Source: an uncultured Bacteroidia bacterium (GTDB lineage Bacteria > Bacteroidota > Bacteroidia > Bacteroidales > UBA932). From it: 64,000 nucleotides of DNA. The translations under genes and the position numbers were made by a program. The stretch is taken from assembly GCA_902778105.1 (NCBI GenBank), contig CACYWN010000002.1, positions 1 through 64,000 of the forward strand, given 5' to 3'. Each line of letters begins with the position of its first letter. The stretch's first letter is position 1. Below, piece after piece: positions 1 to 64,000 of this stretch. The notes under the pieces were generated by a model. The model saw only the letters and a program-made list of their open reading frames with translations. It was not told the DNA's origin and searched no databases.

Positions 1-1256
1 TCGATGTCGTCCTCGATGATGCCGTCGGTGGAGGGGATGCAGGTGCCGCGGAGGGCGAGGACGGCGGACTGGATGGCGCTGGAGACGCCGGAGGCGACCT
101 TCATCGCGCATCCGACCTTGGCTCCGTCGCACACCATGCCGGTGATGTTCCCGACCATGTTCTTGATGGCGGCGCACACCTGTTCGTAGGTGCCTCCCTG
201 CAGGTAGACGATGCCGCAGGCGGAGCCGGTGGAGGCGACCACGCACCCGCACAGGGCAGACAGCTTGCCCAGGTATCCCTTGATGTGGATAGCCACGAGA
301 TTGCTCAGGATCAGGGCTCGGGCCAGTTTCTCGTCCGCGATGTCATATTTGAGCGCATAGGCGATGATGGGCATCGACACGGTGATACCCTGGTTGCCGC
401 TGCCGCTGTTGGACATGGCAGGAAGGGTGCAGCCGGCCATGCGGGCGTCGGAAGCCGCTGCCGTCATGCCCATCGCAAAACTCATGAGGTCGTCACCGAA
501 CACTTCCAGCTGGTTCTCGCGGATGGCCTTGCCTACGCGGAGGCCATAGTCTCCGTCAAGTCCTTCCCTGGCCAGGGCGAGGTTCAGGGTTCGGTCCTCC
601 AGGATGAACGCAATGTCTTCGAAATCAGCGTTGCAGGCGAAGTCATAGATCTCCCGGACGGTGAGGTGGTAGTCCAGGGTAGTGCGGTCCTTCACGGCAG
701 CGCCGGATTCGGAAGACATCAGGATCCGGTCCGCGAAACTGGTCTCCACGATCTTGTCGTGGTCGTCTTCGATGACGGCGTAGGCGTGGGGACGGACTTC
801 GGCCGAAGCCCGGAGGCCTTCCCCCAGGGAGACCGTGGCCTTCACATACAGGAGATGGTCCGTGTCGGCGACGGAAATCTTCACTTTCTTGGAGGAGACG
901 AGTTCCTTCGCCCGGGCGACCGCGCTTTCCGAGACCCCATGGAGGACTTCCAGGCCGAGGGCGGGGTTGCCGCACACGGCACCGAGGGCGGCTGCGATGG
1001 GAAGCCCCACCATGCCGGTTCCGGGGATGCCGACGCCCATCCCGTTCTTGAGGATATTGCCGCTGACGGCCACCGAGATGTTGAAATCGGCCGTCTGCCG
1101 CCACAGGAGGCAGTCCCCGCAGCGGGAGCAGTTCTCCGAAATGATGTCCACGGCCTTCGCGACGGCGAGGGCGACGGCAATGGGTTCGGTGCAGCCCAGG
1201 GCGGGCTTCACTTCCTTGTGTATGAGGCCGATGAGTTCGGCTTGGCGGTCGGTCAT
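1..1256 (-). CDS. cyuA: L-cysteine desulfidase family protein (UPF0597/CyuA-like), 3' end cut by window
   Basis: The minus-strand reading frame is open from an ATG at 1256 to the left edge of the window, so about 418 residues are visible and the last part of the C-terminus is missing. The N-terminus carries the motif GCTEPIAVALAVAKA, and a glycine-rich SNSGSGNQGI segment and the end IPSTDGIIEDDI follow. This pattern is that of the UPF0597 family (E. coli YhaM/CyuA), cytoplasmic iron-sulfur enzymes that break L-cysteine into pyruvate, ammonia and sulfide and are related to serine dehydratase alpha subunits. It is transcribed away from the GH3 gene from a promoter at 1280-1311. The family call is firm. 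The substrate (cysteine or serine) is taken from characterised relatives and is less certain. Confidence 0.82.
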   Translation of the reverse strand, partial: MTDRQAELIGLIHKEVKPALGCTEPIAVALAVAKAVDIISENCSRCGDCLLWRQTADFNISVAVSGNILKNGMGVGIPGTGMVGLPIAAALGAVCGNPALGLEVLHGVSESAVARAKELVSSKKVKISVADTDHLLYVKATVSLGEGLRASAEVRPHAYAVIEDDHDKIVETSFADRILMSSESGAAVKDRTTLDYHLTVREIYDFACNADFEDIAFILEDRTLNLALAREGLDGDYGLRVGKAIRENQLEVFGDDLMSFAMGMTAAASDARMAGCTLPAMSNSGSGNQGITVSMPIIAYALKYDIADEKLARALILSNLVAIHIKGYLGKLSALCGCVVASTGSACGIVYLQGGTYEQVCAAIKNMVGNITGMVCDGAKVGCAMKVASGVSSAIQSAVLALRGTCIPSTDGIIEDDI

Positions 1257-1279
1257 TGCATCTAAAACGGGGAGTGATA

Positions 1280-1311
1280 CAAATGTAGCCTCTTTTTGGA
1301 CGAAATGCAAA
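1280..1311 (-). promoter_or_regulatory. Bacteroidetes promoter for the cyuA-like gene
   Basis: On the minus strand a -7 box TACATTTG (1280-1287) and a -33 TTTG (1308-1311) are separated by 20 nt, matching the Bacteroidetes sigma consensus. The ATG is 23 nt further on. This promoter interlocks with the oppositely directed GH3 promoter at 1295-1326. Confidence 0.7.
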
Positions 1312-1326
1312 TATTCATTATCTTTG
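1295..1326 (+). promoter_or_regulatory. Bacteroidetes promoter for the GH3 operon
   Basis: A -33 TTTG (1295-1298) and a -7 TATCTTTG (1319-1326) are separated by 20 nt. The GH3 ATG follows 30 nt later. The -33 and -7 elements interleave with those of the divergent promoter, so the two polymerases cannot bind at once. Confidence 0.75.
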
Positions 1327-1356
1327 AAAATTGATAGAACTGAAACCTGCATACTG

Positions 1357-3681
1357 ATGACACTGATCAAATCCGCCCTGAAGGCCTTTGCCTTCATCCT
1401 GGCCGCTTCGGCCTCCGTCGCCTGCGGCCGCCAAACCCCCGCCGTCAATCCCGCCATCGCCCCGGACAAGGACGTGGAAGCGAAAGTGGAACAGGTCCTC
1501 AAGGGAATGACCCTGGAGGAGAAGGTGGGCCAGATGGTCCAGATCACCATCGACTATATCTCGAACGATGCCCGCGACGACGTGGATCCCGCGAAGATGG
1601 ACATCCTCTTCGGCAAGTACAAGGTAGGATCCGTCCTGAACGTCCTGCAGGGCCACGCCTTCGACCGTGCGAAGACGGCGGATTACCTTTCCAAGATCCA
1701 GGAGAAGTCCATGGAGCACATCGGCATCCCGTGCATCTATGGACTGGACATGATCCACGGCGCTTCCTATCTTACCGACGGCAGCTTCTATCCGCAGGAA
1801 ATCAACCTCGGGGCCACTTTCAACCGCGATTATGCCCGGATGATGGGCCATGCGATGGCCTATGAGACCCGTGCCGCGCAGTGTGCCTGGGTGTTCTCCC
1901 CGGTGATGGACCTCGGGCGCGATCCGCGCTGGCCGCGCCTGTGGGAGAGCTGGGGCGAGGACCCGTACCTGCAGGCCGAGATGGCCCGCACCGAGACCGT
2001 AGCCATCCAGGGAGAGGATCCCAACCACATCGACGTGGAACATGCGGCCGTGAGCATCAAGCATTTCATGGGTTACGGCGTGCCGCACACCGGCAAGGAC
2101 CGCACCCCCGCCTATATCGCGGAGAATGACCTGCGCGAGAAGTATTTCCGTCCGTTCAAGGAGTGCTTCCAGGCCGGAGCCCTTACCGCGATGGTCAATT
2201 CCGCCTCCATCAACGGCATCCCAACCCATGCCAACAAGACCCTTCTCACCGGCTGGGTGAAGGAGCAGCTGGGCTGGGACGGCATGCTCGTGACCGACTG
2301 GGCCGATATCGACAATCTCTATACCCGGGACCATGTGGCCGCCGACAAGGCGGAGGCCGTGGCCCTCGGGATCAATGCCGGCATCGACATGATCATGGAT
2401 CCGTACGACCCCGAGTGCTGCAACGTCCTCATCGGCCTGGTGAAGGACGGTCGGATCCCGATGGCGCGCATCGATGACGCCGTGCGCCGTGTGCTCAGGC
2501 TGAAGGTCCGTCTGGGCCTGTTCGACGATCCGATCTGGGAACACGAATATCCCGAATTCGCCTCCGAGGCCTTTGCGAAGCAGTCCTATGACGCCGCCGT
2601 CGAGTCCGAGGTTCTCCTCAAGAACGAGGGCATCCTTCCGCTCAAGGGCACCGAACGCATCCTCGTAACCGGTCCGAATGCCAACTCCCTCCGCACCCTG
2701 AACGGCGGCTGGTCCTATACCTGGCAGGGTGAGGGCGATGCGTTCGCCCCGCAGTACAATACCATCCTGGAAGCCCTCAGGAACCGTTTTACCAAGGTGT
2801 CCTACGAGCCAGGTGTCGTGTATGAGGGCCGTGACTGGCAGGGTGAGAACCCTTCCGGCATCGCGAAAGCCGTCGCCGCCGCCCGCGGGGCCGATGTCAT
2901 CATCGCCTGCGTGGGTGAGAATTCCTACTGCGAGACGCCCGGCAACATGAACGACCTGAATCTTTCCGCGAACCAGAAGGAACTCGTCCGCAGGCTCGCG
3001 GCCACCGGAAAGCCCGTCATCCTCGTGCTGAACGAGGGCCGTCCCCGCATCATCGGCGACATCGAACCCCTGGCGAAGGCTGTCATCGACGTGATGCTCC
3101 CGTCCAACTACGGCGGCGACGCCCTGGCGGCCCTCCTCGCCGGCGACGAGAATTTCTCCGGTAAGCTCCCGTTCACCTATCCCAAGTACATCAACTCCCT
3201 CCATACCTATGACTACAAGGTGTCCGAGCATCGCGAGGTGATGGACGGAGCCTACAACTACGACGCCATCATGGACGTGCAGTGGGCCTTCGGCCATGGC
3301 CTCAGCTATACGACCTTCGCCTACAGCGACCTCAATCTGGATACCCCGGCCGTCTTCAAGGCCGGTGATGACCTGAAAGTCTCCGTCAAGGTGACCAATA
3401 CCGGCGACCGCGCCGGCAAGGAGGCCGTCCTGCTGTACAGTTCCGACCTGGTCGCCTCCCTCATCCCGGATGTCAAGCGCCTCCGTGGCTTCGAAAAGAT
3501 TGCGCTGGAACCGGGGGAGACCAGGACCGTCACCTTCGTGGTTCCGGCCCGCGAACTCGCTTTCGTCGGTGCCGACGGCAAGTGGCGCCTGGAGGCCGGC
3601 GATTTCCGCCTGAGTTGCGGTGGCCTGGGTGTCATGGCCCGCTGCACCGAAACCAAGATTTGGGAAACGCCTAATATCTAA
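1357..3681 (+). CDS. glycoside hydrolase family 3 beta-glycosidase, lipoprotein (BglX-like)
   Basis: This 774-residue GH3 enzyme probably acts at the cell envelope and removes beta-linked terminal sugars (beta-glucosidase or related activity). The start at 1357 gives a lipoprotein signal ending in the lipobox ASVACG; the reading frame continues upstream but only over the divergent gene. The N-terminal GH3 barrel contains the nucleophile Asp in VTDWAD at about residue 314 and the substrate-binding KHF motif (KHFMGYG). A GH3 C-terminal domain and a fibronectin-III-like domain follow, the latter including FGHGLSYTTF. It is the first gene of a three-gene run, with the kinase starting 6 nt after its stop. 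Linkage specificity cannot be read from the sequence. Confidence 0.9.
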   Translation: MTLIKSALKAFAFILAASASVACGRQTPAVNPAIAPDKDVEAKVEQVLKGMTLEEKVGQMVQITIDYISNDARDDVDPAKMDILFGKYKVGSVLNVLQGHAFDRAKTADYLSKIQEKSMEHIGIPCIYGLDMIHGASYLTDGSFYPQEINLGATFNRDYARMMGHAMAYETRAAQCAWVFSPVMDLGRDPRWPRLWESWGEDPYLQAEMARTETVAIQGEDPNHIDVEHAAVSIKHFMGYGVPHTGKDRTPAYIAENDLREKYFRPFKECFQAGALTAMVNSASINGIPTHANKTLLTGWVKEQLGWDGMLVTDWADIDNLYTRDHVAADKAEAVALGINAGIDMIMDPYDPECCNVLIGLVKDGRIPMARIDDAVRRVLRLKVRLGLFDDPIWEHEYPEFASEAFAKQSYDAAVESEVLLKNEGILPLKGTERILVTGPNANSLRTLNGGWSYTWQGEGDAFAPQYNTILEALRNRFTKVSYEPGVVYEGRDWQGENPSGIAKAVAAARGADVIIACVGENSYCETPGNMNDLNLSANQKELVRRLAATGKPVILVLNEGRPRIIGDIEPLAKAVIDVMLPSNYGGDALAALLAGDENFSGKLPFTYPKYINSLHTYDYKVSEHREVMDGAYNYDAIMDVQWAFGHGLSYTTFAYSDLNLDTPAVFKAGDDLKVSVKVTNTGDRAGKEAVLLYSSDLVASLIPDVKRLRGFEKIALEPGETRTVTFVVPARELAFVGADGKWRLEAGDFRLSCGGLGVMARCTETKIWETPNI

Positions 3682-3687
3682 TCCCAT

Positions 3688-4773
3688 ATGAAAACTCTGG
3701 AAGAACTCAAATCCATTGTTGCTCAGTTTGCCATCCAGGGACAGGTCCTGGAAATCAAGCCCCTTGGCAACGGCCTCATCAACGACACCCTGCTCGTCAG
3801 GACAGACGGGCCTGACAACTATGTCCTCCAGCGTGTGAACAACGCAATTTTCAAGGACGTGGAACTGCTCCAGCACAACATTGACTGTGCGACGGCCCAT
3901 ATCCGTCGGAAACTCGCCGGCGATCCCGACATCGACCGGAAAGTGTTGACCTTCATCCCCTGCAAGGCAACCGGAAAAACCTACTGGACCGACGGGGAGA
4001 CATTCTGGCGCATCTCTGTCTTCATCAAGGACGCCTACACGTACGAGACGGTGAATCCGGAGTATTCCTATTACGCCGGCAAAGCGTTCGGCCAGTTCGA
4101 GGCCATGCTCTCCGACATCCCGGACACCCTGGGCGAGACCATTCCGGATTTCCATAACATGGAACTCCGCGCCCGGCAGCTTGCCGAGGCCGTGGCGGCC
4201 GATCCGGTGGGCCGGATGGCGGAACCCGAGGTACAGGCGATCCTCTCGGACCTCAAGCCGTTCGAGGAGGAAATGTGCAAGGCGGAACGCATGTATCGCG
4301 AAGGCGTGCTTCCGAAGCGCATCTGCCACTGCGATACCAAGGTGAACAACATGATGTTCGACAAGGAGGGCAATATTCTCTGCGTCATCGACCTGGATAC
4401 CCTGATGCCGTCCTTCGTCTTCTCCGATTTCGGCGATTTCCTCCGGACGGCCGCCAATACCGTCGCCGAGGACGATCCCGCCGTGGAGAAGGTGGATTTC
4501 AAGATGGATATCTTCGAAGCTTTCGCGAAGGGCTATGTGGAGTCCGCCAAGGTGTTCCTGACGCAGATCGAGAAGGAGAACCTTCCGTATGCGGCCTGCC
4601 TCTTCCCGTATATGCAGGCCGTCCGCTTCTTCGCCGACTATATCAACGGTGACACGTACTACAAGATCAAGTATCCGGAGCATAATCTGGTGCGCACCCG
4701 CAACCAGGTCGCCCTCTTCCATGCGGCCTATGCGAAGGTCCCGCAGATGAAGGCGTTCATCGAAAGCCTGTAA
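3688..4773 (+). CDS. aminoglycoside-phosphotransferase-fold sugar kinase, N-acetylhexosamine 1-kinase-like
   Basis: This 361-residue cytoplasmic kinase has the phosphotransferase (APH) fold. The catalytic loop reads HCDTKVNNMMFD and the metal-binding segment reads CVIDLDTLMPS followed by DFGD. This spacing and wording closely resemble NahK/LnpB, which phosphorylates N-acetylhexosamines at C1. Related proteins also act on other sugars, so the exact substrate is open. It lies 6 nt after a GH3 gene and 4 nt before a mannose-1-phosphate guanylyltransferase gene. That order suggests a salvage route in which a freed sugar becomes a sugar-1-phosphate and then a nucleotide sugar. An older automatic label for this family is mucin desulfatase, which is not supported by the motifs. 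Confidence 0.78.
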   Translation: MKTLEELKSIVAQFAIQGQVLEIKPLGNGLINDTLLVRTDGPDNYVLQRVNNAIFKDVELLQHNIDCATAHIRRKLAGDPDIDRKVLTFIPCKATGKTYWTDGETFWRISVFIKDAYTYETVNPEYSYYAGKAFGQFEAMLSDIPDTLGETIPDFHNMELRARQLAEAVAADPVGRMAEPEVQAILSDLKPFEEEMCKAERMYREGVLPKRICHCDTKVNNMMFDKEGNILCVIDLDTLMPSFVFSDFGDFLRTAANTVAEDDPAVEKVDFKMDIFEAFAKGYVESAKVFLTQIEKENLPYAACLFPYMQAVRFFADYINGDTYYKIKYPEHNLVRTRNQVALFHAAYAKVPQMKAFIESL

Positions 4774-4777
4774 GACC

Positions 4778-5827
4778 ATGGATACGCATGTGGTGATTAT
4801 GGCCGGAGGCATCGGCAGCCGCCTCTGGCCGCTGTCGACGCCGGAACGCCCGAAGCAGTTCATCGATGTATTGGGTGTGGGGAAAACCCTCCTCCAGCTC
4901 ACGGTGGAACGCTTCCTGCCCGTATGCGCCCCTGACCATTTCTGGGTGGTAACATCGGAACGGTACGTGGACATGGTCCGGGAGCAGCTTCCCGGGATTC
5001 CCCAGGAACAGATCCTCGCGGAGCCGGAGCCGCGCAACACGGCTCCCTGCATTGCCTACGCTTGTTGGAAGATTTCCGAACGCTATCCGAGTGCCAACAT
5101 CGTCGTCACTCCCGCTGACGCCCTGGTGTTGAAGACGGCGGAGTTCGCCGAGGTCATCCGGAAGGCGCTGGCCGTGACGGACGGGACTGACGCCATCGTC
5201 ACCGTGGGCATCGCCCCCACGCGCCCCGAGACCGGTTACGGTTATATCTTCGCTTCGAAAGCCGTGAGGGGGGAGGTGGTGAAAGTCTCTGCCTTCAAGG
5301 AGAAACCGGACCTGGCCACGGCGGAAGCCTACCTCGCGGACGGCCATTATTTCTGGAATGCCGGCATCTTTGTCTGGAATGCGAGGACCATCACCGGCCA
5401 GCTCCGAGCCTACGCTCCGCAGATCGCCGGGGTGATGGATACGATCGCTCCAGCCCTGTTCACCGATGCCGAAGCCTCCGTGGTCCGGAAACTTTTCCCG
5501 ACCTGCGACAAGATTTCCATCGACTATGCGGTCATGGAAAAATCCCGGAACATCCACGTGATCGCCGAGGACCTGGGCTGGAGCGATCTCGGAAGCTGGG
5601 GCTCCATCAAGACGCACGTCGTACCGGATGAGGACGGAAATGCCGTCATCGGCGGAGATGTCCGTCTGCACGGTTGCAAGGATTGCTTTGTCCATACCGC
5701 CGGGGTGAAAACCGTCATCGTGGAAGGACTTGAAGGCTACATCGTTGCGGAATCCGCCGGGCGTCTGCTGGTCTGCCGTCTCTCCGAAGAACAGCGGATC
5801 AAGGAATATTCTTCCGAAAAAAAATGA
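4778..5827 (+). CDS. manC: mannose-1-phosphate guanylyltransferase
   Basis: This 349-residue cytoplasmic enzyme makes GDP-mannose from mannose-1-phosphate and GTP, feeding glycan and O-antigen synthesis. The N-terminus carries the nucleotidyltransferase signature MAGGIGSRLWPLS followed by PKQF. The downstream FKEKPD and NAGIFVW segments are typical of the family. It is the short form without the C-terminal phosphomannose isomerase domain. It begins 4 nt after the kinase stop, so it is very probably co-transcribed with the GH3 and kinase genes. The end of the gene runs into an A-rich stretch ahead of the tRNA promoter. Confidence 0.93.
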   Translation: MDTHVVIMAGGIGSRLWPLSTPERPKQFIDVLGVGKTLLQLTVERFLPVCAPDHFWVVTSERYVDMVREQLPGIPQEQILAEPEPRNTAPCIAYACWKISERYPSANIVVTPADALVLKTAEFAEVIRKALAVTDGTDAIVTVGIAPTRPETGYGYIFASKAVRGEVVKVSAFKEKPDLATAEAYLADGHYFWNAGIFVWNARTITGQLRAYAPQIAGVMDTIAPALFTDAEASVVRKLFPTCDKISIDYAVMEKSRNIHVIAEDLGWSDLGSWGSIKTHVVPDEDGNAVIGGDVRLHGCKDCFVHTAGVKTVIVEGLEGYIVAESAGRLLVCRLSEEQRIKEYSSEKK

Positions 5828-5835
5828 AAAAACGC

Positions 5836-5865
5836 TTGCGGAATCAAAAAAAGTGACTACCTTTG
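5836..5865 (+). promoter_or_regulatory. promoter of the tRNA-Lys pair
   Basis: A TTG (5836-5838) and a -7 box TACCTTTG (5858-5865) are separated by 19 nt, and the first tRNA starts 24 nt later. Confidence 0.6.
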
Positions 5866-5889
5866 CAATCCCGTTTGGGAAACAAGGAG

Positions 5890-5962
5890 GACTCGTTAGC
5901 TCAGTTGGTAGAGCACAACACTTTTAATGTTGGGGTCTCGGGTTCGAGCCCCGAACGGGTCA
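5890..5962 (+). tRNA. tRNA-Lys (anticodon UUU)
   Basis: The 73-nt cloverleaf closes with the acceptor GACTCGT against ACGGGTC, a D arm GCTC/GAGC, an anticodon stem CAACA/TGTTG and the T loop TTCGAGC. The loop CTTTTAA puts the anticodon TTT at 5923-5925. CCA is not encoded. Confidence 0.97.
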
Positions 5963-5993
5963 CAAAGGAAGCGAGTCTTCCAGAGCATTACCA

Positions 5994-6066
<73 letters not shown>

Positions 6067-6070
6067 CTTG

Positions 6071-6107
6071 AAAAAAGATCGGAGAAATCCGGTCTTTTTT
6101 CTTTTTT
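6071..6107 (+). terminator. rho-independent terminator of the tRNA-Lys operon
   Basis: The sequence folds as an A-rich arm and GATCGGA, a GAAA loop, then TCCGGTC and a long T tract (6095-6107). A G-T pair sits inside the stem. Confidence 0.85.
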
Positions 6108-6112
6108 ATCAT

Positions 6113-6120
6113 TATATTTG
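6113..6120 (+). promoter_or_regulatory. -7 promoter box for the small EF-loop protein
   Basis: TATATTTG matches the Bacteroidetes -7 box and lies 35 nt before the ATG at 6156. No clear -33 TTTG is seen; the region there is the tRNA terminator. Confidence 0.5.
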
Positions 6121-6155
6121 TTCCTGCTGAACACAAACACTTAACACTAATACAA

Positions 6156-6677
6156 ATGAATCTCAGTGACATCCTCCTGCAGCAGGTGACCAAGAGCGTT
6201 GCCGGCAGCAACATCCAGATCCCCCAGAATCTTCAGCAGCAGGTCCTCGGCGGCCTGTCCGATTCCATTCTCGGCAGCCTCGCCAAGACGGCGACCGCCC
6301 CGGGCGGCCTCGACCAGATCAAGGGTCTGCTCACCGGCCAGACCGATGCGGCCAAGAGCCCGATTACGGCCCTTGCCGGCAATATCTTCAATTCGAATGT
6401 CCTTTCCAAGCTCAAGCTCGGCGCCGCCGGCGCTGCGCTCCTCGCTTTCATCCCCAAGATCATGGGTGGCCTCAAGGGCATCATCAAGGACCAGGACGGT
6501 GATGGAGACGTGGACCTGAACGATGTTCTTCTCACCCTCAAGGGTGGCAGCAGCAGCATCCTCGGTTCCATCCTGGGTGGGGCGCTTGCCGGAGGCGCGG
6601 CCAAGAAGGCCAGCACCGGTGGTCTCGGGAGCATTGCCGGCAGTATCCTCGGCGGCATCCTGGGCGGAAAGAAATAA
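6156..6677 (+). CDS. small glycine-rich protein with a calcium-loop motif, function unknown
   Basis: This is a 173-residue protein that I do not recognise. An N-terminal helical region (MNLSDILLQQV) resembles the start of small DUF937-like proteins. The middle is hydrophobic and alanine-rich (about residues 85-100). The segment DQDGDGDVDLND at about residues 112-123 has the Asp spacing of an EF-hand or dockerin-type calcium loop. The C-terminus is a run of Gly-rich SILGG/ILGGK repeats. No signal peptide is evident. It stands alone between the tRNA terminator and its own terminator at 6704-6731, with a -7 box upstream. Calcium binding is inferred from the motif only. Confidence 0.7.
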   Translation: MNLSDILLQQVTKSVAGSNIQIPQNLQQQVLGGLSDSILGSLAKTATAPGGLDQIKGLLTGQTDAAKSPITALAGNIFNSNVLSKLKLGAAGAALLAFIPKIMGGLKGIIKDQDGDGDVDLNDVLLTLKGGSSSILGSILGGALAGGAAKKASTGGLGSIAGSILGGILGGKK

Positions 6678-6703
6678 GTCCGAATCTTTTGGACGAGTAT
6701 TTG

Positions 6704-6731
6704 CGGGCGACCCTTCGGGGCCGTCCGTTTT
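6704..6731 (+). terminator. terminator after the small EF-loop gene
   Basis: A ten-pair stem with one mismatch (CGGGCGACCC against GGGCCGTCCG) closes a TTCG tetraloop and is followed by TTTT. The T tract overlaps the -33 TTTG of the next promoter. Confidence 0.7.
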
Positions 6732-6760
6732 GCATTTGTGAGGGGGATTGCTTAAATTTG
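6729..6760 (+). promoter_or_regulatory. promoter upstream of the SGNH esterase
   Basis: A -33 TTTG (6729-6732) and a -7 TAAATTTG (6753-6760) are spaced 20 nt apart. An ATG lies 6 nt after the -7 box and opens an 18-codon frame. The esterase ATG is at 6887. Confidence 0.65.
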
Positions 6761-6766
6761 TATGAT

Positions 6767-6823
6767 ATGCTGCGACTGATCATCCTTGCCGTAACCCAAA
6801 GCATTATCCTCTGCGGAGGATAG
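6767..6823 (+). CDS. possible 18-residue leaderless leader peptide
   Basis: A frame of 18 codons (MLRLIILAVTQSIILCGG) starts 6 nt after a good -7 box and stops 63 nt before the esterase ATG. It is hydrophobic. Its placement at the predicted transcript start is the only evidence for translation. It may be a leader peptide or chance. Confidence 0.3.
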   Translation: MLRLIILAVTQSIILCGG

Positions 6824-6886
6824 GTGCTGCTAACCCTGCGACACGTTCCGTCCTGTTTTCCGGAGAATTTATACCGGCCCCTTGTT

Positions 6887-7969
6887 ATGAGAAAGACATT
6901 GATACTCCTTGTCCTGGCCTTCCTGAGCCAGGCCCTCTCCGCCCAGGTATTCACGGATGCCTCGGTTTTTCCGGTATATGGAAAGGTTTCCGACGCTACG
7001 AAGACCCCCTATCAGCGGCTTCCTGCCGACCTGGAAGGGGTATCGCGCGATGACGTCTGGTATCTCGGCACCCAGAGCGCCGGCCTGTATATCCGTTTCC
7101 GGTCCAATTCCACGGCCATCCACGCCCGTTGGACTTCGCGTTACGGCAGCTGGCTTTCCAACATGAACCCGACCGGCGTACGTGGACTGGACCTTTATGT
7201 CCTGGTGGACGGCAGGTGGCGGCATGCGGGCGTGGGGCAGCCTTCACAAGAGAAGACATCGACCCATTGCCTGGTGAAGAACATGACGCCTCAGGAGCGG
7301 GAGTACATGCTGTATCTGTCACTGTATGACGGGATCGACCAGTTGGAGATCGGCGTGGACGAAGGTGCCTCCCTCTCTCCGGCGCAGGTGGAATCGCCGC
7401 GCCGCGGGTGCCCGGTGGTGATGTACGGCACCAGCATCCTGCAGGGATGCAGCGCGAGCCGTCCCGGGATGGCCCATACGAACATCATCTCCCGCGCCCT
7501 GGACCGTGAAGTCATCAACCTGGGCTTCAGCGGAAATGCCCTGCTGGACCTGGAAATCGCCCGCCTGATGGCCTCCGTGCCCGATCCGGCGGTGTATGTC
7601 CTGGACTATGCGCCCAACGCCTACGCTCCGATGATCAAGGAACACGGCGAAGAATTCTTCCGGATCCTTCGGGATGCGCATCCGGATGTCCCGGTCATCT
7701 TCATCGAGGACGTGATCTTCCCGCACACGCACTTTGACAGTGCTATCCGGAAGGAGGTGGAGGACAAGAACTTCGAGCAGAAAGCCCTGTTCGACCGCCT
7801 GAAGGGACAGGGGGAGAAGCAGATCTACTTCATCCCTGCCGCCTCCATGACCGAACCTGACGGGGAAACCACGGCCGATACCATCCACCTGACGGACCTC
7901 GGCATGCAACGATATGTGAACCTCGTCCTTCCGGTCATCCGGAAAGCGATTCGCCGCGCGCGGAAATAA
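6887..7969 (+). CDS. GxDLY/SGNH-hydrolase family secreted esterase
   Basis: This 360-residue exported protein belongs to the two-domain GDSL-like family with an N-terminal GxDLY domain. The start at 6887 gives a clean signal peptide ending SQALSAQ; a GTG at 6824 would only add a poor leader. The namesake motif GLDLY appears near residue 102. The SGNH domain begins with VVMYGTSILQGC, in which the catalytic serine sits in a GTS rather than GDS block. GFSGNALLD follows, and a C-terminal TIHLTDLG supplies the Asp/His pair. Such proteins are thought to act as carbohydrate or lipid esterases in the periplasm; the substrate is unknown. Confidence 0.85.
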   Translation: MRKTLILLVLAFLSQALSAQVFTDASVFPVYGKVSDATKTPYQRLPADLEGVSRDDVWYLGTQSAGLYIRFRSNSTAIHARWTSRYGSWLSNMNPTGVRGLDLYVLVDGRWRHAGVGQPSQEKTSTHCLVKNMTPQEREYMLYLSLYDGIDQLEIGVDEGASLSPAQVESPRRGCPVVMYGTSILQGCSASRPGMAHTNIISRALDREVINLGFSGNALLDLEIARLMASVPDPAVYVLDYAPNAYAPMIKEHGEEFFRILRDAHPDVPVIFIEDVIFPHTHFDSAIRKEVEDKNFEQKALFDRLKGQGEKQIYFIPAASMTEPDGETTADTIHLTDLGMQRYVNLVLPVIRKAIRRARK

Positions 7970-7973
7970 TTGC

Positions 7974-7981
7974 TATCTTTG
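7974..7981 (+). promoter_or_regulatory. -7 box directly before the HsdR_N gene
   Basis: TATCTTTG lies inside the end of the upstream coding region and 6 nt before the ATG at 7988, a geometry that implies a leaderless transcript. Confidence 0.6.
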
Positions 7982-7987
7982 CAGTCG

Positions 7988-8401
7988 ATGCCGATTCACA
8001 GCGATATGGTATGGGACCCGCTCCGTCGCAAGAGCGTCTCTCTGACCCCCGAGGAGGAGGTCAGGCAGTGGTTCATTTCCGTTCTGGGTACGGGAATGAA
8101 GGTGCCCGAACACATGATGATGAGTGAGGTGGCATTGAAGTGGAACGGCCTGGATTACCGGGCCGACATCCTGGTCTATGACCGCAGCGCGCATCCGCTC
8201 CTCGTCGTCGAATGCAAGCGGCCGGAAGTGGAGCTGACGCAGGAAGTGGTGGACCAGGCACTTCGCTACAACAACGCGCTGGACGTGCGTTATATCGTGA
8301 TTACCAACGGGTTGAAAACCTTCATGTTCGAACGCGGACCGGAAGGTTTCACCTTCGTGGAAAAAGCACCGTTATGGGAGGAAATGCTATGTCGACGATA
8401 A
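7988..8401 (+). CDS. orphan type I restriction HsdR N-terminal domain protein
   Basis: This 137-residue protein consists of only the HsdR N-terminal nuclease-like domain. It shows SLTPEEEVRQWFI, then DILVYDRSAHPLLVVECKRPEVELTQEVVDQALRYN split across the core. The D and the E-x-K of VVECKR match a PD-(D/E)xK active site. No HsdM or HsdS gene is nearby, and proteins of this size are common single genes in Bacteroidetes, so it is probably not part of a restriction system. The start at 7988 follows a -7 box by 6 nt; ATG 8006 is an alternative. Its end overlaps the CCA-enzyme start by 13 nt, suggesting coupling. Confidence 0.82.
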   Translation: MPIHSDMVWDPLRRKSVSLTPEEEVRQWFISVLGTGMKVPEHMMMSEVALKWNGLDYRADILVYDRSAHPLLVVECKRPEVELTQEVVDQALRYNNALDVRYIVITNGLKTFMFERGPEGFTFVEKAPLWEEMLCRR

Positions 8402-9828
8402 CGAGCGGATATCTGGACGCACCGGTGTTCAAGCTGGTGTCGGACGTGGCGGCGGAACTCGGAGTACGCGCCTTCGTCATCGGCGGTTATGTCCGGGACT
8501 GCTTCCTGGGACGGCCGAATACCGACATCGACATCGTCGTGGAGGGAAGCGGAATCGCCCTGGCGGAAGCCGTGGCGGCGAAGGTCCATACGAATGTGAG
8601 CGTTTTCCGGAATTTCGGCACCGCCATGCTGCATTACAAGGGCATCGAGGTGGAATTCGTCGGCGCCAGGAAGGAGTCGTACCACCGCGATTCCCGGAAA
8701 CCCATCGTCGAGGACGGCACCCTGGAAGAGGACCAGCTCCGCAGGGATTTCACCATCAATGCGATGGCCTTCAGCCTGTGCAAGGAGGATTTCGGCGCCC
8801 TGGTCGATCCTTTCGGCGGCATCCGCGACCTTGCCTCCGGCATTATCCGGACCCCGCTCCAACCCGAACAAACCTACAGCGACGACCCTTTGCGCATGCT
8901 CCGTGCCATCCGTTTCGCCGCCCAGCTGTCCACCCCGGAGCATCCGTTCACCATCGTCCCGGAATCGCTGGCCGCGATGAAGGCGATGGCATCCCGGATG
9001 AAGATCCTGTCCTCCGAACGCATCGTGGAAGAAGTGAACAAGATGCTCCTCACCCGGAAGCCGTCCATGGCCTTCCGCCTGATGGACGACACCGGCCTGT
9101 TGGAACAGTTCCTTCCCCAGCTGGTGCAGCTCAAGGGTGTGGAAACCGTTGAAGGAAAGGGACATAAGGAGAATTTCTCCCATACGCTGCAGGTGCTTGA
9201 CAATGTGGCGGAAAGCGAAGTGGGGGAGCCCAACCTCTGGCTCCGCTGGGCTGCGCTCCTGCACGACATCGGCAAGCCGGCCTCCAAGCGTTATGCGCCC
9301 GGCCAGGGCTGGACTTTCCATGGGCACGAAGTCATCGGCGCCCGGATGGTCCCGAAGATCTTCCAGGGGCTGAAGATGCCCTTGAACGAGAAGATGAAGT
9401 ACGTGCAGAAACTGGTCGGCCTGCACCTGCGCCCCATCGCCCTCGTGGATGAGGAAGTGACCGATTCCGCCGTCCGCCGGCTCCTGTTCGATGCCGGCGA
9501 TGACATCGACGACCTCATGCTCCTGTGCCATGCCGACATCACGTCCAAGAACCCGGCGAAAGTGGCCCGCCTGCACCGGAACTTCGAACTGGTGAAGGAA
9601 AAGCTGGTGGAAGTGGAGGAGAAGGACAAGATCCGGAACTGGAAGAACCCCATCACCGGCGACTACGTGATGGAAGTCTTCGGCATCGAGCCCTGCAACC
9701 TCATCGGCCAGATCAAGGAAACGGTGAAAAACGCCATCCTGGACGGGTTGATTCCCAATGACTTCGAGGCGGCGGACCGCCTGATGCGGGAAAAGGCTGC
9801 CCAGCTGGGACTCACTCCCGTGAAATGA
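8389..9828 (+). CDS. cca: CCA tRNA nucleotidyltransferase with HD domain
   Basis: This 479-residue enzyme adds or repairs the 3' CCA of tRNAs, which the Lys tRNA genes in this window do not encode. The N-terminal class II nucleotidyltransferase head has GGYVRDCFLGR and DIDIVVEG, and the RRDFTINAMAF motif follows. A C-terminal HD phosphohydrolase domain contains LLHDIGKP. The start at 8389 is preceded by GGGAGG at a good distance; an in-frame ATG at 8374 is possible. Its stop overlaps the start of the Xer gene (ATGA). Family members in Bacteroidetes are sometimes called poly(A) polymerase, but the motifs do not distinguish the two. Confidence 0.92.
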   Translation: MSTITSGYLDAPVFKLVSDVAAELGVRAFVIGGYVRDCFLGRPNTDIDIVVEGSGIALAEAVAAKVHTNVSVFRNFGTAMLHYKGIEVEFVGARKESYHRDSRKPIVEDGTLEEDQLRRDFTINAMAFSLCKEDFGALVDPFGGIRDLASGIIRTPLQPEQTYSDDPLRMLRAIRFAAQLSTPEHPFTIVPESLAAMKAMASRMKILSSERIVEEVNKMLLTRKPSMAFRLMDDTGLLEQFLPQLVQLKGVETVEGKGHKENFSHTLQVLDNVAESEVGEPNLWLRWAALLHDIGKPASKRYAPGQGWTFHGHEVIGARMVPKIFQGLKMPLNEKMKYVQKLVGLHLRPIALVDEEVTDSAVRRLLFDAGDDIDDLMLLCHADITSKNPAKVARLHRNFELVKEKLVEVEEKDKIRNWKNPITGDYVMEVFGIEPCNLIGQIKETVKNAILDGLIPNDFEAADRLMREKAAQLGLTPVK

Positions 9829-10787
9829 TCGACGCCTTTATCGCATACCTCCGCGACATCCGGCGGTATTCGCCGCGGACGCAGGACATCTACCGGGATG
9901 TGCTGGAGGATTTCACGCGGTTCTGTGACGGGGACGTGGCGGCGTCGATGACTCCGTCCATGCTGCGGCAGTATGAGGCGGACCTGATGAACCGCGGGAT
10001 GAAGCCCCGTACTGTGCACCAGCACATGTCCGTACTGAGCAGTTTCTGCCGTTTCCTGATGCAGAAAGGTGTCCTGAAATCCAATCCCGCGCGTTCCGTC
10101 AAGCGTCCCAAGATGGAGAAGCGTCTGCCGGAATACTATCAGGAACGCTCGATGGATGAGTACTTTGCGGAGACGGAGCATTGGGCGGGGGAGGATGAAC
10201 TCGACATCCTCCGGAGTTATGGACCGGCGTCCCGGGACAAGTCGGCCGTGGAAATCTACCGGCACCGGCTCCGCCGTCTCATTATCAGTCTCCTGTACGG
10301 GACCGGCATCCGGCGGGCGGAACTCATCGGCCTGAAAGCAGGCTCGTTCGATCCGTCCAGGCAGGTACTCCGGGTGCTTGGGAAAGGAGATAAAATGCGG
10401 GAAATTCCGGTTATCCCTTCACTTTGTCACGAAATTTGTTTATATTTACAAGCAGTTGAGTCGATGAGAGGGGGCGCAAGCCCTGCGGACGGACCGCTCC
10501 TCGTGACGGAAAAGGGCCGTGCCCTGTATCCGGAATATGTGGACCGGGCCGTGAAGACGGAACTCGACGGGTACGGCATCACCGGGAGGAAATCCCCCCA
10601 TGTGCTCAGGCATTCGGTCGCCACGGCCCTCCTGGACGACGGTGCCGACCTGAACTCCATCAAGGAGATGCTCGGACACGCGTCCCTCGCCGCCACGCAG
10701 GTGTACACGCACAACTCCGTCGACCGGCTGAAAAAAGTGTATAACAACGCCCATCCCAGGGCAAAAAACGGAGGCTCAAATGATTAA
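9825..10787 (+). CDS. xerC: tyrosine recombinase XerC/XerD-type
   Basis: This 320-residue tyrosine recombinase probably resolves chromosome dimers. An N-terminal SAM-like core-binding domain (residues 1-90) precedes the catalytic domain. Catalytic residues are visible: Arg in GIRRAEL near 162, HxxR at 259-262, His at about 285 (LGHAS) and the nucleophile Tyr at about 294 (QVYTH). The 4-nt overlap with cca and 8-nt overlap with the hibernation-factor gene place it in a housekeeping operon, not on a mobile element. The choice between XerC and XerD is by context only. Confidence 0.88.
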   Translation: MIDAFIAYLRDIRRYSPRTQDIYRDVLEDFTRFCDGDVAASMTPSMLRQYEADLMNRGMKPRTVHQHMSVLSSFCRFLMQKGVLKSNPARSVKRPKMEKRLPEYYQERSMDEYFAETEHWAGEDELDILRSYGPASRDKSAVEIYRHRLRRLIISLLYGTGIRRAELIGLKAGSFDPSRQVLRVLGKGDKMREIPVIPSLCHEICLYLQAVESMRGGASPADGPLLVTEKGRALYPEYVDRAVKTELDGYGITGRKSPHVLRHSVATALLDDGADLNSIKEMLGHASLAATQVYTHNSVDRLKKVYNNAHPRAKNGGSND

Positions 10788-11070
10788 TGTGAAGTCCCTG
10801 AAGTTCGATGCAGACCAGAAGCTGCTCGACTATGTGGAGAAGAAAGTCGGAAAGATCGAGAAGTTCTTCGACAACCTCGGCGACATCGACGTCACCCTCT
10901 CCCTGTCCCCGGAACCCGACAACAAGAACGTCCGGCTCCAGACCCGTTTCCCCGGTGAAGACCTCGTGATCGAGCGCAACGCCAAGACCTTCGAAGAAGC
11001 CGTTACCGAGGCGGTGGACGCGATGAAGGAGAAGATCGTTCGCGCCAAGGAGAAGAGATTCGACAAATAA
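10780..11070 (+). CDS. hpf: ribosome hibernation promoting factor (HPF/RaiA family)
   Basis: This 96-residue protein is the short HPF form that binds the 30S decoding region and silences ribosomes during starvation. It begins MINVKSLKFDADQ, has the family segment VTLSLSPEPDN and ends in a basic tail. Its start lies within the last 8 nt of the Xer gene, an arrangement well known in Bacteroides. A strong terminator at 11088-11115 follows. Confidence 0.93.
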   Translation: MINVKSLKFDADQKLLDYVEKKVGKIEKFFDNLGDIDVTLSLSPEPDNKNVRLQTRFPGEDLVIERNAKTFEEAVTEAVDAMKEKIVRAKEKRFDK

Positions 11071-11087
11071 TCCTTTGAAAACCTTTC

Positions 11088-11115
11088 AGGCGGCCGCTTT
11101 TGGCCGCCTTTTTTT
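11088..11115 (+). terminator. terminator after hpf
   Basis: AGGCGGCC and GGCCGCCT form an 8-bp GC stem with a GCTTTT loop and a seven-T tail. The -7 box of the next gene begins 2 nt later. Confidence 0.9.
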
Positions 11116-11116
11116 G

Positions 11117-11124
11117 TATATTTG
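11117..11124 (+). promoter_or_regulatory. -7 box for the second GH3 gene
   Basis: TATATTTG lies 35 nt before the ATG at 11160 and directly abuts the upstream terminator. No clear -33 box is seen. Confidence 0.5.
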
Positions 11125-11159
11125 TAAGATTGTTAACCGTATACAGAAACCGCTTGCCG

Positions 11160-13406
11160 ATGAACCGTCCTGCTTTCCTTTTCTGCCTCGCCCTTGTTGC
11201 CGTTGCTTGCGGGCAGGCTCCCCAGAAGAAGTCGAACCTTCCCGTCTATCTGGACGACGCCCAGCCGCTGGAAGCGCGGGTGGATGACGCTTTTTCCCGG
11301 ATGACCCTCGACGAAAAGATCGCGATGGTCCACGCCCAGTCCAAATTCAGTTCTCCCGGCGTTCCGCGCCTGGGTATCCCCGAGGTCTGGTGTACCGACG
11401 GTCCCCATGGCATCCGGGCGGAAGTCCTGTGGGACGAATGGGACCAGGCCGGATGGACCAACGATTCCATCACGGCGTTCCCGGCCCTGAGCGGCCTTGC
11501 AGCGACCTGGGACCGCGAGCTCTCCCGGCTCTATGGCAAGAGCATTGGCGAGGAGGCGCGTTACCGGAACAAAACCGTCCTGCTGGGTCCTGGCGTGAAT
11601 ATCTACCGTTTTCCGCTGAACGGCCGCAATTTCGAATATATGGGCGAGGATCCGTACCTCGCCGGCGAGATGGTCGTCCCCTATGTGGAAGGCGTACAGT
11701 CCAACGGTGTTGCCGTGTGCGTGAAGCATTATGCGCTGAACAACAGCGAGGTGAACCGACACGTTGCGAACACCATCGTGGACGACCGGACGCTCTATGA
11801 GATTTATCTCCCGGCTTTCAAGGCGGCCGTGCAGAAGGGCCACGCCTGGTCCGTCATGGCGGCTTACAATCTGTATAACAACGAGCATCTGTGCTCCAAC
11901 GAGGTCCTCCTGGACAAGATCCTCCGCGGGGAGTGGGGCTTCGACGGGGTTGTCATCAGCGACTGGGGCGGCGTGCATAACACCCTCCAGACCGCAAAGC
12001 ACGGAGTGGACCTGGAGTACGGTTCCTGGACCGACGGTCTCACCATGGGCAAGACCAATGCCTATGACAGTTACTTCCTGGCGAACCCCTATAAGGAGGC
12101 CATCCGGAAGGGCGAGATTGGCACAGAGGAACTTGACGCCCGTGTGAAGCGCATCCTGCGCCTCATTTTCCGCACCTCCATGGACCGCAACCGTCCTTTC
12201 GGCAGCCAGACCTCGCCGGAACACTATGCCGCGGCGCGCAAGATTGGTGCTGAATCCATCGTCCTTCTCAAGAATGACAGCGGTATCCTGCCGATGGCGG
12301 CCGATCCGAAGAAGATCGTCGTGGTGGGCGAGAACGCCGTGAAGATGATGACGGTGGGCGGCGGATCCTCCTCGCTCAAGGCGAAATTGGAGGTCTCTCC
12401 ACTGGACGGTATCAAGGCTCGCTGGCCCGAGGCCGAGGTCATCTGGGAGCGCGGTTATGTGGGGGACATCGGAACGGATTACAACGGCGTTTCTACCGGT
12501 CAGGACCTCCGGGAAGGCCGCAGTGCCTCGGCGCTCGTCGCCGATGCGGTGAAAGCAGTGGAAGGGGCTGATTATGTGATTTTCATCGGCGGACTGAACA
12601 AGGCCGACAACCAGGATGCCGAGGGCCTGGACCGCCTCCAGTACGGTCTTCCGTACAACCAGGATGCCGTGATCGAGGCGCTTGCCGCCGCCACGGACAA
12701 GCTCGTCGTCGTCAACATTTCCGGCAACGCCGTGGCGATGCCGTGGGTGGAGAAGGTTCCCGCCATCGTCCAGGACTGGTACCTGGGCACGCAGGCAGGA
12801 CATTCCCTGGCCGATGTGCTTTCCGGCGATGTGAACCCTTCCGGGCATCTTCCTTTCACCATCCCGGTCTCCTATGCCGACAATCCGGTCCAGACCGAGG
12901 CGCAGTATCCCGGTATCCTTCGTGATACGATGCTTGACGGTCTGCCGGTACTGGATATGGAGTATACCGAGGGCATCTATGTGGGTTACCGTTGGTACGA
13001 CCTGCACGGCGGCGTCCTCTTCCCGTTCGGCCATGGCCTGAGCTATACGACCTTTGAGTTCGGCGAACCGACTCTGAGCAAGAAGTCGATGAAGGAAGAC
13101 GGAACCGTGACGGTGACCGTCCCGGTGAAGAACACGGGCTCCGTGGCGGGCTCCGAGGTAGTCCAGCTGTACATCGCTGACGTGGAGGCCTCCGTGGGCC
13201 GTCCCGCCAAGGAACTCAAGGGCTTCGCCAAGGTGGCACTGGAACCGGGCCAGAAGGCCGATGTAGCGTTCACCATCGACAAGGATGCGCTGAGTTTCTT
13301 CGATGCCGAAAAACATGCCTGGGTGGCCGAGAAGGGCCTCTTCCGGGCGCTGGTCGCCGCCTCGGCGCAGGATATCCGTGGGACCGTGGAATTTGAGTTG
13401 AAATAG
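11160..13406 (+). CDS. glycoside hydrolase family 3 beta-glycosidase, lipoprotein
   Basis: This 748-residue GH3 enzyme is distinct from the first one: it has the short N-terminal entry WCTDGPHGIR and a KHYALNNSE motif instead of KHFMGYG. The start at 11160 gives a lipoprotein signal ending AVACGQ. The nucleophile Asp is in VISDWGG at about residue 268. A C-terminal GH3 domain and a FnIII-like domain with FGHGLSYTTFEF follow. It likely cleaves beta-glucosides or xylosides at the cell surface or in the periplasm. Its stop codon shares one base with the GTG start of holA, so the two may be translated together although they are functionally unrelated. Confidence 0.9.
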   Translation: MNRPAFLFCLALVAVACGQAPQKKSNLPVYLDDAQPLEARVDDAFSRMTLDEKIAMVHAQSKFSSPGVPRLGIPEVWCTDGPHGIRAEVLWDEWDQAGWTNDSITAFPALSGLAATWDRELSRLYGKSIGEEARYRNKTVLLGPGVNIYRFPLNGRNFEYMGEDPYLAGEMVVPYVEGVQSNGVAVCVKHYALNNSEVNRHVANTIVDDRTLYEIYLPAFKAAVQKGHAWSVMAAYNLYNNEHLCSNEVLLDKILRGEWGFDGVVISDWGGVHNTLQTAKHGVDLEYGSWTDGLTMGKTNAYDSYFLANPYKEAIRKGEIGTEELDARVKRILRLIFRTSMDRNRPFGSQTSPEHYAAARKIGAESIVLLKNDSGILPMAADPKKIVVVGENAVKMMTVGGGSSSLKAKLEVSPLDGIKARWPEAEVIWERGYVGDIGTDYNGVSTGQDLREGRSASALVADAVKAVEGADYVIFIGGLNKADNQDAEGLDRLQYGLPYNQDAVIEALAAATDKLVVVNISGNAVAMPWVEKVPAIVQDWYLGTQAGHSLADVLSGDVNPSGHLPFTIPVSYADNPVQTEAQYPGILRDTMLDGLPVLDMEYTEGIYVGYRWYDLHGGVLFPFGHGLSYTTFEFGEPTLSKKSMKEDGTVTVTVPVKNTGSVAGSEVVQLYIADVEASVGRPAKELKGFAKVALEPGQKADVAFTIDKDALSFFDAEKHAWVAEKGLFRALVAASAQDIRGTVEFELK

Positions 13407-14452
13407 TGGCAGAAAAAAAATCATATGTGGAGACGGACCGGCAGGTCCGGAATCTCATCGAAGAGATCAAGGCGGGTGTCTTCAAGCCGATATATCTTCT
13501 GATGGGGGAGGAACCCTATTACCCGGAACTGGTGTGCCAGGCCATCATCGACAACTGCCTGCAGGACTGGGAGAAGGACTTCAATGAAACCATCTGTTAC
13601 GGGGCCGACGTGGACGCCGACACCGTGATCACGGCCGCCCGCCGCTTCCCGATGATGGCGGACCGGCAGTTGGTTGTCGTAAAGGAAGCCCAGTCGATGA
13701 AGACGCTGGAGGACCTGGCCCTCTATTGCCAGAAACCCCTGGACTCCACCGTCTTAGTGCTTTTGATGCACGGTGCGCGGGCGGACAAGCGCAGGGCCCT
13801 TTACAAGGAGGTCCTGAAGCAGGGGGTGGTCGTTGATTCGCTCCCGCTCAAAGATTATGAGGCGGAAAAATGGGTTTCCGCCTATTACGGCGAACGTGGT
13901 CTCCAAATCGATCCGGAAGCCGTGCGGCTGCTGGTGGAAGCGGCCGGTACCGACCTGGGCAAGATAGCCGTGGAAACGGAAAAGATGCTCAAGAACCTGC
14001 CGGAAGGGGTCAGCGACATCACGCCGGAGGACATCGAGAAGAATGTGGGCATCAGCCGGCAGTTCAGCGTGTTTGAACTGACGAAGGCCCTCTCTTACAA
14101 GGATGCCCCCCGGGCCGTGAAGGTCGCCCGCTATCTGGGGGAAGCCCCCAAGTTCTTCCTGCCGATGACCGTCAGCGCCCTTTTCCTGCATTTCCAGCGG
14201 ATTCTCAAGTACAATGCCCTCCTCCAGTCCGGCCAGGGCGGGGACAGCGCTATGAAGGCCAAGGTCCTGGGCGTGAACCCTTATTTCTTCAAGGAATACG
14301 ACGCGGCTGTCCGGAATTATCCGATCCGGAAATCGATGCAGGTGATCTCCCTCCTGAACGAGTATGACTTCAAGGGAAAAGGCGGCGACGCCGGTGAGGC
14401 CACCCCAGGGGAACTCCTGGTGGAATTGACGACGAAGATTTTGAATATTTGA
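13406..14452 (+). CDS. holA: DNA polymerase III subunit delta
   Basis: This 348-residue protein has the HolA pattern: an N-terminal AAA-like region with KPIYLLMGEEPYYPE and a middle segment ADKRRALYKEVLKQG. The helical collar at the C-terminus begins near FSVFELTKALSYKD. It is part of the clamp loader that opens the sliding clamp. The GTG start at 13406 overlaps the stop of the GH3 gene (taGTG); no ATG lies at a better place. Sequence conservation is low in this family, but order and length agree. Confidence 0.88.
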   Translation: MAEKKSYVETDRQVRNLIEEIKAGVFKPIYLLMGEEPYYPELVCQAIIDNCLQDWEKDFNETICYGADVDADTVITAARRFPMMADRQLVVVKEAQSMKTLEDLALYCQKPLDSTVLVLLMHGARADKRRALYKEVLKQGVVVDSLPLKDYEAEKWVSAYYGERGLQIDPEAVRLLVEAAGTDLGKIAVETEKMLKNLPEGVSDITPEDIEKNVGISRQFSVFELTKALSYKDAPRAVKVARYLGEAPKFFLPMTVSALFLHFQRILKYNALLQSGQGGDSAMKAKVLGVNPYFFKEYDAAVRNYPIRKSMQVISLLNEYDFKGKGGDAGEATPGELLVELTTKILNI

Positions 14453-14462
14453 TATATTATTA

Positions 14463-14492
14463 TTGTAATTCAATAAATTCTTTCTATATTTG
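14463..14492 (+). promoter_or_regulatory. promoter of the ABC exporter genes
   Basis: A TTG (14463-14465), 19 nt, and the -7 box TATATTTG (14485-14492) lie 17 nt before the ATG at 14510. Confidence 0.6.
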
Positions 14493-14509
14493 CTGAAAAC
14501 TAAGCAACG

Positions 14510-15367
14510 ATGTCCATCATTGAAGTCAAACAAGTGAGCAAACGCTTCGGGGAAAAGGTCGCCTTGGACAAGGTGACGCTTTCCATCCCCGAAGGGAAAA
14601 TCTTCGGCCTGCTGGGGCCGAACGGGGCGGGCAAGTCCACCCTGATCCGGATCATCAACCGTATCACCCTCGCCTCGGAAGGAGAGGTCCTGTTCCAGGG
14701 GCATCCCATCACGGCCGAGGATGTCGCCCATATCGGTTACCTGCCGGAAGAGCGCGGCCTGTACCGCAAGATGAAGGTCGGCGACCAGGCGATGTACCTC
14801 GCCCAGCTGCGGGGGATGTCCTCCCGCGAAGCCGCCTATGAACTGAAACAGTGGTTTGTCCGCTTCGGCATCCAGGACTGGTGGAACAAGAAGGTGGAGG
14901 AACTCTCCAAGGGCATGGCCCAGAAGGTCCAGTTCATCACCACCGTGGTGCACAAGCCGTCCCTGATGATCCTGGACGAGCCTTTCTCCGGCTTCGATCC
15001 GGTCAATGCGGACCTGATCCGCAAGGAAATCCTCCGGCTGAAGGACGAGGGGGCCACCATCATCCTTTCCACCCACAACATGGAGTCGGTGGAGGAGCTC
15101 TGCGACGAGATCGCCCTGCTGAACAAGGCCAAACTTGTGATCACCGGCGGTACGGATGACATCCGTCACCGTTTCGGCGAGGACAACGTGGAGATCGAGT
15201 ACACGGAGGACTACGTCCGCAAGACCGAGGTGGTTTCCCGCGAGAAGGCCTCCGCACGCCTGACGGAGCTCATCGAAGGAGGCATCCGCATCAACGCGTA
15301 CCGGGAACTCGTTCCGCGCATGAACGACATCTTTATCAAACTCGTAACGGAAGGGGAGGACCAGTAG
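14510..15367 (+). CDS. ABC transporter ATP-binding protein (NatA-like)
   Basis: This 285-residue ATPase has Walker A GPNGAGKST, the signature ELSKGMAQK and Walker B LMILDEPFSGFD. A C-terminal DUF4162-type extension (about residues 210-285) is typical of the NatA/YhaQ type. It works with the permease gene that starts one base after its stop. The family includes sodium and drug exporters; the substrate is not known here. Confidence 0.9.
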   Translation: MSIIEVKQVSKRFGEKVALDKVTLSIPEGKIFGLLGPNGAGKSTLIRIINRITLASEGEVLFQGHPITAEDVAHIGYLPEERGLYRKMKVGDQAMYLAQLRGMSSREAAYELKQWFVRFGIQDWWNKKVEELSKGMAQKVQFITTVVHKPSLMILDEPFSGFDPVNADLIRKEILRLKDEGATIILSTHNMESVEELCDEIALLNKAKLVITGGTDDIRHRFGEDNVEIEYTEDYVRKTEVVSREKASARLTELIEGGIRINAYRELVPRMNDIFIKLVTEGEDQ

Positions 15368-15368
15368 T

Positions 15369-16757
15369 ATGGATTTCAAGAAATTAGGCATCATCATCGA
15401 GCGGGAATACCTGAACAAGGTCAAGAAAAAGTCATTCCTCCTGACCACCTTCGGTGTCCCCATCCTGTTCGCCGCCATGTATGCGGTGATGATCTTCATC
15501 ATGCTCCGGACCGAAGGCGATTCCAAGCGGATCGCAGTCATCGACAACTCCGGCATCGTGATGGAGAAACTCGAGAACACCAAGCAGCTTACCTTCACGC
15601 AGCTGGACGAGAAGGATCCGGAAGCGGTGAAGAACAACCTCTCCGACATTGACGCGGACATCCTCCTGTACATTTCCCCGCTGGACAGCGCCACCAAGTC
15701 GGTGACGGCGACCACCTATGCCGACAAGCCGATGGGCATGGAGACGGCCGAAGTAATCGAAAACCGCATCAACGACGCCGTGGAGGCCTACCGGATCGAT
15801 TCCTACGGGATCGAGGGACTGGACCAGATCCTGGCCGACGTGCATTCCAACATCCATCTTACTTCCTACACGGTGGATGAGAAGGGCAAGGAGACCATCT
15901 CCCAGAGCGAGGTGTACATGATCATCTCGATGCTGCTCGCCATGGGCCTGTACATGTTCATCGCCATCTTCAGCGGCATGGTGATGTCTTCCGTCATCGA
16001 GGAGAAGTCCTCCCGCGTGGTGGAAGTCCTCGTTTCTTCCGTCAAGTCCACGGAGCTGATGTTCGGCAAGATTATCGGCGTGGCCCTGGTGGCCCTGACC
16101 CAGTTCCTGCTGTGGATCGTCCTGACGGTCCTGATCATCGGCATCATCGGCGGTGTGGTCGGCATGGACAAGCTGACCGGCGGCATGGATTCCTCCCAGA
16201 TGGAGCAGATCCAGGAAATGTCCACGATGGGCACCGGTATGGGCAATACGCTTGACTTGCAGGCGCTGACGGATACCACCGCCGTGGCGGAAGGTCCGAC
16301 CGGCATGCAGGCAATCCTGGGCACGCTGAGCTCCCTGAACTATACGCAGATCTTCGTTTCCTTCTTCCTGTTCTTCATCTTCGGCTACCTGCTGTACGCG
16401 TCGCTGTTCGCGGCCATCGGCTCGGCCGTGGAGAATGAGGCGGATACCCAGCAGCTGCAGATCCCGGTCACGATTCCGCTTCTCATCGGCTTCTTCGTGG
16501 CCTTCTATGCCTTCCGTTCGCCGGAAAGTTCGCTGGTATGGTGGTTCTCGATGATCCCGTTCACCTCTCCGATCGTGATGCTTGCCCGCATTCCTTTCGG
16601 CGTGGCCACCTGGGAACTCGTCCTCTCCATCGGACTGCTGATCCTCACCTTTGTCGCCTGCGCCTGGGTCTCCGCCAAGATCTACAAGGTGGGTATCCTG
16701 ATGTACGGTAAGAAATCGACCTTCAAAGACCTTTGGAAATGGCTAAAGCAAAGCTGA
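15369..16757 (+). CDS. ABC transporter permease (ABC-2/NatB-like)
   Basis: This 462-residue membrane protein has one N-terminal membrane helix (about residues 22-45), a large extracytoplasmic domain (about 45-180) and five or six helices afterwards. That is the ABC2_membrane_3 layout. It includes MVMSSVIEEKSSRVVEVLVSS in the coupling region. It is paired with the NatA-like ATPase immediately upstream. The stop codon lies inside the first arm of a 12-bp hairpin. Confidence 0.87.
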   Translation: MDFKKLGIIIEREYLNKVKKKSFLLTTFGVPILFAAMYAVMIFIMLRTEGDSKRIAVIDNSGIVMEKLENTKQLTFTQLDEKDPEAVKNNLSDIDADILLYISPLDSATKSVTATTYADKPMGMETAEVIENRINDAVEAYRIDSYGIEGLDQILADVHSNIHLTSYTVDEKGKETISQSEVYMIISMLLAMGLYMFIAIFSGMVMSSVIEEKSSRVVEVLVSSVKSTELMFGKIIGVALVALTQFLLWIVLTVLIIGIIGGVVGMDKLTGGMDSSQMEQIQEMSTMGTGMGNTLDLQALTDTTAVAEGPTGMQAILGTLSSLNYTQIFVSFFLFFIFGYLLYASLFAAIGSAVENEADTQQLQIPVTIPLLIGFFVAFYAFRSPESSLVWWFSMIPFTSPIVMLARIPFGVATWELVLSIGLLILTFVACAWVSAKIYKVGILMYGKKSTFKDLWKWLKQS

Positions 16758-16847
16758 TCCCAGCTTTGCTTTCGCTACCCCTCAGGCCGCAGGCGGCCAG
16801 CTCCCCCGGGGAGCGTCACCCACCTTCCGTCCTCCCTCTCCGGGAGG
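16745..16847. repeat. cluster of four GC-rich hairpins (REP-like, first may act as terminator)
   Basis: Four inverted repeats lie in 103 nt. They are a 12-bp stem AAAGCAAAGCTG/CAGCTTTGCTTT (16745-16772, overlapping the permease stop), GGCCGC/GCGGCC (16785-16798), GCTCCCC/GGGGAGC (16800-16814) and CCTCCC/GGGAGG (16831-16847). The first could terminate the exporter transcript, though its T tract is short. The other three have no clear role and look like an extragenic palindromic element. Confidence 0.6.
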
Positions 16848-16893
16848 AAACTGTCGCCAGCAAGTGGCTCCGAAATAAGGAAATTTGTTTATT

Positions 16894-17733
16894 ATGAAAA
16901 AGGTTTTACCTATATTCTGCGTCTGTGCCCTGCTTGCTGTCTCCTGCGCGCAGCCGGGGCCCAGGATGGAGTGGAAGCGGGTGCCGATGGACGGGAGCCG
17001 GACCGGTGTCGTCCCGGTGAATGCCGAGAATATGGAAACGGCCCTGGGCACGTTCGAGGACGACTATGTCGCCCCGAACGGCAGGCATTTTACCGAAGGG
17101 GCGACTCCCGAGGTGGCGATGCTCCTCCAGGAAGCGCAGCCCCGGATGGCCCGTCTCAAGCAGGTGGTGGGACACAGCACCCATATGCTGCTGAACCTTC
17201 GGAACGAACCCGACCTGCCGCTTGGCAACCTGGTGGCGGATGCCCTGCGGGCCAAGGGAAGCGACTATTTCGGCGTACCGATGGATTTCGCGATCACGAA
17301 CTACGGCGGCATCCGCGTGCCGTTGCCGGAGGGACCCGTCACCCTGGACGACATGGAGTCCATGTTCCCTTTCAAGAACTACATGTGCTACGCGAAGGTC
17401 CGGGGAAACAACCTGCTGCGCCTGCTGGAGCAACTGGCAAGGACGCCGGCCTTCCAGGCGGTCAGCGGCTGCAAGGTGAAAGTCAAGGCCCACGAGCTCG
17501 TGGAAGCGGAAGTGGGCGGCCAGCCCATCGATCCCGACAAGCTGTACAACGTCACGACCATCGACTTCCTCCTGTCCGGCGGCGACCAGATCGCCATCGG
17601 TGCCCTGGCCGAGGATGTGGTCCTGACGCCCGTACTCATCCGGGACGTGATGCTGGAATATGTTCAGGGAATGGAGGCGGAAGGTAAAGTGCTGGACGGA
17701 AAGAAAGACGGACGCGTCGTGATGGAGGATTAG
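16894..17733 (+). CDS. 5'-nucleotidase C-terminal domain lipoprotein
   Basis: This 279-residue lipoprotein has a signal ending AVSCAQ and consists of the UshA-type 5'-nucleotidase C-terminal (substrate-binding) domain. Visible marks are GNLVADAL, ITNYGGIRVPLPEGPVT in part, and the FLLSGGDQ turn. The metallophosphatase half is encoded by the next gene, 3 nt downstream. The two together would make a periplasmic nucleotidase that frees nucleosides from nucleotides. The ATG at 16894 is preferred over an upstream TTG. Confidence 0.87.
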   Translation: MKKVLPIFCVCALLAVSCAQPGPRMEWKRVPMDGSRTGVVPVNAENMETALGTFEDDYVAPNGRHFTEGATPEVAMLLQEAQPRMARLKQVVGHSTHMLLNLRNEPDLPLGNLVADALRAKGSDYFGVPMDFAITNYGGIRVPLPEGPVTLDDMESMFPFKNYMCYAKVRGNNLLRLLEQLARTPAFQAVSGCKVKVKAHELVEAEVGGQPIDPDKLYNVTTIDFLLSGGDQIAIGALAEDVVLTPVLIRDVMLEYVQGMEAEGKVLDGKKDGRVVMED

Positions 17734-17736
17734 GCA

Positions 17737-18609
17737 ATGGACAAGACTGCAAGAATCATTTTCATCTGCCTTTCCGTGGCGATTGCCGCCGCGGCGGGTT
17801 ACTGCTGGCAGGCTGGAAAGAATGGGGATAAGGGGATGCGCCACCTGGTGATCCTCCACGTCAATGACACCCACAGCCATTTCGAGCCCGAGAAAGTCGG
17901 GGAGTATGCCGGCATGGGCGGCATCATCGAAAGGGCCGCTTTCGTGGACAGTGTCCGGAAGGCGGAAGGACCGGAGAACGTGCTCCTGCTCCATGCCGGG
18001 GACTTCAGCCAGGGAACGACCTATTTCTCCGAGCTGGGCGGCCGGCTGGAAGTCCAGGCACTCAATGCGATGGGATACGACGCGGTCACGCTTGGGAACC
18101 ACGAGTTCGACAACGGCCTGGAGGACCTGGGCGACCGGCTTTCCTCCCTGGAAATGCCGGTGGTGGTGTGCAACTACGACTTCTCGCCCTTCGAGATCGG
18201 GAAATATGTCAAGCCTTACGTCATCCTGGAGAAGGCCGGCATGAAAATCGGAATCCTGGGAGTCCTGTGCGACCTCAAGTCGATGGTTGCCGGCGACATC
18301 GCCGAACGAGTCCCTGAATTCCCGCTGTATGAGACGGTCCAGAAGTATGCGGACCTGTTGAAGCTGGAGGAGAAGTGCGACCTGGTCATCGCCCTGACGC
18401 ACATCGGCTATACCGAACACAACCCCGGAGACATCACCGATCCCATCCTGTGCGCGAAGACACGGAACATCGACCTGTTTGTGGGCGGTCATTCCCATAC
18501 CTTCCTGGACAAGATGGAATACCATCCGAACGAGGACGGAATACCCACCCCGGTTGTTCAGGATGGGTGGATGGGTGTCTATGTCGGTCAGATCGACTAC
18601 CGCCTATAG
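17737..18609 (+). CDS. metallophosphoesterase, 5'-nucleotidase N-terminal domain
   Basis: This 290-residue protein carries the calcineurin-like metal-binding motifs of UshA: HVNDTHSHF, HAGDFSQG, LGNHEFDNG and GGHSHTF. A single N-terminal hydrophobic helix serves as signal or anchor. It lacks the C-terminal nucleotide-binding domain, which is supplied by the preceding gene. Order on the chromosome (C-domain first) is reversed relative to the fused enzyme. Its 3' end overlaps the convergent yicC gene by 6 nt. Confidence 0.88.
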   Translation: MDKTARIIFICLSVAIAAAAGYCWQAGKNGDKGMRHLVILHVNDTHSHFEPEKVGEYAGMGGIIERAAFVDSVRKAEGPENVLLLHAGDFSQGTTYFSELGGRLEVQALNAMGYDAVTLGNHEFDNGLEDLGDRLSSLEMPVVVCNYDFSPFEIGKYVKPYVILEKAGMKIGILGVLCDLKSMVAGDIAERVPEFPLYETVQKYADLLKLEEKCDLVIALTHIGYTEHNPGDITDPILCAKTRNIDLFVGGHSHTFLDKMEYHPNEDGIPTPVVQDGWMGVYVGQIDYRL

Positions 18610-19494
18610 GATATTCATCGACTGTTCCCGGATTTTCTCCAATTCATCTTTCATGCGGACAACCAGTTTCTGGATGCCCGCATGATTCGCCTTGGAGCCG
18701 GTGGTGTTGATCTCGCGGCCCATTTCCTGGATGATGAAACCGAGTTTCTTGCCGGGATAGGGCTCGCCGTCGATGGTTTCCATGAAATACCGGCAGTGCT
18801 GGCGCAGCCGGACCTTTTCCTCGTTGATGTCGTACTTTTCCAGGTAGAAGATGAGTTCCTGCTCAAAGCGGGCGGGATCGGGCTTCTGGGCGAGTTCCTC
18901 GAGGTTCTTGAGGAGGCGGGCCTTGACCGTTTCGATCCGTTCACCTTCCAGGGCTTCGACCTGGTCATACAGGTCCAGGATGGTCTGCACGCGGCCGGTG
19001 ACGTCCCTGTACAGGGCGGCGCCCTCCTGGATGCGGAAGGCCTGGAGATGGTCCAGCGCCTCGTCAATGGCTGCTTCCACGGCTGGCCAGTCATCGTCGG
19101 CGATGGCGTCGGACTTCTTGGCGTCCACCACATCGGGGAGGCGGAGGAGGGAAGCGAGCAGTTCGCTGTTGGCTTCGTCACCGGGAGCGGTGAAGCCCGG
19201 CAGTTCCCGCCGCAGGGCAAGAGCCTGGTTGTAGTAGGCCTTCAATGCGTCGGCATTGATAGGGCGGACGGACTCGCCGGCAGCGGCTTCGTACGTCAGG
19301 AAAAAGTCGATGGTACCCCGCTGCAGGCGGTCGGCGAGCTTTTTCCGGACCGGAATGTCCTTGTCCTTGGGAAGGATGGATGTCTTGATGTTGATGTCCG
19401 CGCTCTTGGCGTTGAGCGTGCGGATTTCCACGGTCAGCTTTCCGTTTTTCAGCGTGGCTTCGGCCTTGCCGTAGCCGGTCATCGACTGGATCAT
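18604..19494 (-). CDS. yicC: YicC family endoribonuclease
   Basis: This 296-residue protein starts MIQSMTGYGKAE and ends with the conserved segment GFIIQEMGREINTTGSKAN. Both are hallmarks of the YicC/YloC family, described in E. coli as an endoribonuclease acting on small RNAs. The ATG is 2 nt after the stop of the spt gene, so the two are translationally close. In many Bacteroidetes yicC is followed by gmk; here it converges on the nucleotidase gene instead. Confidence 0.92.
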   Translation of the reverse strand: MIQSMTGYGKAEATLKNGKLTVEIRTLNAKSADINIKTSILPKDKDIPVRKKLADRLQRGTIDFFLTYEAAAGESVRPINADALKAYYNQALALRRELPGFTAPGDEANSELLASLLRLPDVVDAKKSDAIADDDWPAVEAAIDEALDHLQAFRIQEGAALYRDVTGRVQTILDLYDQVEALEGERIETVKARLLKNLEELAQKPDPARFEQELIFYLEKYDINEEKVRLRQHCRYFMETIDGEPYPGKKLGFIIQEMGREINTTGSKANHAGIQKLVVRMKDELEKIREQSMNIL

Positions 19495-19496
19495 CA

Positions 19497-20687
19497 CTAT
19501 TTGATAATGTCTAATTCCTTGAACACCTTGGTGAGGGCGATGACGGCCCGGTCCACCTGTTCCTTGGTGTGGGTGGCCATCAGCGCGAAGCGGACGAGGG
19601 TGTCCTGCGGGGCGCAAGCCGGCGGGATGACGGCGTTGATGAACACGCCTTCGTCGAAAGCCATCTTCGTGACCATGAAGGTCTTCTCCAGGTCGCGGAC
19701 GTACAGCGGGATGATGGGACTTTCGGTCTCGCCGATCTCAAAGCCCGCCTCCCGGAACTTCATCAGGGCGTAGTTCGTCACTTCCCACAGGGCCTTGATC
19801 CGTTTCGGCTCTTTCTGGAGGATATGCAGGGCTTCCAGGGCGCTGGCCGTGGCGGCCGGGGTGGCGGAGGCGCTGAAGATATAGGTGCGGGCGGTGTGGC
19901 GGAGCCAGTTGATGATGATCTTGTCCGCCGCGACGAAGCCGCCGATGGAGGCGAGGGACTTGGAGAAGGTACCCATGATGATGTCGATCTCCTTGGTCAG
20001 GTTGAAATGGTCGCAGACACCCCGGCCCTGGCGGCCGAAGACGCCGAGACCGTGGGCCTCGTCCACCATGATGACGACATTGTCGTACTTGTGCTTGAGC
20101 TCCACGATTTCAGGGAGCTTGCACAGGTCACCCTCCATGGAGAACACGCCGTCCACGACGATGAGCTTGACGGAATTCTTGGGGCAGCGCCTGAGGCAGC
20201 GCTCCAGGTCCTTCATGTCGTTGTGCTTGTAATGGAGGGCCTTGGCGAAGGACAGACGGCGTCCGTCCACGATGGAAGCGTGGTCGCGGTCGTCACAGAT
20301 GATGAAGTCGTCCTTGGTCAGGAGCTGGGGGATGACGCCGGAATTCACCGTGAAGCCGGTGGAGAAGCAAAGGGCTTCGTCCTTGCCTACGAAGGCGGCC
20401 AGTTCTTTCTCGAGCTGGACATGGATGTCCAGGGTTCCGTTGAGGAAGCGGGAGCCGGCACAGCCGGAACCGTATTGTTTCAGGGCCTTGACACCCGCCT
20501 CGATCACGCGCTCGTCGCCGGTGAGGCCCGTATAGGCGTTGGAACCGAACATCAGGACCTGATGGCCATCCATTTCGACTTCCGTACCCTGTTTGCTTTC
20601 TATTTCGCGGAAGTATGGATATACTCCCTTCTCAATCATTTTCTGCGGCAGGTCGTATTTTGCCAGCCTTGCATGCAATAATCCCAT
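19497..20687 (-). CDS. spt: serine palmitoyltransferase (alpha-oxoamine synthase)
   Basis: This 396-residue PLP enzyme condenses serine with a fatty acyl-CoA, the first step of the sphingolipid synthesis typical of Bacteroidales. The PLP lysine is in GTFSKSLASIGGF, and DEAHGLGVFG and SGCAGSRFLNGT are present. The N-terminus MGLLHARLAKYDLPQKM and the segment FGSNAYTGLTGDERV match the Bacteroides SPT rather than Kbl or BioF. Those two are the closest alternatives and are the usual automatic labels. It is transcribed with yicC. Confidence 0.88.
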   Translation of the reverse strand: MGLLHARLAKYDLPQKMIEKGVYPYFREIESKQGTEVEMDGHQVLMFGSNAYTGLTGDERVIEAGVKALKQYGSGCAGSRFLNGTLDIHVQLEKELAAFVGKDEALCFSTGFTVNSGVIPQLLTKDDFIICDDRDHASIVDGRRLSFAKALHYKHNDMKDLERCLRRCPKNSVKLIVVDGVFSMEGDLCKLPEIVELKHKYDNVVIMVDEAHGLGVFGRQGRGVCDHFNLTKEIDIIMGTFSKSLASIGGFVAADKIIINWLRHTARTYIFSASATPAATASALEALHILQKEPKRIKALWEVTNYALMKFREAGFEIGETESPIIPLYVRDLEKTFMVTKMAFDEGVFINAVIPPACAPQDTLVRFALMATHTKEQVDRAVIALTKVFKELDIIK

Positions 20688-20739
20688 ACTAGGTTCGTTT
20701 TAGTAACCTGCGAATTTAGCAAAAATAATTTAAATGATG

Positions 20740-20747
20740 TATCTTTG
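20740..20747 (+). promoter_or_regulatory. -7 box for glnS
   Basis: TATCTTTG lies 22 nt before the glnS ATG. A -33 TTTG is not clear. Confidence 0.5.
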
Positions 20748-20769
20748 TACTTTATAATGGAACGAAACC

Positions 20770-22419
20770 ATGGAAGAACGCAAACTCAATTTCCTCGAAG
20801 AAATCATTGAATCGGACCTTGCGTCCGGCAAAGTGGATGCCATCGTCACCCGCTTTCCGCCTGAGCCGAACGGCTACCTGCACCTCGGTCATGCGAAGTC
20901 CATCTGCCTGAACTTCGGCCTTGCGCAGAAGTACGGCGGAAAGACCAACCTCCGCTATGACGACACCAATCCGACCAAGGAGGACACCGAGTATGTGGAC
21001 TCCATCAAGGAGGATATCAAATGGCTTGGTTTCCAGTGGGATAAGGAGCTGTATGCTTCCGACTATTTCGACCAGCTGTACGCGTGGGCGGAGGAACTCA
21101 TCCAGCGCGGCCTCGCCTATGTCGATGACCAGACGCAGGAGGAGATCCGCCTGAACCGCGGCACCGTGGACAAGCCCGGTACCCCTAGCCCCTGGCGCGA
21201 CCGTACCCCGGAGGAGAACCTGAAGCTCTTCCGCGAGATGAAGGCCGGCAAGTATGCGGAAGGGGAGAAGGTCCTCCGCGCGAAGATCGACATGGCCCAT
21301 CCGAACATGATGTTCCGCGACCCGCTCCTGTACCGGATCAAGTTCGCGCACCATCACCGGACGGGGGACAAGTGGTGCATCTATCCGATGTACGACTTCA
21401 CCCACGGCCAGTGCGATTCCATCGAGCATATCACCCACTCCATCTGCACGCTGGAGTTTGACGTCCACCGTCCCCTCTACGACTGGTTCATCGAGACGCT
21501 GGGAATCTATCCTTCTCATCAGTACGAATTTGCACGTCTTAACCTCACGTATACCTTGATGTCCAAGCGGAAGCTGCTCGAGCTGGTCCAGAAGGGACTC
21601 GTGAGCGGCTGGGACGATCCCCGGATGCCTACCCTTTGCGGTGTCCGGCGCCGCGGCTACACGGCCGAGGCGCTCCGGATGTTCTGCGAGAAGATCGGTG
21701 TTTCCAAGCGCGACCAGCTGATGGATATCCAGCTTCTCGAGTGGTGCGTCCGCCAGGACCTGAACGCCCGTTCCAACCGTTATATGGTCGTGCAGGATCC
21801 GGTCAAGGTCACGCTCACCAATTATCCGGAAGGCCAGGTCGAATGGTTTGACTGTCCGCTCAATCCGGCCGACCCGGAGGGCGCAACCCGCAGGGTCCCC
21901 TTCAGCCGCGAACTCTACATCGACCGGGCCGACTTCATGGAGGAGGCTCCCAAGAAGTTCTTCCGCCTCAAGCCGGACGGCGAGGTCCGCCTCAAGTATA
22001 CCTATATCATCAAGTGCAATGAGGTTGTTAAAAATGCTGATGGAGAAATCGTTGAGTTGAAGTGTACCTATGATCCCTCCACGCATCCGACCACGGGTGA
22101 ATGGCGTTCCGTCAAGGGAACCATCCACTGGGTGAGCGTCCCCCATGCAAAGGAATTGGAGGTGCGCAACTACGACCGCCTCTTCACCCTGGCCGACATG
22201 TCCCAGGTCCCCGAGGACAAGGATTACAAGGATTTCCTGAATCCCGATTCCCTCATCGTCAATTCCGGCTATGCCGAACCCGCCCTGCTGGAGGACGCCT
22301 CCGGCATCGCCGTCCAGTTCGAGCGTACGGGTTACTACGTGCAGGACAAGGACTCAACGCCGGAAAAGGCCGTCTTCAACAAGACCACGGCCCTGAAGGA
22401 TTCCTACAAGCCGGAATAG
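20770..22419 (+). CDS. glnS: glutaminyl-tRNA synthetase
   Basis: This 549-residue class I synthetase charges tRNA-Gln. It has the HIGH-like motif PNGYLHLGHAKSI, the GlnRS segments YDDTNP and HSICTLEF, and the KMSKR equivalent LMSKRKL. A C-terminal beta-barrel anticodon domain follows. The start ATG is the first in frame after the promoter. An out-of-frame ATG at 20757 sits between promoter and start. The gene ends directly next to the stop of the convergent DUF616 gene. Confidence 0.96.
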   Translation: MEERKLNFLEEIIESDLASGKVDAIVTRFPPEPNGYLHLGHAKSICLNFGLAQKYGGKTNLRYDDTNPTKEDTEYVDSIKEDIKWLGFQWDKELYASDYFDQLYAWAEELIQRGLAYVDDQTQEEIRLNRGTVDKPGTPSPWRDRTPEENLKLFREMKAGKYAEGEKVLRAKIDMAHPNMMFRDPLLYRIKFAHHHRTGDKWCIYPMYDFTHGQCDSIEHITHSICTLEFDVHRPLYDWFIETLGIYPSHQYEFARLNLTYTLMSKRKLLELVQKGLVSGWDDPRMPTLCGVRRRGYTAEALRMFCEKIGVSKRDQLMDIQLLEWCVRQDLNARSNRYMVVQDPVKVTLTNYPEGQVEWFDCPLNPADPEGATRRVPFSRELYIDRADFMEEAPKKFFRLKPDGEVRLKYTYIIKCNEVVKNADGEIVELKCTYDPSTHPTTGEWRSVKGTIHWVSVPHAKELEVRNYDRLFTLADMSQVPEDKDYKDFLNPDSLIVNSGYAEPALLEDASGIAVQFERTGYYVQDKDSTPEKAVFNKTTALKDSYKPE

Positions 22420-23178
22420 TTATCTCAGGAAGAGTAGCATCACCTTCCGCCACCCCAGGCGGACACGGTATCGGACATTGCCCCAGGTCAGACGGCCCGG
22501 GGTATTTTCTTTTCCGGTCGGCGGATGGAGGGTATACCGGAGGCAGGGTACGTTCCGGGTGTTGCCTCCTTTCCCGAAAAAGAGGGCGGGACGGAGGCCG
22601 AACGCCTGGAGAACCGGCATGAGCGCCAGTTGGTCGCGGCCGTCGCAGCCCTGGAATTCCTTCCACCAAGCCTCGTCCAGGGCCAGGATGTCCGGGTTCC
22701 GATGTTCCCGGAACAGGATATTGTTCTCGTACAGTCCGATATGGCGGGGGAGGCCGTCCCGCTTCCATTGACGGTGCAGCCGGAAGGCGGTCCGGAGGCC
22801 GATCTTGTCCTTCAGGTAGCAGTACCGGAGTTCGTCGAATACGCAGTCCCGGCTGGGGTGCTCCACCTGCGCGTAAATGGTTTTCCGGGCGATGAGCCGG
22901 TCCACGGTCCGGTAGAGCTCCGCATCCATGATCCGTACGTTCGCGTCCAGGTAGACACTGCAGTCATAGTCGGCCAGGACCCGGTGCGGCAGCAGTTTCG
23001 GATAGCGGGAACGACGGACCGGGTCGGGACTCTCGCAGGGGATCCGGCGGAACTGCCACACCCCGTCCTGCCCTTCCGTGTCCGTGAAACAGATGTAGTC
23101 GAAGGACGGGTCCACGACGGCGGGCTGTTCCAGGCGGTCATACCCGCCCGTGAGGCATGTATAGATGACTTTTCTCAT
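22420..23178 (-). CDS. DUF616 (TOD1/MUCI70-like) glycosyltransferase
   Basis: This 252-residue protein matches the DUF616 family: MRKVIYTCLTGGYD at the start, FTDTEGQDGVWQ, a YLDANV motif in place of the DxD-like site, and the late segment DGRDQLALMPVL. Members are thought to be retaining hexosyltransferases acting on surface glycans. Its ATG overlaps the stop of the flippase/ATP-grasp gene (ATGA), so it is the last gene of a three-gene unit. Donor and acceptor are unknown. Confidence 0.75.
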   Translation of the reverse strand: MRKVIYTCLTGGYDRLEQPAVVDPSFDYICFTDTEGQDGVWQFRRIPCESPDPVRRSRYPKLLPHRVLADYDCSVYLDANVRIMDAELYRTVDRLIARKTIYAQVEHPSRDCVFDELRYCYLKDKIGLRTAFRLHRQWKRDGLPRHIGLYENNILFREHRNPDILALDEAWWKEFQGCDGRDQLALMPVLQAFGLRPALFFGKGGNTRNVPCLRYTLHPPTGKENTPGRLTWGNVRYRVRLGWRKVMLLFLR

Positions 23179-25532
23179 AGGCGGAACCGTTTTCCGATCT
23201 CCAGGTCGGCCTCGTCGGGGACGAAGGGGACGAACCCTCCGGTCGGGGTGAAAGTCATTTCTCCGAAGTAGACGGTGCCGTTGATCTCGTACAGGTCCAC
23301 GCGCACGAAGCGGAATCCCTCGGACAGGCGCCGGGCCATGGTGACCATCTCGTCAAACCGCTCCGGTCTGGGCGGAAGCTCCTCGAAGCCGGCAAAGTCG
23401 GACCGGAGGAAAGGCGCACGCGTCCAGTCGAGGTTGAGGAAGCTGATGCGGGCGGTCCGGTGGTCCTCCAGGCCTTCCGAAACGTACAGGAAGGCGGGCT
23501 CTCCATCGAAGCAGTAGAACTTGTAGTCCTTGAGCTCCCGGCTGTCACCATCCTGCATGTAGGGTTCGGCGATGATGCGGGGAGGGATGTCCTTGTACTG
23601 CCATTCCCGGCTGTGGTGGTAGAAGTTGGTCCGCAGGGAGGCTTCGATTTTCCGGCGGGCGGCAGCCAGGTCCAGTTCCTTCCGGTCCCGGCAGATGACG
23701 AGGCCGCCGGAATCGTGCGTACACTTGAGCACGAACTGCTCCGGCAGCGCGGAGAAGTCGATCTGGTCGAAATGGTCCCATACCCCCAGGGTAGGGATGA
23801 CGTGCTCCTGTCCGATCAGTCCGGCAACCACCGCCTTCACCCGGAACTTGTCGGAAAGGACCGTATAGCGCGGATCATGGTCGTAGACCTTCATCCACTG
23901 CAGTTTTTCATTGAAAGTCCGGGGATGCTCCAGGTCGAGGGACCGGCCGAAAGCCTGGTAATAACGGGCTTTCAGGATCGCTTTGTCGCTGAAAATCCGG
24001 GGGAAGCGGGGATTGTCCGTTTTCAGGACGAGGAAACGGGCGGCTTTCTCCCGTTCGGAGGGCTTGAAGCCCACGAAGAGGAGGACAGCGGCCGTGACGC
24101 AGGTCGTGAGGATGAGTCCGCCCAGTTTCGCCCAGCCGGTCTCCAGGGGGAGAAGCCGGTAGAGGAAAAGCCAGCCGATGAGGATGGCGGCGGCGATGGC
24201 AGGACGCAGATAGGCTTCCTTCAGGAAGTTCCGGATGTTGAATCCGAATTGGAAGTGCAGCAGGACGAGCTGGATGATCCGGCTCAGGAGGTCCGCCAGG
24301 ACGAAGCAGACGATGATGCTCCAGGCCGGATGGCCGGTGCGGAAGAGCCACCAGCCCGCGACCAGGCAACCCAGGTACAAGACGCTGAACTCAATCTTGT
24401 ACCACTTGATGCGCCCGTACGCGTTGATCAGCTGGGCCAGACCGGCCGAGGTGGCCGAGGCGGCGGCGACCAGCAGGGTCCACCGGCACATCAGGACGGT
24501 CCCTTCCGGCATCTTGGGCCCAAGCCACAGCTGCATGATGAAGTCCAGCTCGCTCCACAGCGGGAAAAACAGCAGCAGGAACAGCAGGATGCAGATGCGG
24601 CAGACCCGTTCGGCCAGGGAGACGGAGCGCCCGGCGTTCCCGGCGCCGATGTTCTGGGTAATCTGCGGGGCGGCGGCCGTATCGAAGTTCGCAATGAACT
24701 GGTTTACATAGTTCTGGACCGTGGCGGCGTAATAGTAGGCGGCATTGACCGTCGTGCCGAAAAAGGCGTTGATGAGCATGTTGGACCCCTGGGAGCGGGC
24801 GATCATGGACGCCGAGGAGAGGAGGTTGTAGCTGTTGAATACCAGGACCTCCTTGTAGGCTTTTCGCTCCCGGACGGGTTTCCAGCGGATGATTTCCGGC
24901 CAGCGGCGATGGCACAGCCAGTGATACACGATGAAGGAAATCCACGTCGTCACGCTCATCAGGAGGGCGTACATCCGGAGGCCGTTGCCTTTCCACCAGA
25001 GCAGGCCGATGACCAGACCCAGCTTCACCAGTGCATTGGCGATATCGACGACGGCGATGGCCGTGAACCGTTCATGGACGGTGAACAGGCTTTGGAAAGG
25101 GACATTGGCGATGCCCAGGCAGGCGACGAGCGTAGAAACCTGGAAAACGAACATGGCATCGGCTTCCTTTCCGGCCGGGACGTTAAGGTAAGTGTGAATG
25201 TACCAGAGGCCGATGGTCTCCAGGATCAGCAGCAGCACCAGCGCTCCGCCGATGTGGATGACGTGGCAGATGTTGAACATCCGGTTCGTGTCCCCGCCGG
25301 AGCGGCCCATCTCGAAGTTCATGAAGCGGACCGTGGTCGCCGTCAGGGCACCCGTGATGAAAGAGACGAGCGCCACGGCGCTGCCCACGGTGCTGTAGAT
25401 GCCCACATCGGAGGCCCCCAGGGCCTGGAGGACCAGGCGGCTGGAGATGAGACCGACCAGGATGGTGACCGCCATCCGGATATAGATGACGGCCGTGTTC
25501 CGGGCGATCCGTATGTTGGCGCTGGAAGCCAT
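23175..25532 (-). CDS. fusion of a polysaccharide flippase and a TupA-like ATP-grasp domain
   Basis: This 785-residue protein joins two domains. Residues 1 to about 490 form a polytopic Wzx/MATE-like flippase with about 12-14 membrane helices, beginning IRIARNTAVIYIRMAVTIL. Residues about 515-785 form a soluble ATP-grasp domain of the TupA type, with RTFNEKLQWMKVYD, LSDKFRVKAVV, LKCTHDSGG and a terminal FVRVDLYEINGTVYFGEMTF in part (acidic metal-binding residues). TupA-like enzymes form amide bonds between amino acids and uronic acids in surface polymers. Each half resembles proteins normally encoded separately. The fusion implies that an envelope precursor is modified and flipped by one polypeptide, which is inference. 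Confidence 0.85.
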   Translation of the reverse strand: MASSANIRIARNTAVIYIRMAVTILVGLISSRLVLQALGASDVGIYSTVGSAVALVSFITGALTATTVRFMNFEMGRSGGDTNRMFNICHVIHIGGALVLLLILETIGLWYIHTYLNVPAGKEADAMFVFQVSTLVACLGIANVPFQSLFTVHERFTAIAVVDIANALVKLGLVIGLLWWKGNGLRMYALLMSVTTWISFIVYHWLCHRRWPEIIRWKPVRERKAYKEVLVFNSYNLLSSASMIARSQGSNMLINAFFGTTVNAAYYYAATVQNYVNQFIANFDTAAAPQITQNIGAGNAGRSVSLAERVCRICILLFLLLFFPLWSELDFIMQLWLGPKMPEGTVLMCRWTLLVAAASATSAGLAQLINAYGRIKWYKIEFSVLYLGCLVAGWWLFRTGHPAWSIIVCFVLADLLSRIIQLVLLHFQFGFNIRNFLKEAYLRPAIAAAILIGWLFLYRLLPLETGWAKLGGLILTTCVTAAVLLFVGFKPSEREKAARFLVLKTDNPRFPRIFSDKAILKARYYQAFGRSLDLEHPRTFNEKLQWMKVYDHDPRYTVLSDKFRVKAVVAGLIGQEHVIPTLGVWDHFDQIDFSALPEQFVLKCTHDSGGLVICRDRKELDLAAARRKIEASLRTNFYHHSREWQYKDIPPRIIAEPYMQDGDSRELKDYKFYCFDGEPAFLYVSEGLEDHRTARISFLNLDWTRAPFLRSDFAGFEELPPRPERFDEMVTMARRLSEGFRFVRVDLYEINGTVYFGEMTFTPTGGFVPFVPDEADLEIGKRFRL

Positions 25533-25553
25533 GGGGGCGGAGATTCGTTTGGA

Positions 25554-26087
25554 TTACGGTTCGTTCGGGTGGAGTTTCCGGTGGAACTTGACACTGTTGA
25601 CCAGTCCGTTGAAATCCGCCCGGGAAACATACGTCGCCCTCAGGTGATCCTCCCGCTCGATACTGAATTCGAGCTGGCGCGTAAACAGGAGTTTACGGCT
25701 GGTAACCTTCGCCATCTCGCGGCTTTCGTCTGGAAAGGCCGGGGCGAAGCAGACCTCAATTTCCATGACCGCTCCCTTGGGCTGCTGGAAATGCTCCTGA
25801 AGAAGCTCCAGTTTCTCAATCGCCTCCGCCAGGGTTTCTCCGAGCGGGATGAATAACTGGTACAGCGGGTCGAACTGGACCTGGATGATTTCATCTCCGA
25901 TACCCAGCGGGCCGACATTCAGGAAATAGCGGCTTTCTCCGTCCCGTTCCATGGAAAAAAAGGACAGTACCAGCCTGTCGTCGTTCTCGATCTCAACGAT
26001 TTCGCTGATCCGGGGAAGGGGGGACACCTGGGCATAACCGCCTGCGGAGATGGCCAGGAGGACTAGAAGGGTAATGATCTTTCTCAT
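25554..26087 (-). CDS. exported protein of unknown function
   Basis: This 177-residue protein has a signal peptide (MRKIITLLVLLAISAGGYAQ). I do not recognise a family. The body alternates acidic and hydrophobic residues (ENDDRLVLSFFSMERDGES) and suggests a beta-rich periplasmic domain. It is the first gene of the unit leading to the flippase fusion, whose start is 21 nt downstream. The ATG at 26087 is chosen because it follows a good promoter by 7 nt; upstream codons would disrupt the signal peptide. Confidence 0.7.
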   Translation of the reverse strand: MRKIITLLVLLAISAGGYAQVSPLPRISEIVEIENDDRLVLSFFSMERDGESRYFLNVGPLGIGDEIIQVQFDPLYQLFIPLGETLAEAIEKLELLQEHFQQPKGAVMEIEVCFAPAFPDESREMAKVTSRKLLFTRQLEFSIEREDHLRATYVSRADFNGLVNSVKFHRKLHPNEP

Positions 26088-26094
26088 ATGAATG

Positions 26095-26127
26095 CAAAAA
26101 TAACCAATTCCCCGCATTTGGACAAAT
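26095..26127 (-). promoter_or_regulatory. promoter of the exported protein/flippase unit
   Basis: On the minus strand, -33 TTTG (26124-26127), 21 nt, and -7 TATTTTTG (26095-26102) precede the ATG by 7 nt, implying a leaderless mRNA. Confidence 0.65.
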
Positions 26128-26173
26128 CCGGGTTTTTACGAAGGGGCAAGGGGAGAATTCGGCCAATTCTTGT

Positions 26174-26181
26174 TATATTTG
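26174..26181 (+). promoter_or_regulatory. -7 box directly before the first GT2 gene
   Basis: TATATTTG is 6 nt before the ATG at 26188, again a leaderless geometry. No good -33 box is seen. Confidence 0.6.
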
Positions 26182-26187
26182 TACGAT

Positions 26188-27135
26188 ATGCCCAAGGTAA
26201 GCGTCGTCATCGTCTGCATGAACCGGCCGGATCTGCTGAATCCGTGCCTGGAGGGACTGTTTGCCCGGAACCGGGCGGAACTGGAGGTGTGGGTGGTAGC
26301 CTATCTGTTTTCGGAGGAGAACCTGGCCCGGCTGCGGGCGGACTGGCCGTCCGTGAAGGTGGTCGAGAGCCGCGAACTGCGGGGCTTCTCCGAGAATAAC
26401 AATCTGGCGCTCAGGCAAGTAACAGGGGAGTACTGCTTCATCGTGAATGACGATACACTGATGCGGATGCCGGTTGTCGATGCTCTCCTGGCCGATTTCG
26501 GCCGGCTGCCTGCCGACGCCGCCATCGTGTCCCCGAAGATTCTTTTCCCGGACGGAAGGGTCCAGACGAACGGCCGGGCTCCCTGGACGGCCTGGCGCTA
26601 CGTGAAGCACTACCTCCATCAAGTCGACGAGTCGGTCCCGACGCCCTGGTCCATGCAGGAAGGCCTCTTCCGGACCTGGACGGTCAACGGGGCTTGCTTC
26701 CTCATCAAGACGGCTGTCTTCCGCGAAGCCGGATGGTTCGACGAGACCTATACCTTTACGCCCGAAGATATCGCTATCGGGCACAAAGTCAACGAATTAG
26801 GATATACCGTATGGTCCGATGCCGACGTAGAGATCACCCATCTGGCCGGCGGTACGGTTTCCCGGCTGGAGGCGGCGGTCAAACCTACGCGTGTCCGCGG
26901 GGCGCTGCAATTCTACAGCGGTGGAAACCCCGTCAAGTATTTCCTCCTGGGAAGCTTCGTCTGGTGCGTGGAGGCCCTCCGGCGCCTGAAGTATCTTCTT
27001 GCCGACCGGTCGGATCCCGGGAGCCACGCGGCCATCATGGATGCGACGGCGAAAAACGTGATGCGCTCCATCTTCACGAAGCGCACCTCCAAGGAGGTTT
27101 TCACCCAGTTGTATCACGAAATCCACACCTCATGA
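26188..27135 (+). CDS. family 2 glycosyltransferase
   Basis: This 315-residue GT-A enzyme starts MPKVSVVIVCMNRPDLL. It has NNLALRQVTGEYCFIVNDDT, in which NDDT is the DxD-like site, and a late WFDETYTFTPEDI acidic motif. These are features of rhamnosyl- or hexosyltransferases of surface polysaccharide pathways. An in-frame start 18 nt earlier would lie inside the promoter. The next GT2 gene overlaps it by 4 nt (ATGA). Confidence 0.87.
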   Translation: MPKVSVVIVCMNRPDLLNPCLEGLFARNRAELEVWVVAYLFSEENLARLRADWPSVKVVESRELRGFSENNNLALRQVTGEYCFIVNDDTLMRMPVVDALLADFGRLPADAAIVSPKILFPDGRVQTNGRAPWTAWRYVKHYLHQVDESVPTPWSMQEGLFRTWTVNGACFLIKTAVFREAGWFDETYTFTPEDIAIGHKVNELGYTVWSDADVEITHLAGGTVSRLEAAVKPTRVRGALQFYSGGNPVKYFLLGSFVWCVEALRRLKYLLADRSDPGSHAAIMDATAKNVMRSIFTKRTSKEVFTQLYHEIHTS

Positions 27136-28052
27136 AGATCCTGGTCATCGTCGTCACTTTCAACGGTTTGCGCTGGTTGGACCGCTGTCTCGGGAGTGTC
27201 CGGGCGTCGGAGGTCCCGGCGGACCTGTATGTTTGGGACAATGATTCCACGGACGGGTCTGCGGATTTCGTAGCGGGGCATTTCCCGGAAGCCAGGCTGG
27301 TCCGCAGCGCCGACAACCTCGGCTTTGCCGAAGCCAACAACATGGGCATGCGCTATGCGCTGGACAAAGGCTACGACTACGTCTATCTCCTGAACCAGGA
27401 TGCCTGGATCGAGCCCTCGACCCTCGGAACCCTGGTCGCCGCGCATCAGGCCAGTCCGGACTTCGCTGTCCTGAGCCCCCTGCAGATGACCGATGGCTTT
27501 GTGGACCTGGACCGGCAGTTTGGGAAGATCATTGCACCGGAGGGCACACACTTCCGGAATCGTCGCTGCGCGACCCCTCCCCAAGGGACCCCTCCCTCTT
27601 GTGATGCCGAGGGTGGCACAGATTCCGGAAGTGTGTGCCCTCCGGTGACTGTCAAACGAGTGATGGCTGCCCACTGGCTGGTGCCGCGTGAGGCGCTGGA
27701 GAAGGTGGGGGTGTTCAATGAATTGTTCCCGATTTACGGGAATGATGACAATTGGTGCGACCGGGCGAGGTATCACGGGTACAAGGTCGGTATCGTCCCG
27801 GCCGCGCGGGCGGTTCATGACCGTGCCTATCGGGAGGAACCGAAGGAGAAGGTCATCTACCGGAACTATTACATGGGCTCACTGGTCCGTCTGTGTGATC
27901 CGAACCGGCCGCTCTGGGAGCGCTTCCTGTTCGTGTGCCTTTTCACCCTCGTGAAGTCCATAAAATACGGAAGCCTCCTTCCCTTCAAGCATTTCCGCTC
28001 GCTGTGCAGGATGCTTCCCGATATTAAGATTTCTCGACTTCGCTCGAAATGA
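27132..28052 (+). CDS. family 2 glycosyltransferase with in-frame palindromic insertion
   Basis: This 306-residue protein is a GT2 enzyme (MKILVIVVTFNGLRWLDRCL; NLGFAEANNMG; LLNQDAW as the DxD-like site; NDDNWCDRARYHGYKV late). Residues about 135-172 are encoded by a perfect 27-bp inverted repeat plus a C-rich loop. They read as a Cys/Pro-rich stretch that other GT2 proteins lack between the acceptor loop and the MAAHWLVPRE strand. The frame is kept across the insertion. The last residues (ISRLRSK) and the stop lie in a dispersed-repeat-like sequence. It forms a pair with the preceding GT2 gene. Whether the enzyme is still active is unknown. Confidence 0.83.
   Translation: MKILVIVVTFNGLRWLDRCLGSVRASEVPADLYVWDNDSTDGSADFVAGHFPEARLVRSADNLGFAEANNMGMRYALDKGYDYVYLLNQDAWIEPSTLGTLVAAHQASPDFAVLSPLQMTDGFVDLDRQFGKIIAPEGTHFRNRRCATPPQGTPPSCDAEGGTDSGSVCPPVTVKRVMAAHWLVPREALEKVGVFNELFPIYGNDDNWCDRARYHGYKVGIVPAARAVHDRAYREEPKEKVIYRNYYMGSLVRLCDPNRPLWERFLFVCLFTLVKSIKYGSLLPFKHFRSLCRMLPDIKISRLRSK
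27535..27647. repeat. 113-bp palindromic element inside a GT2 gene
   Basis: The arms 27535-27561 and 27621-27647 are perfect 27-nt inverted repeats. The 59-nt centre contains GTCGCTGCGCGAC, which can form a small hairpin, and two copies of GACCCCTCCC. The whole resembles a small non-autonomous insertion or REP-type element. Confidence 0.85.
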
Positions 28053-28092
28053 CAATTATTATCCTGAGCGGGGGCGAAGGATCTAAATCCGT
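28028..28092. repeat. dispersed-repeat-like palindromic spacer between convergent genes
   Basis: The segment has TCTCGACTTCGCTCGAAATG followed by TCCTGAGCGGGGGCGAAGGA, each partly palindromic. It resembles short intergenic repeats that are common in Bacteroidales genomes. It supplies the stop of the GT2 gene on the plus strand and of fucP on the minus strand. Confidence 0.6.
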
Positions 28093-29384
28093 TGCCGGTG
28101 TACCCGGAGACCGTAGACGGCAATCACGACGAAACACAGGGCGGGCAGGAAGAACGAGACGTTTACCGCCGGCATGCCCAGGAGCGTTCCCCGGTCGATG
28201 ACCAGGGCCTGGAGCGGCGGCAGGACCGAGCCGCCCAGGATGGCCATGATCAGGCCGGCGGCGCCGAACTTCGCATCCTCTCCGATGCCTTCCAGGGCGA
28301 TGCCGTAGATGGTCGGGAACATCAGCGACATGCAGGCGGAGACGGCGACCAGGCAGTACAGGCCGGCGACTCCCTGCAGGAAAATGACGCCGAGGGTGAA
28401 GGCAAGGCCGGCCAGGGCGAAGCAATAGAGCATCTTCCAAGGCTTGAAGTACTTCATGAGGTAAGTGCAGATAAACCTGCTGCAGCAGAATATGATCATG
28501 GCTGCGATGTTGTACTTCTGTGAAAGCACTTCCGCGTCGATTTCGCTCATTCCTTTCTCCATGAAGATCCGGGTGCCGTACTGGATGATGAAGGTCCAGC
28601 ACATGATCTGGACGCCGACGTAGAAGAACTGCGCGAGGACGCCCTCCCGGTAGCGGGGGATGCCGACGAGGCGCTTCAGGGAATCGCGGATGCTGCTGCC
28701 GCTTTCTTCCTTGACCCGGGGCATTTTCATCAGCAGGATCAGGAGGAACATCACGGTGATGACGATGCCGATGACGACATAAGGCTTGATCAGGATGCCC
28801 AGGTCGGACTGCTTGACGGCCTCGAATTCGGCATCCGGCAGGGTGGCGCGGGTCGCGGAATCCATCGGGTTCAGGCGGGCCTGGATGAAGTTCATCGCCA
28901 CGAACATCCCGCACAGCGAACCGATGGGGTTGAACGACTGGGCCAGGTTGAGCCGCCGGGTGGCGGTGGCGGGGTCGCCCATCGCGAGGATATAGGGATT
29001 CGCACTGGTTTCCAGGAAGCTGAGTCCGCAGGTGAGGATGAAATAGGCCGCCAGGAAAGGCCAGTAGGAGCCGGAGGACCGGGCTGCGAGGAAAAGGAAG
29101 GCACCGGCGGCGTACAGGGCCAGGCCCATCAGGATGCCGCTCTTGTAGGAGAAACGGCGGATGAAGAGGGCGGCGGGCAGAGCCATCGCGAAATAACCTC
29201 CATAGAAGGCCACCTGGGTCAGGGCGCCGTCGGTCACGCTCATCCGGAAAATCTTGGAGAAGGCCTTGACCATCGGATTGGTGATGTCGTTGGCGAACCC
29301 CCACAGGGCGAAGCAGGAGGTGATGAGGATGAAGGGGAGGAGGTAGTTCACGCCTTCATATTGGAAAAAACGGTTCTTTTTCAT
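28083..29384 (-). CDS. fucP: L-fucose:H+ symporter permease
   Basis: This 433-residue MFS transporter has 12 predicted helices. It has FucP marks such as CFALWGFANDITNPMVKAF, FYGGYFAMALPAALF and ETSANPYI. It would import fucose, or a related sugar such as glucose or galactose, which close Bacteroides homologues also carry. No fucose catabolic genes are adjacent. The stop TAG lies in the repeat-like spacer shared with the GT2 gene. Confidence 0.88.
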   Translation of the reverse strand: MKKNRFFQYEGVNYLLPFILITSCFALWGFANDITNPMVKAFSKIFRMSVTDGALTQVAFYGGYFAMALPAALFIRRFSYKSGILMGLALYAAGAFLFLAARSSGSYWPFLAAYFILTCGLSFLETSANPYILAMGDPATATRRLNLAQSFNPIGSLCGMFVAMNFIQARLNPMDSATRATLPDAEFEAVKQSDLGILIKPYVVIGIVITVMFLLILLMKMPRVKEESGSSIRDSLKRLVGIPRYREGVLAQFFYVGVQIMCWTFIIQYGTRIFMEKGMSEIDAEVLSQKYNIAAMIIFCCSRFICTYLMKYFKPWKMLYCFALAGLAFTLGVIFLQGVAGLYCLVAVSACMSLMFPTIYGIALEGIGEDAKFGAAGLIMAILGGSVLPPLQALVIDRGTLLGMPAVNVSFFLPALCFVVIAVYGLRVHRQRI

Positions 29385-29474
29385 CGTGGATCGGGGAAGT
29401 TTTCTGCGGTTCCAAAGACGAAAATAACCGAAATATTCCGGAATATCAAAAATTGGGACGATTCTGCCCGGGAA

Positions 29475-29506
29475 TTTGAATCTTAGCCGAAATATACGTA
29501 TATTTG
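29475..29506 (+). promoter_or_regulatory. secA promoter
   Basis: A -33 TTTG (29475-29478), 20 nt, and a -7 TATATTTG (29499-29506) precede the ATG at 29532. Confidence 0.75.
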
Positions 29507-29531
29507 TAAGCTAGAGTAATAGAGTGACAAT

Positions 29532-32500
29532 ATGGCATTGACAGATATACTGAAGAAAGTTTTCGGCTCCAAGTCCGACCGTGACATGAAGCAGGTGAAA
29601 CCGATCCTGGACAAGGTCCTGGCGGCCTATCCGGGCATCGACGCCCTCTCCGACGACGAACTCAGGGCCCGTTCCGCCGCCCTTCGCGCGAAAATCTTCG
29701 CTGTGGAGAAGCCCTTTGAGGACCGGATCGCCGAAATCAAGCAGGAGATGGAGAAAGACATTCCCGTCTCCGAGAAAGAGAACCTCGCCACCGAATCCGA
29801 CAAGCTCGTCAAGGATGAGGACGACGCCATCGAGAAGTGTCTCGATGAGATCCTCCCCGAGGCGTTCGCCATCGTGAAATCCACGGCCCGCCGCTTCGCG
29901 CAGAACGAGACGATCACCGTCACGGCGACGGACTTCGACCGCAACCTGGCGGCCGCCGGCCGCGACTTCGTCCATATCGAGGACGACAAGGCCGTCTGGC
30001 AGAACCACTGGCTTGCCGGCGGCAACGAGATTACCTGGGACATGGTCCATTACGACGTCCAGCTGATCGGCGGTATCGTCCTGAACGGCAGCCTCAAGAC
30101 CAACAAGGAACAGCGCGGCAGCATCGCCGAGATGGCGACCGGTGAGGGAAAGACCCTCGTCGCCACCCTCCCGGTGTTCCTGAATGCGCTTGCCGGAAAG
30201 GGCGTCCACGTCGTCACCGTGAACGACTACCTGTCCAAGCGTGACTCCGAGTGGATGGGACCGCTCTACCAGTTCCACGGCCTCAGCGTGGACTGCATCG
30301 ACAAGCACCAGCCCAATTCCGACGCCCGCAAGAAGGCGTACGACTGCGACATCACCTTCGGTACGAACAACGAGTTCGGTTTCGACTACCTGCGTGACAA
30401 CATGGCCACCCGGATGACGGACCTCGTGCAGCGGAAGCACCACTACGCCATCGTCGACGAGGTGGACTCCGTCCTCATCGACGACGCCCGTACCCCGCTC
30501 ATCATCTCCGGACCGATGTCCAAGGCGGCTGACGACGAGCAGTTCATGGAATACCGTCCCTACGTGGAGAACCTCTACAACAAGCAGCGCGCCCTGGTGA
30601 ACCAGACCCTCAACGAGGCCAAGAAGGCGATTGCCGCCGGTGACGAGGCCGAGGGCGGAAAACTCCTCCTGCGCTGCTACAAGGGACTTCCCAAGTACCA
30701 GCCCCTCATCAAGTTCCTGTCCGAGACGGGCATGAAAGCCCTCCTGCAGAAGGCCGAAAGCTATTACATGCAGGACAATGAACGCGAGATGCCGCAGGTG
30801 ACCGACGAACTCTATTTCGTCATCACCGAGATCCAGAACAGCGTGGACATGACCGACAAGGGTCACGACGTCCTCGCCCAGGCCGTTTCCGACCCGAATT
30901 TCTTCGTCCTCCCGGACATGGGATCCGCCATCGCCGAGATTACCAATGACACCACCCTCAGCGCCGCTGAGAAAGCGGAGAAGAAGGATGCCCTGATGGA
31001 GGACTTCTCCCTCAAGAGCGAGCGCGTCCATACGGTCATCCAGCTCCTCAAGGCCTATGCGATGTTCACCAAGGACATCGACTACGTGATCGTGGACAAC
31101 AAGGTCAAGATCGTGGACGAGAGCACCGGCCGTATCATGGAGGGACGCCGCTGGAGCGACGGTCTCCACCAGGCCGTGGAGGCGAAGGAGAACGTGAAGG
31201 TGGAGGCTGCCACCCAGACCTTTGCCACCATCACCCTGCAGAACTACTTCAGGATGTATCACAAGCTCGCCGGTATGACCGGTACTGCCGAAACCGAGGC
31301 GGGCGAGTTCTGGAGCATCTACAAACTGGACGTCGTTTCCATCCCGACCAACCGGCCGGTCATCCGCGACGACCAGGACGATATCATCTACAAGACCCGC
31401 AAGGGCAAGTTCAATGCCGTCATCGACCGGGTGGTCGAGCTTACCAACGCCGGACGTCCGGTCCTCGTGGGTACCACCGATGTGGAAACTTCCGAACTCC
31501 TCGCCAAGATGATGCGCCTCCGCGGCCTGCGTCCGAATGTCCTGAATGCGAAGGAACACGCCCGGGAAGCGGAAATCGTGGCCCAGGCGGGCCAGAGCGG
31601 CAAGGTCACCATCGCCACCAACATGGCGGGCCGTGGTACCGATATCAAACTGTCCCCGGAGGTGAAGGCCGCCGGCGGTCTCGCCATCATCGGCACGACG
31701 CGTCACGACAGCCGCCGCGTGGACCGTCAGCTCCGCGGCCGTGCCGGCCGTCAGGGTGACCCGGGATCCTCCACCTTCTACATCTCCCTGGAGGACGACC
31801 TCATGCGCAAGTTCGGTTCGGAACGCATCGCCGGCGTGGTGGACAAGCTGGGTATGGCGGACGATGAAGCCCTCGTCTCGAGCATGCTTTCCAAGTCCAT
31901 CGAAACCGCCCAGAAGCGCGTGGAAGAGAATCACTTCGGCTGGCGCAAGCGCACGCTCGAATACGATGACGTGATGAATTACCAGCGCGAGGCTGTCTAT
32001 GCCCGCCGCCGCAACGCCCTTTTCGGAGAAAGGATCGAGATCGACGTCCAGAACATGATGACCGATACGGCGAACATCATCGCCGAGAAGGCCGAGGGAA
32101 TGGATTACGCTTCTTTCGAAGAATTCGTCATCGCCACCCTGTCCATCGACCTGGGCTTCGACGAGGGATTCTATGCGCATGCCAAGCCTGCGGAAATCGC
32201 CGACCGGCTGTGCGCACACATGGAGGAGGTCTACAACCGCCGTATGGATGCGATGGTGGAGAAGGTGAACCCGATCATCAAACAGGTCTTCGAGAAGCAG
32301 GGATCCATGTACGAAAACATCGCCATCCCGATCTCCGACGGCAAGCGCATGCTCAACCTCTCCGTGAACCTGAAGAAGGCCTATGAAAGCGAAAGCCGTG
32401 AAGTGGCCAAAGCCCTCAGCCGCACGGTCATCCTTTACGAGATCGACGAATACTGGAAGCAGCACCTCCGCGACATGGACGACCTGCGCCAGAGCGTCCA

Positions 32501-32846
32501 GAACGCCGCCTACGAGCAGAAAGACCCGTTGGTGGTGTATAAACTCGAGAGCTACAACCTCTTCTCCCAGATGCTGGAGAACCTGAACGAGGCGGTCCTG
32601 ACCTTCCTCCTCCGTGCCTTCATCCCGCTCCGCGACGCCAACGAGGCCCATGCTCCCCGCACCGCCCCCCAGCCGCGCCGCGATATGAGCCAGATGCGCA
32701 CCAACGACCCTTCCCAGCTCTCCACCAACGGCGAGCAGAAGTCCCGCATGCCCATCCACGTGGACAAGAAAGTGGGCCGTAACGATCCCTGCCCTTGCGG
32801 CTCCGGCCTCAAGTACAAGAACTGCCATGGCAAGGGACTCGTGTAG
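29532..32846 (+). CDS. secA: preprotein translocase ATPase SecA
   Basis: This 1104-residue protein is the motor that drives exported proteins through SecYEG. It has Walker A in [10 protein letters not shown] (about residue 200), the DEAD-like [29 protein letters not shown] in the second helicase domain, and a C-terminal SEC-C zinc motif ([14 protein letters not shown]). It is longer than the E. coli protein because of insertions in the nucleotide-binding and preprotein-binding regions, which is usual for Bacteroidetes. Confidence 0.98.
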
Positions 32847-32867
32847 AAAATACAATAAATCTAAAAT

Positions 32868-33308
32868 ATGGCTAAACCAATGGAACCTGTCAATGTGAAC
32901 GAAATGAGCCGGATTTCCGCCGGCACTACCTTCAAGGGTGAAATCACCACCCCTACCGACATCCGCGTCGACGGTACCTTCGAGGGCAAGATCTGCTCCA
33001 AGGGCCGCGTCGTCGTTGGCGAGAAAGCCCAGATCAAGGGCGACATCATCTGCCAGAACGTCGATTTCAACGGCACCATGCACGGAAACTTCTATGTCAA
33101 GGACACCCTGTCCCTGAAGGGAAGCTGCGTCGTGGACGGTGACCTGAACATCAAGCGTCTCCAGGTGGAACTGGACGCTAAGTTCAACGGCAACTGCCGG
33201 ATGATCAGCGAGGCCGAATTCGACAAGCTCGTGGCCCAGATGACGGGTCGTCCGCTCCCGCAGCAGGGTCCCGTGCAGCAGCCCGCTCCGGTTCAGCCGC
33301 AGAAGTAG
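32868..33308 (+). CDS. bactofilin (polymer-forming cytoskeletal protein)
   Basis: This 146-residue protein has the bactofilin beta-helix core (about residues 15-120). Repeats such as GEITTPTDIRVDGTFEGKI and KGDIICQNVDFNG are visible in part. A Pro/Gln-rich tail ends the protein. Bactofilins form filaments that help cell shape or localise wall enzymes. It starts 21 nt after secA and may share its transcript; a hairpin follows at 33326-33353. Confidence 0.88.
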   Translation: MAKPMEPVNVNEMSRISAGTTFKGEITTPTDIRVDGTFEGKICSKGRVVVGEKAQIKGDIICQNVDFNGTMHGNFYVKDTLSLKGSCVVDGDLNIKRLQVELDAKFNGNCRMISEAEFDKLVAQMTGRPLPQQGPVQQPAPVQPQK

Positions 33309-33325
33309 CCATTTTTTTACGGTAG

Positions 33326-33353
33326 GGTGTTCCCAGGATGCGCTGGGAACACC
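33326..33353 (+). terminator. hairpin after the bactofilin gene
   Basis: GGTGTTCCCAG and CTGGGAACACC form a perfect 11-bp stem with a 6-nt loop. There is no strong T tract, so it may be an imperfect terminator. Confidence 0.6.
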
Positions 33354-33420
33354 TACTTTATAAGTGCTTGTTTTCCAATTCGGGAAACATTTTTGTTTTA
33401 CGCTATAACAAATATGTTAC

Positions 33421-33864
33421 ATGTCTAAGGCGGCTTCTTATGACCTCGTCCTCCGTCAATTGGAGGCCCTTTTGGAGGGAGAGACGGACCCTATCGCCAA
33501 GATGGCGAACGTGGCGGCTGTCCTGCACGAATCGTTCGGCTTCTGGTGGACCGGATTCTACCGGGTCATAGGGGAGGAACTGATCCTCGGCCCTTTCCAG
33601 GGGCCCGTCGCCTGCATGCATATTCCGTTCGGTCGCGGCGTCTGCGGAACGGCATGGAAGCGGAACGAGACCGTCGTCGTGCCGGATGTGGAAGCCTTCC
33701 CCGGACACATTGCCTGCAGCAGCGCTTCGCGGAGCGAGATCGTCGTTCCGGTCCATGGGGCTGACGGGACGGTGGTGGCCGTGCTGGACATTGACAGCGA
33801 CCGTCTCGGTACCTTTGATGAAGTGGATGCGAAGGCACTCGGACAGATCGTGTGTCTGCTTTGA
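33421..33864 (+). CDS. msrC: free methionine-(R)-sulfoxide reductase (GAF domain)
   Basis: This 147-residue cytoplasmic GAF-domain enzyme reduces free methionine-R-sulfoxide. The three family cysteines are in PVACMHIP, GRGVCGTAW and GHIACSSAS, followed by SEIVVP and VLDIDSD. The ATG at 33421 follows a bactofilin hairpin; no good promoter motif is seen. Confidence 0.9.
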   Translation: MSKAASYDLVLRQLEALLEGETDPIAKMANVAAVLHESFGFWWTGFYRVIGEELILGPFQGPVACMHIPFGRGVCGTAWKRNETVVVPDVEAFPGHIACSSASRSEIVVPVHGADGTVVAVLDIDSDRLGTFDEVDAKALGQIVCLL

Positions 33865-33896
33865 TTTGGAACTTTCGCTTTTTCCGCTTATCTTTG
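33865..33896 (+). promoter_or_regulatory. promoter of tRNA-Val and ssrA
   Basis: A -33 TTTG (33865-33868), 20 nt, and a -7 TATCTTTG (33889-33896) lie 11 nt before the tRNA. Confidence 0.75.
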
Positions 33897-33907
33897 CAAT
33901 CCTTTTC

Positions 33908-33982
33908 GGGCGATTAGCTCAGTTGGTTCAGAGCACCTGCCTTACAAGCAGGGGGTCGACGGTTCGAATCCGCCATCGCCCA
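33908..33982 (+). tRNA. tRNA-Val (anticodon UAC)
   Basis: The 75-nt cloverleaf has the acceptor GGGCGAT/ATCGCCC, the anticodon stem CCTGC/GCAGG and the loop CTTACAA with TAC at 33943-33945. One A-C mismatch lies in the T stem. The bases after the discriminator read CCA, perhaps by chance. It is 8 nt upstream of ssrA and shares its promoter. Confidence 0.95.
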
Positions 33983-33990
33983 CCACCCCT

Positions 33991-34386
33991 GGGGGTGTTT
34001 TGGTTTTGACAGCGTTGCTGTCGGACGGTAAGCACGTCGGGCGTCGGGACCTTGCCCGTTAATCTCAGATCCCGAAAAATCAGTTGCCAACAACAACTAC
34101 GCACTCGCTGCCTAATTTGGCTGGGCCAATTAGCTTAATCCGCGACGCCTAGGCTGCGCCGCCGACGAGTATCCCTCGGACGTTCCGCCCGGTATCGGCC
34201 GATCCAGGGGTATCATCCAGACCGGGACGCACCGGTGGACGCCTTTAAAACCGGCTAAGATTCAAAGGCTAAGGCTGTCTTCGCCCGCCTTCCGGCAGGG
34301 ACGGCTCGAAAACCAAAGGACGGATAAGCGTGTAGAAAGCCGCCAGGCGCGGCGTTTGGACAGCGGTTCGAGTCCGCTCACCTCCA
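33991..34386 (+). ncRNA. ssrA: transfer-messenger RNA (tmRNA)
   Basis: The one-piece tmRNA is closed by GGGGGTG (33991-33997) and CACCTCC (34379-34385). It ends with a normal T arm (GCGG, TTCGAGT, CCGC) and rescues stalled ribosomes with SmpB. The internal frame at 34086-34115 encodes the tag ANNNYALAA and then TAA. Pseudoknot-like GC-rich blocks lie between 34135 and 34320. CCA is not encoded. Its 3' end is the left boundary of the islet. Confidence 0.96.
34086..34115 (+). other. tmRNA proteolysis-tag frame
   Basis: Codons read ANNNYALAA followed by TAA. The YALAA end is the usual degradation signal read by ClpXP. Confidence 0.93.
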
Positions 34387-34392
34387 CAGAAA
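34369..34392 (+). repeat. 24-bp direct repeat, left copy (putative attL at ssrA 3' end)
   Basis: The sequence from CGAGTCCGCTCACC to CACAGAAA is identical to 38046-38069. Here it completes the functional tmRNA. Confidence 0.93.
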
Positions 34393-34424
34393 TCCATTGT
34401 AGAGCGCTCTACATTGGATTTTCT
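34389..34424 (+). terminator. ssrA terminator at the left end of the islet
   Basis: A long palindrome pairs AAATCCA with TGGATTT and TGTAGAGC with GCTCTACA, and is followed by TTTTC. It replaces the native terminator now found at 38067-38107. Confidence 0.82.
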
Positions 34425-34507
34425 ATTATTAATGTATCAAATTATGTGACAAAATTCACCTTTTTTCGGTATCAACCTCTACTTGACTATACCCGGCTTT
34501 TTTGATG

Positions 34508-35917
34508 CTATTTTAAGATAATCCAGGAGCCGTAACGATCGCCGCCTTTTCGTTTGATGTATTCGTGTTGCTTGAGCGAAGAAAGGATTCTGGAAATGGT
34601 ACGGACACTGATCCCGGTGATGGACTTAATTTGAGCCTGACGTATTTCTGGGTTGGCTTTGATGACATTATAGACAGATCTTTCTACGCCATCTACTGCG
34701 CCAAAATCTATGGCAAACTGTTTGTTGAAGTCGTTAATTTCTTCATTATCAGTTTGTTCTTCTGCGCCATCTTCTACGCCAACCACTACGCCAAGGTTGG
34801 CGATGTTGCGGGGACGCTGGATGGTGACGCGAACACCTCCGCAGTTCTCTTCGAAAACAGGATCCGGAAGGCCGACACCCTGGAGAGCCTTGCGAATTTT
34901 CTTGATGCCCCGACCCCAAGTCTCAACGAAACCGGCAAGGAAGAAGACCTTCGCGATGAGCGGATTGCGTTGACGGGAGGAATGCTCCTGCATCAGCATC
35001 TCCACCGGGAAACCTTCCGGAAGAGGGCCTTCATTCCATACAGATACGCGGTCATTATAGACTTTCATCTGTACAAAAGTACCCGTATATAGCTTGTGAA
35101 TGAGGGCGTTATATATGATTTCGCGTAAGGCGGCTTCGGGAATCTCCAGCGGTTCCGTGCGTTTCATACCCTTGTAACCTATGTATGATACGAGATACTT
35201 AGAGCGAAGAACCTTCATAATCCTGTCGGCCATCCGGATGACATCGCCCTGGATTACGTCCTGGAAAAGGAGATCGGATTCGTCGCTGATGAAACGGCCG
35301 ATACGGAAGTCAATGCTTCGGACATAATTCTCCGGATGGGAGCCAAAGAGAATGATGGCCGCAATACGAAGCTTTCCGTCGTCAGAAATCAAGTGTAGAT
35401 TCTTAAGGACGGTTTGAGTATCATCATTGATGGAATCTTTGGGCAGTCGTTCTTCTTCAATTGCTTTCTTTAGGAAGTAGTCGACAGCCTCACGGTCGAT
35501 GTCTTTCTCAATAGTTGCATTAGGGATTTCCATCTCATCCCAATGCATTCCCATCTTGGACAGAAGAAAACGTTCCAGCGCTTCACCACGAAGAGTCTGA
35601 TTCGTGGCCCCACTTCTGTAATAGATAACACCATCCAGGGTAATGGCCACATTACTCGGGTGGACAGCAATCTCAATGTAGTCGATGCCGTTGAGAGTAC
35701 GCTTGTTGACATCAGCAACAATGCCGAGTTTGTTGATGATCTTGTTGGGAAGTTTCTCCAGCAGGGATTTGATGTCGGCCAGCCCGACGGGTGTTCCGTC
35801 ATCAGCAGTGCCGACATTCAAGATGCCGCCTTGCGCATTTGCAAAGCCACAGATCCATTCCAACCACTCGTCTTTCCAAATGGTTTTGTTTTCAACAATA
35901 TGCGTTTCCTCCATCAT
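34508..35917 (-). CDS. AlbA_2 (Schlafen-like) / HATPase / winged-helix regulator
   Basis: This 469-residue protein has three parts. An N-terminal AlbA_2 domain has FANAQGGILNVGTADDGTPVG. A central GHKL-like ATPase domain (HATPase_c_4 type) has EAALREIIYNALIHKLY and FVETWGRGIKKI. A C-terminal winged helix has QAQIKSITGISVRTISRIL. Such proteins are usually labelled ATP-binding transcriptional regulators or RecG-like. They are common on mobile islands and in defence neighbourhoods; their function is mostly unproven. It is transcribed divergently from the exported protein. ATG 35914 is an equally possible start. Confidence 0.82.
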   Translation of the reverse strand: MMEETHIVENKTIWKDEWLEWICGFANAQGGILNVGTADDGTPVGLADIKSLLEKLPNKIINKLGIVADVNKRTLNGIDYIEIAVHPSNVAITLDGVIYYRSGATNQTLRGEALERFLLSKMGMHWDEMEIPNATIEKDIDREAVDYFLKKAIEEERLPKDSINDDTQTVLKNLHLISDDGKLRIAAIILFGSHPENYVRSIDFRIGRFISDESDLLFQDVIQGDVIRMADRIMKVLRSKYLVSYIGYKGMKRTEPLEIPEAALREIIYNALIHKLYTGTFVQMKVYNDRVSVWNEGPLPEGFPVEMLMQEHSSRQRNPLIAKVFFLAGFVETWGRGIKKIRKALQGVGLPDPVFEENCGGVRVTIQRPRNIANLGVVVGVEDGAEEQTDNEEINDFNKQFAIDFGAVDGVERSVYNVIKANPEIRQAQIKSITGISVRTISRILSSLKQHEYIKRKGGDRYGSWIILK

Positions 35918-36037
35918 AACCGTTGTGGTTCGTCTTCACAAATGTAAGGCTTTGTGGCATGAATAGCAAAACAAATATTACTCGTAAATTGGGAAGGAAC
36001 AAAAAAGAAACTGTTCGGTTGTGAAGTCGAATGAATG

Positions 36038-36062
36038 AAAAAGGGCATCGCGGCCCTTTTCT
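36038..36062. terminator. small hairpin between the divergent islet genes
   Basis: AAAAGGGC and GCCCTTTT close a 6-nt loop. It looks like a bidirectional terminator, which is unexpected between divergent genes. The remaining stretch 35918-36122 has no clear promoter. Confidence 0.55.
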
Positions 36063-36122
36063 AGCCCTTTGGATAGCATTGTTTTTGCAAGAACTACGGT
36101 TGTCACCACAGGTCTTTCTGCC

Positions 36123-37202
36123 ATGAAACGTTTATTCATACTTGCATTCTCCGTCTTCGTTAGCGCCCCCTTGCTTCATGCCCAACAACGCTCCTGGTCA
36201 ACCGGCCCTCTTCGGTGGGATTTGCTTACAAAGAATACCGCCGAGGTGGAGGATGTCAACCATCTGGCATTCGACTGGTCATTCTCTGGAAGAACAGTAA
36301 AACCAGCGTGGAACACATGGATGAATTGCTTGATGCACGACACGAAACTCGACCTGGGGGCGTCCTGGCATAATGTGGCCTTTGTCAATCCAACGGAATT
36401 GGCATATGACCAAGTCCTGTTCGACATCCAGGAATGGATGTTCCGACAATGCATGAGTGATTATTATTCCCCAAACATCGGGAAGAGCCTTGAGGAACTG
36501 ATGCACGAATATCAAGACGAGGCCGATCGTATGAGCAAGCAAGTAGCCTGGGATACAGACCAGGGGCGGAAACGGGAGATGGTCGAAATGTATTCCCGCC
36601 AACTAAAGAAGAATTTGGAGGATTGTCCCTGCCCGACACCTTCTTATTCATTGAAAGATTGGCATTTCTCGCTGCCGATGGGAGTTTCCTACACACGCTT
36701 CATAGGAGATGCGGGTGCCAGTCTGGGACCGGGTTACGGGATGTATACGGTTGCAGACATCGGATTCAAAAGACACCAGTTTCAGACCTTCTTCGATATT
36801 TCGTTCGATAATCGAGACTCTGTTTTTCCCCAGATCGGACTGGATTATGGATATACGGTCTATGACGGAAGCACCTTCCGCCTGGCACCCTTTGCCGGTC
36901 TGTCGTCCCAGTGGATTATCTTTAATACTTCTTCTTCGCCAGCCGAAGGAAACAAGGGAAAAACGACTTCAAGCGAAAACATCTGGAACCCCTGTATGCT
37001 GGCAGGTTTCACCGGGGAATTCAAATATCTTCGCGTCATCAATTGCTCTCCCGAATCAGATAGCGAGAACGGGTCCCGGTTCGAGGTCGGATTGGGACTC
37101 CATTGCTATGTTGCGCGGAGCTTTCCCGGGATGGGTCTGAATGCCCTCTCCCTCCATTTCGGACTTACCTATCTCGTTATCCACCGCCGAAGGCTGCGGT
37201 AA
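36123..37202 (+). CDS. exported protein of unknown function in the islet
   Basis: This 359-residue protein has a signal peptide ending LLHAQ. The middle has a charged helical stretch (about residues 125-185: MHEYQDEADRMSKQVAW onward) followed by CPCPTP. From about residue 195 it reads as alternating aromatic strands (HFSLPMGVSYTRF, FQTFFDISFDNR, LGLHCYVARSF), suggesting an outer-membrane beta-barrel. I do not recognise the family. It faces away from the AlbA_2 regulator, which may control it. Confidence 0.72.
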   Translation: MKRLFILAFSVFVSAPLLHAQQRSWSTGPLRWDLLTKNTAEVEDVNHLAFDWSFSGRTVKPAWNTWMNCLMHDTKLDLGASWHNVAFVNPTELAYDQVLFDIQEWMFRQCMSDYYSPNIGKSLEELMHEYQDEADRMSKQVAWDTDQGRKREMVEMYSRQLKKNLEDCPCPTPSYSLKDWHFSLPMGVSYTRFIGDAGASLGPGYGMYTVADIGFKRHQFQTFFDISFDNRDSVFPQIGLDYGYTVYDGSTFRLAPFAGLSSQWIIFNTSSSPAEGNKGKTTSSENIWNPCMLAGFTGEFKYLRVINCSPESDSENGSRFEVGLGLHCYVARSFPGMGLNALSLHFGLTYLVIHRRRLR

Positions 37203-37240
37203 CGATTCCAAATCACAATCGATATTGGAAATGTAACGAA

Positions 37241-37420
37241 ATGCTATCTTGTTATTATCGTTCCGCTATTGAAGAAGCGCTCCGCCGTGTGCAGAGGGCG
37301 GTGAAGGTGGCGTATCCCGGCTGTTATTTCGGCGGCATCACTTTACGGTCTTGCAGGAGAGGGTTTGCAGTCTATCGGGAGGGGAAAGTGATTGAACAGT
37401 ATACTTTTATTGGGAGATAG
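37241..37420 (+). CDS. small basic protein of the islet, unknown function
   Basis: A 59-residue frame (MLSCYYRSAIEEALRRVQRA...) starts 38 nt after the exported-protein gene. It is basic, Tyr/Arg-rich and has three cysteines. It ends YTFIGR with the stop inside a 15-bp sequence that recurs at the end of the next gene. No family is recognised; coding potential is moderate. Confidence 0.5.
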   Translation: MLSCYYRSAIEEALRRVQRAVKVAYPGCYFGGITLRSCRRGFAVYREGKVIEQYTFIGR

Positions 37421-37471
37421 GCATAAGAGAGGGTGTGATTTTTGCATAAGTAGATGTAAAACAGACATCTT

Positions 37472-37858
37472 ATGAGAAGAATAGCCATCCCTCTTTTCTT
37501 TGCATTAGGTATCCTTTCTTTCGTGGGATGTGACGTCGTTCGACAAATTCCCGTTCAATACGACACTCCAACGGTAGTGTCAATGGAATCAGTCTTTGTA
37601 GTCTCCGCTACTCAATGGAATTATGGTGTTATCACTATGAGCTTTGATTTACCTGGTGGTGTTCTCATATCTCCGGGCGATGTGGTAATCAATGGAAAAC
37701 CACACTACGCTGAATGGAAGTATTATCATCAAGACGCGAAAATGACCCGTAAGGTAAACCAAGCGACTGAGCCCTTCACGACGTTTTCATCAGAATCTTC
37801 GGAGGGAGAACGTATTCGTAATATCTTTCTCTTTAAGTATTCGGTTATTGGGAGATAG
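37472..37858 (+). CDS. small lipoprotein of the islet, unknown function
   Basis: This 128-residue protein has a lipoprotein signal ending LSFVGC. The mature part is beta-rich (GVITMSFDLPGGVLISPGD) with no known domain. It ends KYSVIGR in the same 15-bp sequence as the gene before it. It is the last gene of the islet. Confidence 0.65.
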   Translation: MRRIAIPLFFALGILSFVGCDVVRQIPVQYDTPTVVSMESVFVVSATQWNYGVITMSFDLPGGVLISPGDVVINGKPHYAEWKYYHQDAKMTRKVNQATEPFTTFSSESSEGERIRNIFLFKYSVIGR

Positions 37859-38045
37859 GTTTTGGCGGTTAGAGAGAGATTAGTTATTTTTGATGCAAGA
37901 AGATGATATTGAGTGTTACATTCTATCCAGTATTCTGGTACAAAAATGTAACAAGATTAGGTAATATCCAATACCTATACCTGCATTTCTTCAATGTAGA
38001 ATAATGATTTCTAGAGGCTTGTAGGGCTGAATACAGTCTGAATAC

Positions 38046-38069
38046 GAGTCCGCTCACCTCCACAGAAAA
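38046..38069 (+). repeat. 24-bp direct repeat, right copy (putative attR)
   Basis: It is identical to 34369-34392 but is preceded by unrelated sequence, so it is a fragment of the ssrA 3' end and not a second tmRNA. Confidence 0.93.
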
Positions 38070-38107
38070 GTGCCTTACAGATATCTGTATGGCACTTTTT
38101 GTTTTTG
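38067..38107 (+). terminator. original ssrA terminator, now beyond the islet
   Basis: AAAAGTGCC with TACAGATATCTGTA and GGCACTTTT form a long stem followed by a T tract broken by one G. It sits directly after the right repeat, where the terminator of an unoccupied ssrA would be. Confidence 0.8.
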
Positions 38108-38199
38108 GCGCCCAAAAACTTACCCCAATTTACCCCCTCGTAAGAGCGATTTCTACTTTGCCCGTCGTCTCCGCGGGGAGATTCCCGTTCAGCGGCTCC

Positions 38200-38865
38200 T
38201 CAGTCCGGCAGGACCCTGCCGGCCCCGATATAGCGCATCATGTAATAGGACAGGGTGGAGCGCTGGATTTCAACGCCATGGGAGGAGGAAGCGTGGATGA
38301 ACCAGAACATGCCGTGTTCCAGGTCCACTTCCACGACGATGCCTACATGGCCGACCGTTCGGATGTTGTTCCGTTCGCCGAAAAAGACGAGGTCGCCTTT
38401 CCGGAGCTCGCTGTAGCGCTCGACCGGACGGGCGTCTTTGTGCTGGATGACGGCGCTGCGGGAAAGATTGTATCCGAATTCCTGGAATACATAGCGGGTA
38501 AATCCCGAACAATCGAATGAATTCGGACCGGTTGCGCCCCAGACATAGGGCCTGCCGATGAAGGTGCGGGCATAGTCCAGCAGCTGGTCGACAAGTTCCT
38601 TCGGAGCGGTGGGAGTCGAAGGCTTTTCTTCCTTCATGGCGATTCGCTCGTCGGGGACTCCCGCCCGTATGCCGGATTCGATGCGGCCGATGGAATCCAT
38701 CACGGCCTGTGCCCTTTCCCGGGAGCGGACGATGTCCGCGGAATCGGTGAGCGGGAGGATGACGGGCGGATCGGGGCGCTTCGGACTCCGGCGCATGGTT
38801 CCACACGCCGAAACGATGAGAAGCAGTGCCACCCATCCGATATGCCGTATCATCCTCATCCGCAT
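38200..38865 (-). CDS. NlpC/P60 family peptidoglycan endopeptidase, lipoprotein
   Basis: This 221-residue lipoprotein (signal ending IVSACG) has a C-terminal NlpC/P60 domain that cuts peptide bonds in cell-wall stems. The catalytic Cys is in NSFDCSGFTRYVF and the His in TVGHVGIVVEVD, with a third polar residue in FIHASSSHG. A Pro-rich linker lies between. The ATG at 38865 is preferred because TTTG lies 6 nt upstream, as in other leaderless genes here; ATGs at 38859 and 38853 are possible. It follows the OmpA-like lipoprotein gene on the same strand by 57 nt. Confidence 0.88.
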   Translation of the reverse strand: MRMRMIRHIGWVALLLIVSACGTMRRSPKRPDPPVILPLTDSADIVRSRERAQAVMDSIGRIESGIRAGVPDERIAMKEEKPSTPTAPKELVDQLLDYARTFIGRPYVWGATGPNSFDCSGFTRYVFQEFGYNLSRSAVIQHKDARPVERYSELRKGDLVFFGERNNIRTVGHVGIVVEVDLEHGMFWFIHASSSHGVEIQRSTLSYYMMRYIGAGRVLPD

Positions 38866-38922
38866 GGGATGCAAAGAAAGGAAGGGACGTACGGATTCTG
38901 CAAAAAACAGGCCGGAAGCGCA

Positions 38923-40878
38923 TTACTGCGGGTCCGGCCTGGCGGCGTCCAGCCCGTAACGGCGGATGAGGGAGGCGATTTCCGGGTCCAGGTTGCCCCG
39001 GTGCACGAACGTCGGATTCATCCGGCAGGCCTTCAGATAGCTCTCAACGGCACTGCGGTCGTCGCCCCGCCGGCTATGGAGGATGGCAAGCAGGTACAGG
39101 ACCTTGTCACTCCGCTCCAGGGACTCCAGGATAGCCAGGGCGGAGGCATTGTAATCCAGTGCGCAATAGGCAACCGCGGTATTATAATCCTTGTACGGCC
39201 GCAGCAGCGTGACGGCCCGTTCATATTCCCGGTCGCGGAGCGCCTGCAACCCCTGCATGTAGATGCTGTCCACGACGGTCGTGTGGAGGGTGTCCTTCTG
39301 CATTCCCTTCCGGTGCAGATGGAAATCGAACCGGACGGTCCTGAGCCGGGGGTAGAGGTTTTCGCGGATATGCCGATAGGAGGGAAGGGCCTGGAGCCGG
39401 TGCTCCCGTTCATCCGGATCCGGAAGGGCGGCGAGAAGCGTATACTCGTCCCGGTCTTTCCCGCTGATGGTTCCGTCACTATGGACCAAGGCGTCGAGCA
39501 TCGTCCAGTTCTCCGGGTTGTTGCGGGATAGGAACCGGATTTGCTCCGGGGCGTTTTCCCGGTAAGTCTCGTCCAGGCCGATGTGGAATCCGGTCCGCCG
39601 GACCGAGTCCCGGTAATGACGGAGAAAGCGGTCAAAGAAGATGGAAACGCTCTCTGAACGCCTGAGGGAAAGCTTCCGGTTGCTTTCGTAAGTTCCTTCC
39701 GGAGAGCAAGAAGCGGTAACGATAATGGAATCAATCCCGAATTCCCGGTTGTCTGCCAGGCTCCGCAGGTTTCCTTCGATGCGGGCGATTTCCTCCCGGT
39801 TGTTTCCCAGTTCTTCCCGGATGTCCGCCTGCCCCAGGTCGAAGTCGATGTAACAGGCCGTATGGGCCTGGACCCGGCGCTCGATCACCTGTGTCCTGTA
39901 CCGGACGGCGTCGTCGCTGAGGCCGCTGATGGAACTGATGTAGAAGGTCAGCGGATCGGTCCGGGGTACCCGGTAAAGTGCCCGGTCTTCCTCGTAGATC
40001 TCACCGGACAGCCGGATGTCTGCTTTCCGGAGACGGGGCTGGACCCGGATGGACTGCACATAGTCGTAGATGATATCGCCGTTGGGAGAGGCGATGATCG
40101 TGTCCAGGCGGAGCCCTTCCGTCACGATGGGAGCCTTGACGTACTTGCGGAACATCTCGTCCTTCCGTTCCACCTTGCGCCGGTTTCTCCGGACGACCAG
40201 CCCGTTGGTATAGTGCTGGACCGCTTGTCTTTCCGAGACGCCGTAATGGGACAGGAAATCCTCGTCCGCCACCGTGGTGCTGTCGGTTTTGTAACGGTAG
40301 ATTTCCGGCAGGTTCCTGCGAAGGAACACCTCCAGTTGGTAACGGTCGACGAAGTAGGTGGAATCCGCGACGATGGAGTCGAGGAAACGGCGGTATTGCT
40401 CGTACCCCTTGAGTTGCGCTTTCCGGTAGTCCGCTCCGGTAATGAGGACCGGATCCAGCCGCAAACTGTCCTCCAGGACGAAAAGGTCGGGATAGAAACG
40501 GAGCTGCCATTTCCGGTCCTGCATCGACTCCGGAACCACGATCTGGAAGTTCAGGTCCACCCGTCCGCCCCTTTCCGCGACGTTCCGGAAGCGGGCGGTT
40601 ACCTTGGCGGGCGAAAGAACGTCGGTGGCGACCATCTCCCCGTTCTCATCCTTGACGGCCCGCATGATCAGGATCTCTTTCCCCTCCGGATCCTCCACAA
40701 CCATTGTATCTCGCCTAAGTTCCTGCTCCATCGGGATTTCCGGAAGCTCCCGGTCATCGGCCAGGACGACCTGGGCGCCCAGGGACTGCCGCCGGATCCG
40801 GTCCAGCTTGACCTGGGAGCCGCATCCGGACAGCAGCAGGGCGAGGCAGATGCCGCCGATGATGCTCCTTCCTTCCAT
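38923..40878 (-). CDS. large lipoprotein with OmpA-like domain and C-terminal repeats
   Basis: This 651-residue lipoprotein (signal ending LLLSGCG) contains an OmpA-type peptidoglycan-binding region at about residues 335-425. That region includes the strand YIDFDLGQADI and the helix with SNRKLSLRRSESVSIFF. The last 130 residues look like a TPR-type helical region (YERAVTLLRPYKDYN). The N-terminal half is beta-rich and not recognised. It probably links outer membrane and wall. The ATG at 40878 shares a base with the ssb stop (TGATG); a GTG at 40881 is also in frame. Confidence 0.75.
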   Translation of the reverse strand: MEGRSIIGGICLALLLSGCGSQVKLDRIRRQSLGAQVVLADDRELPEIPMEQELRRDTMVVEDPEGKEILIMRAVKDENGEMVATDVLSPAKVTARFRNVAERGGRVDLNFQIVVPESMQDRKWQLRFYPDLFVLEDSLRLDPVLITGADYRKAQLKGYEQYRRFLDSIVADSTYFVDRYQLEVFLRRNLPEIYRYKTDSTTVADEDFLSHYGVSERQAVQHYTNGLVVRRNRRKVERKDEMFRKYVKAPIVTEGLRLDTIIASPNGDIIYDYVQSIRVQPRLRKADIRLSGEIYEEDRALYRVPRTDPLTFYISSISGLSDDAVRYRTQVIERRVQAHTACYIDFDLGQADIREELGNNREEIARIEGNLRSLADNREFGIDSIIVTASCSPEGTYESNRKLSLRRSESVSIFFDRFLRHYRDSVRRTGFHIGLDETYRENAPEQIRFLSRNNPENWTMLDALVHSDGTISGKDRDEYTLLAALPDPDEREHRLQALPSYRHIRENLYPRLRTVRFDFHLHRKGMQKDTLHTTVVDSIYMQGLQALRDREYERAVTLLRPYKDYNTAVAYCALDYNASALAILESLERSDKVLYLLAILHSRRGDDRSAVESYLKACRMNPTFVHRGNLDPEIASLIRRYGLDAARPDPQ

Positions 40879-41234
40879 CACCGGTACATTTGGGGTTGGA
40901 TCGGATCATCGTCGGGCGGAAGGATGGAGACGCGCCGGGCAAAGACTTCCCAGCCGCTCCTTTCGGTCCCGTCGGCCATCGTATACTTGAAGGTGCGGAC
41001 CCGGCCGTTGACCTGGACGATGGTCCCGCGGACGATCTGCCGCAGGTCGGGCATGTTCTTTCCCTCCCAGGCCGTGATGTTGAACCAGGTGGTGTCTACG
41101 ACGGGATTGCCGTCGCGGTCCTTGTAAGCGTAATCGGTGGCAAGGGAGAACCGGCACACTTGCGATTCCCCGATCCGGTTGTAGGAGGCGTTTCCTACGA
41201 TGCCACGGAGTTCGATTCGGTTGATGAATTCCAT
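40878..41234 (-). CDS. ssb: single-stranded DNA-binding protein
   Basis: This 118-residue OB-fold protein begins MEFINRIELRGIVG and has TTWFNITAWEGK and VNGRVRTFKY, typical of short Bacteroidetes SSBs. It lacks the acidic C-terminal tip that in E. coli recruits partner proteins, and ends IQPQMYR instead. The start at 41234 is the usual SSB start; the longer frame has no support. It is translationally coupled to the OmpA-like gene. Confidence 0.88.
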   Translation of the reverse strand: MEFINRIELRGIVGNASYNRIGESQVCRFSLATDYAYKDRDGNPVVDTTWFNITAWEGKNMPDLRQIVRGTIVQVNGRVRTFKYTMADGTERSGWEVFARRVSILPPDDDPIQPQMYR

Positions 41235-41530
41235 TTCTGATGTCTTTTTCGGGTTGAACTGACTGCCGCTCCCGGCGCGCCCGAGAGAGCGGCTGGACAA
41301 AGTAAATGGAAAAACGGCCCGCCTTCTCCCGCGGGGAGAGACCGGTCCTCATCTTTTGCTGTTTCTTGTCCGGATTATCTGTTTTCTGCCCTTCTGCCCC
41401 GTCCGGAATCCTGCCTGTAAGAATGAATCTTGTCCTCCATTCTGCAGGTTGTTTCACGGAAACGTTAAAAACCGTGCTTTTTTTCTTGCGATCCTTGTCC
41501 ATCCGGGTGAAAACCGCCATCTTCGGTCGT

Positions 41531-41920
41531 ATGAAGTACTTGTTGGAAGACAGTGAACCCCGTTGCCTGGAATGCGGAGACCCGCTCCCGTACGGCCGCA
41601 CCGACCGCAAATACTGCAGCGACCGTTGCCGGAGCCGCTACCATAACCGGGAACACCTCCGCTGGCGCAGGCGCTTCGCCTGGGTGACCGGCATCCTGGA
41701 GCGCAACTACGAAATCCTGGACCATCTGGTCCGGATGGGTGTGACCAGCATCTCCAAGACCGATCTTGCGCAGCTGGGCTACAACGGGGAATTCCTGACC
41801 GCCTGCCGCAAGACCGGTCACCGGATGGTCTGCCACTGCTTCGACATCCGTTTCGAAGAAACCCCCTCCAAGTTCCAGAACCTTTCCCAGGAACCTTTTT
41901 CCGGAGAGGATGGGGTTTGA
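41531..41920 (+). CDS. zinc-ribbon protein, unknown function
   Basis: This 129-residue protein has an N-terminal zinc ribbon CLECGDPLPYGRTDRKYCSDRC split as C-x2-C and C-x3-C, followed by an RxRYHN segment and a basic helix. Similar short proteins are widespread in Bacteroidetes and lack a known role. The start at 41531 is chosen because the 75 codons before it are low-complexity and unlike a protein. The 295 nt before it hold no other gene. Confidence 0.75.
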   Translation: MKYLLEDSEPRCLECGDPLPYGRTDRKYCSDRCRSRYHNREHLRWRRRFAWVTGILERNYEILDHLVRMGVTSISKTDLAQLGYNGEFLTACRKTGHRMVCHCFDIRFEETPSKFQNLSQEPFSGEDGV

Positions 41921-41921
41921 A

Positions 41922-41977
41922 GGAAGGACATAGGGTTCGGGCTCCGAAAAAAAGTCGCCCGAACCCTATGTCCTTCC
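41922..41977. terminator. 21-bp perfect inverted repeat between convergent genes
   Basis: Arms 41922-41942 and 41957-41977 are exactly complementary around a 14-nt A-rich loop. It may stop transcription from both sides, though no T tract follows the stem. Confidence 0.6.
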
Positions 41978-41998
41978 CTCAGAATAGAGGTTATTCTC

Positions 41999-43276
41999 TT
42001 AAGCGGCTTTCTGCTTCTGCGGGTCCTTGAAGAGGATCATGAAGAGGATGCCCACGACGAAGGCGTAGCCGGCGAAGATGTACCAGGCGGTGGGCCAGTT
42101 GGTGGGGGTGTTGAACACGTCGCAGGCGTCCACGACGGCGCCGGCGGCGAGGGTGCCGATGGTGGCGCCGAGGCCGTTGGTCATCAGCATGAACAGACCC
42201 TGGGCGCTGGAGCGGATGTCCGTGGTGGTGTTCTGTTCCACGTACAGGGAGCCGGAGATGTTGAAGAAGTCGAAGGCGACGCCGTAGACGATGCAGCTCA
42301 GGACGAAGAGGAGCACGCCCGGGAAGTCGGGCGATCCGAGACCGAAGAAGCCGAAACGGAACACCCAGGCGAACATGGCGATGAGCATCACTTTCTTGAT
42401 GCCGAACTTCTTCATGCAGAACGGGATCAGCAGGATGCACAGGGTTTCGGAAGCCTGGGAGATGGCGATCAGTGCGTTGGAGTTCTTCACGGCGAAGGTG
42501 TTCGCGAGGGACGGATCGGCCGCGAAGGAGCCGAGGAAGGTGTTCGCGTAGCCGTTCGTGATCTGGAGGGAGGCGCCCAGCAGCATCGAGAAGATGAAGA
42601 AGATCGCGAACTGGCGGTTCTTGAACAGGGAGAAGGCCTTGAGGCCGAAGGCTTCGGCGAAGGACTGCTCGCCGGCGGCCTTGTTCACCGGGCAGGCCGG
42701 CATCGTGAGGGCATAGCCGCAGAGGATGAGCGAAAGGATGCCCGAGGAGATCAGCTGGGTGTAGCTGTCCTGCATGGCCACGCCGCCGATGTGCACGAAG
42801 TTGGTGGCGAGCATGGAGCAGATGAAGCCGACGGTGCCGAACACGCGGATGGGCGGGAAGTCCTTGACAGGATCCATCCCTTCCCTGGTCAGGGCGTTAT
42901 AGGAAACCGAGTTCACCAGGGCGATGGTAGGCATGAAGAACGCCACGCTCAGGCTGTACAGGACGAACAGGGGGGTGAAGGCGACGGCGTCCCCGGCGCT
43001 CATGCAGTAGAAGCCGGCTCCGGCCATGAAGATGCCGGCAAGGCCGTGGCAGAGGGACAGGACCTTCTGCGCTTCCATCTTGCGGTCGGCCAGGATACCC
43101 ATCAGGGTGGGCATGAAGATGGAGACGATGCCCTGCATCGCGAAGAACCATTTGATCTGGTTTCCGAGGCCGATGTTGCCGAGGTAGCGGCCGAGGGAAG
43201 TCAGGTAGGCGCCCCACACGGCGAACTCCAGGAAGTTCATCAGGACGAGCCTCAGGGTGATGGGTTTGATTTTCAT
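41999..43276 (-). CDS. MFS nucleoside:H+ symporter (NupG/XapB-like)
   Basis: This 425-residue transporter has 12 helices and starts MKIKPITLRLVLMNFLEFAVWGAYL, a mark of the nucleoside:H+ symporter family. It also has FFAMQGIVSIFMPTLMGILADR and a NISGSLYVEQNT segment. It should bring nucleosides into the cell. The two-gene 5'-nucleotidase elsewhere in this window could supply them, although there is no physical link. Confidence 0.87.
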   Translation of the reverse strand: MKIKPITLRLVLMNFLEFAVWGAYLTSLGRYLGNIGLGNQIKWFFAMQGIVSIFMPTLMGILADRKMEAQKVLSLCHGLAGIFMAGAGFYCMSAGDAVAFTPLFVLYSLSVAFFMPTIALVNSVSYNALTREGMDPVKDFPPIRVFGTVGFICSMLATNFVHIGGVAMQDSYTQLISSGILSLILCGYALTMPACPVNKAAGEQSFAEAFGLKAFSLFKNRQFAIFFIFSMLLGASLQITNGYANTFLGSFAADPSLANTFAVKNSNALIAISQASETLCILLIPFCMKKFGIKKVMLIAMFAWVFRFGFFGLGSPDFPGVLLFVLSCIVYGVAFDFFNISGSLYVEQNTTTDIRSSAQGLFMLMTNGLGATIGTLAAGAVVDACDVFNTPTNWPTAWYIFAGYAFVVGILFMILFKDPQKQKAA

Positions 43277-43311
43277 CGCACTTATGGTTTGGTTATTGTT
43301 TCAACATCACA

Positions 43312-43319
43312 CAAATGTA
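43312..43319 (-). promoter_or_regulatory. -7 box for the nucleoside transporter gene
   Basis: On the minus strand TACATTTG lies 35 nt before the ATG. No clear -33 box. Confidence 0.5.
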
Positions 43320-43331
43320 CAAAAAAATCCG

Positions 43332-43339
43332 TAACTTTG
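43332..43339 (+). promoter_or_regulatory. -7 box for tgt
   Basis: TAACTTTG lies 19 nt before the tgt ATG at 43359. It is 12 nt from the divergent -7 box on the other strand. Confidence 0.5.
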
Positions 43340-43358
43340 ACGGATTAAAGGAAAATAG

Positions 43359-44501
43359 ATGTTCAATTATAAACTGACTGCCCAGGATCCCCAGTCCGCC
43401 GCCCGCGCGGGCGTGATCTCGACCGACCACGGCGAGATCCGTACGCCCATTTTCATGCCGGTGGGGACGGTCGGATCCGTCAAAGGCGTCTATCACAGGG
43501 ATTTGGAGGAGGATATCCGGGCGGAGATCATTCTCGGAAACACCTATCACCTCTACTTGCGTCCCGGACTGGACACCCTCCGCAAGGCCGGTGGCCTGCA
43601 CCGGTTCGAGCATTGGGACCGGCCCATCCTGACCGACAGCGGCGGCTTCCAGGTCTTTTCCCTGGCCCCTATCCGGAAGCTGACGCCGGAAGGATGCCGT
43701 TTCGCCTCCCACATCGACGGTTCCCGGCATATCTTCACCCCGGAGAACAATGTGGAGACCCAGCGGATCATCGGCGCCGACATCGTGATGGCCCTCGACG
43801 AATGCTGCCCGGGGGATGCAGACCTCCGCTATGCGGCCAAGTCGCTGAAACTCACCCAGGGCTGGCTGGAGCGCTTCGCCCGTCATTTCGACGAGACGGA
43901 ACCCCTTTACGGCTACGGCCAGACCATGTTTCCCATCATCCAGGGCTGCGTGTATCCGGACCTGCGGCGGCAGGCGGTGGAGCATGCGCTCACCCTGGAC
44001 AATGACAACCGCGGCGGCTATGCCGTCGGCGGCCTGGCGGTAGGGGAGCCTACGGAGAAGATGTATGAGATGCTGGAGATCACCTGTCCGCTCCTCCCGG
44101 AGAACAAGCCCCGTTATCTGATGGGCGTGGGTACCCCGGCGAACATCCTTGAGGGTATCGCCCGCGGCATCGACATGTTCGACTGCGTGATGCCCACCCG
44201 CAACGGACGGAACGGCATGCTCTTTACCTGGAACGGTATCATGAACATGCGCAACGCCAAATGGACCGACGACTTCACGGAACTGGACCCGGAAGGCACT
44301 TCCTTCGTCGACCACTATTACACCCGTGCCTATCTCCACCATCTGTTTATCGCAAAGGAAATGTTCGCTGCGATGGTGGCGTCGGAGCACAACCTGGCCT
44401 TTTACCTGGACCTTGTCCGGACGGCCCGCCGCCATATCGAGGCGGGGGACTTCGCTGCCTGGAAGGATGCGACGGTCCGCAAGCTGATGCAACGCCTATG
44501 A
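43359..44501 (+). CDS. tgt: tRNA-guanine transglycosylase, zinc-site variant
   Basis: This 380-residue enzyme exchanges guanine 34 for a queuine precursor in His, Asp, Asn and Tyr tRNAs. It has the motifs LTDSGGFQVFSL, DECCPGD, GGLAVGEP, and the nucleophile Asp at about 275 (DCVMPTRNGRNG). The C-terminal zinc site, normally C-x-C-x2-C with a His, is missing: the matching segment reads DPEGTSFVDHYYTRAYLHH. As I recall, Bacteroides homologues share this loss. It is the first gene of a run tgt-lptF/G-dut-murF. Confidence 0.93.
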   Translation: MFNYKLTAQDPQSAARAGVISTDHGEIRTPIFMPVGTVGSVKGVYHRDLEEDIRAEIILGNTYHLYLRPGLDTLRKAGGLHRFEHWDRPILTDSGGFQVFSLAPIRKLTPEGCRFASHIDGSRHIFTPENNVETQRIIGADIVMALDECCPGDADLRYAAKSLKLTQGWLERFARHFDETEPLYGYGQTMFPIIQGCVYPDLRRQAVEHALTLDNDNRGGYAVGGLAVGEPTEKMYEMLEITCPLLPENKPRYLMGVGTPANILEGIARGIDMFDCVMPTRNGRNGMLFTWNGIMNMRNAKWTDDFTELDPEGTSFVDHYYTRAYLHHLFIAKEMFAAMVASEHNLAFYLDLVRTARRHIEAGDFAAWKDATVRKLMQRL

Positions 44502-45586
44502 TCGGAGTCAAGAAACTCGACTGGTATATCATCGGGAAGTTCATGGGGTCCTTCTTCGTGGCCCTGGCGCTTCTGACGGTCATCGTGATCATCTTCGACG
44601 TGAGCGAGAAGATCGACGATTTCGTCCAGAAGGAGGCGCCCCTCAAGGCCATCATCGTGGACTATTACCTGAACTTCATCCCGTACTTCATGAACATGTA
44701 CAGCCCGATGGTCGTTTTCCTGACGGTCATCCTGTTCACGTCCAAGATGGCGCAGAATTCCGAGATCGTCGCGATCCTGTCGTGCGGCGTGAGTTTTCAC
44801 CGGATGATGGTCCCGTACCTCGTTTCGGCGGCCCTGGTCGCCCTCCTGTCCCTCGGACTGGGTCTGTGGGTAATCCCGCGGGCGAACGTGACCCGGGTGG
44901 CCTTCGAGCAGAAGTACAACCCGCGCGCCAAGGTCAAGTTCGGTCACGACATGCATTACAAGCTGGAGGACAACAAGTACGTGTACATCGAGTCTTTCAG
45001 CGGCTGGAACAATACCGCCTACAACTTCACCCTCGAGCAGATCTCCGACGAGCATCTGGTCTCGAAGCTCTCCGCCGAATCGGCCCAGTGGGACAGCCTG
45101 TCGGGGAAATGGAAGCTGAGGAACTGGTTCATCCGCGAGTACGGCGAAGGCCTGCAGGACCGGATCCGGACCGGGAAACAGCTGGATACGACCCTCAGCC
45201 TCACCATCGACGACTTCTATTACAACGAATACACCATCGAGCGCCTGGACAAGAAACAGCTCGACCAGCTCATCGACACCCAGGTCGCCCGCGGTGACGC
45301 GACGGTGATGAACGCCCAGATGGAGAAGCACCGGCGCTACTCGATGCCCCTGTCGGCCATCATCCTCACGGTCATCGGTGTCGCCCTGTGCTCCAAGAAG
45401 AAGCGGGGCGGCATGGGATGGAATATCGCCATGGGCCTTGCCCTCGGCTTCTCGTACGTCCTTTTCGAGCAGTTCAGCAAGATGTTCGTCGTCACGGGAA
45501 CCTTGCCGGCCGGCATCGCCACTTGGATCCCGAACATCCTGTATGCGATCATCGCGGCCACCCTGTATGCCCTTGCCCCCAAGTAA
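44498..45586 (+). CDS. LptF/LptG family lipopolysaccharide export permease
   Basis: This 362-residue permease begins [20 protein letters not shown] and has three N-terminal and three C-terminal membrane helices flanking a periplasmic beta-jellyroll (about residues 130-270). That is the YjgP/YjgQ layout. It moves LPS from the inner membrane to the Lpt bridge with LptB. The ATG overlaps the tgt stop (ATGA). The single gene cannot be assigned to F or G with certainty. Confidence 0.88.
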
Positions 45587-45587
45587 C

Positions 45588-46019
45588 ATGAAAGTGAAGA
45601 TTGTCAACAAGTCCGGCCAGCCTCTGCCGGCCTATGCCACCGCGCTTTCCGCCGGAATGGACCTCCGGGCCGACCTGGAAGCCCCCGTCATCCTGGAACC
45701 CCTCGAACGGATCCTGGTGCCGACAGGCCTTTCCATCGCCCTTCCGGCCGGATTCGAGGCGCAGGTGCGCCCCCGCAGCGGCCTCGCCGCCAAGCACGGC
45801 GTCACCGTGCTCAACACCCCCGGCACCATCGACGCCGACTACCGGGGCGAAATCAAGGTCATCCTCGTGAACCTGTCCCATACCCCTTTCACCATCGCTC
45901 CCGGCGAGCGGATCGCCCAGCTGGTCGTCGCGCGTCATGAACGGGTGGAATGGGAGGAAGCGGAATCCCTGGACGAAACGGCCCGCGGTGAGGGCGGATT
46001 CGGAAGTACTGGAAGATAA
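45588..46019 (+). CDS. dut: dUTP pyrophosphatase
   Basis: This 143-residue enzyme hydrolyses dUTP to keep uracil out of DNA. It has the five trimeric dUTPase motifs, including [30 protein letters not shown] and the C-terminal [11 protein letters not shown]. It starts 1 nt after the LptF/G stop and ends 4 nt before murF. Confidence 0.95.
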
Positions 46020-46023
46020 TACT

Positions 46024-47319
46024 ATGGAAATCAACGAACTGTATGCTCTTTTCCTGGCCTCCAAGGGGGTGAACACGGATACCCGTACCCTGGAACCGGG
46101 ACAGATCTTCGTCGCCCTCCAAGGGGAAACTTTCGACGGAAACACCTATGCCCTGAAAGCGCTGGAGAGCGGCGCGACGTATGCTGTCGTCAATGAGTAC
46201 GTGGAGGGCGAAGATCCCCGCCTGATCAAGGTACCGGACACCCTTCGCACCCTGAAGGAACTGGCCGCTTACCATCGGCGTCAGCTGGACATTCCCGTCA
46301 TCGGCCTGACCGGTACCAACGGGAAGACGACCACGAAGGAACTCATCCGCGAGGTCCTGTCCACCCATTATCGGGTCGCTGCGACCAAAGGCAACCTGAA
46401 CAATGACATCGGCGTTCCCCTGACGGTCCTTTCCATCGGTCCCGATGCGGAAATCGCCGTCGTGGAAATGGGTGCCAGCCATCCGGACGACATCGCTGCC
46501 TTGACCTGGGTGAGCCAGCCCGACTACGGCCTCATCACCAATGTGGGCAAGGCCCATCTGCTCGGGTTCGGCAGCTTTGAAGGGGTCAAGAAGGCCAAAG
46601 GGCAATTGTACGACTGGCTGTCGGAGCACGACGGACAGGCCTTTGTCAATGTGGACGACGAGAACCTGTACGGCATGGCCGTCTCCCGGCCGTTGTCCAT
46701 CATCCCGTACGGGGTGGCCGGCGAGGACGCAGTCATCCTGCCCACATCGGCCGACCAGCCTTATCTGCGGATGGAAATCGGTGGACAAGAGCTTGATACA
46801 CACCTTGTCGGGGCTTACAATTCCGCCAACGTGATGGGCGCTCTCGCCGTCGGCCGCCAGTTCGGCATCTCCCTGGAAGAGGGGATGGCCGCCATCGCCG
46901 CCTATGTGCCCTCCAACAACCGCTCGCAGATGACCCGGACGGAGCGCAATGTCGTCATCGAGGATGCCTATAATGCCAATCCCTCGTCGATGGCCGCCGC
47001 CCTGGACAATTTCGCCGCCCTGGCGGATCCGTGCAAGATCGTCATGCTGGGCGATATGCGCGAGCTGGGGGAGGATTCCGTGCAGGAGCATATCGGCATC
47101 GTGAAGAAACTGGATACCTGCGGCTTGACCCATGCCTGCCTGGTAGGGGAGGAATTCCGGAAAGCACTGCAGGAAGCCGGCACGCCTGCCTATGTCAAGT
47201 GGTTCGCCACGTCAGACGATCTGGCCGCAGCGTTGGCCGAACGTCCCTTGACGGGTGCGACAGTCCTCGTCAAAGGCTCCAACAGCATGCGGATGGGGAA
47301 AGTCCTTCCTACGCTTTAG
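46024..47319 (+). CDS. murF: UDP-N-acetylmuramoyl-tripeptide--D-alanyl-D-alanine ligase
   Basis: This 431-residue Mur ligase adds D-Ala-D-Ala to the peptidoglycan precursor. The ATP loop GLTGTNGKTTTK, the EMGASHPDDI segment and EDAYNANPSSM identify MurF rather than MurE or MurC. The start at 46024 is close behind dut. The 3' end overlaps the convergent PAP2 gene by 11 nt. Confidence 0.93.
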   Translation: MEINELYALFLASKGVNTDTRTLEPGQIFVALQGETFDGNTYALKALESGATYAVVNEYVEGEDPRLIKVPDTLRTLKELAAYHRRQLDIPVIGLTGTNGKTTTKELIREVLSTHYRVAATKGNLNNDIGVPLTVLSIGPDAEIAVVEMGASHPDDIAALTWVSQPDYGLITNVGKAHLLGFGSFEGVKKAKGQLYDWLSEHDGQAFVNVDDENLYGMAVSRPLSIIPYGVAGEDAVILPTSADQPYLRMEIGGQELDTHLVGAYNSANVMGALAVGRQFGISLEEGMAAIAAYVPSNNRSQMTRTERNVVIEDAYNANPSSMAAALDNFAALADPCKIVMLGDMRELGEDSVQEHIGIVKKLDTCGLTHACLVGEEFRKALQEAGTPAYVKWFATSDDLAAALAERPLTGATVLVKGSNSMRMGKVLPTL

Positions 47320-47905
47320 CCGGTTCCAGCCAGCGGCGGATGGCTCCGCGGCCCAGGGCTGCGGTGAACAGGCCCGCCGCAATCCCGAACAGGGTTCCCA
47401 CCAGGATGTCTCCGAAATAGTGCGCCGCCATCATCACGCGGCTTACCGCGACCAGGAACGCCCAGAGGAAGGCGCCCCAGGTATAAACCTTATAATCATG
47501 TGAGGGATCGTTGAGCCGGAATCCCAGGGAGGAGCAGACCGCGAATCCGAAGGCGTTGCTCGCGTGTCCGGAGAAGAAACCGAAGAAACTGTAGCGGGTC
47601 AGCGGCCAGTGGAGCCCGTGCTGGAGCATCCAGGTGGAATAGCATGGCCGCAGACGTCCGATACCGTCCTTGATATGGGAGGAGACCTGGTCGCACAGGA
47701 TCACCGTCAGGATGCAGGTCAGGATGACCACCAGCCCTTTTTTCCACCCCAGGCGGTAGATCATCATCCCCATGATGGCTCCATAGGCCGGAAACCAGAT
47801 CCGGATGTCCGAGAGGAACATCCAGAACGGGTCCGTGAAGGCGGAATGGAAGCCGTTGAGCCAGAGGGTGATGTCCTGGTCTATGCCGATGAGCCTTTCC
47901 AGCAT
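47309..47905 (-). CDS. PAP2 family phosphatase, membrane bound
   Basis: This 198-residue protein has five to six membrane helices and the three PAP2 motifs: KDGIGRLRP, the SGHAS segment, and SRVMMAAHYFGDILVG. Relatives dephosphorylate undecaprenyl pyrophosphate, lipid A or phosphatidic acid; the substrate here is not fixed. It begins 1 nt after the obg stop. Confidence 0.88.
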   Translation of the reverse strand: MLERLIGIDQDITLWLNGFHSAFTDPFWMFLSDIRIWFPAYGAIMGMMIYRLGWKKGLVVILTCILTVILCDQVSSHIKDGIGRLRPCYSTWMLQHGLHWPLTRYSFFGFFSGHASNAFGFAVCSSLGFRLNDPSHDYKVYTWGAFLWAFLVAVSRVMMAAHYFGDILVGTLFGIAAGLFTAALGRGAIRRWLEPAKA

Positions 47906-47906
47906 G

Positions 47907-48899
47907 CTACTTGTTCAGGGCTTTCCAGAGTTCTTCCTTGAGCTCGCTGAGACCCGTCTGCGCGACGGAGGAGATGAACACGTGCGGAATGCCTTCCGGA
48001 AGCTTTTTCTCGATCTTCTTCCGCTCCTTTTCGTCGATGAGGTCGGTTTTCGTGACCGCCAGGACGCGGTCCTTCACCAGCAGTTCGGGGTTGTATTCCC
48101 TGAGCTCGTTGAGGAGGATTTCGTAGCATTTGGCTACGTCCGGCTCGTCGGCGGCGACCATGAACAGCAGGACGGAGTTCCGTTCTATGTGCCGCAGGAA
48201 CCGCATGCCGATGCCGCGGCCTTCGTGGGCGCCCTCGATGATGCCGGGGATATCGGCCATCACGAAGGACCGGTCGTCATAATACCGGACGATGCCCAGG
48301 TTGGGCTCCAGGGTGGTGAAGGCGTAATTGGCAATCTTGGGCTTCGCCGAGGTGATGGCGGCAAGGAGGGTGGACTTGCCCGCATTCGGGAAACCGACCA
48401 GGCCGACATCGGCCAGCACCTTCAGCTCCAGGATGTACCAGCCTTCGACGCCTTCCTCACCGGGCTGTGCATAGCGCGGGGTCTGGTTGGTGGGGGACTT
48501 GAAATGGTCGTTTCCCCAGCCGCCGCGGCCGCCCTCGCACAGGATGTACTCCTGACCGGGCTCCACGATTTCGGTGATGACTTCGTCGGTCTCCGCATCC
48601 TTGACGGTGACGCCGAGGGGCACTTCCAGGACGATGTCCGCCCCGTTCTTCCCCCGGCGGAGAGCCGCTCCGCCCGGATCGCCGTTCTCGGCCCGCACGA
48701 CTTTCCGGTAACGCAGGTGGATGAGGGTCCAGAACTGCGGGTTCGCCCGGAGGATGATGTGTCCGCCACGTCCGCCGTCACCGCCGTCCGGGCCGCCCTT
48801 GGGTACATATTTCGCCCTGTGCAGATGCATGGATCCGGCTCCGCCGTGTCCGCTCGCACAGAAGATTTTCACATAGTCTATGAAATTCGATTCGGCCAT
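47907..48899 (-). CDS. obg: GTPase Obg (ribosome assembly)
   Basis: This 330-residue GTPase has the glycine-rich Obg domain ([12 protein letters not shown]) in the first 160 residues. The G domain has [16 protein letters not shown] and TKTDL, and a short C-terminal tail follows. It takes part in 50S maturation and stress control. The ATG at 48899 matches the family start ([13 protein letters not shown]); the long upstream frame is a shadow of the divergent lipoprotein gene. Confidence 0.95.
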
Positions 48900-48916
48900 G
48901 ATGATCCGCTTTCCTG

Positions 48917-48924
48917 CAAAGATA
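48917..48924 (-). promoter_or_regulatory. -7 box for obg
   Basis: On the minus strand TATCTTTG lies 17 nt before the obg ATG. Confidence 0.5.
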
Positions 48925-48965
48925 CCGTTTTTTTCGGAAAGGGTAGAAGAATCAAAAAATAATCC

Positions 48966-48973
48966 TAAATTTG
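48966..48973 (+). promoter_or_regulatory. -7 box for the large lipoprotein operon
   Basis: TAAATTTG lies 35 nt before the ATG at 49009, the spacing also seen before 6156 and 11160. The -33 box is not obvious. Confidence 0.5.
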
Positions 48974-49008
48974 TAGTAACTGCAATTTGATAACCTATCT
49001 TTTTAATA

Positions 49009-52000
49009 ATGAAAAGAATCCTGCTTTTCTTATTTCCGCTTCTCCTCTTTGCGGCGACAGTATCGTGTTCGCAGTTAGGGGAGAAGGAGATTGCCGTGGA
49101 GTCTGTCACCCTGAGCCAGCCCACCGCCGAGATGCTGATCGGGGAGACCATCAAGCTGGTGGCGACCGTCCTGCCGGCCAATGCTTCGGACAAATCCGTC
49201 AACTGGGCCTCGTCCAAACAGTCCGTGGCGACGGTGACGCCCTTCGGCGAAGTCAAGGCCCTGGAGGTGGGAACGTCCACCATTACGGCGTCCTGCAGCG
49301 GTAAGTCCGCCACGTGCGTGGTCACGGTGTCCAAGGGGGCCGTCCAGGTCGTCTCCGTTTCGCTGGACCGGTCGGAATGCAAGTTGTCGGTGGGCGATGA
49401 GATTGTTCTCACGGCAACCGTAGCCCCGGACAATGCCACGGACAAGGCGGTCAGCTGGCAAAGTTCGAATCCCCTGGTCGCGAGCGTCGACCAGGGAGGA
49501 AGGGTGAAAGGCCTTTCGGAAGGAAAAGCCACCGTCACGGCGACGGCAGGCGGCCAGTCGGCCAGCTGCGAGGTGACGGTTTCCCAGGATGTGGTTCCCG
49601 TCGCTTCGGTCGGACTGGACCGGACATCGGTCACCCTGGAAGAAAAGCAGCGCACCCAGCTGATCGCGACGGTCAGTCCGGGTGACGCCACGGACAAGAC
49701 TGTCACGTGGTCTACTTCCGATCCTTCCGTCGCGACGGTGGACCAGGAAGGCTGGGTGACGGCGGTCAAGGAAGGAAGTGCCACTGTCACGGCGAAAGCC
49801 GGCGCCCAGTCCGCGAAATGCAGCGTCACCGTCCAGAACAAGGTGATCCCGGTTACATCCATCTCCATCAGCAAGTCCAGCCTGCAGCTGACGAAGGGAC
49901 AGTCGGAGACCCTGACGGCGACGGTCAGCCCCTCCGATGCCACGGACAAGACTGTCACGTGGAGCAGTTCGGACGCTACGGTCGCCAGCGTGACCAAGGA
50001 TGGCAAGGTGACGGGTCTCAAGGGAGGCAGTGTCACCGTGACGGCGAAGGCCGGTGAAAAATCGGCGCAGTGCAGTGTCACCGTGACCGTTCCAGTCGAG
50101 GATGTCTCCCTGGACCGCGCCAGCGTGACCCTGGAGGAAAAGCAGACCACGACACTGGTCGCGACGGTCAGTCCTTCCGATGCCACGGACAAGACGGTCA
50201 CCTGGTCCTCTTCGGACAGCGATGTGGCGACCGTGGACCAGAACGGCAAGGTGACGGCGGTGAAGGAAGGCGTCGCGACGGTCGAGGCTGAGGTGGGCGG
50301 AAAGTCTGCGACTTGTTCCGTCACGGTCAGCAAGGCCGTGGTGCCTGTATCCTCCATCAGCCTGGATGTGAGCCGTCTGGACCTGGTGGTCGGCGGTACG
50401 GCCACCCTGACGGCCACGGTTGCGCCGGAGGACGCCACGGACAAGACGGTCACCTGGAGCAGTACGGATGCGACGGTCGTCAGCGTGGACCAGAAGGGCA
50501 AGGTAACGGCCCTGAAGGGCGGTACGGCGACGATTACGGCCAAGGCCGGCGAAAAATCGGCCAATGCCCTGGTCGACGTGATGGAAGTGACGCCCGCCAC
50601 CCTGGAGGTGGACGGAGAAGGGGAAAGCTTCGATGTCACCGTCATCACGACCCGCTCCTATCACGTGAGTTCCAAGCCGGATTGGATCACGGAGAAATCC
50701 GTGGAGAAGCAGGTCCATCATTTCGAGGCGGTTCCCAACGACAAGACGGAGGAAAGGACCGGCATCATTGTCTTCTGCGACGATGTGGGGTCCTGCATCC
50801 CCTGCGAAGTGAAGCAGAAGGGCAATTTCGGACTGGCCGTAACCCCCGGGGAACTCACTTTTGAGCTGGAAGGCGGTGAGGGCTCTTTCAGCGTCGTCAC
50901 GGCACTGGGCTGGACGGCCTCTTCCAACGCCTCCTGGTGCCGGGTCTCTCCCGGAAGCGGCACCGGCCAAGGAACCGTAAAGGTGACGGTCGATGCGTAC
51001 CGGGTGGTTGGCGACCGCAATGCCGTTATCACGGTCAAAGCCGGAGATGTCGTCCGTACGGTCAGCATCTCCCAGCACGGGGTCATTCCGTTCTCCGTTT
51101 CTCCCGCTTCGGTGGACCTGGGAGAAGAGGGCGGCAGTTTTGAGGTATCGGTGTCCGGTTCCTACGGATATCACGTCAGCGGAATGCCCGAATGGATCAG
51201 CCAGACCTCCGTCAAGGACAGGGTCCATACGTTCCAGGCGACGGCCAATTCCGCGCTGGAAGTACGCAGCGGGGTGGTTACTTTCTGCGATGACGAAGGG
51301 ACATGCCTGTCCGTCTTCGTACAGCAGGCCGCCCACGTCCGCGGACCGGATGAAGTGGACTGGACCAAGGAGTTCTACCACCGTTCCCTGTTCATGCGCT
51401 TCACCGCTACCTGGTGCGGGTGGTGTCCCCGGATGGCCTCTGCCGTGAAGCTGGCCCAGCAGCAGGATCCGGGCAAGATCGAGGCGATCAGCCTGCATGG
51501 AGGCGGAAGCAAACTGGTATTCCAGGCCGGCAGTACCCTGGAGACCACCTATGGCATAAACGGTTATCCGAGCGGCGTGTTGGACGGCCGGAAGCAGATA
51601 GCCAACTATGCGATGGAAACGACGGCCGGCTACATTTCCGAGGGTCTCAGGCAGCGGGAAGCGGCCTATCCTACCGTTTCCGCAATCGGATGGACCTCTT
51701 CCTTCTCCGGCCAGAAACTGTCCATCGAAACCCATGTCTTCATCAAGGAGCCGGGCAATTACAAGTATACGGTCCTGCTGGTGGAGGACGGCATCGTCGG
51801 CTACCAGGCCGACTTTGAAGTCGGCGACCATCAGGACTACCGCCACGACGGGGTCGTCCGTGTAGCTGTGACGGATATTTCCGGCGAAACATTCACCACC
51901 ACATCGTCCAATTCGGTGCAAACCAGGAAATTCTCCATCAACCTGCCTTCCTCCTACAAGAAGGAGAATCTGCGGATCCTCGTCTATGTGCAGCGGGCCT

Positions 52001-52158
52001 ACGGCTCCCTGTCCAAGATCGAAGCATCCGATTACGACGGCTATTTCGTGGACAACTGCGCTTCGGGCAAGGCCGGCGGCATCATGCGTCCCGCCGTCAT
52101 CTCCGAGGCCGGCGGTGGAAACGAGGACTTCATCGATGGTAAACCCATTAACTGGTAA
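49009..52158 (+). CDS. surface lipoprotein: six Big_2 domains, three BACON domains, Omp28/thioredoxin-like domain
   Basis: This 1049-residue lipoprotein (signal ending VSCS) has six bacterial Ig-like Big_2 repeats at about residues 28-525, of the form [13 protein letters not shown]...GKVTALKGG. Three BACON-type domains follow, starting near 526, 608 and 694. An Omp28-like domain begins near 782, with a CGWC redox motif at about 803-806 ([13 protein letters not shown]). BACON domains often help bind glycans or mucin. The Omp28 fold resembles thioredoxin but its role is unproven. It ends 4 nt before the next gene and leads a three-gene unit. The Big_2 repeats are nearly identical in DNA sequence. 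Confidence 0.87.
49684..50457 (+). repeat. near-identical Big_2 coding repeats
   Basis: A 27-nt block encoding DATDKTVTW recurs at 49684, 49936, 50179 and 50431, about 81-84 codons apart. Copies 1 and 2 share 24 identical bases, as do copies 3 and 4. Such repeats allow domain loss or gain by recombination. Confidence 0.85.
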
Positions 52159-52162
52159 GGCT

Positions 52163-55100
52163 ATGAGAAAGATTGGACATTTACCCGGAATGTTGCTGGC
52201 TCTTGGCCTCTGTGCCTGCCAGAACCTGTTGGAAGAGGACCTTCTCCAGGATGCCCGGATGCACCCCGGAGAGACGATCCTGAAGGCGACCATAGAATCC
52301 GGTTCCCCGACAAGGACTTCGCTTTCTTCCGAAGGGAACGGCGTCAATAAGGTCCTGTGGAGCGAGGGTGACGTAATCGGCGTCTTTGTCGATGACGCTG
52401 CGGATGCCAGCGTCTTCCGGCTGGTCGACGGAGCCGGGACCCGGAATGGAATATTCTCCGGCTCCGGCCAAGGCAGCCGGTATGTCGCGGCCTATCCTTA
52501 TGGACAGATCAAATCCCTGGAAGGGGATGTCCTGACGCTCGAGCTTCCGGTCGAACAGGAATCTGCCGATGGAAACGTCGGTTCCGGATCACTCCCGATG
52601 GTTGCCGTCGGAGTCTCCACGGACTTATCCTTCCGGAATGTGGCTTCGGTCCTGAAACTTTCCCTGAAGGGACACCAACTCGTTACCAGGTTGGTTTTCA
52701 GGCCGAAGGATCCATCCATCAAGGTCAGCGGCCCGATGAGCGTTTCCCTGGCCCGTCCCGACGATCCGGTGGTCACGATGTCTCCCGACGGCGTGGACAG
52801 TGTCGCCGTCAATGTCGGCGGCGTGCTGTTGGACAAAGACAAGGAGACAGTCTTCTATATCGGGCTTCCTGCCCAGACCTACCAGGGCGGTTTCACGGTG
52901 CGGATCTATACCTCCACCGGATATATGGACAAAACCTATGGCGCGGACTTCACGATGGAGCGTTCCAAGGTACATGCGGCCGGAGTGGTCACGGTCAAAC
53001 TGGACAGCGGCGTGGAAGTCAGCGAGTCCCTGGAGGGGCAAGGTACGGAGAAGGACCCGCTCAAGATAGCTTCCCTCGGTGATTTGCTCTTGATGCAGAC
53101 CTCGGTGAATGCGGGTCAGACCATCCGGACTTCCGTCGGGGGGCAGGTGGAAGCTGCCATGGCATCCTATATCCTCGTCCAGGATATCGACCTGGGCGGT
53201 CTCTACAATGAAAATACTGGAAAGAGCTGGACGCCGATCGGGAATTATTCCAACCTTTTCCGGGGAACCTTCGATGGAGGCGGCCATGAAATCGCTCATC
53301 TGTATATCCATGTCGAAGAGGATTGCCAGGGCTTGTTCGGGGCTGTGGAAAGCAGTACGATCCGGAATCTGACCATTTCCGGCGATGTGACCGCCCATGG
53401 TTATTGCGGTGTTTTGGCCGGGGATATGGGAAGGAAAACCACGGTGGACGGCGTCGTTACGAAGGGTACTGTCAAGGGCGAGAATCATGTGGGCGGACTC
53501 ATGGGTCACGCCTATCATGTGACGATGACATTCTGTAGGAACGAGGCTGATCTTCGGGATTGCGAGTACTATTGTGGCGGACTCGTCGGATTGACCGAGT
53601 TCAGCTGGATCCAGCATTGTACGAACAGGGGGAAAGTGGATGGAAATCAGCTGAGTGGAGGATTGGCGGGATACCTGAATGGGGCGAGGATTGTCGACTG
53701 TACCAATACGGGCGATGTGACCGGCACTTGGAGGATCGGCGGCCTGGGAGGTTACTTCTGGCAGGGAGGAAAGATCCTCAACAGCATCAATTACGGGAAT
53801 GTGAAGGGTTTGCAAGGTTCCCAATATGTCGGGGGCCTCGGCGGATTCGTGTCCAGCCGTGCCATTTCCTATCAGAAGGAAGCGACCATCGCCAACTGTA
53901 TCCATCTGGGGACGGTTGAAATAACGGATGGGACCTACTGCGGGTGGCTGGCCGGTTTCATCGGACTGGCCGACGGTGAGACGCCCATTGGCGATGAACC
54001 GGCTTCCGGAGCCTGGGTGAAGAACTGCTATTGGCTGCAGGACGGACCGATCTCCCTTCCGGAGGTGGGCGGCGGCCCCGGCATCGCGGAAAACAATTTC
54101 GCGCTGACCGAGGCGCAGCTGAAGGGAGAGCCCTATAATGGAACACTGTATGTGACGGCTGACGGCACCGGATTCAATCGGCTGATCGACGCCCTCAATG
54201 CCGGTGCCGTGTATTGGGGCAATGTCTGGGAGAATGGTTTCGGCTCCGGATGGGAGGGGAATCCACCCCTTTCCGGCTGGGTCTATCCTGGCCCCGGCTC
54301 GTACCCCGCCCTGACGGACCTGGAGGCGCAGATGCCCGGCAATTCCAAACCGATCTTCCGGATTTCGGCGGATTCGTTTGAAATGGATGCCGTGGGTGGT
54401 ACGTTCCAGGTGGAGGTGACTTCCAGCCAGGACTATACGGTCAGCCAGCTGCCGGAATGGATAACGGAGGTATCGTCGGAATCTCCCGCCAATCAGCCCC
54501 ATACGCGTATCTTTACGTATTCGGTGGCCGTCAACAGGTCGGCTTCGGAGCGTAAGGAATCCATCACGTTCACCAATGCGTCAGGAACGGTCCTCACGGT
54601 TAAATTGACCCAGAAAGCGCCGTATCTGACCATTTCCGTGACCGAGCTCCTTTTCCCGGATGCCGGTGGTTCGAAACGGATTCCGGTGTCGTCCAGCGTC
54701 GCCTGGAAAGTGACGTCGGAGGCGGACTGGTTCTCGGTGACCCCGGCCAGCGGTACCGGCGACGGAGCCCTGTCGGTCCTTGCCGAAGCGAATGGAAACG
54801 CCTCCGCCCGGGGAGGGTCCATCGTCTTATCCGCGGTGGATTTCCCCTATGAGTATGTCATCAACCTGGTCCAGTCCGGGTATGCCGGGGAGGAAACCGG
54901 TGATTGGAAGCAGCTTCCGTTCGTGCATCAATCCGTCGCCATGCGGTTTACGGCTACGTGGTGCGGCTGGTGTCCGTACATGAACCGCTCCATCCTCCGG
55001 GCCCAGGAACTGTATCCGGGCAAGATCCAGCATCTGGCCCTTCACGGAGGCGGAAGCGACCTGCAGTTCGATCCGACGGGTACCTTGATGAACCTGTTCC

Positions 55101-55714
55101 GGACCAATGCCTTCCCTACGGGCGTCATGGATGGACGCATCAAGGTGAATAACTCCACGGATATCGAATCCGTCGCCGCGAATTTCATCGAAGCCAGCAA
55201 GCAGACGGAACAGACCTATGGCACCGTGTCCGGCCTGGCACTCCGCTCCGTTTCCTCCGGCCAGCAGGTAACCATCGATGTCGACGGCTACTTCAAGCAG
55301 GCGGGAGACTACAAGATTACCGTCCTGCTGGTGGAGGACGGCATCATCCACCCTCAGGAGAATGGGGGCGACGATTATGTGCACGACAATGTGGTCCGGG
55401 TAACGGCAACCGGCATCCTGGGCGATGCCTTCACGGTCGGCAGCGATTTCACGCAGAAGTCCTTCCACTATTCCGTGACGGTTCCCTCGGGTTACAAGAT
55501 CGAGAACATGCGGGTTTTCGCCTATGTCCATAAAGCATTCGGATCCGCCCCTGTCATCCAGACGGAAGACTACGGGAATTACTACATTGACAACTGTGCG
55601 ACGGCTCCGGTCGGAAGTGTACTGAAACTGGCTCTGGTCGGTGGCGGTGGCGGAGGAGGCACCGGTGGCGGTGACAATGAGGGAATTACACCCGGTGATG
55701 ACATCAACCTGTAA
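52163..55714 (+). CDS. surface lipoprotein: fimbrillin-like domain, GLUG repeats, two BACON domains, Omp28-like domain
   Basis: This 1183-residue lipoprotein has a signal ending GLCAC. The N-terminal 280 residues match the fimbrillin-like (Mfa-like) family, with WSEGDVIGVFVDD, YPYGQIK and FRNVASVLKLSL. GLUG-type repeats of the form GGLVGLTEFSWIQHCTNRG fill about residues 330-640. BACON-type domains begin near 729 and 820. The last 270 residues are an Omp28-like domain with CGWC at about 934-937. The tail is a Gly-rich linker (VGGGGGGGTGGGD). The start ATG is 4 nt after the preceding stop. Confidence 0.85.
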   Translation: MRKIGHLPGMLLALGLCACQNLLEEDLLQDARMHPGETILKATIESGSPTRTSLSSEGNGVNKVLWSEGDVIGVFVDDAADASVFRLVDGAGTRNGIFSGSGQGSRYVAAYPYGQIKSLEGDVLTLELPVEQESADGNVGSGSLPMVAVGVSTDLSFRNVASVLKLSLKGHQLVTRLVFRPKDPSIKVSGPMSVSLARPDDPVVTMSPDGVDSVAVNVGGVLLDKDKETVFYIGLPAQTYQGGFTVRIYTSTGYMDKTYGADFTMERSKVHAAGVVTVKLDSGVEVSESLEGQGTEKDPLKIASLGDLLLMQTSVNAGQTIRTSVGGQVEAAMASYILVQDIDLGGLYNENTGKSWTPIGNYSNLFRGTFDGGGHEIAHLYIHVEEDCQGLFGAVESSTIRNLTISGDVTAHGYCGVLAGDMGRKTTVDGVVTKGTVKGENHVGGLMGHAYHVTMTFCRNEADLRDCEYYCGGLVGLTEFSWIQHCTNRGKVDGNQLSGGLAGYLNGARIVDCTNTGDVTGTWRIGGLGGYFWQGGKILNSINYGNVKGLQGSQYVGGLGGFVSSRAISYQKEATIANCIHLGTVEITDGTYCGWLAGFIGLADGETPIGDEPASGAWVKNCYWLQDGPISLPEVGGGPGIAENNFALTEAQLKGEPYNGTLYVTADGTGFNRLIDALNAGAVYWGNVWENGFGSGWEGNPPLSGWVYPGPGSYPALTDLEAQMPGNSKPIFRISADSFEMDAVGGTFQVEVTSSQDYTVSQLPEWITEVSSESPANQPHTRIFTYSVAVNRSASERKESITFTNASGTVLTVKLTQKAPYLTISVTELLFPDAGGSKRIPVSSSVAWKVTSEADWFSVTPASGTGDGALSVLAEANGNASARGGSIVLSAVDFPYEYVINLVQSGYAGEETGDWKQLPFVHQSVAMRFTATWCGWCPYMNRSILRAQELYPGKIQHLALHGGGSDLQFDPTGTLMNLFRTNAFPTGVMDGRIKVNNSTDIESVAANFIEASKQTEQTYGTVSGLALRSVSSGQQVTIDVDGYFKQAGDYKITVLLVEDGIIHPQENGGDDYVHDNVVRVTATGILGDAFTVGSDFTQKSFHYSVTVPSGYKIENMRVFAYVHKAFGSAPVIQTEDYGNYYIDNCATAPVGSVLKLALVGGGGGGGTGGGDNEGITPGDDINL

Positions 55715-55732
55715 AGAAGAGGAGGAAAGAGT

Positions 55733-58700
55733 ATGAAACACAGCAAATTCTACTTTGTCACGTTCCTGCTTCTCGCTGCAGGATGCCAGCAGATCGCCGA
55801 GGAAGATTTCCTTCGGGATGAATGCGCGACCGACGCCCCTCAGCGGCTCATCACGGCGTACCTGGAAGGGCATGATGAGACCAGGACCGAACTGAGCGGT
55901 CCGGACGCAGACGGCATCTACTATCCCTATTGGTCGGAGGGCGATGAAGTGGCGGTCTGGGCGGACGGCATCCATGTGGCCGACAAATACACGCTGGCGG
56001 ATGGTTCCGGAACCGGGAAGGCCTCTTTCAAGGGCACCTTGTCCGGTAGCCGTATGGTAGGCCTGTATCCCTATTCGGACAGGACGCAGGAAGGACTGGA
56101 CGGAGACGTCCTGACCTTGGAACTTCCTTCCACGCAGTCCTATGCGGCAGGATCCTTCGGACAGGGAGCCTATCCGATGCTGGCTGTCAGCGAGTCGGAT
56201 GCCTTCACCTTCAAGAATCTGTGCGCCGTCCTGAAACTTTCCCTGACAGGGGAGGAAGCGGTCAACGAAATCCTTTTCAGGGCCCATGACAGCGGAATGC
56301 CGGTCAGCGGCAAGGCGACGGTCCGGACGGATTTCCGGACGGATCCGGAACTGGTGATGTCGGCGGGCGGTTCCCCGGAGGTGACGCTGTCCTGCGGGTT
56401 CGTCCCGCTGGACAAGACGGTTCCGACGGAGTTTTTCATTGTCATCCCCGCAGGAACGTACAAGGGTGGTTTCACCGTGGAGATCAAGACTTTCACGGGA
56501 ACCGTCACCAAGAGCACGACGGCGGATATCACCTTCCTGCGGTCGCAACTCCGGGCCATCCCCGCATTCGAATGCGTAGGGACGGGGGAGATCGATATCG
56601 ACAACATCCCTTACAACCAGATCTGGTATGCCGACCAGTACAACCGGGTTTTCAATTTTTCCGCCGATCAGTTCGATGTTCCCATCGTCTCCGTCAAGTA
56701 TGAGAACGGCTGGGGGGTCATCACCTTCGATGGACCGGTTACGGAAGTGGGCCGTTATGCCTTTTCCAACACCTATCTGACGGATGTCGTCCTTCCGAAC
56801 TGTGTGGAAACGATCCGCCGCAATGCGTTCTTGAATTCCGGCATCCAGTCGTTCCGGACCCCGGACGCCTTGAAGACCGTAGAATATCAGGCATTCAGTG
56901 GAAATAACCTGACCCGGATCTACGGAAAATGGGCCTCGGAAGACGAGAAGGCCCTGGTCATGCCGGATGGGACGATGGTCGCCTTCGCCAACCAGGCGGT
57001 GGAAGGGTCCCTGGTCGTCCCTGACGGGGTCAGGAGTCTCCAGGATTATCTTTTCTATGGCAATCAGTCGATCAGGGAAGTCATCCTTCCCTCCGGTGTC
57101 GAGTCCATCGGGGGCTATTGCTTCTACAGCTCTTCCCTGGAGCGCATCACCCTTCCCGGAAGTCTCCAGAAAGTCGGCTCCTTCGCTTTTTCCTACTGCC
57201 CTCAACTGGCCGGGTTCAAAGGGGACAGCCCGCTCATCATGGACGGACGTGCGCTCGTCTCCAATGGAAGCATGTTCGCCTATGCGGGAAAGGGTATGGC
57301 CGATTATGTGATTCCGGAAGGGGTAACGGAAATAAGCAGTAACGTCTTCGTCAATTGGGAGGACCTCCATTCCCTGACTTTCCCGTCCACGCTCGGCAAT
57401 CTTTATTCGGGATTCCTTTCGAACTGTCCCAACCTGGAATTCTTCTATGGCGAAGGTGCCAGCGCCGACCATCACTGTCTCATCCTTTATGGGGAGTACC
57501 TGGCTGCGGCTACGTCCATCTGTCCTGCGGATTACCGGGTTCCGGACGGCGTCCAGCGCATTTTCCAGCGTGTATTCCAGGGAAATGCCTCCATCGAACG
57601 GCTGACCCTTCCGGATGAGGTCTATTTCATCCATTATTATGCGTTCTCAGACATGCCCAACCTCAAGAGCCTGACATTGTCTTCGGGCCTGACGCAGCTG
57701 GCCGGGGACTGCTTCAGCGGGTCCAAGGCCCTTGAGGAACTGTACCTTCGCTCCTATGCACCCCCGTCCTATGCGGAATCCGAGAGCGATTGGGCCAAGT
57801 GGGGGGCTGACAACCTGGTCATCTATGTCCCGGAGGGCTTCCAGGATCAGTACAAGTCCACATCCCCCTGGTCCAAATACGCCGACCGGATCCAAGGCTA
57901 TGTCTACGATGACCTGGAGAAGCCGGACTACTACATCTCCGCCGATTATTCCCAGGATGGAGAGGTGACGGTCCTGCAGCAGGCAAGTGACGGTAACGGC
58001 ATCGAGCTGGTGCTGATGGGCGACGCGTTCTCTGACAGGCAGATAGCCGATGGAACCTATGATGCCGTGATGGGGAAGATGGCGGACGCCTTCTTCTCCG
58101 AGGAACCGTATGCGTCCTTCCGTCATCTGTTCAACGTCCGTTCGGTGAAGGTCGTTTCCTCCACGGAAGGGTATGAGCATGGCGGCCAGGCGCTGGGCGG
58201 CTGGTTCGGCGACGGAACGTCGGTGGGCGGTAACGACAGCCGGTGCATGGAGTATGCGCAGAAGGCCGTTTCGTCTGAAAAGATGGATCAGACCCTCATC
58301 ATCGTTGCCATGAACTCGTCCAGGTATGCAGGTACCTGTTATATGTACTATCCTTCCGGCGGCGACTACGGCAACGGCCTGTCCGTCGCTTACTTCCCGA
58401 TCGGGGAGACGGACGAGGGCCTCGCGCAGCTGGTCCATCATGAGGCCGGTGGCCACGGGTTTGCCAAACTGGCCGACGAGTATGCCTATGAGAACATGGG
58501 TACGATCCCGCAGTCCGAAATTGACAATCGGGAGGCCAGTGTCCCTTACGGATGGTGGCGGAACTGCGACTTCACCGACGATCCCGAACTGGTGAAATGG
58601 CACCATTTCCTCGCCGACAGCCGGTACAGGTTCGACGGTCTCGGTGTATTCGAAGGCGGATTCACCTACTGGAAGGGCGTCTGGCGGCCTACCGAGAACA

Positions 58701-58975
58701 GTATCATGCGCTATAACACGGGCGGGTTCAACGCCCCTTCCCGTGAGGCAATCTGGTATCGTATGCACAAACTGGCCTATGGCGACGACTGGGAGTATGA
58801 CTACGAGGAGTTCGTGGCCTATGATGCGAAGAATCGCAAGACCTCGGCCAACGCCGCTCCCCGCGGGAATGCGGTGGAGCGCCTGGCCAAGCCGACGCAC
58901 CCGCCCGTAGTCATTCCGAGACGGTGGAATGAACCGGCCCGGGAGCCATCGGGAATGGTGAGGGGTACCCGATAA
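55733..58975 (+). CDS. surface lipoprotein: fimbrillin-like domain, BspA leucine-rich repeats, M64 (IgA peptidase) domain
   Basis: This 1080-residue lipoprotein has a signal ending LAAGCQ. Residues about 18-280 are a fimbrillin-like domain similar to that of the preceding gene (YWSEGDEVAVWADG, FTFKNLCAVLKLSL). Residues about 300-740 hold BspA-type leucine-rich repeats (SIREVILPSGVESIGGYCF). From about 755 an M64 peptidase domain begins LVLMGDAFSDRQI, and the zinc site HEAGGHGFAKLADEY starts near residue 903. M64 includes an IgA-cleaving enzyme from a gut bacterium. The target here is unknown; binding and cutting in one protein is inferred. Confidence 0.88.
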   Translation: MKHSKFYFVTFLLLAAGCQQIAEEDFLRDECATDAPQRLITAYLEGHDETRTELSGPDADGIYYPYWSEGDEVAVWADGIHVADKYTLADGSGTGKASFKGTLSGSRMVGLYPYSDRTQEGLDGDVLTLELPSTQSYAAGSFGQGAYPMLAVSESDAFTFKNLCAVLKLSLTGEEAVNEILFRAHDSGMPVSGKATVRTDFRTDPELVMSAGGSPEVTLSCGFVPLDKTVPTEFFIVIPAGTYKGGFTVEIKTFTGTVTKSTTADITFLRSQLRAIPAFECVGTGEIDIDNIPYNQIWYADQYNRVFNFSADQFDVPIVSVKYENGWGVITFDGPVTEVGRYAFSNTYLTDVVLPNCVETIRRNAFLNSGIQSFRTPDALKTVEYQAFSGNNLTRIYGKWASEDEKALVMPDGTMVAFANQAVEGSLVVPDGVRSLQDYLFYGNQSIREVILPSGVESIGGYCFYSSSLERITLPGSLQKVGSFAFSYCPQLAGFKGDSPLIMDGRALVSNGSMFAYAGKGMADYVIPEGVTEISSNVFVNWEDLHSLTFPSTLGNLYSGFLSNCPNLEFFYGEGASADHHCLILYGEYLAAATSICPADYRVPDGVQRIFQRVFQGNASIERLTLPDEVYFIHYYAFSDMPNLKSLTLSSGLTQLAGDCFSGSKALEELYLRSYAPPSYAESESDWAKWGADNLVIYVPEGFQDQYKSTSPWSKYADRIQGYVYDDLEKPDYYISADYSQDGEVTVLQQASDGNGIELVLMGDAFSDRQIADGTYDAVMGKMADAFFSEEPYASFRHLFNVRSVKVVSSTEGYEHGGQALGGWFGDGTSVGGNDSRCMEYAQKAVSSEKMDQTLIIVAMNSSRYAGTCYMYYPSGGDYGNGLSVAYFPIGETDEGLAQLVHHEAGGHGFAKLADEYAYENMGTIPQSEIDNREASVPYGWWRNCDFTDDPELVKWHHFLADSRYRFDGLGVFEGGFTYWKGVWRPTENSIMRYNTGGFNAPSREAIWYRMHKLAYGDDWEYDYEEFVAYDAKNRKTSANAAPRGNAVERLAKPTHPPVVIPRRWNEPAREPSGMVRGTR

Positions 58976-59013
58976 GGATCCCTTTCCGGTCAATTTGCAT
59001 ATAGCAATCCTTT

Positions 59014-59048
59014 ATTCCGGCTTTTCCTTGCAGGGGAATTGCCGGAAT
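59014..59048 (+). terminator. weak terminator-like hairpin before the GH2-GH43 gene
   Basis: ATTCCGG and CCGGAAT enclose a second stem TTTTCC/GGGGAA. There is no strong T tract. The -7 box of the next gene begins 6 nt later. Confidence 0.4.
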
Positions 59049-59053
59049 TTCCT

Positions 59054-59061
59054 TATATTTG
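59054..59061 (+). promoter_or_regulatory. -7 box for the GH2-GH43 gene
   Basis: TATATTTG lies 24 nt before the ATG at 59086. Confidence 0.5.
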
Positions 59062-59085
59062 AGAAAACTGCATAGCAATAACAGA

Positions 59086-62000
59086 ATGAGATCCAAGACC
59101 TTGTTGCTGGCCGCCATCCTATTGGCGGTCTTCTCTGCGGGAAAAGCCTCCGCGCAGACTTCTTTCGGGAACAGTTCATTGTTCAATGACGGCTGGACTT
59201 TTGTCCGGGGCGACGTCGAAGGAGCGGAAGCTCCGGTTTTCGACGACTCCAAGTGGATGCGTGTTCAGCTTCCGCACGATTGGTCCGTGAAGGGGACGCT
59301 GTCGCCTGACAACGCTTCCTGCACCGGTTATCTTCCTGCGGGAATCGGCTGGTATCGCAAGCATTTCAATGCCCGCCGTCTGCCCGAAGGGAAGACGTTC
59401 ATCTATTTCGAGGGTGTATACAACCGTTCCTCCGTCTACCTGAACGGACATCTACTCGGGGAGCGCCCCAGTGGCTACGCCTCTTTCCTGTATGACCTGA
59501 CTCCCTACCTGAACCGTACCGGGGACAATGTCCTGGCCGTTCGCGTGGACCATAGCCGGATCGCCGATTCCCGTTTCTATACCGGCTCGGGTATCTACCG
59601 GAATGTGTGGCTGGTATCTTCCGGTGAAACGCACTTCGCCCTGTGGGGCGTCGGTTATGCCACCCGCAGTATGAACGCAAAGCAGGCGGTGGTGACAGTG
59701 GACACCCAGGTCGAAGGGCCGATTCCCGCTTCCGTGAAGCTGGCTTTGACCCTGAAGGATGCCGCCGGCAAGGTGGTCGCCAAATCGACGACGAAGGCCG
59801 CGGCGAAGCAGAACGTGGACCTGAAGGTGAAGGCTCCCCACTGCTGGGACTTGGATGATCCGTACCTGTATACGCTCGAGGCGGTCCTGACCTCCGGAAA
59901 GGAGGAACTGGACCGGACCGAGGTGAAGGTCGGACTGCGCACCCTGGCCTTCGATGCCAATACGGGATTCACCCTCAACGGGGTCAACCGCAAGGTCAAG
60001 GGTGTGTGCCTGCACCATGACGCCGGTGTCCTCGGCGCGGTGGTCCCGGAGGAAGTATGGGAGAGAAGGCTTCGGAACCTCAAGGCCATCGGTGCCAATG
60101 CCATCCGGACGGCCCATAATCCCCAGACGCCTGTCTTCTATGATGTGTGCGACCGGCTCGGCCTGCTGGTGATGGACGAGGCTTTCGACGAGTGGGAGTA
60201 CAACAAGAAGAAGTGGGTGGAAGGCTGGAACCTGGGTACGCCGGCGATGGACGGTACCGCTGATTTCTTCAATGAGTGGGGCGAGCGGGACGTGACCGAC
60301 ATGGTGCGTCGCGACCGGAACCATCCGTCCATCTTCCTGTGGAGCATCGGCAACGAGGTGGATTATCCCAACGACCCGTATTCCCATCCCATCCTGGACG
60401 GTGGCAACTTCGAGTTCAACCAGCCGATGTCCGGCGGTTACAAACCCGATGCTCCCGATGCCATGCGGATCGGCGAGATCGCCAAGCGGCTGGCCGCTTG
60501 TGTGCGGGCGGCGGATCCTTCCCGCCCCGTGACAGGTGCCCTGGCGGGGGTGGTGATGTCCAACCAGACAGCCTACCCGGAGGCCGTGGACGTGGTCGGC
60601 TACAATTATACGGAAAGCCGTTATGCCAAGGACCATGCAACTTATCCCGACCGGATCATTTACGGTTCCGAGAACGGATCCGGCTATGATGCCTGGAAAG
60701 CCGTACGGGACAATGACTTTATCTTCGGACAGTTCATCTGGACCGGTATCGACTACCTGGGTGAGTCCAACGCCTGGCCTTCCCGCGGCTTCTATAGCGG
60801 TTTGCTGGATTTTGCCGGCAACGTCAAGCCCCGCGGCCGGATGCGCGCTGCGATGTGGTGCGAAGAGCCCGTCTGCTACATCGGCACCTATCCCAAACCG
60901 CAGCCTCGTCCCGGCCGCCGCTGGCCGATGGGCGACAGCAGTGATGCCTGGGATACCTGGAACTATGAGGACGGACAGATGATCCGCGTCGTCTGTTACA
61001 CCAATGCGGCCAAGGCCCGGCTGCTGCTCGACGGGAAGGAAGTGGGCGAAATGACCCCCTTCAACGACGCCACCGGCATTATCGGCTGGGACGTCCCCTA
61101 CAAGGCCGGAGTCCTGAAGGCGGAAGGCTTTGACGCTTCCGGCAAGAAAGTGTCCGAGTACGAGATCCGTCCTGCCCAGCGTCCGGCGGCCCTGAAGGCG
61201 GTTGCGGACCGGAATGAACTGGATGCCGGCGGCCTGGTCCACGTTGCCGTCGAGGTGGTGGATGACAATGGCAATTTCGTCCCGCTCGGGGACAACGAGA
61301 TCACCTGTACGGTGGAAGGCCCCGCCCAGCTGCTGGGCCTGGAATCCGCCAACAACACGGACATGGGCAACTGGAACGACAATGTCCAGCGGGCCTATCG
61401 CGGCCGTCTGCTGGCCTATGTCAAGACGGGCGCCAATCCCGGAAAGGTCAAGGTGCGTTTTTCGACCCCGTACATCAAGGGTGCTGAAGTGGAGCTTGTA
61501 ACCCATAAGTATGCCAAGACCGAAGAGATCCGGTTGAGCGATCCGTTCATCCTGGCCGACAAGGCTTCCGGCATGTACTATATGACCGGAACCGGCGGCA
61601 TGCTGTGGAAGAGCCCCGACCTCAAGGTGTGGGACGGCCCGTTCCAGGTGGCCCGGACCGATCCGGATTCCTGGATGGGTCCGCGTCCGATGATCTGGGC
61701 TGCGGAAATCCACGAGCATAACGGAAAGTATTACTATTTCGCCACGTTCACGAACCAGGCCGAGATCATCCAGTCCTACCGTGGCAACGACATCAACCGC
61801 CGCGCCTGCCACGTCCTGGTCGGCGACAGCCCGGAAGGGCCTTTCTATCCGATGAAGGACGAGACCTACCTGCCGGCTGACCAACCTACCCTGGACGCCA
61901 CCCTCTGGTTTGAAGACGGAAAACCGTATCTGATCTTCTGCCACGAATGGCTGCAGAACTGGAACGGTACGGTGGAGGCGATTCCGCTCAAGCCGGACTT

Positions 62001-62415
62001 CTCCGGAACCTATCCGGAAGGCCGGAAGCTCCTGTTCCGGGCGTTCGACGCTCCTTGGAGCAAGGAAAAGTATGAGGATGGCACCATCGGCCCGAACAAG
62101 GTCACGGACGGCCCTTACGCCTTCCGGACGGGAACCGGCAAACTGGGCATGATCTGGACCAGCTGGGTGTACAATGACTACACGCAGGGTGTCGCCTATT
62201 CCACGAGCGGAAAGCTCGAGGGACCTTGGGTTCAAGAGAAGGATCCCATCACGCCTCCCAATTATGGGCACGGCATGATCTTCACGACCTTCGACGGCAA
62301 GCGCATCCTGTGCTGCCACTCCCACCGTCCTGCCGACTTCATGCGGATTCCCGCCTACTTCCTGGTGGACGATTCCGGCGACAAACTGAAGGTGCTCGGG
62401 CGTTACTACCCGTAG
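59086..62415 (+). CDS. exported GH2-GH43 fusion glycosidase
   Basis: This 1109-residue enzyme has a signal peptide ending KASAQ. The first 800 residues form a GH2 enzyme of the beta-galactosidase type. The acid/base Glu is in SIGNEVDYP (about 424) and the nucleophile Glu in IIYGSENGSG (about 529). From about 813 a five-bladed GH43 domain follows: LSDPFIL carries the base Asp, and DATLWFEDGKPYLIF and TDGPYAFRTGTGKLGMIW mark the later blades. In the place where many GH43 enzymes have Glu-Gly-Pro it reads Asp-Gly-Pro. Two activities on one arabinose- or galactose-containing plant glycan are likely. Confidence 0.9.
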   Translation: MRSKTLLLAAILLAVFSAGKASAQTSFGNSSLFNDGWTFVRGDVEGAEAPVFDDSKWMRVQLPHDWSVKGTLSPDNASCTGYLPAGIGWYRKHFNARRLPEGKTFIYFEGVYNRSSVYLNGHLLGERPSGYASFLYDLTPYLNRTGDNVLAVRVDHSRIADSRFYTGSGIYRNVWLVSSGETHFALWGVGYATRSMNAKQAVVTVDTQVEGPIPASVKLALTLKDAAGKVVAKSTTKAAAKQNVDLKVKAPHCWDLDDPYLYTLEAVLTSGKEELDRTEVKVGLRTLAFDANTGFTLNGVNRKVKGVCLHHDAGVLGAVVPEEVWERRLRNLKAIGANAIRTAHNPQTPVFYDVCDRLGLLVMDEAFDEWEYNKKKWVEGWNLGTPAMDGTADFFNEWGERDVTDMVRRDRNHPSIFLWSIGNEVDYPNDPYSHPILDGGNFEFNQPMSGGYKPDAPDAMRIGEIAKRLAACVRAADPSRPVTGALAGVVMSNQTAYPEAVDVVGYNYTESRYAKDHATYPDRIIYGSENGSGYDAWKAVRDNDFIFGQFIWTGIDYLGESNAWPSRGFYSGLLDFAGNVKPRGRMRAAMWCEEPVCYIGTYPKPQPRPGRRWPMGDSSDAWDTWNYEDGQMIRVVCYTNAAKARLLLDGKEVGEMTPFNDATGIIGWDVPYKAGVLKAEGFDASGKKVSEYEIRPAQRPAALKAVADRNELDAGGLVHVAVEVVDDNGNFVPLGDNEITCTVEGPAQLLGLESANNTDMGNWNDNVQRAYRGRLLAYVKTGANPGKVKVRFSTPYIKGAEVELVTHKYAKTEEIRLSDPFILADKASGMYYMTGTGGMLWKSPDLKVWDGPFQVARTDPDSWMGPRPMIWAAEIHEHNGKYYYFATFTNQAEIIQSYRGNDINRRACHVLVGDSPEGPFYPMKDETYLPADQPTLDATLWFEDGKPYLIFCHEWLQNWNGTVEAIPLKPDFSGTYPEGRKLLFRAFDAPWSKEKYEDGTIGPNKVTDGPYAFRTGTGKLGMIWTSWVYNDYTQGVAYSTSGKLEGPWVQEKDPITPPNYGHGMIFTTFDGKRILCCHSHRPADFMRIPAYFLVDDSGDKLKVLGRYYP

Positions 62416-62418
62416 TCG

Positions 62419-64000
62419 TCAGAGAACGGTCCATCCCTTGTCGGTGGCCGACTGGAGTTCCCCGTCCGTGAGTTTTCCCTTGTTCTCCGAACCCAGGGTC
62501 ACGGTGCGGGGAACTTCCGTCTGTGCCAGGCCGTCCAGGATGTTGAGAAGGGATTCGCGGGAGAGGGCGGTACAGTCAGACACGTCGAAGGAGATGCCGA
62601 TTCCCCGGAAGCCGCCGAAATCCGTGAGCCGCTGCTGACCGTTAAGTACGTTCGTTGCCGCGGTGAGGGACGACGCTTCGATGGCCGGCAAGTTGCGCAG
62701 CGCACCCCTTCCGTAGTAGCATTCAAAACATTCGGTGAGCGAGGTGGCCCCGCTGAAATCGATGGAGGGAAGGCTTGTCAGGGCGTAGCAGTTCCGGAAA
62801 AAGGCATACCAGCTGGTCGCTTGGGGGAAGGAGATGTCCCTGACGAGGGACAGTTTCTGGCAACCGTCGAAAATCTGGCTTACCGACGTGGCGTTGGGTG
62901 CGTTCAGGGCAGGGGATTCCACCAGTGCGGAACAGCCGAGGAAGATCGAGGAACCGGATATCATCGAACTGACATCCAGCGAGGCTACCCGCCGGAGGGA
63001 CGTACAGCCGCTGAACATGTTCTCGAAGTTGGTGCAGGAGGAGGTGGTGATGTCCGTCCCGATCTCCTGCAGGGCCGTGCATCCTTCGAACATATGATAG
63101 CAGGACTTCATCGAACTCCAGTTCCAGTCGGGAACGGAAGCCAGGCGCGTGCATCCGGCAAACATATAATGATGGGAGGATGCTTTTACAAAGTTGAAAG
63201 CGGGTATTTCCACCAGGGAAGTACAGCTATGGAACATCCGGTCGAAGTCGGTTCCGGAGGATGTGTCGAAGCCGTCCACCCGGACTAGCCGCGAGCAGCC
63301 GGAGAACATCTCGGAGAAGTTGCTGACTTTCTCCGTCCGGTAGGGCCACGTCTCCGTCAGGGATGTGCAGGAGAAGAACATCGCATGCATGTTCGTAGCG
63401 GACGATGTGTCCAGTTCCGGGCAGGCGGTCAGTGCCTTGCAGCCTGAGAACGTCGCATAAAAAGTCGTTCCCCGCCGGGTGTCCAGCAGCGGAAGCCCTT
63501 CCAGGAGGACGCAGTTCTGGAACATCTCCCGGAACACAGTCCCTGCCGCCGTGTTAAGGAGCGGAATGCCCCGGAGGCTGGAACAGCCGGAGAACATGGC
63601 GGTGAAGTTCGTCCCCCTGCCTGTGTCTATGGGGTATACTTCCTGCAGGGAGGTACAGTTGCTGAAGGCGGCGTTGAAGTCGGTTCCGGCCGAGGTGACG
63701 AGGGCCGGGATTTCCCGGAGTGACGTGCATCCTTTGCAGAAGGAAGAAAAATCCTTTCCCTTGGGCATTTCATAGGCTTGTAGTTCCTGTAGGGAGGAGC
63801 AGCCGTTGAACATGGAGGAGAAGTCCGTGCCCTTGGCCAGGATGAGATCCGGGGCTGTGGTCAGGCTGGCACATCCGTTGAACATCGATGTGAACGCAGT
63901 CCCTGACCCCGTGTCCATCCGTGGGACGGAACGGAGTTTCCGGCATCCGAAGAACATCGAGGAAAAATCGGTGCAGGGTTTGGTGTCGAGTTCATCCGGA
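62419..64000 (-). CDS. BspA-like leucine-rich/DUF285-type repeat surface protein, 5' end cut by window
   Basis: The minus-strand frame is open to the right edge; about 527 residues of the C-terminus are visible. It consists of some 17 repeats of about 24 residues with the pattern F-x-x-M-F-x-G-C-x-S-L-x-x-x-P. The N-terminal copies are almost regular and the last three are degenerate. It ends in a short cap (TDKGWTVL). The pattern fits BspA-like/DUF285 proteins, which in gut and oral bacteria mediate binding to host proteins or surfaces. The signal and attachment region lie outside the window. Confidence 0.85.
   Translation of the reverse strand, partial: PDELDTKPCTDFSSMFFGCRKLRSVPRMDTGSGTAFTSMFNGCASLTTAPDLILAKGTDFSSMFNGCSSLQELQAYEMPKGKDFSSFCKGCTSLREIPALVTSAGTDFNAAFSNCTSLQEVYPIDTGRGTNFTAMFSGCSSLRGIPLLNTAAGTVFREMFQNCVLLEGLPLLDTRRGTTFYATFSGCKALTACPELDTSSATNMHAMFFSCTSLTETWPYRTEKVSNFSEMFSGCSRLVRVDGFDTSSGTDFDRMFHSCTSLVEIPAFNFVKASSHHYMFAGCTRLASVPDWNWSSMKSCYHMFEGCTALQEIGTDITTSSCTNFENMFSGCTSLRRVASLDVSSMISGSSIFLGCSALVESPALNAPNATSVSQIFDGCQKLSLVRDISFPQATSWYAFFRNCYALTSLPSIDFSGATSLTECFECYYGRGALRNLPAIEASSLTAATNVLNGQQRLTDFGGFRGIGISFDVSDCTALSRESLLNILDGLAQTEVPRTVTLGSENKGKLTDGELQSATDKGWTVL

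Follow-up and report, generated by a model that had tools for sequence, protein, structure and literature searches.

An integrase-free islet at the 3' end of ssrA in an uncultured Bacteroidia bacterium is framed by the ends of a family of putative integrative mobilizable elements

Introduction

Cis-mobilizable elements (CIMEs), as described in streptococci, are decayed ICEs or integrative mobilizable elements (IMEs), defined by the retention of both attL and attR and the loss of the genes for integration and transfer; classical examples measure 1.2-13 kb and carry cargo (PMC5704250, PMC7563491). Islands at ssrA have been described in Dehalococcoides, where a 20-bp stretch of the ssrA 3' end stands on both sides as a direct repeat, and 15 of these islands, without an integration module, were proposed to be cis-mobilizable (PMC3146451). 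In the Bacteroidetes, the IMEs NBU1, NBU2 and MTnPi4 encode a tyrosine integrase and insert at the 3' ends of RNA genes, their reported targets being tRNA-Leu or tRNA-Ser, and the relaxase of NBU1 and NBU2 is MobP (PMC5704250).

The window analysed here (the whole 64-kb stretch of DNA) contains an islet that resembles each of these systems in part. In common with the streptococcal CIMEs as described, it has both att ends and cargo and is devoid of integration and transfer genes; however, phylum, target and integrase family all differ, and mobilization by accretion would here be a presumption. Like the Dehalococcoides islands, it lies at ssrA, is bounded by a direct repeat of the 3' end and has no integrase, although the Dehalococcoides integrase, DsiB, is a serine recombinase, whereas the family to which the islet's ends belong employs a tyrosine integrase with a Phage_int_SAM_5 domain. 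Like NBU1, NBU2 and MTnPi4, that family has a tyrosine integrase and uses the 3' terminus of an RNA gene for insertion, but here the RNA gene is ssrA instead of a tRNA gene; from NBU1 and NBU2 it differs further in having a DUF5712 protein rather than MobP. The islet itself is without any such gene. A limited search of open-licence full text retrieved no report of the element family. The islet probably represents a new family of a known kind (CIME/ssrA island), with a tyrosine integrase in its relatives, stranded passengers being already known elsewhere.

An AT-rich islet between two copies of the ssrA 3' end

33991..34387, + strand: ssrA (tmRNA), the insertion target (ARAGORN; tag ANNNYALAA)
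34369..34392, + strand: ssrA-proximal att core copy, 24 bp (exact repeat)
38045..38068, + strand: distal att core copy, 24 bp (exact repeat)

The original prediction held that the 3' end of the tmRNA recurs downstream as a perfect 24-bp copy and that the DNA between is AT-richer, and both statements were confirmed. The 24-mer CGAGTCCGCTCACCTCCACAGAAA starts at 34369 and again at 38045, a start-to-start distance of 3676 bp (originally given as 3677 bp); the two copies are identical to each other and the bases flanking them are unlike on either side. The GC content of the islet is 46.4% (0.464), compared with 59.3% in the remainder of the window, where none of 525 overlapping stretches of equal size is as low (minimum 0.572). 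On the + strand of the 64-kb window, four 24-mers occur more than once, and the other positions (49687-50434, 51772 and 55322) fall inside the long ORFs 49009-52158 and 51986-55714, the first of which is itself repetitive and contributes some of these repeats. The chance expectation for one match to a given 24-mer in 64 kb is about 64000/4^24. Core repeats (attL/attR) are found on both sides of the islet, as for a CIME, and its position at ssrA, between directly repeated copies of the gene's 3' end, is the arrangement of an ssrA genomic island. That the repeat arose fortuitously in an ordinary variable region, without any integration, is extremely improbable; the sequence after ssrA does vary widely across the genus, but the exact 24-bp repeat, the GC step, the conserved ends and the empty site (see below) contradict such an origin.

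Gene content of the islet

34508..35917, - strand: 469-aa SLFN AlbA_2/HATPase_c_4 protein with weak winged-helix hits (PF04326 5.6e-10, PF13749 5.9e-21)
36123..37202, + strand: 359-aa exported protein of no known family (signal peptide by eye)
37241..37420, + strand: 59-aa ORF (58% identity to ORF L002:1408-1572 on the same contig)
37472..37858, + strand: 128-aa putative lipoprotein (lipobox-like LSFVGC by eye)

No integrase, relaxase or transfer gene was found in the islet when its four ORFs were searched with Pfam and NCBIfam and nine element-family proteins were compared by tblastn, in agreement with the earlier claim that it is recombinase-free. The same tblastn comparison found no remnant of an integrase, helicase or relaxase (best E 0.11), and the four ORFs gave no Pfam or NCBIfam hit to phage packaging or capsid-related genes. 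An IME possesses its own integrase and mobilization genes; the islet has neither.

The gene at 34508-35917 had been read as an AlbA_2/ATPase/winged-helix regulator, of which the AlbA_2 and HATPase_c_4 domains were borne out, whilst the winged-helix hits fell under the Pfam cut-offs. Matches to this protein occur in 20 of 41 genomes, its own included. A defence role for it was considered and rejected because its PADLOC hits are partial only, the best (9.3e-10) covering residues 139-344 with an Argonaute-associated profile. In 60 other genomes the exported protein has one distant counterpart, encoded by G020 and 25% identical; it has none in viral contigs and one hit at E 0.53 against PDB sequences, and the lipoprotein has no match in 40 other genomes; neither these two nor the 59-aa ORF matched a Pfam, NCBIfam or PADLOC model at E 0.1. 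The 59-aa and lipoprotein ORFs finish in identical DNA, TTATTGGGAGATAGG (37402-37420 and 37846-37864), and a distance of 55 kb separates the small ORF from its relative on this contig; together these observations suggest fusion by recombination. The AlbA_2 protein and the exported protein would represent the cargo.

The ends of the islet are conserved in relatives

34433..34453, + strand: candidate integrase arm sites, two direct TGTNNCAAA copies 12 bp apart (kept in G017, G326 and G408; altered in G176)
37914..38044, + strand: integrase-side end of the element family, with the motifs TGTTACA (37914) and TGTAACAA (37947) (blastn, alignment)

The distal end of the islet matched 14 of the 16 loci compared by blastn, at 83-88% identity over 106-155 bp including the core copy; the remaining two, G326 and G408, matched the first 86 columns of the islet at 79-80%. 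The interior gave no blastn match at E 0.01 in these loci, most of which contain little interior. Allowing three mismatches or fewer, the distal end motif is present in 13 of 400 genus genomes, and the exact proximal pattern in four of the 400, the window's own genome being counted in both. The proximal end also follows ssrA in G017, G326 and G408, and in diverged form in G176. In G017 the contig stops 81 bp into islet-like sequence after ssrA, and a second core is located on a different contig behind sequence resembling the islet's distal end. The TGTNNCAAA-like repeats that lie close to both ends are putative integrase arm sites. The end motif occurs in eleven named records, all labelled Bacteroidales or Bacteroidia by title, and five of these titles refer to samples of rumen, omasum or reticulum. 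Neither the proximal-end pattern nor the distal end motif was present in viral contigs, and the distal 155 bp matched no plasmid or phage record.

Integrase-bearing members of the family

In five of the 13 genomes with the end motif (G142, G036, G408, G017 and G215), less than 100 bp of contig extends beyond the motif, leaving eight that are readable. Six of these (G003, G227, G418, G066, G096 and G176) encode a tyrosine integrase of 447-459 aa, starting 53 bp inside the end motif and about 130 bp from the core, and all six integrases contain both PF00589 and PF13102. Further inward, where contigs reach, a DnaB-type helicase is found in G003 (as two separate frames), G227, G418 and G066, and a 126-aa protein in G003 and G227. 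G003 also encodes a 592-aa DUF5712 protein whose HVHIIVS motif we take to be relaxase-like, a candidate relaxase seen in this genome only, and a LytTR response regulator occupies the proximal end in G408. The ends of the islet are thus related to those of integrase-bearing elements, which look like IMEs. Related integrases (E 1e-60) occur in 64 of 250 genomes, the window's own not included, and four plasmid records encode proteins with 39-45% identity to the integrase.

The possibility that the islet is a decayed prophage or phage satellite was weighed against this gene content. Phages commonly integrate at ssrA, but where the relatives are readable they encode a DnaB-type helicase, together with the DUF5712 candidate relaxase in the case of G003, no phage structural family was found among the scanned proteins, and the element end has no counterpart in viral contigs or phage records; a phage origin is consequently very unlikely.

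The window's own genome (2.66 Mb in 48 contigs, 84.2% complete) yielded no intact family integrase. Two frames in it resemble the integrase in part: one of 498 aa, which matches integrase residues 215-447 at 38%, and one of 74 aa, in which 59 residues match at 76%. The latter fragment (L187, G000:C17:1467-1643) adjoins sequence ending in GCTCCAC, a hairpin and TTTACCCC-like repeats; ARAGORN detected no tRNA at L187.

Two of the eight readable ends, those of G025 and of the window's islet, have no integrase at the corresponding place, each possessing other genes instead. In G025 this place is occupied by a 474-aa ATPase identified by PADLOC as PDC-S27 (E 8.5e-185). No tmRNA above cut-off was found at the G025 element, whose position at ssrA is read solely from its core sequence. 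PDC-S27 belongs to the systems frequently found in rumen genomes (PMC13356809). These observations bear on whether the islet belongs to a true non-autonomous satellite lineage, in which IME integrases have for a long time mobilized cargo between conserved ends in trans, as opposed to the one-off decay of a single IME. G025, with the same distal end around wholly different cargo, is a second integrase-less case and brings such ends to two of eight; however, two cases are few, G025 is assigned to ssrA by its core alone, and the cargo is rare (exported protein in 1/60 other genomes at 25%, lipoprotein in 0/40), so that a lineage of this kind is possible but improbable. A broader proposal, which we regard as rather doubtful, is that the ssrA site of this genus acts as a cassette system, where integrase-less cargo with fixed ends and exchangeable genes is shuttled in trans by IME integrases, as could be exemplified by the defence candidate of G025 and by the AlbA_2 and exported proteins of the window's islet.

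The ssrA site in relatives

The tmRNA query matched 37 of 61 genomes, and 31 ssrA stretches were examined, two of which (G007 and G021) end inside the tmRNA. G034 represents an empty site, with one copy of the repeat core and an NlpC/P60 gene, oriented towards ssrA, that ends 53 bp after the tmRNA. Its gene order is that of the window: SecA, bactofilin, ssrA, NlpC/P60, a 652-aa protein, an MFS transporter and Tgt (named by Pfam, the 652-aa protein being without a name). The original prediction anticipated an empty site with a single core copy and the distal terminator; the former was found in G034, but the sequence after its ssrA is unlike that terminator. The core pattern, which is blind to diverged cores, was present in 29 of 41 genomes; 27 of these have a single occurrence, whereas the window's genome and G017 have two each. 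None of the islet genes occurs in the 16.5 kb after ssrA of G003, the nearest genome by tmRNA (95%). The G142 element (L106, L162) has a damaged distal core, and the DNA past its end matches (74 bp at 89%) what a second contig has immediately behind ssrA; filled and empty alleles are possibly present in one bin.

34389..34424, + strand: hairpin and T run, element-type proximal end (AATCCATT...GGATTTT) (fold z -6.0; same sequence type after ssrA in G017, G326, G408 and G176)
38066..38137, + strand: second hairpin and TTACCCC repeats, outside the islet (fold z -5.2; resembles the post-ssrA sequence of G012 and G142 by eye)

A terminator-like hairpin follows each core copy (proximal -16, distal -19.9 kcal/mol). 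The distal one had been taken for the native ssrA terminator, a claim that found no support: its hairpin and TTACCCC repeats resemble, by eye, post-ssrA DNA of G012 and G142, and the sequence after ssrA differs in G003 and in G034. The stretch at 38066..38137 may be what is left of the end of a different ssrA element. The TTACCCC direct repeats themselves (38120-38137) lie behind the distal hairpin, with alike repeats after ssrA in G012 and partly in G142, and other 12-bp repeats follow ssrA in G004, G015 and G019; both types may mark the ends of further ssrA elements.

Insertion targets of the family

Only one of the six integrase-bearing genomes, G176, could be placed at ssrA. Here the proximal end follows ssrA on one contig, whilst the integrase, distal end and flank reside on another, and this flank matches the post-ssrA DNA of G033 over 2.9 kb at 82%; together these indicate an integrase-bearing family element at ssrA in G176, with G033 representing its empty site. 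No single contig joins ssrA, proximal end, integrase and distal end. One base, the same in G017, G408 and G176, distinguishes the distal core of these genomes from their resident ssrA, as if the element had come from another host; as its two sides lie on separate contigs in these genomes, mixed strains are also possible.

A different core, CGATTCCGACTAYCTCCAC, is present in the other five integrase-bearing genomes (G003, G227, G418, G066 and G096) and in G036, and in all six ssrA is followed by sequence other than the proximal end. In G096 the flank common to G033 and G176 comes about 285 bp after ssrA, and the element adjoins different DNA that is also found in RUG14710. The flank of the G003 element matches G418 and RGIG6537 and, beyond 52 bp, not its own ssrA region. 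The CGATTCCGACTAYCTCCAC subgroup therefore seems to use another target. Elements with this core fall into two shared-flank groups (L108/L178 and L113/L112/L184), hinting at a second insertion target. A reading of CGATTCCGACTAYCTCCAC as the T-arm of an RNA gene was discarded, TTCGATTCCGACTANCTCCAC being found in none of 61 genomes and no tRNA being detected by ARAGORN beside six such ends. A 42-bp, 88% match between G227 and the ssrA flank of G008 was likewise rejected as support for an ssrA site, since it is too short and G096 favours another site.

Origin and possible movement of the islet

The islet is most probably CIME-like, with both ends of an IME family enclosing unrelated cargo. Comparison with relatives supports its interpretation as an integrase-free integrative islet at the ssrA 3' end: the original view that it behaves like an integrative element without an integrase agrees with the empty site of G034 and with the kinship of both ends to a family bearing an integrase in six relatives. 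The accompanying idea of a satellite moved in trans is compatible with the data, although cis-mobilization by accretion or plain stranding fits equally well. In the CIME-like reading, the islet would have arisen by loss or replacement of its interior, its ends presumably remaining functional. An incoming family integrase could then excise or integrate it in trans on the islet's own two ends; alternatively, an intact element might insert beside it, with mobilization by accretion following.

Thus, for bacteria known from metagenomes, the ends of a small recombinase-free gene block can suffice to trace its likely mover. Taken as a pair, these ends provide a simple signature by which further islets, stranded or moved in trans, may be found together with their cargo, and one such cargo, that of G025, matches a candidate phage-defence gene.
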